From Flavobacteriales bacterium (lineage in GTDB: Bacteria > Bacteroidota > Bacteroidia > Flavobacteriales > Flavobacteriaceae): a DNA stretch of 42,822 bases. A program made the position numbers and the translations under genes. The notes under the pieces were generated by a model that worked only from the letters and a program-made list of their open reading frames with translations, searched no databases and was not told the origin of the DNA. Location of the stretch: NCBI GenBank assembly GCA_027024205.1, contig JALVST010000049.1, positions 1 through 42,822 on the forward strand. The letters run 5' to 3'. This document shows, one piece after another, positions 1 through 42,822 of this stretch (the stretch's first letter is position 1; every line of letters starts with the position of its first letter).

Positions 1-1
1 T

Positions 2-571
2 TCGTATATTCGTTTTAAAGATGAAACAGGGCATTGGTATAACGTAGAATTGACCAACCAAATGTTTACTACAAATTCTATGATTTTAGGTTCGGGCTAC
101 ATCAAAGCGGAAGCCTTACAAAGCAAAATTTATATGGCAAATCTTGATAAAAAACAATTTTTGTCTTTAATGTTAGTCGATATGGCAAACGGCTATATTC
201 ACAAATTCGGTTATGATGAATTTGTTAAAAAAATTATTGATAAAGCCTTGATTTTATATCCAAACGGCATTAACGCCAATATGCTCAATTCCAATTTTTT
301 AACCTACAAATTTGAATATTTTTGTCATAAATTCGGTATTAATCCGAGAAATCATCAAGAATTACAAAAAATCAAGTATTACCCGAAACTTGTCGGTATG
401 CTCAATCAAGTAAATGCACAATATCGTAAAATCGATAATTTGGGATACGAACCTATGCCCGAAGATGCTTATCAAAAATGGTTAAATTCCTTGCAAAAAG
501 CCAAACAAGAACAAGAAAGCAAAAGCATTGAAAACAGATTTAAACTCAAATTAAACACTTTTAAAAACTAA
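2..571 (+). CDS. Transglutaminase-like family protein, C-terminal part (5' truncated by window edge)
   Basis: Frame stays open upstream of the ATG at 50 to the window edge (SYIRFKDETGHWYNVELTNQM...). Similar to the C-terminal half of the next ORF (WYNxELT, SGYI, LVDxAxGY, DKALxxxPN). Confidence 0.6.
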   Translation, partial: SYIRFKDETGHWYNVELTNQMFTTNSMILGSGYIKAEALQSKIYMANLDKKQFLSLMLVDMANGYIHKFGYDEFVKKIIDKALILYPNGINANMLNSNFLTYKFEYFCHKFGINPRNHQELQKIKYYPKLVGMLNQVNAQYRKIDNLGYEPMPEDAYQKWLNSLQKAKQEQESKSIENRFKLKLNTFKN

Positions 572-673
572 TGAAACCGACATGATTAAAATAATTATTA
601 AACACACAACGAAATGATTATTTTAATCATCAAAGGTTACATCTGACCATAATGTTAAATAAAAAATAAACAG

Positions 674-1747
674 ATGAAAAAATTTATCATCATATTTATC
701 CTGTTAAACTTCTTTCAATCTTTTGCACAAGACCGTGAAAGTTTGTATCAAGATGCCTACAACCAATTATCCGAAATGTTGGAAGGCAAGCAAAAAATTG
801 ATTTTAAAAAGGCGGTATTTTTGGTTGAAAATGCGTATTTGTTAGGCAATTTAGATACGGTTAGAGTTAATCGTCAAATCAATTTCTTAAAAAATCTTTG
901 CATAAAAGTATCTGAAAATCAAAAGCTTTTATACGATGAAAAAGACAGCCTGACAATCAAAAAATACGCAAGTATTTTTACCGTGATGAAAGACAGTATT
1001 CCAATGATTAATCAAAAAGGTAAGAAGTTTATTCATATACCTTTCACTTATGATTTTAACGACGTTTTCGGGCATCAACATTGGACAAATATGTTCGTTA
1101 ACAAATTATTAGATACGCATAAAGGCAATTGTCATTCTTTGCCTTACCTATACAAAATTCTTGCACAGGAATTAGGCGTAAACGCCAATTTGGCAGTGGC
1201 ACCCAATCATTTTTATATCAAACATCACAGCTTGAAATTCGGTTGGTATAATACCGAACTCACAAGCGGAATTTTTCCCATTGATGCGTGGTTAATGGCG
1301 TCCGGCTATATTCATTTGTCAGCCATACAAAATGGCGTTTATATGAAAGCTTTGAACGAAAAAGAAAGTATTGCGCTTTGTTTGGTAGATTTGGCACAAG
1401 GTTATCAAAAAACGGAACTTTTTGATATTGATTTCGTTATCAAATGTGCCGATAAAGCCCTTGAATATTTTCCGAATTTAGTAACCGCAAGAATTTTGAA
1501 AACCGAAGCGGAAGGCAAAAAAATAAATGATTTGCTTTCTGTGTATGGTGCCGATTTTTCAGACGTATTAAAATTTGAGAAAACAAGAAAAATGTTTTAT
1601 AAAATTCAAAACGAACTTACCGAAATATACGAATTGGGTTATAGAGAAATGCCCGAAGAAATGTATTTGGAATGGTTGGTTTCGTTAAAAAAAGAAAGAG
1701 AAAAATACACTAACAAAAAAATTAATATATTTACAAAGTCAAAATAA
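674..1747 (+). CDS. Secreted transglutaminase-like protein, paralog of the preceding ORF
   Basis: Signal peptide MKKFIIIFILLNFFQSFAQ; Cys/His/Asn-type core GNCHSLPYLYKILAQELG...APNHFYIKH...GWYNTEL. Confidence 0.65.
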   Translation: MKKFIIIFILLNFFQSFAQDRESLYQDAYNQLSEMLEGKQKIDFKKAVFLVENAYLLGNLDTVRVNRQINFLKNLCIKVSENQKLLYDEKDSLTIKKYASIFTVMKDSIPMINQKGKKFIHIPFTYDFNDVFGHQHWTNMFVNKLLDTHKGNCHSLPYLYKILAQELGVNANLAVAPNHFYIKHHSLKFGWYNTELTSGIFPIDAWLMASGYIHLSAIQNGVYMKALNEKESIALCLVDLAQGYQKTELFDIDFVIKCADKALEYFPNLVTARILKTEAEGKKINDLLSVYGADFSDVLKFEKTRKMFYKIQNELTEIYELGYREMPEEMYLEWLVSLKKEREKYTNKKINIFTKSK

Positions 1748-1749
1748 TT

Positions 1750-2753
1750 ATGAAACGATTTGTCCTACTTATTTTATTTTATTTTCGGTCAATATATCTT
1801 TTGCACAAGTAAAAGAACATTTGTCCGAAAAAGAAAAAGCTAGAAGAGAAAAGAATATACAAGCAGGAAATCCTTTTAAACGTTTTGGATATAAACCGAA
1901 AATTGCCACATTAAGCAAAGGAAAGTATCTGGAATTTCACGATTTGGACACGATAATGAAAATTGGTTCCTTTGTATTCAACACACGGCAGAAAAAGATA
2001 ATCGGTTATGTAAATTTAGACACGGTTCATTCCGAAGCAATTTTAAATCCACAATTGATAAGCCGTTGGTTTAGTCCGGACCCTTTAAGCGAAGAATATC
2101 CTAGTTGGTCGCCTTATAATTTTACGATGAATAATCCTATAAGATTTATTGATCCTGATGGGAAAGCGCCGGAATGGATTGTTGGAACAGATGGAAAAAA
2201 GGTAACATACACAAAGAACAAGGATGGTTCTATTACTTGGAGTAGTAACGCATCGGATGATGTCAAAACAATTGGTAATGCAATGCTTAAAACAGAGCAA
2301 GGCACTGAATCTCTTGATAATTGGATAAATTCTACTGAAACTGCATATGTTATCAAAATTGATAGAAATACACCAGCAAAAGATGCGCCTGGATATGCCG
2401 AAAGTGACCCATCAAAAGATAGTAAGGGTAATAATATTATAAAAAATGGAGTTTATGAAAAAGTAATAGTAATTTTTTATGACAATGCAATTAAGGAATG
2501 GAGTCAGGATGAAAGATCTAGATTTTTTGGCGCATCCCTTACAGAAATTTATGGGGCTAATGCATCTCACGAAGAAGGGCATAGCAGACCAAGTCAGATA
2601 GTTTTAGATAAAAAACACCCTAATGAAAAATCGCAAAATCCATCTAAAAATATTCCAATGTATAACGAAATCAGATATAGAGATCAATACAATAAAAATG
2701 ATGATAGTTGGAAAGAACTGTATAAAAGAAATAAACGACTTAAAAATTTTTAG
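1750..2753 (+). pseudogene. Miniature RHS-core protein with C-terminal effector-like domain (HEEGH); signal peptide separated by an apparent 1-nt frameshift
   Basis: ORF 1821..2753 contains RHS core motif RWFSPDPLSEEYPSWSPYNFTMNNPIRFIDPDG. ATG at 1750 encodes MKRFVLLILFYF; adding one T near 1782-1785 yields MKRFVLLILFYFSVNISFAQVKEHLSEKEK, a signal peptide joined to the ORF. Could be pseudogenization or a base-call/homopolymer error. Confidence 0.65.
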
Positions 2754-2759
2754 ATAACT

Positions 2760-3134
2760 ATGAAAACAAACAATAAATTTATAGCATCAATATTTTTTTT
2801 TATTTTAATCGTTACTAGTTGTAACTCTTCATTATTTGTGAACAAAAATATTTTATTAAAAAATGCAGCAAAATATAATAAAGAATGTATTCCGCTTATT
2901 AGAAACTCTACAAACGATACATTATCATTAAGTAATAATAATAAATGTATCAAAATTGGAAAAAATAAGTTTGCAATTGGGAGTTTAAAAAATGGTAAAA
3001 AAATTGGCATTTGGTATTATTACCAGCTTGATACAATAACAGGTAAGTCCGATTGCCAATATATTTTAAAATTTTATAATAACAAAAAGAAACTTTTGTA
3101 TTCATCGGGTTTTGTTAATGAAAAATATTTTTAA
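2760..3134 (+). CDS. Small lipoprotein; candidate immunity protein for the adjacent RHS-type effector
   Basis: Lipobox-like MKTNNKFIASIFFFILIVTSCNSS; starts 6 nt after the stop of the RHS-core ORF. Confidence 0.5.
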   Translation: MKTNNKFIASIFFFILIVTSCNSSLFVNKNILLKNAAKYNKECIPLIRNSTNDTLSLSNNNKCIKIGKNKFAIGSLKNGKKIGIWYYYQLDTITGKSDCQYILKFYNNKKKLLYSSGFVNEKYF

Positions 3135-3176
3135 TTTAATTTCAAGAATAATTATTAATTTTCTACAAAATCATGT

Positions 3177-3303
3177 GCCTAACACAGTGTATAGTTAATG
3201 GCGGTTAGTCGTTGATATTCAGTATATTGCATTTAATCAAAGACAGTGCTAAAATGAAAATTAAGAGCTATAAAATCCGCCACTAACCATACACGTTACC
3301 GGC
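3177..3303 (+). repeat. Long imperfect inverted repeat, attC-like
   Basis: Left gcctaac + gtgtatagttaatggcgg (3187-3204); right ccgccactaaccatacac (3277-3294) + gttaccggc. The 18-nt arms pair with 2 mismatches around a ~72-nt central region. Confidence 0.55.
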
Positions 3304-3495
3304 ATCTCACAATTTACCGGACTACATTAAATTACATTAAATTAATAAAGAGTCCAAAACATTGTTAATTGCATCCCAGGTTCAAAATGACATCTAAACT
3401 AAATTTATTATGTGGTTTTGACAGCCTGATTATATTTAGCGTAAAGAATTTTTTTATTAAATTTGTTTTACAAATGAATAAAAGCAAAAACTACG

Positions 3496-3609
3496 ATGAC
3501 TTTTTCATTATTTGAAGATGATTTTTAACCCGGTTTCTTCCAAGGAGCTATTATCGGTGCTATAACCATTTTGGTTTGGAACTATTTTTACAATAAAAAT
3601 AAAAAATAA
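3496..3609 (+). pseudogene. Small membrane ORF interrupted by an in-frame TAA
   Basis: Continuous frame MTFSLFEDDF*PGFFQGAIIGAITILVWNYFYNKNKK*. Confidence 0.35.
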
Positions 3610-3613
3610 ACAG

Positions 3614-3793
3614 ATGAGAAAATACTTAATTTATTTCTTGACAGGTTCATTAATAGTGATTGCCGGTGCTTTGTTAAAAATTTTGAATATTTATGAAAAA
3701 GTTGAATACATTTACATTTTAGGATTTCTGTTTGAGACTTTTGCTATTATCAACATTATAAGAATTATTAAAAAAGATGCTGACCGGTCATAA
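3614..3793 (+). CDS. Small (59 aa) two-TM membrane protein, below the ORF-track length cutoff
   Basis: MRKYLIYFLTGSLIVIAGALLKILNIYEKVEYIYILGFLFETFAIINIIRIIKKDADRS*. Two hydrophobic segments; resembles GldL-like N-terminal architecture. Confidence 0.6.
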   Translation: MRKYLIYFLTGSLIVIAGALLKILNIYEKVEYIYILGFLFETFAIINIIRIIKKDADRS

Positions 3794-3835
3794 TATTTTT
3801 TACTTCTGCTCTTTTCCGTTGTCCCGGAGCAACAC

Positions 3836-4675
3836 TCATTTAATATTCCGGACTTTTTTCATTAATGCTTTAACTTTATCCCCATCAACATCATTCGCCC
3901 AATAACCGTCTTTTTTAAAATACGATCCTATTATCAACCCATCGGCAACGGCTAAATAATCCGCCACATTATTCAAATTAACCCCCGATCCTATCAAAAC
4001 CGGTAAATCCGTTGCTTGCTTGACCTTTTTCAGTTCATTGATGTCTGCTGTATCACCGGTGTGCATACCCGTTACAATCAAGCCATCGGATAAAAAGAAA
4101 TCGGCAGCATGGGCCATTTCCACAATATCCAAATCGGCCGTAAGGGCATGCGAACTGTGTTTCTTTTTAATATCGGTAAATATAGCGATATGCTCTGCGC
4201 CTATATATTTACGGTAGCGGAGCAGTTCAGCCGCTTGACTGTCTATATAACCTTCATCTGCCAGATGACCAAACACAAAACCTTCGGCTCTAATAAAATC
4301 GGCACCAGCTGTGTAAGCCGCCGCCAAAGCGGCTTTGTTGGCTCCGGCCAGTATCTGAATACCCAAAGGCAAACCGGTTTCTTTTTTTGTCAAATAAGCA
4401 ATTAAACCTGTCAAAGTGCTGATTTCGTGTCCTACATCGTTTTTTGTATAAGGCACATCGTGCATATTTTCAATCATTAAGGCATCAATGCCGGCTTGTT
4501 GGTAAATACGGGCTTCATCCAAAGCTTTCCGGATGATTTGATTCACACTGCCGGCATATTGAGGCGTGCCGGGCAAAGCTTGCAAATGAATCATCCCTAT
4601 AACCGTTTTGTTTTGTCCGATTATTTTTTTAAACCTTCGGGTCATTTTTTCATTTTTATCTTGTAAATTTATCAA
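3836..4675 (-). CDS. BtpA/SgcQ family TIM-barrel protein
   Basis: GMIHLQALPGTPQY, ALMIENMHDVPY, GADFIRAEGFVFGH, LPVLIGSGVNLNN, ADGLIIGSYFKKDG. Likely start is the internal Met at about 4645 (MTRRFKK). Confidence 0.85.
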   Translation of the reverse strand: MINLQDKNEKMTRRFKKIIGQNKTVIGMIHLQALPGTPQYAGSVNQIIRKALDEARIYQQAGIDALMIENMHDVPYTKNDVGHEISTLTGLIAYLTKKETGLPLGIQILAGANKAALAAAYTAGADFIRAEGFVFGHLADEGYIDSQAAELLRYRKYIGAEHIAIFTDIKKKHSSHALTADLDIVEMAHAADFFLSDGLIVTGMHTGDTADINELKKVKQATDLPVLIGSGVNLNNVADYLAVADGLIIGSYFKKDGYWANDVDGDKVKALMKKVRNIK

Positions 4676-4689
4676 ATATTTTAAAATCT

Positions 4690-5625
4690 ATGTCCAAGAA
4701 ACCTAAAATTTGCGTTTTCGGCGCCGCCAATGTTGATATTACGGGGTTTCCCGATACGGAATTGGTATATAATGATGCCAATACCGGGCACATGAAAACC
4801 GCTGCTGGTGGCGTGGGTCGCAATATTGCCGAAAATCTCAAATATTTGGACTTTGAAGTGGAACTCATCAGTATTTTCGGTGACGATCCGCTAAGTGATT
4901 TTCTGATTAAAGATTGCCAAAACAAAGGTTTATACATTGACAGGAGTTTATTTCTCAAAGACATGCCCGCTTCTACTTTTATTGCCGTTCTCGACGACCA
5001 TAATGATTTGGCGGTAGGCATATCGGCTATGCAATTGTATGACGATATAGATGAGGATTTGTTTATTACCAATTTTCCCGGGAAAATAGAAGCGGAATAT
5101 GTAGTTTTGGAAACCAATCTGTCGAGCCGGATTTTAGAAGCGATTGTTGAAAAGTATCCCGGTAAAAAATTGGTGTTGGATACCGTTTCAGGCAAAAAAG
5201 CTTTACGGGCAAAATCTGTCTTAAAAGACATTTATATATTGAAAACCAATTTATTAGAAGCAGAAGTGCTCAGTGGTATCAAAATACAAAATGACCGTGA
5301 TTTGAAAAAATTAATATACTTTTTTCTAGTGAAAGGTGTTACAAAGGTTTTTATTACTTTGGGCAAACAAGGCGTAATTTACGGCACTCAAAATTTAATT
5401 GAAAAACAAAATCCCGTCCCGGCAACAGTTAAAAATACCACAGGTGCCGGCGATTCATTTGTGGCCGGTTTGGTTTATGCCGATGCTTTGCATAAAAGTG
5501 TGAGAGACATGGCAACTTTTGGTATGCAAATGGCGGCGTTGACGGTCAGTCACCATGAGGCTGTCAATCCGGATGTAAGAAATTTAGTATCAAGTAGCGA
5601 CGCTCTACAAGAGCGTCAAAATTGA
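4690..5625 (+). CDS. psuK: PfkB-family carbohydrate kinase, probable pseudouridine kinase
   Basis: CVFGAANVDITG...GHMKTAAGGVGRNIAENL and C-terminal NTTGAGDSFVAGLVYA; adjacent to psuG. Confidence 0.85.
   Translation: MSKKPKICVFGAANVDITGFPDTELVYNDANTGHMKTAAGGVGRNIAENLKYLDFEVELISIFGDDPLSDFLIKDCQNKGLYIDRSLFLKDMPASTFIAVLDDHNDLAVGISAMQLYDDIDEDLFITNFPGKIEAEYVVLETNLSSRILEAIVEKYPGKKLVLDTVSGKKALRAKSVLKDIYILKTNLLEAEVLSGIKIQNDRDLKKLIYFFLVKGVTKVFITLGKQGVIYGTQNLIEKQNPVPATVKNTTGAGDSFVAGLVYADALHKSVRDMATFGMQMAALTVSHHEAVNPDVRNLVSSSDALQERQN
5599..5617. repeat. Perfect 8-bp-stem hairpin at the 3' end of psuK
   Basis: gacgctct aca agagcgtc overlaps the last codons (SSSDALQERQN). Confidence 0.6.
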
Positions 5626-5754
5626 AAATGGAAAATTTTTCCTCATTTCTTTAAAATAGAAGTAGAATTATGATATGAAGTACAAAACTCACTTTCAACT
5701 TTTAACTAAGGTCACCGAGCTTGTCGAAGTGCAACTTTCAACGCGTATAACCAA

Positions 5755-6666
5755 ATGAGCAACTACATCGACATAAAACCCGAAGTAATCCAAGCGCTCC
5801 AAAACAACCGCCCTGTTGTGGCACTGGAATCCACCATTATTTCACATGGCATGCCTTATCCTAAAAACTTGGAAACAGCTTTACAGGTGGAAGCAGTTGT
5901 GAGAGCTGAAAGTGCCGTTCCGGCGACCATTGCATTGATAAATGGCAAAATAAAAGTTGGATTGAACAGAGAAGAAATAGAATTTTTAGCTAAAAAAGGA
6001 CGCGAAGTCATTAAGACCAGCCGGCGGGATATCCCTTATGTGTTATTACACAAACTGACCGGCGCCACAACCGTAGCGGCTACAATGATAGCCGCCGAAA
6101 GTGCAGGTATCAAAATTTTTGCTACCGGAGGAATAGGCGGGGTACATCGCGGGGCAACCGAAACTTTTGATATCTCCGCCGACTTACAAGAACTGGCACA
6201 GACCAATGTAGCTGTGGTTTGTGCCGGAATCAAATCCATATTGGACTTGGGACTGACCCTCGAATACCTCGAAACTATGGGCGTGCCGGTCTTGGGTTAT
6301 AAAACAGATGAATTACCGGCATTTTATACCCGTAAAAGCGGCTTTAAAGTCGATTATAAAATGGAAAATCCACAAGAAATTGCCGACTTGCTAAAAATTA
6401 AATGGGCAACCGGACTGGATGGAGGCGTTGTTATTGCCAATCCGGTACCCAAAGTTTATGCGTTAGACGAACAGATTATGAATAAAGCCATAGAACAAGC
6501 GCTTGCTGAACAGCAAAAAGCTGGTATTAAAGGCAAGGAAAGCACCCCGTTTTTATTAGCAAAAGTTAAAGAACTGACAAGCGGACAAAGTTTAGTTTCC
6601 AATATTGAGTTGGTGCTTAACAATGCGCGTTTGGCCGCCAGGATTGCCAGATTTTTGATCAAATGA
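5755..6666 (+). CDS. psuG: Pseudouridine-5'-phosphate glycosidase
   Basis: VVALESTIISHGMPYPKNLETA, TVAATMIAAESAGIKIFATGGIGGVHRGATETFDISADL, family-typical. Confidence 0.95.
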   Translation: MSNYIDIKPEVIQALQNNRPVVALESTIISHGMPYPKNLETALQVEAVVRAESAVPATIALINGKIKVGLNREEIEFLAKKGREVIKTSRRDIPYVLLHKLTGATTVAATMIAAESAGIKIFATGGIGGVHRGATETFDISADLQELAQTNVAVVCAGIKSILDLGLTLEYLETMGVPVLGYKTDELPAFYTRKSGFKVDYKMENPQEIADLLKIKWATGLDGGVVIANPVPKVYALDEQIMNKAIEQALAEQQKAGIKGKESTPFLLAKVKELTSGQSLVSNIELVLNNARLAARIARFLIK

Positions 6667-6707
6667 TTTACCGTAATCTTTCAAATTGTCTTTATATCAT
6701 CATTAAT

Positions 6708-6719
6708 TTACATAAATTT
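6708..6719 (+). promoter_or_regulatory. Bacteroidetes-type -7 element (TAAATTTG)
   Basis: ttacataaatttgcatg upstream of the ORF at 6718/6751. Confidence 0.45.
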
Positions 6720-8319
6720 GCATGTTATTAAAAATATCAATTGTTACTCAATGAAATATCTCCGGTATCTTACCATTATTTTTCTGATTTATGCTTGTGC
6801 CAGAGTAGGCAAGCCTACCGGTGGTGACAAAGACGTCACACCACCGAAATTATTACTTAGTGTACCGGCAAATGAATCGCTAAACTTTAAAGGACAGGAA
6901 ATAATTTTGGAATTTGACGAATACGTTACGATTCGTGAACTAATGAAAAATCTATTGATTTCACCGCCACTCAAAAATCAACCCGTTATCAAACCTGCCG
7001 GTATCGCATCCAAACGGTTTAAAATTGAGTTTCAAGATAGCCTTAATCCCAATACCACCTATCAAATCAATTTCGGAGAGAGCATTGCCGATTATAATGA
7101 AGGCAATAAACTGAAAAACTTTAAATTGGTTTTCTCGACGGGACCCGTTATAGACAGCTTGTCGTTAAAAGGTAAAGTAACTCCCGTACATTTTGACAAA
7201 AAACCGGAAATTATTTTAGTAGGATTGTATAAAGCCGGAACCTTTAACGATTCATTGGTATTTAGACAAAAACCATATTATGTGACCGTAGCCGATGATA
7301 AGGGTAATTTCGAATTAAATTTTTTAAAAGCCGGCACTTACCGGATTGTAGCTTTGGAAGATAGCAACCATGATTACAAATATCAACAAGGAGACGAAAG
7401 TATCGGTTTTATAAACAAAACGGTTATAATCCCGGGAGATAGTTTAATTCAATTGAATTTGTTTAAAGAACTACCACCGTTTAGTGTTGAAGATATTGAA
7501 CATAAATCGGTTAATCATATTCTCGTCAAATTTAAAGGACATCCGGACAGTCTGAAAGTAACCATCAAATCACCTTTAAAACGGCAACTGAGTTTTATCA
7601 ATAACGATGAATGGCATTTATGGTATGAAACGAAACAAGACAGTATCAAACTGGAAATTCCTTTAACCGGAGGACGTATCAGAAAATTTTACCATAAACG
7701 TAATGACAAAATAGATTCGTTGCAAGTTATGTTGGCTGTAAACAACCGTCTCAATCCTTTGGATTCGGTTATGATAAGTGCCAATATGCCGCTTGATAAA
7801 ATAGACAGCAACAAAATACAACTACTGGCTGACAGTGTAGCGGTTCCCTTCGGTTTGATACATTTGGCAAAAAGACGATTTAATCTAAAATTTGATAAAA
7901 TTTCAGGCAAAACTTACAATTTGACGCTATTACCAGGTGCCGTAACCGGATTTACCGGACCGGTTAACGAAGATACACTTAAAAAAAATTTTAAAATACC
8001 CGGAAAAGAAGCTTTCGGAAAATTAATATTGCATTTAAACAATACGCATCAAATCCCGCTGTTTATAGAATTGATTAAAAACAACAAAACAGTCCGTAAA
8101 ACCCCTACCCAAAACGGCAACGATTTTACAATGACATATCTAACCCCGGGTACTTATTCCTTGCGAATTATTGTCGATACCAATCACAATAATCTTTGGG
8201 ATACCGGCAATTACCTGAAACACATTCAGCCTGAGCAGAGCCTCGAACCGGATAAAAAAATTGAAATACGTGCCAATTGGGATGTAAACCAGTCTTTGAT
8301 TCTTGACGAATTAAAATGA
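6718..8319 (+). CDS. Ig-like domain lipoprotein (Bacteroidetes SbsA/Ig-like type)
   Basis: MKYLRYLTIIFLIYACARVGKPTGGDKDVTPPKLLLSVPANESLNFKGQEIILEFDEYV...; the lipoprotein start is more likely 6751. Confidence 0.8.
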   Translation: MHVIKNINCYSMKYLRYLTIIFLIYACARVGKPTGGDKDVTPPKLLLSVPANESLNFKGQEIILEFDEYVTIRELMKNLLISPPLKNQPVIKPAGIASKRFKIEFQDSLNPNTTYQINFGESIADYNEGNKLKNFKLVFSTGPVIDSLSLKGKVTPVHFDKKPEIILVGLYKAGTFNDSLVFRQKPYYVTVADDKGNFELNFLKAGTYRIVALEDSNHDYKYQQGDESIGFINKTVIIPGDSLIQLNLFKELPPFSVEDIEHKSVNHILVKFKGHPDSLKVTIKSPLKRQLSFINNDEWHLWYETKQDSIKLEIPLTGGRIRKFYHKRNDKIDSLQVMLAVNNRLNPLDSVMISANMPLDKIDSNKIQLLADSVAVPFGLIHLAKRRFNLKFDKISGKTYNLTLLPGAVTGFTGPVNEDTLKKNFKIPGKEAFGKLILHLNNTHQIPLFIELIKNNKTVRKTPTQNGNDFTMTYLTPGTYSLRIIVDTNHNNLWDTGNYLKHIQPEQSLEPDKKIEIRANWDVNQSLILDELK

Positions 8320-8518
8320 TTATTAAAAAGTCCCGTGAATAACAATGTTTTCTTTAATTCATTAAATTTTAGTATTAAATTACAATTTATACATGATGAA
8401 AAGTATAGGTGGTTGCAAAATCTTTTATTTATAATTTTTTGATAATCTACACAATTTGAAATATTAAGCTGAAAAATACATAAATTTGCAATCTCCTTAT
8501 CAAGAGGAACTTCCAAAT

Positions 8519-9253
8519 ATGAATTTAATCATCGACATAGGTAATACCGGTATTAAATTAGCTGTCTTTAATGATAAAAACAGGCTAATGTATTGGCAAA
8601 GAACCAATCATCTGAATTGTACCGGAGATTTAGAGCAAATAATCAGCCGGTTTCCCGTCCGTAATGCCATTATTTCTCAAGTCGGTAAATCCTTAAAAGA
8701 ATTGGAAAATTTTTTGTCAAAACAAAACATCGCTTTTATAAAACTCCATGCCGGATTGACTTTACCGTTTGATATAGCTTATAAAACACCGGAAACCATC
8801 GGGGCTGACCGCCTCGGATTAGTAGCCGGTGCCGTTTTAAAACATCCGGAAGGCCATAAATTAATCATAGATGCAGGCACTTGTGTCACTTATGATTTTA
8901 TCGACTACCATAATGTGTATCATGGCGGTGCTATCTCTCCGGGTTTACAATTGCGGTTTAAATCTTTAAACGATTATACCGCCAATTTACCCCTGCTACA
9001 AGCCGGCGACAAAAAAATACCCTTTACAGGATACGATACCGAAACATCGATAAAATCCGGTGTTATATACGGTCTTGCCAATGAAATTGAAGGCTTTATT
9101 GTTAAATATAACTTAAAATTTCGGGATTTAAAGGTTTTTTTAACAGGTGGTGACGAGAAACTTTTGGATAGATACATAAAAAATAAGATATTTGTAAGCT
9201 CAAAATTCCTTCTGTTGGAAGGACTTAATTATATTTTAAATTTGAATAAATAA
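8519..9253 (+). CDS. coaX: Type III pantothenate kinase
   Basis: MNLIIDIGNTGIKLAVF, TPETIGADRLGLVAGA, LIIDAGTCVTYDFID, HGGAISPGLQLRF, VFLTGGD. ORF-track start 8486 trimmed to the Met at 8519. Confidence 0.95.
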   Translation: MNLIIDIGNTGIKLAVFNDKNRLMYWQRTNHLNCTGDLEQIISRFPVRNAIISQVGKSLKELENFLSKQNIAFIKLHAGLTLPFDIAYKTPETIGADRLGLVAGAVLKHPEGHKLIIDAGTCVTYDFIDYHNVYHGGAISPGLQLRFKSLNDYTANLPLLQAGDKKIPFTGYDTETSIKSGVIYGLANEIEGFIVKYNLKFRDLKVFLTGGDEKLLDRYIKNKIFVSSKFLLLEGLNYILNLNK

Positions 9254-9256
9254 TTT

Positions 9257-10504
9257 ATGAAAATATTTCTCCGGTTATTTTTTGTTTTCATCATCACGGT
9301 TTCTTTTCAATCAAAAGCGCAAGATGGCTCTCCTTCGCCTTATTCATTTTTCGGATTGGGAGACACTTCATTTAACGGTACAACCGAAAATATTGCTATG
9401 GGGGGTATGCGTATTTATACCGATAGCATACATTATAATGTAAATAATCCGGCAGCTTTGACACAACTGAAATATGTCAATCTGAACATAGGTGTTTCTA
9501 ACAGGTTTATCAATATGAGTGATCAAAGCGATAGCCATTGGGCTTCGGCTCACAATATTTCATATTTCGGATTAGGATTACCCGTTGGAAAAAAAATCGG
9601 TATCGGGATAGGATTGGTACCGGTAAGTTCCGGAAATTACCAAATTTTTGAAAAAGATAATTTGGGTACTTATACCTATAAAGGTAGCGGCGGTAATTCC
9701 AGAACATTTTTGGCTTTGGCATACCGGCTAACCAGTAATTTATCCATAGGCGCCGAATATCAATATTATTTCGGATTTTTAGACCACGAAAATTATTGGA
9801 TTCCTAACGACCCTTATACATATACCAAAGAAAACAGCGATGTCAATTTTACCGGACACAGTTTTAAATTTTCAAGTATTTTCCGCTATAATTTAAAAAA
9901 CCGGCACTATTTTAATTTGTCAGCAACATACCAGACGGCATCGGATTTTAAGGCTCATTACCAAAGTTTTACCAGATTGATAACCTCAACACCAAACGGA
10001 AATGATATTGTGGAAGAATTGAACCGAGCAGACAAAGACGATATAATCCGGTTTCCGGCAAGTTTTAACGCCGGGATCGGCTATGGAAAACACAACAGTT
10101 GGTTTTTGGGCTTTGAGTATAACCGGAATATGATGCAAAATTTTAAAAATCCATTCTTTGACCCGGCATATATACAATATCAAAATGCAACAGCTTTTAG
10201 ATTGGGCGGTGTTTACACGCCTCAGTACAATTCAATTACAAAATATTGGAAACGAATAACTTACAGAGCCGGGGCCTATTATAAAAATACCGGTATGCTT
10301 ATCTATAATACACCGGTTACGGACTTTGGCATAACTTTTGGATTGAGTTTACCGGCTCTTAGAAGATTATCCAATTTGAATATTGGATTTGAACTGGGAC
10401 AACGCGGAAAAATTACCGGCAATTTGGTCAAAGAGCAATATATCAATTTACACATCGGCTTATCACTCAACGACCGCTGGTTTATCAAACGTAAAATCAA
10501 TTAA
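9257..10504 (+). CDS. Outer membrane beta-barrel protein (hypothetical, FadL-like appearance)
   Basis: Signal peptide ending SKAQ; SPYSFFGLGDTSFNGTTENIAMGG..., alternating amphipathic strands. Confidence 0.7.
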   Translation: MKIFLRLFFVFIITVSFQSKAQDGSPSPYSFFGLGDTSFNGTTENIAMGGMRIYTDSIHYNVNNPAALTQLKYVNLNIGVSNRFINMSDQSDSHWASAHNISYFGLGLPVGKKIGIGIGLVPVSSGNYQIFEKDNLGTYTYKGSGGNSRTFLALAYRLTSNLSIGAEYQYYFGFLDHENYWIPNDPYTYTKENSDVNFTGHSFKFSSIFRYNLKNRHYFNLSATYQTASDFKAHYQSFTRLITSTPNGNDIVEELNRADKDDIIRFPASFNAGIGYGKHNSWFLGFEYNRNMMQNFKNPFFDPAYIQYQNATAFRLGGVYTPQYNSITKYWKRITYRAGAYYKNTGMLIYNTPVTDFGITFGLSLPALRRLSNLNIGFELGQRGKITGNLVKEQYINLHIGLSLNDRWFIKRKIN

Positions 10505-10520
10505 ATAAAAAAAATATATT

Positions 10521-11906
10521 ATGAAAAGGATTTACACATTACTGGGAATTATTTTGTTCAATCCATTGACACTTCCGATTTATGCACAAGAAACAAACAA
10601 TTGTGATGTCACATTGAGTTTGGAACACGATTACATTATTTCAAGAAAATATGATGATGCTTTGAAGTATTGGAATCAACTGGTTAAAGATTGCCCGAAA
10701 CACAGTGAAGCAATCTATGCCGACGGTACAAAAATCTTTAAATACAAACTCAAAAAAGCCAAAGCGGCCAAAGATGAAGTAAAAGTCAAAGAATATGCCA
10801 ATAAATTAATAGACTTGTATGACAAATGGCTGGCTTATTTTCCCAACTCTAAAAATACCGCCAAAGTTTATCATGATAAAGGATTGGTCATGTTAAACAA
10901 CAAAATTGGAACGACCGGAGAATTATATAACGTGTTTAAAAAGGGCTATGATTTGGATAAAAGCAAATTTACCAATCCCAAAGCTATATACGGTTATTTT
11001 GATGCAGCAGTAAATTTATATAAAAACAAAAAATTGAGTTTTGAAGATTTGATCAATCACTACAACGACTTGACAGCTTCCATTGAAAAATTACGTGATA
11101 AATATACGCTCCAAATGGAAGAATTGCAAAAGAAAGAAGATGCCGGCGAATTAATGAAAAAAGAAGAAAAAAAACTCAAAGCTATCCGTAAAAATTTACC
11201 GGTTTACACTATTGTTGCCGATAATATGGATAAAATATTGGGCGAATTAGGTGATTGTAAACACTTGGTACCTTTATACAAACGTACTTTTCAAGATAAT
11301 AAAAATAATCCCGGTTGGTTACGTAAAGCGGCTTCCAATTTGAGTAAAAAAGATTGTTCCAATGCGCCTATTTTTGAAAAATTAGTCGTTCAATTGGATA
11401 AAATAGAACCATCTTATAATTCGGCTTACTATTTAGGTATCTTAAAAGAAAAGAAAGGTCAAATCAATTCGGCTATTAGCTACTATAAAAAAGCTATTAG
11501 TTTGGCAAACAAAGCTTATGATAAAGCTAAAATTTATTACAAGTTAGCCAAACTATCTAAAAGACGCGGACAAAAAGCTCAAGCACGCTCTTATGCTTTA
11601 AAAGCTTTGGAATACAAACCTTCAATGGGTGGTGCTTATTTACTCATCGCAAGTTTGTATGCCAGCAGTGCCAACAGCTGTGGAAATGATGAATTCAGTA
11701 AAAGAGCTACTTATTGGTTAGCCGCTTCTATGGCAGATCGCGCCGCAAAAGTGGACCCTGCTTTGTCAAAAACGGCTCGCAAAATGGCCGCAGCATACAG
11801 AGCCAAAGCCCCCAGCAAAACCGATATCTTTATGAAAGGTATGGCCGGTAAAAAAATACCGATGAAATGTTGGATAGGCGGTAGTGTGACCGTCCCAAAC
11901 AAATAA
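10521..11906 (+). CDS. Secreted tetratricopeptide-repeat protein
   Basis: Signal peptide; TPR-like helices including AYYLGILKEKKGQINSAISYYKKAISLANKAYDKAKIYYKLAKLSKRRGQ. Confidence 0.8.
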   Translation: MKRIYTLLGIILFNPLTLPIYAQETNNCDVTLSLEHDYIISRKYDDALKYWNQLVKDCPKHSEAIYADGTKIFKYKLKKAKAAKDEVKVKEYANKLIDLYDKWLAYFPNSKNTAKVYHDKGLVMLNNKIGTTGELYNVFKKGYDLDKSKFTNPKAIYGYFDAAVNLYKNKKLSFEDLINHYNDLTASIEKLRDKYTLQMEELQKKEDAGELMKKEEKKLKAIRKNLPVYTIVADNMDKILGELGDCKHLVPLYKRTFQDNKNNPGWLRKAASNLSKKDCSNAPIFEKLVVQLDKIEPSYNSAYYLGILKEKKGQINSAISYYKKAISLANKAYDKAKIYYKLAKLSKRRGQKAQARSYALKALEYKPSMGGAYLLIASLYASSANSCGNDEFSKRATYWLAASMADRAAKVDPALSKTARKMAAAYRAKAPSKTDIFMKGMAGKKIPMKCWIGGSVTVPNK

Positions 11907-11909
11907 AAA

Positions 11910-12476
11910 ATGTTTTCTCGGAAAAATATCATCAAAAGCATTGCGGTTATCAGCATGACCGCAGTGCTTTTTTCTTGTTCTAAAAAAGTAGAAGAAGTCA
12001 AACGCTTATACCGGGAAAACGAAACCATTCCTATTTCCGAAACCAAAAATTTTAAACTTACTTATACTTTATCCGGAGATAAAGTCATGATAATGACAGC
12101 ACCGCTCATGATTGATTATACCAATCAACAAAAATTGCCATATCAATATTTTCCGGATAAATTTAAAATTGTAATTATCAACCCGGGAGATAATGATAAA
12201 ACCGTGATAACCGCCGATAAAGCCTTTGTTTTTAAAAGTCCCGAACTGGCCGAACTTATCGGACATGTCCATATCAAAGGCGCCGACAATAGCAGTTTAG
12301 AAACCGGTCATCTGTACTGGGATGCCGTTAACAAACATATTTTCGGCGAAGAACAAACCACCATACGCCAAAACGACGAATTTATAACCGGTATTGGATT
12401 TGATAGCAGTCTTGATTTTAAAAATGTCCGTTTAAATAAAATTAACGGCGTCTTAAAAGTTCAAGATAGCCTTTAA
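11910..12476 (+). CDS. lptC: LptC-family LPS export lipoprotein
   Basis: Lipobox VLFSCSKK; DKTVITADKAFVFKSPELAELIGHVHIKGADNSSLETGHLYWDAVNKHIFGE; context with coaX/OMP/TPR. Confidence 0.8.
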   Translation: MFSRKNIIKSIAVISMTAVLFSCSKKVEEVKRLYRENETIPISETKNFKLTYTLSGDKVMIMTAPLMIDYTNQQKLPYQYFPDKFKIVIINPGDNDKTVITADKAFVFKSPELAELIGHVHIKGADNSSLETGHLYWDAVNKHIFGEEQTTIRQNDEFITGIGFDSSLDFKNVRLNKINGVLKVQDSL

Positions 12477-12570
12477 GATAGAAAATGAACACTACTAAAA
12501 GTTACTGTTAATTTAAAAATATAAAATTTAAACGAATGAACATAATTTCATAATATTGAAACAATAAACT

Positions 12571-13143
12571 ATGAAGCACAAAGCAAACTTTCAATTGGCA
12601 CATTTCTTCATTTCCATATTTTATTTTATAATCATTTTATCCGTTTTTTTTGCTTGCAAATCCGGTGAAATCATCCCGCAAAAAATAACCGAAAAGCAAC
12701 AACAATCCGAATCGGACAATTACTTTATTCAAGAAAAAATAAGCATTATCCCCAATCAAACTTTGTCCGTTGAAAAAAACGAATGGGGACAAAATTACTT
12801 GAAAACTTTACCGGGCCATCATATTATTATCAAATATTCGTATATTCAAATTCCGAAAGATACCGGCTTACAAGATGCCCGTTATACAGAAAACGTTTGG
12901 GTCGAAATACATGATAAATCGTTGAAAAACAACGATTTTGATAGTATATATTTTAAAAAAAATCCATTGTATGTACAAATTTACGGCTTTAGAAATGCCC
13001 AACTTATTCCCGTTTCAAATGCTGAAATGCATCTCAAACTGTTAGACAAACAAACCTTACAAATTATAATAGATATGCATAGCACAAATATGCTTATTCG
13101 TCAAAAAAACATTAAACAAACCGTAAAATTCGAATCAAAATGA
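12571..13143 (+). CDS. Hypothetical lipoprotein
   Basis: Hydrophobic N-terminus with lipobox VFFACKSG; overlaps the start of the next gene by 4 nt. Confidence 0.65.
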   Translation: MKHKANFQLAHFFISIFYFIIILSVFFACKSGEIIPQKITEKQQQSESDNYFIQEKISIIPNQTLSVEKNEWGQNYLKTLPGHHIIIKYSYIQIPKDTGLQDARYTENVWVEIHDKSLKNNDFDSIYFKKNPLYVQIYGFRNAQLIPVSNAEMHLKLLDKQTLQIIIDMHSTNMLIRQKNIKQTVKFESK

Positions 13144-13997
13144 AATATTTTTTCAGTTTACTATCTGTCATCATCAGCTTAAATATACAAGCACAAAAAA
13201 AACAAGCCTATCAAATTTTTACTGGTAGCGGCCATAAAACTTCCTACAAAAAACTTCTTAAAGCCGCCAGAAATGCCGACTTGGTTTTTTTTGGCGAGGA
13301 ACACGATAATCCCGTAGCTCATTGGTTTGAATTGGAATTAGCTAAAGACTTATACAAAAGTACCGGAAAAAATTTAGTGTTAGGCGCCGAAATGATGGAA
13401 ACAGACAATCAAAAACAAGTCAATGAGTATTTAAATGATTCACTCAATTATAAAAAATTTAAAAAAGAAGCCCGGCTTTGGCCCAATTTTAAAACCGATT
13501 ACAAACCTTTGATGGATTTTGCCAAAAAACACCAATTACGTTTTATTGCAACCAACGTACCACGACGTTACGCCTCAAAAGTTTATCACGGTGGTTTTAA
13601 AGCTGTCGATACTTTGCCCCGGAAAGACAAACAATGGATAGCTCCTTTACCCATAAAATATGACCCTGAATTGTCACAATACAAAAAAATGCTTGATATG
13701 ATGAAAGGCCACGGCGGCGAGAATTTACCGAAAGCCCAAGCCCTTAAAGATGCTACAATGGCCTACAATATTTTAAAAAATTATAAAAAAGGCGAATTAT
13801 TTTTACATTTCAACGGAAGTTTTCATTCCAATTACAAACAAGGAATCGTTTGGCACATAAAACAACAACAACCGGATTTAAAAATCGTCACTATCGACGT
13901 GGAAACGCAAGAAAGCTTGAAAAAACTGGATAAAAAACATCGTAATAAAGCGGATTTCGTTATTGTCGTCAATAGTAATTTTCCGCGATCTTACTAA
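13140..13997 (+). CDS. ChaN-family (haem-binding uptake, Tiki superfamily) protein
   Basis: DLVFFGEEHDNPVAHWFELELAKDLY, LGAEMMETDNQKQVNEYL, FLHFNGSFHSNYKQGIVWHI. Confidence 0.85.
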   Translation: MKYFFSLLSVIISLNIQAQKKQAYQIFTGSGHKTSYKKLLKAARNADLVFFGEEHDNPVAHWFELELAKDLYKSTGKNLVLGAEMMETDNQKQVNEYLNDSLNYKKFKKEARLWPNFKTDYKPLMDFAKKHQLRFIATNVPRRYASKVYHGGFKAVDTLPRKDKQWIAPLPIKYDPELSQYKKMLDMMKGHGGENLPKAQALKDATMAYNILKNYKKGELFLHFNGSFHSNYKQGIVWHIKQQQPDLKIVTIDVETQESLKKLDKKHRNKADFVIVVNSNFPRSY

Positions 13998-14153
13998 TCC
14001 GGATACTAATTATTAATAAGTAAATAAATATTTGAAAATTAAGTGTTTAAAATGAAAACAACTTTGGCGGGTGGCTCGAAGTAACATTAATACTTTTTTA
14101 ATAAAATAACTGCTTAACTCCAGATACTTATATACAAAAGAAAGAAAAAAAAA

Positions 14154-14657
14154 ATGATGTCTGATACCAATAACAAAATACTAATCTACACCGACGGTTC
14201 GGCTCTCGGCAATCCCGGGCCGGGTGGATATGGTATTATTATAAAAACTCACGACGGCAAACTAAAAAAAACTTTTTCAAAAGGTTTTAAATTAACCACA
14301 AATAACCGGATGGAATTAATGGCCATCATAGATGCGCTTAAAAAAATAAAAGACAAAAAACTACCGGTCGAGATTTACTCGGATGCCAAATACGTCGTCG
14401 ATGCTATTAAACAGGGATGGATCAATAAATGGCGTGCCAATCGTTTTGCTAAAACTAAAAATCCCGATTTATGGCTTGAATTTTTAAAAGCTTCCGATGG
14501 TATCGATTACAAAATCTTTTGGGTCAAAGGGCATAATAATCATGCCGAAAATGAAGAATGTGACCGTTTGGCAGTTAAAGCCGCTAAAAATAATCCGGAA
14601 AATATTGATACCGGTTACCAACAATCAATTAATGGTAAAGGAGATACCTTATTTTAA
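14154..14657 (+). CDS. rnhA: Ribonuclease HI
   Basis: IYTDGSALGNPGPGGYG, NNRMELMAIIDAL, IYSDAKYVVDAI, WVKGHNNHAENEECDRLA. Confidence 0.95.
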   Translation: MMSDTNNKILIYTDGSALGNPGPGGYGIIIKTHDGKLKKTFSKGFKLTTNNRMELMAIIDALKKIKDKKLPVEIYSDAKYVVDAIKQGWINKWRANRFAKTKNPDLWLEFLKASDGIDYKIFWVKGHNNHAENEECDRLAVKAAKNNPENIDTGYQQSINGKGDTLF

Positions 14658-15316
14658 AAAAAATCTGGTGTTGTGAAAAAAACTACCCGAAAAAAGTGGG
14701 TTCATACACACAAATACAAACAAACCTTATCTGACTAAAAACTTGTAAAAACCGCATTTTTGACGGTTATCACCTTAATCAAATAAGCATTCGTAAGTAA
14801 TTTATAAACCGGTATTTTAACTTTAATTAGCGTTTATATAATTTTTTATTAAATTAACATTTTTTAAAGCAATTGTTAATAACTACTATAAAATATAATA
14901 TTTTCAAGCTACCCGAATGTTAATAAATTATTTAAAAATTTTCTTTAAAATTTTTGGCTGTTTAAATTCAGTTTCATATTAAACAAATAAGCGAATTTTC
15001 CAAATTTATTTTTACTTTTTTATTAACACTCAACAGACATTTTATTGATAATTTTAATAAAGTATATCTTTCTGAAAATTAATAAAATACCATTAATAAT
15101 AATCCAAATACACAAAAGAAACAACCAATATATATCATCATATTTTTTTATTTTAAAGCAAAGATAAATTATATTATAAAGTTTGTTAAAAAAAATCCTC
15201 TGTTCCTCAATTCCCCAAATTTAATGACGTAATTGTTGTATTAAACGATATACATTCATCAGAAAAGGAGATATTCATAGAAACTAATAAAATCATCAAT
15301 TCATCAATATAAACCT

Positions 15317-15324
15317 TATCTTTG
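15317..15324 (+). promoter_or_regulatory. -7 promoter element TATCTTTG upstream of rnr
   Basis: Exact TAnnTTTG, ~22 nt before the rnr ATG. Confidence 0.6.
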
Positions 15325-15346
15325 CAAAATAAATTTACTACCAATA

Positions 15347-17545
15347 ATGGAAAAACATAAAAATTCTTTACTGATAAAAATTTTACAAATTCTCGGAAGC
15401 TACCCCAATAAATCTTTTAATTATAAACAAATTGCGGCTAAATTGGAATTTAATTCCGAAGAACTTCGAAAACAGATTCAAAAAGACTTACAAACACTTG
15501 AAAGACAGAAAAAAATTAAACAAACATCACGTGGAAAATTTAAAATCGTTCAAAAAACACTTTATATAGGGGTTATTGATATATTAAATTCCGGTAATGG
15601 ATTTGCCATTGTTGACGAACTTGAAAATGACATTTATATACCGAATCACAGGTTAAATAAAGCTTTACATGGTGATATGGTCGAAGTCGAAATCATTAAA
15701 CGGAAGCGAAATAAAAAATTTGAAGGAGAAGTTATTCGTATATTGGAACGAGCCAAAACTCATTTTACCGGTATTGTAAAAATGTTTAGAAATTATGCTT
15801 TTATAGATCCGGATGACATTAAAATGTATAAAGAAATTTTTGTTAGTAAAGATAATTTGAATGGTGCCAAAGACGGCGAAAAAGTGGTAGTGGAAATTTT
15901 TGATTGGCCTGAAAAAGTCGGTAGTCCTATTGGAAAAGTTATAAAAGTTTTAGGACAACCCGGTGACCATGAAGTAGAGATACACGCCATTTTGGGCGAA
16001 TACGATTTACCTTACGAATTTGACCCCGAAGTACAAGCTTTTGCAGACAATTTACCCAAGAAAATAACGTCAAAAGATATTAAAAAACGCCGGGATATGC
16101 GTCATATTACGACTTTTACCATCGACCCGGTAGATGCCAAAGATTTTGATGATGCTTTGTCAATCCGTAAACTTGATAACGGCCGGTACGAGATAGGCAT
16201 TCACATAGCCGATGTATCTCATTACGTAAAACCCGGAACTATTTTGGATAAAGAAGCTTTTAGCCGGGCTACTTCTGTATATTTGGTAGACAGGGTAGTA
16301 CCTATGTTACCTGAAGTATTATCAAACGAATTGTGTTCGTTGCGGCCATACGAAGATAAATTAACCTTTTCCGCCGTATTTGAAATGGACGAAACCGGTA
16401 AAGTTTACAAAGAATGGTATGGTAGAACCGTTACACATTCCGACAGGCGGTTTACCTACGAAGAAGCACAGGAAATCATTGAAGGAGCAAACGGTGAATT
16501 TAAAGATGACATTTTATTGCTCGATAAAATTGCCAAAAGATTACGGGAACAACGCTTTAAAAACGGTGCTATAAGTTTTGAACGTACAGAAGTGCGTTTT
16601 AAAGTAGATGATAAGGGTAATCCTGTTGAAGTGTATTTTAAGGAAGGCAAGGATTCTAACAAATTGATAGAGGAATTTATGTTGTTAGCAAATAGAAAAG
16701 TAGCTGAATTTGTTACAAAAAGATTACCGCCAAAAAATAAAACTTTTGTATATCGCGTTCATGACGACCCGGCGCCCGAAAAATTGCAGAATTTGAATGC
16801 TATTGTTCAAAAATTCGGTTATAAATTGAATTTAAAATCACGCAAATCCATTATAAAGTCCATTAACAAACTCTTACAAGATATTCAAGACAAACCCGAA
16901 AAAAATATGATTGAAACCTTGACCATACGTAGTATGAGCAAGGCAATTTATACCACGGAAAATCGCGGACATTACGGATTAGCCTTTGATTATTATACGC
17001 ATTTTACCTCGCCAATTCGCCGGTATCCCGATGTGATGGTACATCGTTTATTGCAAAATTATTTGAATAGAAAACAATCGCCTGATAAAGATGAATACGA
17101 GAAAAAATGTGTTCACAGTACCAATATGGAAATTCAAGCTACCAGTGCCGAACGGGATTCAATCAAATATATGCAAACCAAATATATTGAACATTATAAA
17201 GATGTACCGTTTGAAGGGGTAATTACCGGTGTCACCGAATGGGGTATATATGTGGAACTGACTGCCAATAAAGTGGAAGGATTGGTAAGACGTACCGAAA
17301 TGCGTGATGATTATTACTATTATGATGAAGATGAATATGCGATGATAGGCGAAATCACAGGCAAAAAATACCAGCTCGGTGATATGGTTACCGTGAAAGT
17401 CAAGAGTACCAATCCCGAAAAAAAACAAATTGATTTTGAAATGATTTATGATTCTGTTGAAGATTTGAAGAATATCAATATGAAAAATAATACCGTTTCA
17501 AAACTACCCAAACCGAAACGGAATTTTAGAAACAAAAAGAAGTAA
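15347..17545 (+). CDS. rnr: Ribonuclease R
   Basis: RNB domain FTIDPVDAKDFDDALSIRKL, IGIHIADVSHYV, HFTSPIRRYPDVMVHRLL; C-terminal S1 domain. Confidence 0.97.
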   Translation: MEKHKNSLLIKILQILGSYPNKSFNYKQIAAKLEFNSEELRKQIQKDLQTLERQKKIKQTSRGKFKIVQKTLYIGVIDILNSGNGFAIVDELENDIYIPNHRLNKALHGDMVEVEIIKRKRNKKFEGEVIRILERAKTHFTGIVKMFRNYAFIDPDDIKMYKEIFVSKDNLNGAKDGEKVVVEIFDWPEKVGSPIGKVIKVLGQPGDHEVEIHAILGEYDLPYEFDPEVQAFADNLPKKITSKDIKKRRDMRHITTFTIDPVDAKDFDDALSIRKLDNGRYEIGIHIADVSHYVKPGTILDKEAFSRATSVYLVDRVVPMLPEVLSNELCSLRPYEDKLTFSAVFEMDETGKVYKEWYGRTVTHSDRRFTYEEAQEIIEGANGEFKDDILLLDKIAKRLREQRFKNGAISFERTEVRFKVDDKGNPVEVYFKEGKDSNKLIEEFMLLANRKVAEFVTKRLPPKNKTFVYRVHDDPAPEKLQNLNAIVQKFGYKLNLKSRKSIIKSINKLLQDIQDKPEKNMIETLTIRSMSKAIYTTENRGHYGLAFDYYTHFTSPIRRYPDVMVHRLLQNYLNRKQSPDKDEYEKKCVHSTNMEIQATSAERDSIKYMQTKYIEHYKDVPFEGVITGVTEWGIYVELTANKVEGLVRRTEMRDDYYYYDEDEYAMIGEITGKKYQLGDMVTVKVKSTNPEKKQIDFEMIYDSVEDLKNINMKNNTVSKLPKPKRNFRNKKK

Positions 17546-17749
17546 AAAAAAGTTTTTTAGTAGCAATCTAATATCATTTCTATAGAGCTTTACGACTGAA
17601 GGAAGTAAAGCTATAAGAAATCTATATAAATATGAACAATCAAAATAGATTCTTTCCGGACAAACGTCTGGACAAGCTATCGCTCGTGCCACACTATGTC
17701 GGAATGAAAATCATTATTAAGCAAATTTCATCAATTACTTCATACGCTA

Positions 17750-18587
17750 GTGTCATGTCAATTATAACATGACGTAATATTTATTAAATTTGAAGCCATA
17801 ATTATTAAATCATATTCATTAAGGCAATATTTTATAAAATTGAGTTATCAAAGCAGGAGCGTGAAAAGCTTTTAGGTATTATCAAAAAAGGCAAACACAA
17901 ATCGATAACATATAGAAATGCCTATGTTTTATTAAATGCAGACGCGGGAAAATATTCAGAAAAAATTACTAATTCTGAAATCAGCAAAATTTTAAAAATC
18001 AGTATGCAAACAATTGATTGAATAAAGAAAAGATATGTAGAAGAAGGTTTAGAAGCTTGTTTACACAGAAAAGCAAGTAATCGTATTTACAAAAGAAAAG
18101 TTGATGGTGATGTAGAAGCAAAACTAATATCATTGGCATGTAGTGAACCGCCAGAGGGATTTGTCAAAAGGTCATTAAGATTGTTATCAGACAAAATGGT
18201 TGAATTGCATTATGTGGAAAGTATATCACATGAAACTGTTCGTTCCGTTTTAAAAAAACGAATTAAAGCCCTGGAAATTTAAAAGTTGGGTTATACCGCC
18301 TAGTTAAAACGCTGATTTTGTTGCAAATATGGAAAAATTGTCAGATGTATATAAAAGACATTACAATAAAGACTTTCCTGTAATTTGCATGGATGAATCA
18401 CCTAAACAATTGATTGGTAAAACAAGAAGTATATATAACACAAAGGATGGAAGTAAGTTGAGATATTTATGAATATGTTCGGAAAGGAATGTGTAATATA
18501 TTTATAGCAAATGAACCCCTTGCAGCAAAAAGAATCGCTGATAAAATTAAAGCGTCTTTATTCGATAATTAATGATTGACATGACAC
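17750..18587. mobile_element. Decayed IS630-type element (838 bp) with TIRs and flanking TA
   Basis: Ends GTGTCATGTCAAT...ATTGACATGACAC, flanked by TA at 17748-17749 and 18588-18589; internal transposase remnant. Confidence 0.85.
17834..18579 (+). pseudogene. IS630-family transposase pseudogene
   Basis: Start ATA instead of ATG (ata aaa att gag tta = IKIELSKQEREKLLG). In-frame TGA in TID*IKKRYVEEGLEACLHRK, then frameshift to NADFVANMEKLSDVYKRHYNKDFPVICMDESPKQLIGKTR, then YEYVRKGMCNIFIANEPLA joined to IKLKRLYSIIND (internal deletion). Confidence 0.85.
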
Positions 18588-18699
18588 TAGGCCTTTAATA
18601 TTTTATTGATATGATAGGTTTCCAGAATCCGGTAGGTCTTTTAAATTGTTAAAAATCAATTATTCATTAAGGTTATTTCGGTACATTCTTCAAAGCACT

Positions 18700-18797
18700 T
18701 GTCATTTCGACGGAAGGAGGAGAAACGACGACTGACGAGAAATCTTATTAAAATACATTCCTCATCATTCCTTGCGGTCATTCTGTTAGGAATGACA
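18700..18797. repeat. Imperfect palindromic intergenic element with TGTCATTTCGA / GGAATGACA ends
   Basis: Begins tgtcatttcga and ends aggaatgaca; related element at 39770-39893. Confidence 0.5.
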
Positions 18798-18885
18798 AAA
18801 AATATGTGATAAATTACAATTCTTAATTCATACGCACTTTCAACTCAGCTTACAGGCTTGTCGAAGTATAACTTTTAACCTTCGA

Positions 18886-19329
18886 CTAATATATCATTCT
18901 GAAATGCGGCAATCCATCCTCCAAATACTCTTCACCGGTTGCTTTAAATCCTAAAGCGTTATAAAATTTTAACAAATAAGTCTGTGCACTGATTTCAATG
19001 TTTTTTTCTTGTAAAGTTCCGGTTGTAAAATTAATAGCTTTTTGCATCAATGTTTTGCCCAGTTTTAATCTTCTGAAATCCGGGTTTACCACTACTCTAC
19101 CGATACTCGCGTGCTTAAAGTAGTCACCGGCTTTAAATATGCGTGCATAAGCGATGATTTGTCCGTCTTTTTCAAGGAACAAATGAAAAGCTTTGTCATC
19201 TTTGTCGTCGGCATCTAGATATACGCAATTTTGCTCCACAACAAAGACTTTATTTCTCAATCTTAGTATTTGATATAATTCTCTGGTTGTTAGTTCGTCA
19301 AATCGCTTTATATGCCATTTTTCGTTCAT
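18886..19329 (-). CDS. GNAT family N-acetyltransferase, ElaA-like
   Basis: LRNKVFVVEQNCVYLDADDKDDKAFHLFLEKDGQIIAYARIF...IGRVVVNPDFRRLKLGKTLMQKAI. Confidence 0.88.
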   Translation of the reverse strand: MNEKWHIKRFDELTTRELYQILRLRNKVFVVEQNCVYLDADDKDDKAFHLFLEKDGQIIAYARIFKAGDYFKHASIGRVVVNPDFRRLKLGKTLMQKAINFTTGTLQEKNIEISAQTYLLKFYNALGFKATGEEYLEDGLPHFRMIY

Positions 19330-19720
19330 GATAATTTTTTTGTAAACTTACAAAAACAAATTAGAAGTCAGAACCCTGAGTGTCCCGACGCATGTCGGGA
19401 TGTACCGAAGCCCCGCTTTCCACTAAAAGAATATTCGTCATTAGTGGCTATAAAAAACAACAATGCTTTCAAATTCCGGTGCTTCGGTACAGTTTTTATA
19501 GTTCCTCGCAAAGCCACTCAGCTACCTTGTTCATCAATTCTTCAAATTAAAACATAAAAACATTGTATGAACCACAAAGCAATCATCAAAAAACACCATT
19601 TACTATGAAGTTGAAAAAATTTCTCACTCCTCAAATTTATTAGCAGAAACACATTTTGAAGCAGCTAATAATCATCAAAGAACAAAGTTTTTTATGAAAT
19701 GGAAAAATACTCATTTCCTC

Positions 19721-19758
19721 AAAAAAAACCGACACCACATAAGTAGCATCGGTTTTTT
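19721..19758 (-). terminator. Hairpin terminator downstream of the YfdX gene
   Basis: aaaaaaaaccgacaccac...gtagcatcggtttttt, immediately past the stop at 19784 (minus strand). Confidence 0.55.
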
Positions 19759-19783
19759 ACAAATCAAATTATCAGCATAATAA

Positions 19784-20776
19784 TTATTTAGTTTTTGTGC
19801 TATCGACTTTTGTAGTATCCCGTTTGGTATTTTGACGTTTTTTGAAGAACAATCTTTCTTTAAAGTTTTTGATTTTTTCGGACAGTTTTTCAAATTTACC
19901 TTTACTGTCTTTGTTTTCGGTAATGGTTTGTTTCAAATCTTTGATAACATCAGCCAACTCTTTATATTCTTTATCTTTTTTACCGTATCCCATGGCATCA
20001 GCCAATTGTAATTGATAATCGGCATTGTCCAGATAAAGCAGAGCTACTTCTTTTTTATCTTTATCGTCAGACAACATGGCGGCAGCACCTAATTTAATAA
20101 ATTCTTCGGCTCGCAATACCGGTAACGGCATGTCTATTTTTTCCATTACCAATGTATTTAAAGCTCTCATTAAAATAATAGCTGCTTCATCTTTTTTACC
20201 TTCATCCAACAAGGCGGCAGCGACTCTCATAGCCTTGGGATATGTGACCAATGGTAAGTAAGATACATTGACTGTAAACTCACTGGTTAAGTTGGCTAAT
20301 ATTTTTTTGGCAACTTGATAATAACCGTCATCCATTGCTTTTTTAGCCGCATCGGTTACTTGATATACGGTAGGTATATCGACAACAACATCATTTACTT
20401 CGTAAGTAACATTAACGGGCACCAAAGCTACTGAAGGATCTTTGGTAATTAAAATTTCCAATTCGCCTATCAATTTAGCCAATTCTTCTTTAGCTTTTTT
20501 GGTTTTGTCTTTGGCGATATAATTCAAGACATTATTGGTCTCACGTAAAATAGCAACTGCTTGTTTTGTGCTTTCGGTTTCTTTGTATGCAAAATCGTTT
20601 TGCATGGTTTTAGCGATATTGTTTTGCAATTCGCGGTCACTTATTTTGACGTGTTCCGGTTTTACCGGTGTTTCTTTTTTTATTTCGGCTTTTTCATTTT
20701 TACCGGTTGTTTTATCTTGGGCACAACTCGTAAATATGATGGCCAATGTTGATAATGCTAAAATTGTTTTTTTCAT
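19784..20776 (-). CDS. YfdX-family lipoprotein
   Basis: Lipobox IIFTSCAQ; AIAILRETNNVLNYIAKDKTKKAKEEL-type N-region, VALVPVNVTYEVNDVVVDIPTVYQVTDAAKKAMDDGYYQVAKKIL. Confidence 0.8.
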   Translation of the reverse strand: MKKTILALSTLAIIFTSCAQDKTTGKNEKAEIKKETPVKPEHVKISDRELQNNIAKTMQNDFAYKETESTKQAVAILRETNNVLNYIAKDKTKKAKEELAKLIGELEILITKDPSVALVPVNVTYEVNDVVVDIPTVYQVTDAAKKAMDDGYYQVAKKILANLTSEFTVNVSYLPLVTYPKAMRVAAALLDEGKKDEAAIILMRALNTLVMEKIDMPLPVLRAEEFIKLGAAAMLSDDKDKKEVALLYLDNADYQLQLADAMGYGKKDKEYKELADVIKDLKQTITENKDSKGKFEKLSEKIKNFKERLFFKKRQNTKRDTTKVDSTKTK

Positions 20777-21151
20777 TTTCTTAAATTTTTATGTTTTCGG
20801 TATTGAGATGTGCAAATCGTTTGCCATTATGAAAAATATAGACATTTTGTCATTTTTTTACATTAAAGTGTCATAAAATAGGAAGAAATTGCAGTATTGT
20901 TATTGGATTTTCTCCGCTTTCATTTTGATGGAACGAAGCGGTACAACAACCGACGGGTAATCTTTGCAAGTAGATTTCTCAGTCGTTCCTCCTTCGAAAT
21001 GATAAGCATTTCAACAGAACCTTTACGACGAAGGCGTAAAAAGGAATAAAAGAGATGGGAAATTAATTTTCAATCCCGCTCACAGTGGAGACGGGATGTC
21101 ACTTTGTTCCATTTTTCATTTTCAATTCATTCGCTCTTTCTCGCTTTTTAT

Positions 21152-22027
21152 TCAATGGTCAGGTATAATATAAATTTTAGGGTCGTCTCTGTGCCACTCG
21201 GGTTGGATATAGGTATGATTGATATGAAATTTTTCTTCAAGTAATTTCTCTATGCGTTCACATATTTTATCAAACTCGGACAAGCGAATATCTTTATTAA
21301 ATTCTACATGAGCTTCCAATCGAATATCGTTGTCGTTGAGTTGCCACAAGTGAACGTGATGCATATTTTTAACAGTAGGTAAACTTGTAATAACCTTTTC
21401 CACTTCGGCAATATCTATGTTTTTCGGGGCAAATTGCATGATAATTTGTACAGATTCTTTTAAAATATCCCAACTGACATACAGCAAATACCCGGCAATA
21501 ATTAATGAAAGTAAAGGGTCTATGAAATACCATTTATGATATTTTATAAGTAATCCTCCGGCTAAAACTATTAAAGAAGTAAAGACATCACTAAACAAAT
21601 TGACATAAGTTGATTTAATGTTCAAATTGTTTTGTGCGTCGGATTTAAGGATTAAAACACTTAATATATTTAAAACAATACTCAAAATAGATAAATAAAT
21701 AACCCAATCACTTTCTATTGTTTTAGGTTGATGAAATCTGATAAAAGCTTCGTAAATCATGATAAAAGACAGGACTATCAGAATACTGGCATTGATAAGA
21801 GCCGCTACAATTTCCGCACGTTTATACCCGAATGTTTTATCTGTGGTTTGTTCTTTTTGTGTGGCTAATCTGTTTGCAATGTAACTGATAATCAACGAAA
21901 TAACATCAGAAAAATTATGCATGGCATCTGATAACAATGCCATACTGCCCGATACGATACCACCAATTACTTGCGAAACCGTAATGATGATGTTTAAAAA
22001 AATTGTTATGAGCAGTCTTTTTTGCAT
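21152..22027 (-). CDS. Cation diffusion facilitator family transporter
   Basis: GSMALLSDAMHNFSDVISLIISYIANRLA, TFGYKRAEIVAALINA, HHVHLWQLNDNDIRLEAHV. Confidence 0.95.
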   Translation of the reverse strand: MQKRLLITIFLNIIITVSQVIGGIVSGSMALLSDAMHNFSDVISLIISYIANRLATQKEQTTDKTFGYKRAEIVAALINASILIVLSFIMIYEAFIRFHQPKTIESDWVIYLSILSIVLNILSVLILKSDAQNNLNIKSTYVNLFSDVFTSLIVLAGGLLIKYHKWYFIDPLLSLIIAGYLLYVSWDILKESVQIIMQFAPKNIDIAEVEKVITSLPTVKNMHHVHLWQLNDNDIRLEAHVEFNKDIRLSEFDKICERIEKLLEEKFHINHTYIQPEWHRDDPKIYIIPDH

Positions 22028-22091
22028 ATACAGATATTATAAAGCAAAATTAGAAAACTTTTTGGTATAATAAGTTGAAATTTGAATTTAC

Positions 22092-22124
22092 AAAACAAGC
22101 CGTTGATTATCAACGGCTTGTTTT
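22092..22124 (-). terminator. Perfect 15-bp stem, 3-nt loop terminator-type hairpin
   Basis: aaaacaagccgttga tta tcaacggcttgtttt; lies past the 3' end of the gene ending at 22146 (minus strand). Confidence 0.85.
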
Positions 22125-22145
22125 GATATAATTTAAATTAGATTA

Positions 22146-23543
22146 TTATTTATTTGATGAGAAAAACTTTGGTTTAACTGTTAGCATTGTATAAAAGAAA
22201 TAGTTTTTACCGGGATTTGTAATTCCTTTAAGATTATTAAAATCATTGGATGGTATTGCGTAGGAAAAACCGGTATGTAATTTGATATTTTTATCAAATT
22301 TCTTAATAAATGTTAAATCAATAAACTGAGCCAAAGAACTACCACTGCTTACTTTAAGTGTATTCTTTTTAATGTTGTTGACATTAGTTACATTATTGTA
22401 AGATAGTTTGAAAACATTTTTTGCATTAAATTTATATAACAAATTTAGAGAAATGTTTTGAATACCGGCATTAAAATATGTTTTAGGAATAACAAACCAG
22501 TCCATATAGCCTTCGTAGTATGGGTGACGTCCACCGTAAAGTAAGTTGTATGTATGATCTGTTTTTAAATACTCCGGATCAGTATTTTCGGCATTATTAC
22601 CTGATAATCTTTCCAAACATGCAGATAATTCTAACTGTTTATTCATCGCACGGTAACCTATTTGAGCCGTAATCATATTTGCCGAAATATTTTTTCCTGC
22701 AATGTTTTTTCCGTTTTGTAAAAATAAATTGTTTTTTGCAAATATGCCGTTTGTTGCTTTTTTTGTCATATTATAATTTAGATGTAAACCTTCGGTGTAG
22801 GTAACATATATGATATCTTTTGTCCCTTCTTTTTGATAACCGGCGGCAATTCCCGTAAGTGATAAATACCACTTTGGAGACATACTTTTTTTGATGTAAA
22901 TGAAATTTTGGGTAATGATAGGGTTTACATTTCCAAAGTATTCAGTTCCATCGCTGTAATCATTTCCGCTTAAATCTGCCGATTTACTGTTAAAAGAACC
23001 GCTTAAATCTACTTGCCAACCACTTTTTTTGTTTAAATAACTGTACAAAACGGCATCATAGGTTTGACCTCTGTCCCACCAATTTCGCCAAGAAATATGT
23101 CTTTGATCATCGTATTTCATTTCTTGTCGTCCTATACGTATGCGACTCATTTCTCCTGTTTTAAATTCTACCCAGGCTTCATAAACATCAATGGTGTTAT
23201 ATGATTTTCCTTTTACACCGGTATGATTAACAATATCTTCATCTCCCCATACACGAACATCTTGAATGGAGAAAAGCGTTTTTATTTTATTATTTTGATA
23301 CTTTAGATTTAACCTGCTTCTTTGACCTACATGTATGGCGGCATTTGTTTTTTCAATCACGGGTTTCTTATAACCGTGTAAGATTTGTGCTCTGGTTCTG
23401 AATTGCCCATCTATTTCAAATTGTGCATTCATACTTATAAAAGTGCTGATAGCTATGATGCTTAATAATATTTTAGTTTTCATTATTTGTGTTTTTTTAT
23501 ATTTTACCGTTATTAAATGTTCTTTTTTCTGTTTCTTGTCCAT
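22146..23543 (-). CDS. Alginate-export-like outer membrane porin
   Basis: Signal peptide MKTKILLSIIAISTFISMNAQ then FEIDGQFRTRAQILHGYKK..., IGRQEMKYDDQRHISWRNWWDRGQTYDAVLYSY. True start probably the internal Met. Confidence 0.75.
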   Translation of the reverse strand: MDKKQKKEHLITVKYKKTQIMKTKILLSIIAISTFISMNAQFEIDGQFRTRAQILHGYKKPVIEKTNAAIHVGQRSRLNLKYQNNKIKTLFSIQDVRVWGDEDIVNHTGVKGKSYNTIDVYEAWVEFKTGEMSRIRIGRQEMKYDDQRHISWRNWWDRGQTYDAVLYSYLNKKSGWQVDLSGSFNSKSADLSGNDYSDGTEYFGNVNPIITQNFIYIKKSMSPKWYLSLTGIAAGYQKEGTKDIIYVTYTEGLHLNYNMTKKATNGIFAKNNLFLQNGKNIAGKNISANMITAQIGYRAMNKQLELSACLERLSGNNAENTDPEYLKTDHTYNLLYGGRHPYYEGYMDWFVIPKTYFNAGIQNISLNLLYKFNAKNVFKLSYNNVTNVNNIKKNTLKVSSGSSLAQFIDLTFIKKFDKNIKLHTGFSYAIPSNDFNNLKGITNPGKNYFFYTMLTVKPKFFSSNK

Positions 23544-24590
23544 TTAATATGCTTCTTGTAAGGCTTTTTCCAGTTTGAAATTGTAAATCTTTTTAGATGT
23601 AAACGGATGCCATTTGTTTTTTACAAGTTTACTGTGCATAAAACTGTTAGCGCCATATTTTAAAACTCTTGCATCATAGCCTAATAAGTTTAAATAAGCC
23701 GCTACCATAGAAGCGTGTTGTCCGGTAAAGCAATATAAAACTATTGGTTTGTCAGTCGGTAAGGTGTTTAAAAATGTATCCTTTGACAAGGATTTTTTTG
23801 GTGTATATTGTACGGCTCCGGGAATGTGTCCTTGCAAATAATGATCTTTCGGCCAATAGTTTATCACATAATATTTTTCCTTATTATTAAAAACTTCGTC
23901 AGCACTTACCAATTTTGATTTGAAAGGGTCCATTAGTATGTTTTCGGCTTGTTTTTCGAGTATTTTTTTGGCGTCTTTTTCTCCGGTAAATAGTTTTGGA
24001 TATTCTCCGGCTTTGTTTTTTGGATGTTCGTCTGTTTCAAGTTGCTCAATATATTTATCCGATATGTTTTTTAACCAATAATTTTTGGCATTCTCCTTAT
24101 TCCAAGAACTCATACCGAATTTCATAGCGTAAACATTATCATATCCCAACATATTTAGTAAACTGGTTAAATAACTGGCGGATTGTCCCGAATAACAAAC
24201 CATGACTATTTTTTCATAGTTATCAGGGTTGATTTCATTTTTAAAATAATTTAAAATATCATAATATTTTACATTTTTAGCACCTTTGATATGTCCTTCT
24301 TCAAAATGTACGGGTTTCCTGACATCAATGACCAGAAAATCCTCTTTACCTAAATTCTCTTTCACTTTTTTGGCATCGATCATTGCAGGGCAATACGGAC
24401 TGTTGATGTAGTTGCCGTTTTGTTCTAAATAATCGACCAATAAATTAAATTCATCGACTTGTTGTGCTTGCAGGGTGTCTTGTTTTTCCGTTTTGGTAGA
24501 ATCAGGTATCTGCTTTGGCTCATTTCTACAAGTAATAAAAACTTGAGAAAGAATAAATAGTACAATGATTTGATAGATTTTTGTTTTCAT
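23544..24590 (-). CDS. Lipoprotein with two rhodanese domains
   Basis: Lipobox VFITCRN; FLVIDVRKPVHFEEGHIKGAKNV...MVCYSGQSASYLTSLLNMLGY and HYLQGHIPGAVQY...VLYCFTGQHASMVAAYLNLLGY. Confidence 0.88.
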   Translation of the reverse strand: MKTKIYQIIVLFILSQVFITCRNEPKQIPDSTKTEKQDTLQAQQVDEFNLLVDYLEQNGNYINSPYCPAMIDAKKVKENLGKEDFLVIDVRKPVHFEEGHIKGAKNVKYYDILNYFKNEINPDNYEKIVMVCYSGQSASYLTSLLNMLGYDNVYAMKFGMSSWNKENAKNYWLKNISDKYIEQLETDEHPKNKAGEYPKLFTGEKDAKKILEKQAENILMDPFKSKLVSADEVFNNKEKYYVINYWPKDHYLQGHIPGAVQYTPKKSLSKDTFLNTLPTDKPIVLYCFTGQHASMVAAYLNLLGYDARVLKYGANSFMHSKLVKNKWHPFTSKKIYNFKLEKALQEAY

Positions 24591-24834
24591 AATAGCATTT
24601 TTTATGTTTCTTGTACGAAATTATATCCGAACAAAAGCAAAAATACTGATAAATGTCACGAAAGTTACACAAATAAATAAGCAGGAAAACTTTGTTTGTT
24701 ATTTTAAAAGATTTGTCATTTTTTACCTGATTTTTAATAAAATACAGATAAATATATGTTTTATGGAAAGCGTTTGAGAAGTTGTTTTCTCAAGAGTTAA
24801 TTATAAAACAGGAATTTATTCTTAACTAAATTTT

Positions 24835-27800
24835 TTACTTCTTAATACTTCTAAAAATTTTGAATTTCTCGTTTTTAAGCTGAACCCTAACAAATATCAA
24901 TGTATTCTTCTTGATATTTACCGGAACAAAAACAGCAGTTTTATTTATCTTTCCGTTAAACAATGTTTGTCCTAAATAATTGAAAATGTGAATATTGTCT
25001 ATATTCTCATGACTATTTGTGTTTATGAAAAAACCTTGTCCGTTATCTATCATAGAAATATTATTACTTTCAGCATCAATCGAACTTGCTCCGTTTACAA
25101 AAACCAGCTCAAATCTGTCTTCATCTCTATCGGTAATATTTGAAGTAAACGAATAAGGATTATCAGTCAAATTATGTATTATATTAGTTAAATTATCTTT
25201 CAAATACACATTTTGTCCGTTTGCAAAAACACCTTGTGCTTCGTCCAAATTAATTTGATGATTTACGGTATCGTCACTGATTTCTATACCCAACGGAACG
25301 ATTTTAGTGTCGTCAAAACTACTTAATGTTTGGATAGCGAACCTTCTTTCATCATTGTTAATAATGGAGTAAAAATCCGTTTCATTGACGTTATTAATCA
25401 ATTTTTGTCCATCTTGTCCGTCTGTAAATCCGTCATCACCGGTATCTTTAAAAGCAATGGCTATTTGACGGTATTCACCGGCTGTGTTTGTTAAACTCAG
25501 TTTGATTAAATCCAAATCGTTTTGCGTTCTTAAAAAAGTGTTATTCGGAGTTTCTACACGCATCTCATTGGTAAATTTAATGGTACCGTTATCTTTGACA
25601 TTTACAAAAAAACTTTGACAGGATGCCAGATATTCCGGGGCAGTTGTACCGGCACTACCGGCATTAACCGAAACAAAATGTTGACCGTCGTAGGTGGCCA
25701 TTGCATAATCATTAACGGTAAAATTATAAGCACCGGGTCCCGGATTATTTGAGGATATGGATGAATCGTGTGTCCAATAATAGAAAGTACCTTCCAGAAT
25801 TTGAGTTGTAGCATTGTTAATATCATATAATTTTTTTACGTCTATGGCACTCGGGTAGGGATTACCTATTAAATTAGAATTGGTATGTGCAGCATCTGCG
25901 CCCGTTAAACCGTCAGTGTGGTATTTGTCTTTAAATACCGGTACTTTTATTACACCGTTATTGGGTTTTCCTGAAAAAACCACACTTTGTATATGTGTCT
26001 GTGATAAGGCATTTGGGTCAAATGGAAATGGCGAGCCTTCGCCCATGGCTATATAGCCGGTACCGGGTATCATAGTATCGGTTGGCATCACAGCCTCCCA
26101 ATCGTCTCCGTTATCGTCAAAACCATCGGGATTACCGCTTGTTTGAGGAATACCGGTATCATACAAATCTAAAAAATTTTGCGTATTGTATTTGTAGATA
26201 TGATTTTGTGGATTATTGGCAAATGGGCCGTTTATGTTTTCATCGACAACCGGTGAAGCCCAGAATGTATAATCGTAGCTGACATAAGGACGGGTTGTTT
26301 TATGGATATAATAAGTTCCGGAGCCATTGATAACCCCATCATTATCAATCATAACAAGAGCCGCTTGATTATTTACTTCTAACGTACCGTTGTTGGTTAA
26401 ATCGGTTTTAATTTTTACAAAGTGAGTGGAGTCAACGGTTACAGTTACCCCTGATTTAATTTTTAAGGAACAAGCTATTAAATCATTGTTATTTACGACA
26501 TAAGATGTTTTAAAGACGGCAGGTTTGGTATCATCGGGTATGCCGTTTGTCCAGCCAGGAGTGCCGTTAATATTTTTCCATTCGGTCAGGTTTGTCATGT
26601 CACATTTGCTTGATCGTTCAACAGCGCCTATATCCGGGTATGAATCTCTTTGATTTTTGTAATAATCGTCACTCGGTACATAATTACCCGTTTCGCCTTG
26701 ATCAATAGCCGGTGAAGTGGAAAGTATTCTTAAATCAAAAGGGTACGTTTCATCATGGTAAGCAGCCGGGGCATCGGCAAAAAGCGGGTCTTGTTCAATA
26801 CCGTTTTGATTATTTACGTCATTGTCGTGAGCTAAGGGACCGTTAATGCCGTAAATCAAATTATTTTTAGCAACCAGATTGGTCGTATTATTGTCCGCAG
26901 ATAAGGCAAAACCGTTCCAATCCGTATCTACTACGGATATATTGTTTATCATCTTGATATCATCACCGTTTTGACAACTGATACCTATATTTTTTCCGGA
27001 TTGATTTCCGTTAGCATAAGTTACCGTATTGGTATAAGAATTCATAAAACAGGAGTTGTTAATAATATCTACATGATAATTGTCTTTCATATGTATCCCG
27101 CTATAGCCGTTCCAATAGCAAATATTGTTGGTTACCAATATTCTACTTTGTCCGTTATGCCAAGCATTGGTATTATTTTGTTGCAGAGAAATACCTTTTC
27201 CTTCATCAATACGCGGATTGATGATGGTTTTTTGTGGTGTCCACGAATAAATTTCATTATAATTGTGATGTATCAAATTTCTATTTATGGTAACACTGTT
27301 GGAAGTATTCCCAACAGGTTTGGTTTTGGAGATGACCAAAGCGTGTGTGCCGGCATAAGACCGTGCCGAACAACGGTAAATTTCATTATCCGATATTTCA
27401 ACAAGTTTACTTTTTGCGACTCTTAACCCGGCTCCGGGAGTATGATGAATGGTATTATTTATAATCTTAATGTTATTGCATAAAGACAAATACATACCAC
27501 GGGTATCGGTGTAAGAGGGCCTTATGACATTTTTAGAGCTAATATCAGGATAAATATCGGTATCTTCAACAATGTGGTCTCCGTCATTATCCTCTTCATT
27601 CCTGTGGTGAATATCATTTGCATTAGGATGTGTAACAGTACCGGTAAGAGTATTATCATCAATTATATAGATGAACTGCAAAGCCAGTGCCGTACTCAAC
27701 GGAATACGTTCGACTTCGCCTTCAATATTGAGCCCTTCAAAGCGTAAATAAGAACTGTTTCTTACCCGTATAATATTGGCCCCATCACCTAATATTTTGG

Positions 27801-28143
27801 TATTTTCATCATAAGCTTTAATAGTGATATATTGGTTGGCATTGCCATTTAAATTATTAACTTGCAAGGTATTTTCGGCATGCCATACGTGTGGATCTTC
27901 GGGATGGCCATTGTAAGCATAATTCGGATTATAACTTTGGTTGTGATAGGTCCCGATAATTGAAATCGTATCACCGGGTTGAACGGAATTTAAGGCTGTA
28001 TTAAAACTTTTATAAGCCGTGCTAACACTTGTACCGTTATTTGAATCCAACCCGTTTTGTTGGTCAACGTAGTAGGTTGTTTGGGCATTTATTGCTTGAA
28101 TAAAAAAAATGAAAATAACCGAAAAAAAAGTTTTTATAGACAT
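24835..28143 (-). CDS. Secreted right-handed parallel beta-helix protein with T9SS type A-like C-terminal region
   Basis: N-term TTYYVDQQNGLDSNNGTSVSTAYKSFNTALNSVQPGDTISI; beta-helix repeats (NNIKIINNTIHHTPGAGL, RILVTNNICYWNGYSGIHMKDN); C-term NIHIFNYLGQTLFNGKINK...KFKIFRSIKK. Confidence 0.8.
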   Translation of the reverse strand: MSIKTFFSVIFIFFIQAINAQTTYYVDQQNGLDSNNGTSVSTAYKSFNTALNSVQPGDTISIIGTYHNQSYNPNYAYNGHPEDPHVWHAENTLQVNNLNGNANQYITIKAYDENTKILGDGANIIRVRNSSYLRFEGLNIEGEVERIPLSTALALQFIYIIDDNTLTGTVTHPNANDIHHRNEEDNDGDHIVEDTDIYPDISSKNVIRPSYTDTRGMYLSLCNNIKIINNTIHHTPGAGLRVAKSKLVEISDNEIYRCSARSYAGTHALVISKTKPVGNTSNSVTINRNLIHHNYNEIYSWTPQKTIINPRIDEGKGISLQQNNTNAWHNGQSRILVTNNICYWNGYSGIHMKDNYHVDIINNSCFMNSYTNTVTYANGNQSGKNIGISCQNGDDIKMINNISVVDTDWNGFALSADNNTTNLVAKNNLIYGINGPLAHDNDVNNQNGIEQDPLFADAPAAYHDETYPFDLRILSTSPAIDQGETGNYVPSDDYYKNQRDSYPDIGAVERSSKCDMTNLTEWKNINGTPGWTNGIPDDTKPAVFKTSYVVNNNDLIACSLKIKSGVTVTVDSTHFVKIKTDLTNNGTLEVNNQAALVMIDNDGVINGSGTYYIHKTTRPYVSYDYTFWASPVVDENINGPFANNPQNHIYKYNTQNFLDLYDTGIPQTSGNPDGFDDNGDDWEAVMPTDTMIPGTGYIAMGEGSPFPFDPNALSQTHIQSVVFSGKPNNGVIKVPVFKDKYHTDGLTGADAAHTNSNLIGNPYPSAIDVKKLYDINNATTQILEGTFYYWTHDSSISSNNPGPGAYNFTVNDYAMATYDGQHFVSVNAGSAGTTAPEYLASCQSFFVNVKDNGTIKFTNEMRVETPNNTFLRTQNDLDLIKLSLTNTAGEYRQIAIAFKDTGDDGFTDGQDGQKLINNVNETDFYSIINNDERRFAIQTLSSFDDTKIVPLGIEISDDTVNHQINLDEAQGVFANGQNVYLKDNLTNIIHNLTDNPYSFTSNITDRDEDRFELVFVNGASSIDAESNNISMIDNGQGFFINTNSHENIDNIHIFNYLGQTLFNGKINKTAVFVPVNIKKNTLIFVRVQLKNEKFKIFRSIKK

Positions 28144-28356
28144 AGTTACTTGTTATTTTTGTGTTGTTAGAGACTTCAAATATAAAAAGATATAATTTGA
28201 AATACCATTAATCTGTTGTAGTATAATTATAGCTGAGGCTTAAAAATCAGTTTATATGAAACAAACCCGGTAAAATTGTGTGAAATAATTATCTGATTAC
28301 AAAATCAATAAATGATGTTATAAATGTAAAAAAATTTTACAATAAATTAATTTTTT

Positions 28357-28767
28357 TTATTGTACCGGATCGTAATATTTGTGTGTTACGGGGTTAATTG
28401 GAAAATTTTTTCGAGCGGGATTACATCTGGTCAATCTGTCAAAAGCATCCATAATACCGTATATAACGCCGTTCTTTTTGATACTTTCAACAGCATATAC
28501 CGAACAAGAAGGTGTAAAAACACATGAATCAACATCCTGAGACGAAAAAACTTCTTTATAAATTAGAAATAATAGTGAAAAAACAAATTTAGCTTCGTTG
28601 TGTGATCCTTTTACTTGGTATGCCCAATTGTGATGATGCACTTGCGGTTCAAAAAAATTGTGAAATTTGGAAATACCGGTTTGTTCTGTATTTTGTCCCT
28701 GCGAATAAACGTTTAAACTCACTAATAACAGTAAAAAAATAAGGCAAATTCGTTTCATTTTAATCAT
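28357..28767 (-). CDS. YidD-family protein (membrane protein insertion efficiency factor-like) with N-terminal signal peptide
   Basis: CVFTPSCSVYAVESIKKNGVIYGIMDAFDRLTRCNPAR...YYDPVQ matches the YidD pattern; N-term MKRICLIFLLLLVSLNVYSQ. Confidence 0.8.
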   Translation of the reverse strand: MIKMKRICLIFLLLLVSLNVYSQGQNTEQTGISKFHNFFEPQVHHHNWAYQVKGSHNEAKFVFSLLFLIYKEVFSSQDVDSCVFTPSCSVYAVESIKKNGVIYGIMDAFDRLTRCNPARKNFPINPVTHKYYDPVQ

Positions 28768-29674
28768 TTTGAGTGTTGGATTGACACTTTGTGGCCGAAA
28801 TATAGTAATGTTTCTTTTCTTTATCGTTTAATTCGGTTGACAGGGCGACTTGCCGCAGTAAATTATTTTTGACAATGTCCGCTTCGCTAAATAAACGGTT
28901 ATGGCACAAAGTTAAATAATATTCGGTTTTAAAAAAAATGTTTTCAGGGTAAGTTTCGCTTAGCCATTTGATATAATCAAGTGCCTTTTGCATATCATGT
29001 TCAAGTGTAGCGTATATTTTATACAATAAATAATGAGCTTCGGTACGGACGACTGTATCCGTGTCAAATGTTGCTTTTTTCAAAAAATTTAAACCGGTTT
29101 CTTTGTTTTTGTCAGAATAACCGTATAGTAAAATATTGGCTAAAACGGATTCTTCTTTGGCATAATTAGTGAAATAATGATAGATACCTTTTATAAAATT
29201 TTTTCTACCACTTTCCGGCATTTCTGATATGAGCATTTCTGATAAATTCAGTATTTTTATCAATAATAAAGACGATTTGATTTTGTTTTTTTCCAAATTA
29301 TTTACTCGCATTTTTAATATATAGGCGCTGAGTCGCGTTAATTTGTCTTCCAAATTTTCATTTTGCCGTTCAGCCTCAATAGAACGGTTGATATATTTCA
29401 AACAAAGTTTTTGATTGGCTTCATCATTTTCACCGTTTAGAATATACCACCATTGCAAATTGGCTTTTAAATAATAAAAATGGTTATCGGGAAGATGTGC
29501 TGCTTTTAAATTCGCAATATCTTTTTCATATTTTGTGAATTGAAAGCGGTATATTTCGGTTAATACTTCGGAAATTTTTTTGTTTAACAACAAAGAGTCT
29601 TGCTGACCCGAAACATTGTAAGTCAGCAAAAATAAAAAGAAGATTTTCAAATAAATTGTGATTTTCAACTTCAA
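28760..29674 (-). CDS. Secreted TPR-like helical repeat protein
   Basis: Signal peptide LTYNVSGQ; helical repeats (KKATFDTDTVVRTEAHYLLYKIYATLEHDMQKALDYIKWLSETYPEN). Overlaps the yidD-like gene by 8 nt. Confidence 0.7.
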   Translation of the reverse strand: MKLKITIYLKIFFLFLLTYNVSGQQDSLLLNKKISEVLTEIYRFQFTKYEKDIANLKAAHLPDNHFYYLKANLQWWYILNGENDEANQKLCLKYINRSIEAERQNENLEDKLTRLSAYILKMRVNNLEKNKIKSSLLLIKILNLSEMLISEMPESGRKNFIKGIYHYFTNYAKEESVLANILLYGYSDKNKETGLNFLKKATFDTDTVVRTEAHYLLYKIYATLEHDMQKALDYIKWLSETYPENIFFKTEYYLTLCHNRLFSEADIVKNNLLRQVALSTELNDKEKKHYYISATKCQSNTQND

Positions 29675-30525
29675 TTTAATATATTTTTTTCAACTATTTT
29701 TACAATTTCATTATAAATTTTACTTCTGTTTTTTTGACGTTTTATATTTGCGAGAGATTCAGCTTTTCTATAACCGCCCGTGTAATATCTTTGAAACCAA
29801 GGCATAATGGCAACTGTCGCTGTTAAAAAATCTATATTGGCTGTAATAAACGTCATTAATGTTATCAAACCGGCACTTAACAATAATGATTTAACTCCTT
29901 CTTTTATATTGCCAACATAAAATTGACCCGAACCGGGTATAATCATACTAAGAATTTTAGCAGTCTTGGGATTGGGACGATACAATTTTTTATTTTTAAA
30001 TAGATTTTTTATGGCTTCTTTATCTTTATCATTGACACATTTTGTAAAATATTTTTCAGCTTCATCAAATTTTTCCAGTCCGAAATAGCATGTTCCCAGG
30101 TAAAAATTAATCTGTTGTTGTAATTTTTTTTCTTCCGTTTTTATGCTAAATAAATCCATTGTAGCATACAGAAAATCGCCTATCATCATTTCACAATATG
30201 CTTTGTTAAGCAAAAAATCTGCTTTTTTGCTGGGATTACTGGCATTTTTTATTGCTAGTTTATAAAAAGTAGTGGCTGTATAATAATCTTTTTCTATTAA
30301 TGACAGTTCAGCTATTTTTTCATACAATGGATACCGGTCTTTGTTGCCGGCAAAAAATAAGAGTCTTTTGTAGGTTTTTAAAGCGTTAGCATAATTTTTT
30401 AAGTTGTATTGCTCGTTGGCATACTGAAGTGTCTGTTCATAATTTTGAGCAAAACTATGTTGCCGGGAGAAAATACTAAAAAAAACGATGCTGAAAATAA
30501 GTATCCACTTTTGTTTTGGTCTCAT
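29671..30525 (-). CDS. TPR protein with C-terminal TM2-like/hydrophobic domain
   Basis: TPR (YANEQYNLKNYANALKTYKRLLFF) followed by ILSMIIPGSGQFYVGNIKEGVKSLLLSAGLITLMTF. Confidence 0.7.
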   Translation of the reverse strand: MRPKQKWILIFSIVFFSIFSRQHSFAQNYEQTLQYANEQYNLKNYANALKTYKRLLFFAGNKDRYPLYEKIAELSLIEKDYYTATTFYKLAIKNASNPSKKADFLLNKAYCEMMIGDFLYATMDLFSIKTEEKKLQQQINFYLGTCYFGLEKFDEAEKYFTKCVNDKDKEAIKNLFKNKKLYRPNPKTAKILSMIIPGSGQFYVGNIKEGVKSLLLSAGLITLMTFITANIDFLTATVAIMPWFQRYYTGGYRKAESLANIKRQKNRSKIYNEIVKIVEKNILN

Positions 30526-31354
30526 AAAACTTAAAATTATTGAAACGTATGGCTGCCTTGGCCGAACCGAATATATTACCTATATAAAAACCTGCTGCTA
30601 TGCTACCGAAAACCCAACCGAAGACACTTTTCGAACCGTTTTTTTTAAATCCTCTATATGCTTGGAAGGTATTACCACCGACAAAAATAAAAGCGGTAAC
30701 GGCATCAACGTAATCACCTGTATAAACTTTTCCCAAACCGGGAATAACACTTGATAAAGCGGCGGCAAGAAACGGACTTTTAAGTTTTTGTTGCAAAGCA
30801 AAATTATTGATTTGAACAATTTCTTGAAGTCTACCCAATTTTTGCGGATGTGTTTCCAAGAATTTTTTTGCTTGTAAATATGATTTGTTAAGCATCAAAT
30901 TGCTCCATTGAAATAAAAGTTTATCGGAGTTTTTTATCTTTATACCACTGTTCAAATAATGTAAAATTTGAGGTAAGGAATCACTTTCTTGTAATAACAC
31001 TAAGTATTTTACACTGATACTTTCCGGCATAACCAGTAAATTACCCTTATATAGTTGGCGTATGCGTTCTGCGGCTTTGAGGGTGTTACCGGTTTTATAA
31101 TAAGCGGTAATCAACAAATTTTTGTATTCATCGTTATTTCCATCCAAAAACACCAGTCTTTCTAATTCTTCTGCTGCTAAATTGTATTGTCTGCCTGCCA
31201 GTAAATATCGGGCATATTTATCACTGTTTTGCAGATTGTATAAGTCTTCATCCTGGGCATGTAAACTTCCGGATGATATAAAATATAATAATATAAAATA
31301 AATATTAAGACTGAGGTATTTTGAAATCATATTTGTCTTCATTTTGATAATCAT
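30476..31354 (-). CDS. TPR protein with C-terminal TM2-like/hydrophobic domain (paralog of the neighbour)
   Basis: YARYLLAGRQYNLAAEELERLVFLDGNN...AALSSVIPGLGKVYTGDYVDAVTAFIFVGGNTFQAYRGF; internal Mets at 31342 and 31330 are alternative starts. Confidence 0.7.
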   Translation of the reverse strand: MIIKMKTNMISKYLSLNIYFILLYFISSGSLHAQDEDLYNLQNSDKYARYLLAGRQYNLAAEELERLVFLDGNNDEYKNLLITAYYKTGNTLKAAERIRQLYKGNLLVMPESISVKYLVLLQESDSLPQILHYLNSGIKIKNSDKLLFQWSNLMLNKSYLQAKKFLETHPQKLGRLQEIVQINNFALQQKLKSPFLAAALSSVIPGLGKVYTGDYVDAVTAFIFVGGNTFQAYRGFKKNGSKSVFGWVFGSIAAGFYIGNIFGSAKAAIRFNNFKFYETKTKVDTYFQHRFF

Positions 31355-31988
31355 CTACTTTGATATTTTCATATGTAGTGATTTCGTAAAATTTTTCACC
31401 GTTGATTATTTTTTCTATGATAATTTCAGTAGGAAAAGCCATCCCGTTTATCATTTTGTATTTTCTAAAAAATTGACGGCTGATAATTATATTGTCTTTA
31501 TTAAAGAATATAACACCGGTTATATTGTCATTGTTTTTCATTATCATGACTTTACCCATAAAATTTTTATAGGCTGCCGGTGGTTCCCAAGTACTAATGA
31601 TATTTTCACCGTCTTTTTCGACATTAGTTAAAACAAATTGTGAATCTTTCAACCCGTAATCAGAAAGTTTACCGTTGAGGGCCATGCTGAAAATAGTAAA
31701 ATCGGATATGTCCAGTGACTTGGACTTTCTTATTAATTTTCCGTTTTTTATTTTGTAAAGTAAGGTGTCTTGTTGTACCCATGTCTCTTTTTGGGGAAAT
31801 CTTACGTCAAAAACGACCTTTTTGATGTTTTTATCATAATAAACAGTTCCTATGGTAAGATGTTGTGTGCCGTCAGGTGATTTGCCTTTAATCGTGTAAT
31901 CGGCACGCATTCTGAAATGTTCTTGTGCTGAAACTGGTGTTAAACATGTGGTAATAACAATTAATAATAAAAGTTTTTTAATATTCAT
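31305..31988 (-). CDS. LolA-like outer membrane lipoprotein carrier-fold protein
   Basis: Signal peptide; HFRMRADYTIKGKSPDGTQHLTIGTVYYDKNIKKVVFDVRFPQKETWVQQDTLLYKIKNGKLI...FPTEIIIEKIINGEKFYEITTYENIKVD. Confidence 0.65.
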   Translation of the reverse strand: MNIKKLLLLIVITTCLTPVSAQEHFRMRADYTIKGKSPDGTQHLTIGTVYYDKNIKKVVFDVRFPQKETWVQQDTLLYKIKNGKLIRKSKSLDISDFTIFSMALNGKLSDYGLKDSQFVLTNVEKDGENIISTWEPPAAYKNFMGKVMIMKNNDNITGVIFFNKDNIIISRQFFRKYKMINGMAFPTEIIIEKIINGEKFYEITTYENIKVDDYQNEDKYDFKIPQS

Positions 31989-32033
31989 TTTGTTTTATTT
32001 AAAAGTGTAAATATACAGAAAAAACCATATCAA

Positions 32034-32070
32034 AAAATAAAGGTTTTGGAAATCCCAAAACCTTTATTTT
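32034..32070 (-). terminator. Strong 16-bp-stem terminator hairpin between the tandem array and the LolA-like gene
   Basis: aaaataaaggttttgg aaatc ccaaaacctttatttt. Confidence 0.85.
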
Positions 32071-32088
32071 ATTTTATTCATTTTATTC

Positions 32089-32526
32089 TTAGTAAGCTGC
32101 CGTTGCTGCGCCAAACAAAGCACCGTATATTACAAGTTCAAATATAATCCAACCAGCGGTAGCTGCCAAACAACCCCAAAGAGCTTTTTTAGCTTCCTCT
32201 TTGTCATTGTCTGTCAACAGATATGCAAGAACAACTCCGATAGGTCCCAATACACAACCCCATAAAAATGAAGGAATACCGAGTGCACCGTCCGGTAGCG
32301 GAACGGAAGGAACACTTGATAAGGCCATATTGTTAATCATGTCGGCATCGGTAACCATCAAGTCGTTATAAGTTAAATTTTCGGTTTTTACTTTGTTGGC
32401 CAATTGATCCAACTGTGCAAAATCCTGTTTAACTTGATCGTAGTTCAACTTAAACAAGTCACTACTTGAAGCGAAGCTAAAACTTGCAACAAAAAGCAAG
32501 GCTAAGGTTAGATAAATTTTTTTCAT
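32089..32526 (-). CDS. Small secreted/membrane protein, tandem paralog 1 (GIPSFLWGC family)
   Basis: MKKIYLTLALLFVASFSFASSSDLFKLNYDQVKQDFAQLDQLANKVK...LPDGALGIPSFLWGCVLGPIGVVLAYLL; ORF-track start 32553 trimmed. Confidence 0.8.
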   Translation of the reverse strand: MKKIYLTLALLFVASFSFASSSDLFKLNYDQVKQDFAQLDQLANKVKTENLTYNDLMVTDADMINNMALSSVPSVPLPDGALGIPSFLWGCVLGPIGVVLAYLLTDNDKEEAKKALWGCLAATAGWIIFELVIYGALFGAATAAY

Positions 32527-32554
32527 AGTTATAGGTTTTAAATTTAAAATCACA

Positions 32555-32562
32555 CAAATTTA
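32555..32562 (-). promoter_or_regulatory. -7 element TAAATTTG (minus strand) upstream of paralog 1
   Basis: Plus-strand caaattta, about 29 nt before the start codon. Confidence 0.45.
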
Positions 32563-32629
32563 ATATTTTATTTTTATTATACAAGTGAATTTGTTCTTTT
32601 TTCATTAAAAAATGATTTTTTTTTTTAAA

Positions 32630-33070
32630 TTATGGGGAAGGAAAATTAAAATTTAATTCAAAATTATTTAAAAATATTATTAGAGTTGTAACTATCACCG
32701 CAGTCTCAACTATGCATCCCAGTATTGCCTTTTTCTCTTCTTTTGAGTCATGGGTTGTTATATAGCTGATGATTACTCCAAGAGGTCCAAGAATACAACC
32801 CCATAAAAAAGAGGGGATACCGAGAGCGCCATCAGGTAACAATGGAATGGAAGGAGCACTTGAGATGGCCAAATTGTTAATTAAGCCAGTATCGGTCGCT
32901 GTCAGGTCTTCATAAGTTAAATTGCCGGCCTTTACTTTTTCTGCCAATTGATCCAATTGTTTAAAATCTTGTTTGACCTGATTGTAGTTTAATTTAAACA
33001 AGTCACTACTCGATGCTATTGTTAAATTAGCAACAACAAATAGTGCTATGATTATATAAGTTTTTTTCAT
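32630..33070 (-). CDS. Small secreted/membrane protein, tandem paralog 2
   Basis: MKKTYIIIALFVVANLTIASSSDLFKLNYNQVKQDFKQLDQLAEKVK...GIPSFLWGCILGPLGVIISYI; ORF-track start 33094 trimmed. Confidence 0.8.
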   Translation of the reverse strand: MKKTYIIIALFVVANLTIASSSDLFKLNYNQVKQDFKQLDQLAEKVKAGNLTYEDLTATDTGLINNLAISSAPSIPLLPDGALGIPSFLWGCILGPLGVIISYITTHDSKEEKKAILGCIVETAVIVTTLIIFLNNFELNFNFPSP

Positions 33071-33271
33071 TATAATAAATTTATAATCATACAAATTTTT
33101 TTTTTCATTTCAAAATTAAGAAATCTGTACTTTACACACTTTTTGGGATTCTATCTAAAATATCCCGCATTTGGTCATTCCGGTAACGTAATTCATCTAC
33201 ATTACCAAAATTAAAATTAATAAAAATTTATCTTACAAAAAATGACAAATCCGGTTTGTATCAAATTATTA

Positions 33272-33700
33272 TTAAAATCCCCCGCCTATTATAAAAATCC
33301 AAATAGGAGCAGTAGCTCCAATTATTACGTAAATTTCAAGCAGACAACCTAATAATGCATGCTTTACTTCTTTTTTATTTTTACCGGTAGCAAAATATGA
33401 AATAATCACTCCAATTGGTCCCAGTATGCACCCCCAAAAGAAAGACGGTATGCCCAAAATTCCGTCCGGTAGTGAAAGGGAAGGAACTTTTGATAAGGCC
33501 ATATTGTTAATCATGTTGGCATCGGTAACCATCAAGTCATTGTAAGTTAAATTTTCCGTTTTCACTTTATTTGCCAATTGATTCAGTTGTGCAAAATCTT
33601 GTTTCACTTGATTGTAGTCCAATTTAAACAAGTCACTACTCGATGCAAATGTTAAATTAGCAACAAACAGTAATACTAAACTTAGGTAAATATTTTTCAT
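33272..33700 (-). CDS. Small secreted/membrane protein, tandem paralog 3
   Basis: MKNIYLSLVLLFVANLTFASSSDLFKLDYNQVKQDFAQLNQLANKVK...GIPSFFWGCILGPIGVIISYF; start overlaps the gltX stop by 4 nt. Confidence 0.8.
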   Translation of the reverse strand: MKNIYLSLVLLFVANLTFASSSDLFKLDYNQVKQDFAQLNQLANKVKTENLTYNDLMVTDANMINNMALSKVPSLSLPDGILGIPSFFWGCILGPIGVIISYFATGKNKKEVKHALLGCLLEIYVIIGATAPIWIFIIGGGF

Positions 33701-35232
33701 CTGTTTTGTAATTTATTGATTGCCTTTTCAATACGATTTAACGTTTCCTTTTTCCCTAACATTTCCATGATTACAAACAAATCCGGACCTTTTAAAGCAC
33801 CAACCAAAGATAACCGTATGGGCTGCATTACTTTTCCGAAACCAATTCCTTTACGGTTAATCCATAACGATAAGTTTTCTTTGATAGCGGCTGCTTCCCA
33901 AGTTTTAATATCTTTTAAAACATTGGCAACTTCTTTCATAAGTTCCGGTGTATCCGTTTTCCATTGTTTTTTGACTGTTTTGGCATCGTATTCCTCAGGC
34001 GTAACGTAGAAAAACGCTCCTTGTTCCCAAAAATCCTTTACAAATGTCGCCCGCTCTTTCAGAAGTTCTATTACTTTTTTGGTGTATTCTCTGATTGCTT
34101 TACCTTGAACGATATAACCTAATTTTTTCTTTAATATCGGTAAAAACAATTCGACCAGTTCATCTACACTTTTACGTTGCAAATGTTGGTGTTGGAACCA
34201 CTTGGTTTTTTCCGGGTCAAATTTGGCTCCGGATTTGTTAACCCGTGATAAATCAAATAGCTTTATTAGTTCTTCCATTGTAAATATTTCTTGTTCCGTC
34301 CCCGGATTCCAGCCCACTAATGCCAAAAGGTTGACAAAACTTTCCGGAAAATAACCTTCTTCACGGTATCCGGCATATATTTCACCGGTTTTTTTATCTT
34401 TCCATTCCAACGGAAAAACAGGAAATCCCATTTTAACACCGTCACGCTTGCTCAATTTGCCTTTTCCGGTAGGTTTTAAAATCAATGGCAAATGAGCAAA
34501 TTCAGGTCTTTCCCATCCGAATGCTTCATATAATAAATAATGTAAAGGTAACGATGGCAACCATTCTTCACCACGTATTACATGGCTGATTTGCATTAGA
34601 TGATCGTCCACAATGTTTGCCAAGTGGTAGGTGGGTAATCCATCGCTTTTCATTAAAACTTTGTCATCTAATGTACCGGACTGAACACTAATATCGCCTC
34701 TTATTAAATCAGTCATCTTTATCTCAACATTATCTGGGATTTTGAACCTGATTACATATGGTTCACCATTTTCAATTCTTTTTTTCCATTCATCTTCATC
34801 CATATTTAAGGAGTTAACCATTTCATGCCTAGTTTCTTGGTTATACATAAAATGTTTTCCTGCTGCTTCATATTCCTTTCTTTTTTTCTCTAAGTCTTCT
34901 GGCGTATCAAATGCATAATAAGCTTTTCCTTTATCTATCAATTCACGAATGTATTTTTGGTATATCTCTTTCCGTTCACTTTGTTTATAGGGTCCGAAAT
35001 CTCCCTTGCCGTTCTTTCCTTCATCAAAATCGATTCCTGTCCATGTCAAACTTTCTTTTATGTAAGATTCGGCTCCGGGGGCATACCGGGTTTGGTCCGT
35101 GTCTTCTATCCGCAATATTATTTTGCCACCTTTTTGTTTGGCGAACAAGTAGTTAAATAAGGCTGTTCTGACACCTCCCATGTGTAATGGTCCCGTCGGA
35201 CTCGGTGCAAATCGTACTCTGATGTTTTTCAT
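33697..35232 (-). CDS. gltX: Glutamyl-tRNA synthetase
   Basis: VRFAPSPTGPLHMGGVRTALFNYLFAK (HIGH-type), KLSKRDG (KMSKS-type). Confidence 0.97.
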   Translation of the reverse strand: MKNIRVRFAPSPTGPLHMGGVRTALFNYLFAKQKGGKIILRIEDTDQTRYAPGAESYIKESLTWTGIDFDEGKNGKGDFGPYKQSERKEIYQKYIRELIDKGKAYYAFDTPEDLEKKRKEYEAAGKHFMYNQETRHEMVNSLNMDEDEWKKRIENGEPYVIRFKIPDNVEIKMTDLIRGDISVQSGTLDDKVLMKSDGLPTYHLANIVDDHLMQISHVIRGEEWLPSLPLHYLLYEAFGWERPEFAHLPLILKPTGKGKLSKRDGVKMGFPVFPLEWKDKKTGEIYAGYREEGYFPESFVNLLALVGWNPGTEQEIFTMEELIKLFDLSRVNKSGAKFDPEKTKWFQHQHLQRKSVDELVELFLPILKKKLGYIVQGKAIREYTKKVIELLKERATFVKDFWEQGAFFYVTPEEYDAKTVKKQWKTDTPELMKEVANVLKDIKTWEAAAIKENLSLWINRKGIGFGKVMQPIRLSLVGALKGPDLFVIMEMLGKKETLNRIEKAINKLQNR

Positions 35233-35278
35233 TTGCTGTTTTTTTTTACAAAAATACTGTTTTATTGTTTACTAATAT

Positions 35279-35335
35279 AGGTCACTGAGTGATTTTGTGA
35301 GGTAACGAGCAAAATCGTATCTAAGTGACCGGGTA
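35279..35335. repeat. REP-like palindromic element
   Basis: aggtcactgagtgattttgtgaggtaacgagcaaaatcgtatctaagtgaccggg; its reverse complement matches the copies at 39125 and 39609. Confidence 0.65.
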
Positions 35336-35359
35336 TAATCCTTGCTCTTTGATTTTTCG

Positions 35360-35367
35360 TATCTTTG
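35360..35367 (+). promoter_or_regulatory. -7 element TATCTTTG only 5 nt before an ATG (35373)
   Basis: cgTATCTTTGcaattATGacg. Confidence 0.6.
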
Positions 35368-35372
35368 CAATT

Positions 35373-38300
35373 ATGACGGCTTTTAAACAAATACAGCATC
35401 AAATCAGGCAATTCGTTAAAAAATATTATCTCAATGAATTGCTCAAAGGTTTTATTTTATTTGTGATTTTCAGCTTTTTATATCTTTTAATTACTGCTAT
35501 ACTCGAGTATTTTTTATGGCTCCCCTCCTATTCTCGACGTATTTTGTTTTTCGCCCAATGGGTCGTTTTGAGCTTGTTTTTTGTTTTGTTTTTATTACGG
35601 CCGCTATTGAATATTTTTGGTTTACGTAAAGATTTATCTGACGAAAAAGCTGCCATTATCATCGGTAAATTTTTTCCCGGTATAAGTGACAAACTTTTAA
35701 ATACCATTCAACTTTTTAAGTCCGGTCAATCTTCCGAATTATTATTAGCTGGAATCGCTCAAAAAGCTGAAAAACTTAAAAATTATAAATTTTCAAATGC
35801 TGTTGATTTCAAACGTAATTATAAATATCTTCCTTTATTACTTCTGCCTTTGTTTATTATTTTGGTTTTACATTTAACACATTTTGATAAAGCATTTAAA
35901 CAAAGTTATCAACGAGTATTGAGTTACAGCCAAAATTTTGAACCGCCTGTCCCTTACTCATTTGACATAATTGATAGTTTACAAGTAATAAGTGGACAGG
36001 ACTATACTTTACATGTAAAGGTTTCCGGTGAAACGTTACCTGACAATTTATTTCTCAGTCTACTTGATAAAAAATTGATATTCAATAAAGTAAACGATTC
36101 CATTTTTCAATTTCATTTTCCGTCTGTTCAAGATAATTTGCAATTTTCATTAACTGACGGTAAATATAATCTGGGCTCATATCATCTTTTGGTTATAAAT
36201 CCCCCTGTCATTCAAAAAGCTTTAGTAAAACTTATTTATCCGGCTTATTTAAAAATGAAACCTGTTGAATATCAACAGCTTCTTAATTTAACAGTTCCAC
36301 AGTCGACTAAGATTATTTGGCATCTTAAAACTTCTTTTTCTGATAGTATAAAGTTTGTCTATAACGGGAATATCAAATCTTTTCCTGTGAATAATAATTC
36401 TTTAGTTATCGATACAATTGCTCAATCTGATTTTTCTTATAAAATTCAAACGTTAAATCAGTTTGTTAATAATTATGAAACAGCTACCTTTAATGTTCGG
36501 GTAATTAAAGATAAACCACCGGCTATATCCGTTGTAGAAAAAAAAGATACCGTGAATAGACAAAATTATTATTTGATTAATGCGACCGATGATTATGCCG
36601 TAAGTCGCTTACAATTGGTTTATACCAACCAATTAAATAATCAAACTAAACGCATTGATATACCTGTAAAAACCGGAGATTTTCTACAAACGGCTTTTGT
36701 TTTTCCCGGAGATCTAAATTTAAAACCCGGCATACCTTATGCTTATTATTTCCAAGTTTTTGACAACGATTCGTATCACGGATATAAATCCGCCAAATCA
36801 CGGACATTTTATTATAACAAATTGACCCGTAAACAATTAGACAAACTCAATTTACAACAACAAGCCCGTAACATCCAAGATTTTAACCGTATCAAACAGC
36901 ATATGACCAATGAAAAACAGGTTTTGAATAAACTTACCGATAAACTTATTTCTCAAAAACAAGCAGATTGGCAAACCAAAAAATTATTGGACAATGCTAT
37001 TCAACAGTCCGAACAACAAGAAGAGTTTTTTAAACAAACGGTCAAAAAATTTAAGGATTTGTTTAAAAAACTGCCTGATGAAAAAAAAGATGAAACGAAA
37101 CAAGAGTTAAAAAAACGTTTACAGGAACTGGTGCAAATGAAGAAAAAACGCGAGCTTTTGGATGAATTGAAAAAGATGGTTGAGAAACTGAAAAAAGAAG
37201 ATTTGTTGGAAAAACTCAAAGATTTGGAAAATTATTCCGAACATCAAGAGAAATCGTTGGAACGTATTTTGGAATTGACCAAAAAGTATTATTTGCAACA
37301 AAAAATGCAAAAAATGAGTGAAGCTTTGCAGGATTTGGCACAAAAACAAGATAGTTTGTCCCGTACGACCAAGGATTTGAAGGCCCATCAGGATGTTCTG
37401 AATAAGCAATTGGATTCTTTTCAAAAACAATCTGATTCCTTGCAGCAAATGAACAAGTCACTCAAACAACCGATGGAATTACCCGACACCAAAACCGATA
37501 TCCAGGATATCAAACAGGATATGCAAAAAGCCTCACAACAATTGCAAAATAATCAATCTCAAGCGGCAAACAAATCACAAAGCAAAGCCGCTCAAAAGAT
37601 GAAAAAATTAAGTAATGATATACAGATGGGCATGATGGGTGGTGGCGGCAGCCAAAACGAAGAAGATATCAAAACTTTACAAGCCATATTGAAAAGTTTA
37701 TTGATATTTTCTTTTAAGGAAGAACAGATGCTCACGGACTTGTATGCAGGTCAAACCAAGAAACAATTGTCCCAACAATTACTCGGACAAAACCGGCTTA
37801 AAGTTTATTTCAAACATATCAACGACTCTTTATATACTTTGGCTTTGCGTAATCCCAAAATATCACAAATGGTTTTGGATGAAGCTTATGAAATACAAAA
37901 CAATTTGGAAAAATCTTTATCATATTTGGCCGAGAATAAAGTTTACAATACACAATTGTCAGCGCAGTATATCTTAAAGTCAGCCAATAAATTAGCTGAT
38001 TTTTTGAGCAATTCTTTAGATCAAATAAAAAATGCGGTCCCTTCAATGGGGCAGGGGAGTGGCAAAAAAGGAAAAGGCAAAAGTTTTTCTTTACCGGATA
38101 TTATCAAAAAACAAGGTGATGCGCTTTCACATGCCAAAGAAGGTTTGAAAATAAAAGAGGGAAAAGGAATAAAAGATGGAAAAAAAGGAAAAGAAAAGTC
38201 CGGTCAAAAGATTAGACAAACCAATCAAGGAGATGAACAACAATCCAAACGACGATATGAGTTGTATAAAATGCAACAACAGGTTAAAGATGATTTAAAC

Positions 38301-38651
38301 CAATTAGCTGATAAATTTTCTGACGAAGCAACACGGAAACGTATCCAACAACTCAACAAAGAGATGACGGATTTACAGAAAAGAATTTTAAAAGAAGGAA
38401 TCACACAATCGGTTGTCAACAAAATGATTGCCTTACAACACGAATTACTCAAACTAAAAAATGCGACTTTTACCCAACACGAGGATGATAAACGTCAAAG
38501 TAGAACAAATTTGAAACGTTTTCAAGGTTTAGATTCTATTTTTATGCCTGAAAATTTCAAATTATCACCTCAAAATGAATCTTTAATACGCAATCAAATA
38601 CCTGTAAATCAACTAATTAAACAAAAAGTCATCCAATATTTAAACCGTTAA
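35373..38651 (+). CDS. DUF4175-like large membrane-anchored coiled-coil protein
   Basis: N-terminal TM segments (ELLKGFILFVIFSFLYLLITAILEYF), Ig-like middle, long Lys/Gln-rich coiled coil; upstream of ybeY. ORF-track start 35325 trimmed on the basis of the promoter position. Confidence 0.75.
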   Translation: MTAFKQIQHQIRQFVKKYYLNELLKGFILFVIFSFLYLLITAILEYFLWLPSYSRRILFFAQWVVLSLFFVLFLLRPLLNIFGLRKDLSDEKAAIIIGKFFPGISDKLLNTIQLFKSGQSSELLLAGIAQKAEKLKNYKFSNAVDFKRNYKYLPLLLLPLFIILVLHLTHFDKAFKQSYQRVLSYSQNFEPPVPYSFDIIDSLQVISGQDYTLHVKVSGETLPDNLFLSLLDKKLIFNKVNDSIFQFHFPSVQDNLQFSLTDGKYNLGSYHLLVINPPVIQKALVKLIYPAYLKMKPVEYQQLLNLTVPQSTKIIWHLKTSFSDSIKFVYNGNIKSFPVNNNSLVIDTIAQSDFSYKIQTLNQFVNNYETATFNVRVIKDKPPAISVVEKKDTVNRQNYYLINATDDYAVSRLQLVYTNQLNNQTKRIDIPVKTGDFLQTAFVFPGDLNLKPGIPYAYYFQVFDNDSYHGYKSAKSRTFYYNKLTRKQLDKLNLQQQARNIQDFNRIKQHMTNEKQVLNKLTDKLISQKQADWQTKKLLDNAIQQSEQQEEFFKQTVKKFKDLFKKLPDEKKDETKQELKKRLQELVQMKKKRELLDELKKMVEKLKKEDLLEKLKDLENYSEHQEKSLERILELTKKYYLQQKMQKMSEALQDLAQKQDSLSRTTKDLKAHQDVLNKQLDSFQKQSDSLQQMNKSLKQPMELPDTKTDIQDIKQDMQKASQQLQNNQSQAANKSQSKAAQKMKKLSNDIQMGMMGGGGSQNEEDIKTLQAILKSLLIFSFKEEQMLTDLYAGQTKKQLSQQLLGQNRLKVYFKHINDSLYTLALRNPKISQMVLDEAYEIQNNLEKSLSYLAENKVYNTQLSAQYILKSANKLADFLSNSLDQIKNAVPSMGQGSGKKGKGKSFSLPDIIKKQGDALSHAKEGLKIKEGKGIKDGKKGKEKSGQKIRQTNQGDEQQSKRRYELYKMQQQVKDDLNQLADKFSDEATRKRIQQLNKEMTDLQKRILKEGITQSVVNKMIALQHELLKLKNATFTQHEDDKRQSRTNLKRFQGLDSIFMPENFKLSPQNESLIRNQIPVNQLIKQKVIQYLNR

Positions 38652-38653
38652 AA

Positions 38654-39067
38654 ATGATTAATCTTTATACTGAGACGAATTTTTGTCATAAATATGAACG
38701 CGAGTTTTTAGAATGGATACAAAATTGTATCATATCAAAAGGTTTTTCATTTGATGAAATTAATTACATATTCGTCGATGATATTTATTTACACAAAATG
38801 AATATGGCGTATTTAAGTCACGACACTTATACAGATATTATCACTTTCGATTATTCTGTTAGAAAAATTCTTTCAGCTGACATTTACATTTCTGTTGATC
38901 GTATCAAAGAAAACTCTGAAATTTATAATACTGTCTTCTACAACGAACTTGCCAGAGTTATGATTCATGGCGTGCTTCATCTTATGAAATATAATGACCA
39001 TACCGATGAAGAAAAAAACCAAATGCGACAATTAGAAGATGAATGCCTCTCTCAGTTAAAATATTAA
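38654..39067 (+). CDS. ybeY: Endoribonuclease YbeY
   Basis: YLSHDTYTDIITFDY, MIHGVLHLMKYNDHTDEEKNQMRQLED (HxxxHxxxxxH). Confidence 0.93.
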   Translation: MINLYTETNFCHKYEREFLEWIQNCIISKGFSFDEINYIFVDDIYLHKMNMAYLSHDTYTDIITFDYSVRKILSADIYISVDRIKENSEIYNTVFYNELARVMIHGVLHLMKYNDHTDEEKNQMRQLEDECLSQLKY

Positions 39068-39083
39068 TGTTCCACGTGAAACA
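39068..39083. promoter_or_regulatory. parS-like site 1
   Basis: TGTTCCACGTGAAACA, one arm change from the palindromic parS consensus TGTTTCACGTGAAACA. Confidence 0.85.
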
Positions 39084-39104
39084 TTAAGATTTTAAAATCA
39101 ACAT

Positions 39105-39120
39105 TGTTCCACGTGGAACA
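39105..39120. promoter_or_regulatory. parS-like site 2
   Basis: TGTTCCACGTGGAACA, perfect 16-bp palindrome of the parS type. Confidence 0.85.
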
Positions 39121-39121
39121 T

Positions 39122-39184
39122 CTGGTTCGGTCACTTCGATACAATTTTGCTCCTGCGTCACAAAATCGCTCAGTGACCTGCATT
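39122..39184. repeat. REP-like palindromic element, copy A1
   Basis: cggtcacttcgatacaattttgctcctgcgtcacaaaatcgctcagtgacctgcatta. Confidence 0.7.
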
Positions 39185-39233
39185 AAAAATTAAATTTTAT
39201 TTTTGTATGGGAATCATTTTAAAAATCCGAATA

Positions 39234-39282
39234 TAGGACGCTGAGTGTTCAGAGCGCAGCGATGAATGTATCGAAGCGCCCG
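39234..39282. repeat. REP-like palindromic element, copy B1
   Basis: taggacgctgagtgttcagagcgcagcgatgaatgtatcgaagcgcccgg. Confidence 0.6.
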
Positions 39283-39304
39283 GTTATTGAAAACAAAAAT
39301 TACT

Positions 39305-39604
39305 ATGTCAAAAGGTTACATGTATATCTTAGAATGTTCGGACGGCACCTATTACACGGGTAGCACAAAGACTTGACCCGTCGTTTAGAACAACATTAAT
39401 CCGGTGAAGGTGCCAATTATACAGTCAAACGATTGCCTGTAAAATTAGTTTATTATGAAGTTTACGACCGTATTGATTATGCGTTTAACAGAGAAAAACA
39501 AATCCAAAAGTGGACTCGTAAGAAAAAAAGAAGCTTTGATAAACGGAGAAGAAGAAGCCTTGCCAGAATTAGCAAAGAAAGTTTTTAGAAAAAATAAAAG
39601 TTAA
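39305..39604 (+). pseudogene. GIY-YIG nuclease-domain protein, frameshifted pseudogene
   Basis: MSKGYMYILECSDGTYYTGSTK / LTRRLEQH*SGEGANYTVKRLPVKLVYYEVYDRIDYAFNREKQIQKWTRKKK / EALINGEEEALPELAKKVFRKNKS; two frameshifts plus one in-frame TAA. Confidence 0.85.
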
Positions 39605-39607
39605 AAT

Positions 39608-39665
39608 CCGGTCACTTCGATACAATTTTACTCCTGCGTCACAAAATCACTCAGTGACCTACATT
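39608..39665. repeat. REP-like palindromic element, copy A2
   Basis: cggtcacttcgatacaattttactcctgcgtcacaaaatcactcagtgacctacatta, near-identical to copy A1. Confidence 0.7.
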
Positions 39666-39678
39666 AGTAAACGAAAAC

Positions 39679-39738
39679 CAGGTCGCTGAGTGCTCCGTTC
39701 CGACTTTTGTCGGGAGAGGAGTGTATCGAAGCGCCGAT
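39679..39738. repeat. REP-like palindromic element, copy B2
   Basis: aggtcgctgagtgctccgttccgacttttgtcgggagaggagtgtatcgaagcgccgat. Confidence 0.6.
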
Positions 39739-39769
39739 CATCAAAGCATAAAACACACAACGGAGCCTC

Positions 39770-39893
39770 TGTCATTCCGACAGAGCGTAGCGACGAGGAA
39801 TCTAAACAATTGAAAATGGATAATTGACACTTCGACAAGCTCAGTGACCAGATTTCTCCTCCGCTGACAAAAGTCGGGTCGTTCGAAATGACA
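39770..39893. repeat. Composite palindromic element with TGTCATTCCGA / TCGAAATGACA ends
   Basis: tgtcattccgacagagcgtagcgacgaggaatct ... agatttctcctccgctgacaaaagtcgggtcgttcgaaatgaca, with a nested cttcgacaagctcagtgacc unit. Confidence 0.55.
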
Positions 39894-39956
39894 ATCCACA
39901 TTACTTTCCACTCGGCACTTGGCACTAAAAAAAACGCCTCAATTCCTCAAAATTCG

Positions 39957-39964
39957 TATCTTTG
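39957..39964 (+). promoter_or_regulatory. -7 element TATCTTTG upstream of mnmG
   Basis: attcgTATCTTTGcaatccc, 35 nt before the mnmG ATG. Confidence 0.6.
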
Positions 39965-39998
39965 CAATCCCAAAAAACTTTTAACATTCAACTAATTC

Positions 39999-41873
39999 AT
40001 GCGCTACCCCATAACATACGACGTCATAGTAGTAGGTGCCGGACATGCCGGTTCTGAAGCCGCAGCGGCTGCGGCAAATATGGGTGCTAAAACTTTATTG
40101 ATTACGCTCGATTTGTTCAAAATAGCTCAAATGAGCTGTAATCCGGCTATGGGTGGCATTGCCAAAGGACAAATTGTTCGGGAAATCGATGCTATGGGTG
40201 GTTATAGTGGGATTGTAGCTGATAAGTCTGCCATTCAGTTCCGGATGCTCAATAAATCAAAAGGACCCGCAATGTGGAGCCCGCGTACGCAAAACGACCG
40301 TATTTTGTTTACCAATACGTGGCGGCAAATGCTCGAAAAAACGCCTAATCTCGATTTTATGGCGGATATGGTAACGCAATTGATTGTTTTCAATGGTCTT
40401 TTGCAAGGCGTTAAAACCCAATTAGGGACAGAGATTTACGGACAATCGGTAATTTTGACCAACGGAACTTTTCTCAATGGTAAAATTTTTATTGGCAAAA
40501 AAGTATTTGGTGGCGGTAGAATAGGAGAGAAAGCAGCAACCGGATTGACAGAAAATCTGGTGGATTTGGGTTTCGAAACGGGCCGAATGAAAACCGGCAC
40601 CCCACCGCGGATAGACGGACGAAGCCTGGATTTTTCCAAAATGACCGAACAAAAGGGCGATGACAATCCTGGAAAATTTTCCTTCTCCGACGAAACCAAA
40701 CCGCTGACCAAACAACGTTCTTGTTATATCACATATACCAATCCGGAAGTGCACGACAATTTAAGAATCGGCTTTAAAGATTCGCCTTTATTTACAGGAG
40801 AAATAGACGGGGTAGGACCGCGGTATTGTCCGTCTATCGAAGATAAAATTGTGAGGTTTTCCGGCAAAGACCGCCACCAATTGTTTGTCGAACCGGAAGG
40901 TTGGACGACTTATGAGATGTATATCAACGGCTTTTCCAGTTCGTTGAGTGAAGAAGTGCAATATCAATCACTTCGTAAAGTGCCCGGATTTGAAAATGCC
41001 CGGTTTATGCAGTTTGCGTATGCTATTGAATACGACTATTTTCCGCCTACGCAACTCAAACATACGCTTGAAGCCAAATTGATTGACAACTTGTATTTTG
41101 CCGGACAGATAAACGGGACTACCGGCTACGAAGAAGCCGCTGCACAGGGCCTGATGGCGGGAATCAATGCCGTGTTAAAGAGGCGTGGCCAACAGCCGTT
41201 AATTTTAAAACGCAATCAAGCTTATATAGGAGTTTTGATTGACGATTTGATTACCAAAGGGGTAGATGAACCTTATCGTATGTTTACCAGTCGCGCAGAA
41301 TACCGTACTTTATTGCGTCAAGACAATGCAGATATCCGTTTGACACCGCTTTCACATGCCATCGGATTGGCATCTGACGAACGCCTCAAAAGGGTAGAGG
41401 AAAAGCTAAAAAAAACGGAAATGCTTTTGGATTTTTTCAAAAAACAAGGCGTCAAACCGGATGAAATTAATCCTATTTTAAACGGCAAAAACTCCTCACC
41501 GGTCAAGCAACAAATGAAATTGTATAAAATTGCTTCACGTCCGCAACTCAATTTTGACGATTTGATGCAATTAGAAGCGGTTAAAGAATTTGTAGAGCAA
41601 AACCAAATAGACGAAGCAGTTAAAGAACAAGCGGAAATTCATCTCAAATACGCCGGTTATATCGAAAAAGAAAAGATGAATGCCGATAAACTCAACCGTT
41701 TGGAAAACATTACCATACCGGATGATTTTGACTATTCTAAAATTAAATCCATTTCTTTCGAAGGTCGCGAAAAGTTGATGAAAATCCGCCCAAAAACAAT
41801 TGCTCAAGCCAGCCGTATCAGCGGTGTCTCCCCTAGCGACATCTCCGTCCTTTTGGTTTATATGGGACGCTAA
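39999..41873 (+). CDS. mnmG: tRNA uridine-5-carboxymethylaminomethyl(34) synthesis enzyme MnmG (GidA)
   Basis: YDVIVVGAGHAGSEAAAAAANMGAKTLL, CNPAMGGIAKGQIVREIDAMGG, MKTGTPPRIDGRSLDFSKM, FAGQINGTTGYEEAAAQGLMAGINA. Confidence 0.97.
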   Translation: MRYPITYDVIVVGAGHAGSEAAAAAANMGAKTLLITLDLFKIAQMSCNPAMGGIAKGQIVREIDAMGGYSGIVADKSAIQFRMLNKSKGPAMWSPRTQNDRILFTNTWRQMLEKTPNLDFMADMVTQLIVFNGLLQGVKTQLGTEIYGQSVILTNGTFLNGKIFIGKKVFGGGRIGEKAATGLTENLVDLGFETGRMKTGTPPRIDGRSLDFSKMTEQKGDDNPGKFSFSDETKPLTKQRSCYITYTNPEVHDNLRIGFKDSPLFTGEIDGVGPRYCPSIEDKIVRFSGKDRHQLFVEPEGWTTYEMYINGFSSSLSEEVQYQSLRKVPGFENARFMQFAYAIEYDYFPPTQLKHTLEAKLIDNLYFAGQINGTTGYEEAAAQGLMAGINAVLKRRGQQPLILKRNQAYIGVLIDDLITKGVDEPYRMFTSRAEYRTLLRQDNADIRLTPLSHAIGLASDERLKRVEEKLKKTEMLLDFFKKQGVKPDEINPILNGKNSSPVKQQMKLYKIASRPQLNFDDLMQLEAVKEFVEQNQIDEAVKEQAEIHLKYAGYIEKEKMNADKLNRLENITIPDDFDYSKIKSISFEGREKLMKIRPKTIAQASRISGVSPSDISVLLVYMGR

Positions 41874-42074
41874 ATAATTGAGAATCAACAACAAATTACT
41901 TAATTGCACAATTACAGGATGCTGAGTCGTCGGGATCTATCAAAACGCCGGTTAACGAAGTTCCGTTCATTAAAGACCCGATAGCCAAATCACTAAAATA
42001 AAGAAAGCTATGATTTTTACAAGCATACTAAATATTCTTTATTACCTGCATATTATAATAATTTTTCAATGATA

Positions 42075-42629
42075 TTAAGAATCTGTTTTTGGAATAAATA
42101 TAGTAGTAACAATTATGATGAAACAAATCAAAGTGACAGGTGGCATGCCACCATACCATTTTACCGGATGTAACCAGGTAAAGCCACCCATAAATATCAA
42201 ATGTAAGGCGACAAATATCAGAAATAATGAAGATTTGGTTTGAGGGGACATTTGTAGTGTTTTGCCACTGAAAAAAATAACTGCTGCTAAAATCCCTGCC
42301 CATAATGTTAAATTTCCAGTCAGACTGAAACTACCATTTGTTGTAAAAAATTCTTTTAGATAGTAAGGCTTTAATATCGACAAGCTTAATAATACATGTA
42401 AAGCAATAAAACTTTTTAAAATATTGACAATCAACAACCTATTGTGTTTATTAAAAGTTTTTGTTTTAAGAAAAAACCATATTACAATAGCCGAAAAAAT
42501 CAGAATTTTGTTAAAAGTAAAAACCGGTAAGTCTTGCCATAATACGGGACCGAAAATATGGTATCTAAAAACCGTGTAAATGCCTGTAATTGCAATAATT
42601 AATAATATTTTATATAAATCTTGTCGCAT
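42075..42629 (-). CDS. Multi-pass membrane protein of unknown function
   Basis: Several hydrophobic segments over 184 aa; no family recognised. Confidence 0.6.
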   Translation of the reverse strand: MRQDLYKILLIIAITGIYTVFRYHIFGPVLWQDLPVFTFNKILIFSAIVIWFFLKTKTFNKHNRLLIVNILKSFIALHVLLSLSILKPYYLKEFFTTNGSFSLTGNLTLWAGILAAVIFFSGKTLQMSPQTKSSLFLIFVALHLIFMGGFTWLHPVKWYGGMPPVTLICFIIIVTTIFIPKTDS

Positions 42630-42822
42630 AAATTCGATTTTATCGCTAAAATAAATATTTTCTTTTTAAATGCTAATTTTTCCCAAAATACATTTCTTTT
42701 TTTTTATCTTTTTTATAATTTCATTAATCGTGGGATAAATTGAATTTATAATATCTTAGTGTTCTAAAAATTTCTAAATCCGGCGTTTTTACATAGATAC
42801 TTGCCAAAGAAATGTTCGTTGT

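Follow-up and report, generated by a model that had tools for sequence, protein, structure and literature searches.

Why does a flavobacterial genome encode three small, related proteins with signal-like N-termini in tandem, directly ahead of genes for a LolA-fold protein, a YidD with a signal peptide and several TPR proteins? The array lies at 32089-33700 of the window, by which we mean the whole 42,822-nucleotide stretch of contig JALVST010000049.1 that was analyzed (Flavobacteriales bacterium, assembly GCA_027024205.1).

A tandem array of three small exported proteins

The array consists of three minus-strand ORFs encoding 142, 146 and 145 aa, and each product begins with a basic n-region followed by a hydrophobic segment, which gives it a signal-like N-terminus. 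The features of the array are as follows:

33697..33700, minus strand: ATGA overlap of the gltX TGA with the ATG of copy 1
33272..33700, minus strand: hairpin-family copy 1, 142 aa, start overlapping the gltX stop
32630..33070, minus strand: hairpin-family copy 2, 146 aa
32089..32526, minus strand: hairpin-family copy 3, 145 aa counted from the ATG, modeled with AlphaFold2
32032..32070, minus strand: terminator-like hairpin (16-bp stem) and T tract, at the boundary of array and cassette

Copies 2 and 3 are 64% and 73% identical to copy 1, in one order or the other. ORFs and alignment bear out the three-copy array with shared motifs and signal-like N-termini described in the initial annotation, which was made from the sequence letters, and the other landmarks are where that annotation had placed them: the array starts inside the gltX stop codon and is followed by a strong terminator, the region of which folds at -22.9 kcal/mol. 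The C-terminal tails diverge as strongly as had been claimed, and a frameshift is not the cause, since alternative reading frames restore no similarity. The comparison of dN with dS that had been proposed as a check could be read for one part of the proteins: in the alignable parts of the three copies dN lies well below dS, and these parts are under purifying selection; the tails are too short and too saturated to support any such claim.

The overlap with gltX does not amount to a functional link, since the upstream gene is nrdB in a congener and the flanks vary; the arrangement is not kept in relatives. When the window genome was searched, no additional convincing family copy was found, and a weak match at window 3526-3651 has two stops inside and is probably due to chance. 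Between copies 1 and 2, at window 33183-33210, there is a perfect-looking inverted repeat (ggtaacgtaattcatctacattacc) with no T tract after it. Elsewhere in the window, at 4690-6666, lies what we take, by eye, to be a PfkB-like sugar kinase gene and then a pseudouridine-5'-phosphate glycosidase look-alike.

A conserved membrane hairpin

Members of the family consist of a signal peptide, a variable N-domain, a conserved two-helix membrane hairpin and a short variable tail; signal-like N-termini are present in 47/47 proteins, signal peptides and topology being called from hydrophobicity. The hairpin consensus is LGIPSF-WGC...GVxxxY...KKALxGC, and in an alignment of 47 members L82, G83, P85, W89, G90, G97 and G118 are invariant, with C91, Y102, K113, A115 and C119 near-invariant. 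When loci are compared, the hairpin has a median identity of 0.57, the N-domain of 0.25 and the tail of 0.26. The conserved element across the family is therefore the hairpin and not the N-domain. The conserved N-terminal module with variable C-termini noted in the initial annotation holds inside the recent array and fails family-wide; it is a trait of recent local duplication alone. The final residue of the hairpin proteins is mostly aromatic or branched (Y in 19, I in 8 and F in 6 of 47) and follows an A/S/T run. A secreted protein at L145:7512-7880 (genome G676) has the N-domain pattern of the family and a single membrane helix.

To date no characterized family contains these proteins, in agreement with the earlier failure to recognize a function from the letters. 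Nothing above cut-off was found in Pfam or NCBIfam, nor was there any sequence match in the PDB. Structure prediction had also been suggested at the outset. The AlphaFold2 model of copy 3 comprises an N-terminal helix, a helical N-domain (29-67) and two further helices, one spanning 86-104 with a break at 94 and the other 109-144; its confidence is modest (pLDDT 77.7, pTM 0.44) and it has no fold match in the PDB. Homology between the hairpin proteins and the TPR proteins encoded nearby was tested and rejected.

The downstream cassette

The genes that follow the array form a cassette encoding a LolA-fold protein, a YidD that bears a signal peptide, a pair of paralogous TPR/DUF5683-like proteins and often a third TPR-like protein:

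31305..31988, minus strand: LolA-fold exported protein (AlphaFold2 pLDDT 93.5)
30476..31354, minus strand: TPR protein a, with a DUF5683/TM2-like C-terminal membrane domain
29671..30525, minus strand: TPR protein b, paralogue of a
28760..29674, minus strand: third TPR-like protein, in about two thirds of cassettes
28357..28767, minus strand: exported YidD, with signal peptide and conserved SSQD and three cysteines; second YidD of the genome

The product of 31305-31988 has a LolA/LolB β fold, matching the LolA superfamily with a Foldseek probability of 1.00 (best E 4.9e-11, 3buu), and RseB is also among its matches. By sequence it matches none of the solved LolA proteins in the PDB, and PF17131 was reached only below cut-off, in 2/20 cassette LolA members. 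The cassette YidD exceeds both curated cut-offs, with 61.7 versus 27 bits for PF01809 and 54.3 versus 40 for TIGR00278, and it is not of the housekeeping type: a signal-like N-terminus is present in 29/29 aligned members, and the window genome has a separate canonical, housekeeping YidD on another contig (C14). The SSQD stretch is invariant. Signal-like N-termini also occur in 32/35 LolA and 31/32 TPR sequences. TPR proteins a and b are paralogous (hhalign 99.5%) and have weak DUF5683/TM2 similarity at the C-terminus.

Scoring a hairpin of ≤ -10 kcal/mol with a T tract behind it, we found such an element at 25/33 junctions between family and LolA genes, where shuffled sequence gave 0.4 on average, and at 2/12 junctions between family copies; at the other 8/33 family-LolA junctions no attenuator was detected. 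The machinery genes downstream abut or overlap at 91/92 junctions, the overlaps being approximate because gene starts in relatives were set mechanically. Because a terminator-like attenuator stands between array and machinery genes, this layout suggests that the hairpin protein is produced in excess over its machinery.

Distribution, co-occurrence and transfer

A profile search over Bacteroidota, one of the checks proposed initially, revealed a family that extends across the phylum. Within a partial sample of genomes it was present in 36/395 of the class (about 9%), its carriers being distributed over many families; in the order sample 11/396 genomes had matches, weaker or fewer, and a clear array occurs in 2/13 genomes of the genus, the window genome counted. 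The family also appears in 36 contigs of named genomes, nearly all labeled Bacteroidota, and culturable carriers include Emticicia, Mariniphaga, Maribellus and Tangfeifania. A wider phylum sample held no carrier besides the window genome, which is weak evidence of absence as few candidates per genome were scored.

Conservation of the neighborhood, which the initial annotation had also wanted checked, is very strong. HMMs for which the window supplied the seeds showed one to five family copies, LolA-like, YidD, TPR and TPR genes and often the third TPR-like gene at nearly every locus of sufficient length; YidD is the last gene of the cassette in the window and in four relatives (L031-L034). Clustering of all other ORFs around the loci produced no further conserved gene. 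Among the 395 genomes, 36 have the family, 36 have the cassette LolA (counted at E below 1e-40) and 35 have both (Fisher P 8e-48, uncorrected for kinship of the genomes). Of the two discordant genomes, the one counted as LolA-only (G708) has a divergent family member within its cassette, and the one counted as family-only (G676) encodes a short protein that has one membrane helix and lacks both cassette LolA and exported YidD. Physical linkage is not always maintained. In one group (e.g. G526) family and cassette lie on different contigs and both are present, and the four family genes of another genome (G773) are spread over four contigs, alongside a single cassette LolA. Among the cassette components, copy number varies (1-5) in the hairpin protein only.

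In a tree of concatenated cassette proteins the window cassette groups with Saprospiraceae (support 0.985) and that of its congener with other Bacteroidota. Since the two cassettes fall in different tree groups, their placement suggests that the cassette has moved by horizontal transfer.

A paralogous cassette with a secreted TM2-type protein

A second operon set encodes LolA-B, which matches the LolA profile at E 1e-12 to 1e-25, together with YidD-B and two TPRs. Close to these operons is a gene for a small secreted protein, detected first by weak matches to the hairpin-family profile. This protein is TM2-like in Pfam and does pass the PF05154 cut-off (best E 5e-13), most members falling below it. 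Strong matches, defined by E below about 1e-20, were found in 25 genomes, all of them among the 26 with LolA-B and none elsewhere (P 1e-38), mostly within 5 kb. Loci of these LolA-YidD-TPR-TPR cassettes in other Bacteroidota are:

L130:9657-10073, L131:6078-6515, L132:11957-12367, L133:5044-5457, L137:16331-17263, L147:12626-13033

Are the two secreted families related? Pairwise profile comparison, the E-values of which are not database-scale, gave 94.6% when signal peptides were included and 17.9% when they were left off; the hairpin alone gave nothing, and 100 column shuffles gave ≤1.7%. Common architecture is clear, and common descent is no more than plausible. The TM2-type protein has a conserved N-x-K/W-F-x-W-like tail and is often present in at least two copies.

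Possible function of the hairpin proteins and their cassette

Co-occurrence, linkage and the repetition of the scheme in a paralogous cassette leave us almost certain that the hairpin proteins act jointly with the cassette. What form might this joint action take? From what was computed here (the family, its architecture, the cassette, the co-occurrence, the attenuator and the LolA fold) we infer, tentatively, a relation of client and machinery, which we judge a good possibility short of an even chance: the hairpin proteins would be an abundant, copy-variable product that the cassette, as a dedicated pathway present at a low level, handles in the envelope. Copy-number variation and the attenuator are the reasons for regarding the hairpin protein as an abundant client or structural product, and the attenuator would cause the array to be made in excess. 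The protein would be exported by Sec and lose its signal peptide, its N-domain would be periplasmic and its hairpin would become embedded in a membrane, although which membrane finally holds it, like the activity of each component, belongs to the conditional part of the proposal. The LolA-fold protein may shield the hydrophobic hairpin or carry it through the periplasm, the exported YidD may aid its insertion or folding at the membrane, and the TPR pair, whose membrane domains are TM2-like, could form a membrane scaffold. Carriage and insertion are proposed by analogy, because those folds act so elsewhere; the known role of YidD is cytoplasmic, and a periplasmic role here is an extrapolation. 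A more specific version, which we consider rather unlikely, is that Bacteroidota have a Lol-like route by which α-helical hairpin proteins would be delivered and inserted from the periplasmic side by a LolA-fold carrier together with an exported YidD, the cargo being helical and not a lipoprotein, with two paralogous versions that each have their own cargo.

The same linkage and co-occurrence could arise if all these proteins formed one stable envelope complex, for instance in transport, stress sensing or signaling, with the hairpin protein as its abundant small subunit and the LolA-fold protein and YidD as structural or ligand-binding components instead of assembly factors. The TPR proteins do bear membrane domains, and LolA-like folds also act as sensors, RseB being a match of this one. 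However, the confinement of copy variation to a single component, the presence of extra copies at unlinked sites and the attenuator fit a product and its machinery better, and one complex, although quite possible, seems to us on balance doubtful.

Tandem copies with divergent hydrophobic tails had led the initial annotation to suggest diversifying duplication in self-recognition or immunity, and an apparently horizontally moved cassette could be read as the export or immunity functions of secreted membrane-active peptides whose tails were diversified by duplication. Against this, the membrane hairpin is the conserved part, and the whole proteins diverge at the pace of their neighbors (median identity 0.36, versus 0.32-0.38 for LolA, YidD and TPRs). 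Copy pairs are retained as orthologues between two relatives (L031 and L033), dN is below dS where the copies can be aligned, the proteins have no family match in PHROGs or PADLOC, and the family was absent from the viral contigs, phages and plasmids searched. Diversification for self-recognition is thus very unlikely, and among the guesses made initially that of envelope-insertion substrates is the best. Still less probable, and already disfavored, is that hairpin proteins and cassette have unrelated roles and merely travel together in a mobile operon, a view that the horizontal mobility of the cassette would favor: the other flanking genes are not conserved, the co-occurrence holds where the genes are on different contigs, and in the paralogous cassette the pairing recurs, there with another secreted hairpin protein.

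Three ORFs that had no assignment can thereby be seen as the key component of a gene system that is now defined and has a paralogous counterpart in other genomes. The system supplies a context for two proteins, a YidD that bears an export signal and a LolA-fold protein paired with a non-lipoprotein; as this context is a single operon, what YidD does and what TM2-like hairpins do can be tested together.

Comparison with known systems

The individual folds are known, and the system is apparently undescribed in the sources searched: no YidD-LolA-TPR or TM2-YidD operon is described in the open-access literature that we searched. The cassette YidD has the CxFxPSCS...DR..RC core of the YidD family (PF01809, TIGR00278) and differs from canonical members in its signal peptide, in additional N-terminal sequence, in having SSQD where they have the ISPLLG stretch, and in its operon context. 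The first hairpin helix weakly resembles the CCC motif membrane protein (NF040945; E 0.02-0.09), but the hairpin proteins score 15 bits where the cut-off is 65.

The hairpin family has a build similar to that of TM2-domain proteins (PF05154), such as TM2D1-3 of animals, in which a signal sequence and a divergent outer domain precede a conserved hairpin and a short tail (PMC8714088). Both have a signal peptide, a divergent N-domain, a two-helix hairpin with a short loop and a short variable tail, a likeness from which we claim no descent. The HR(F/Y)Y-G signature that follows LGxxG in TM2 is missing from the hairpin family, which has LGxxGVxxVY and no HR. Direct TM2 membership was rejected: no match to PF05154 was found among 47 family members at E 0.01, and comparison of the hairpin profiles by themselves showed no similarity.

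With the Lol pathway (LolA/LolB) of Bacteroidota the cassette has in common an exported LolA-fold protein, but sequence similarity to solved LolA proteins is undetectable, the protein it is paired with is a helical hairpin lacking a lipobox, and YidD and TPR partners are added. A LolA paralogue that serves one dedicated pathway is encoded in the flexirubin operon (PMC11885536).
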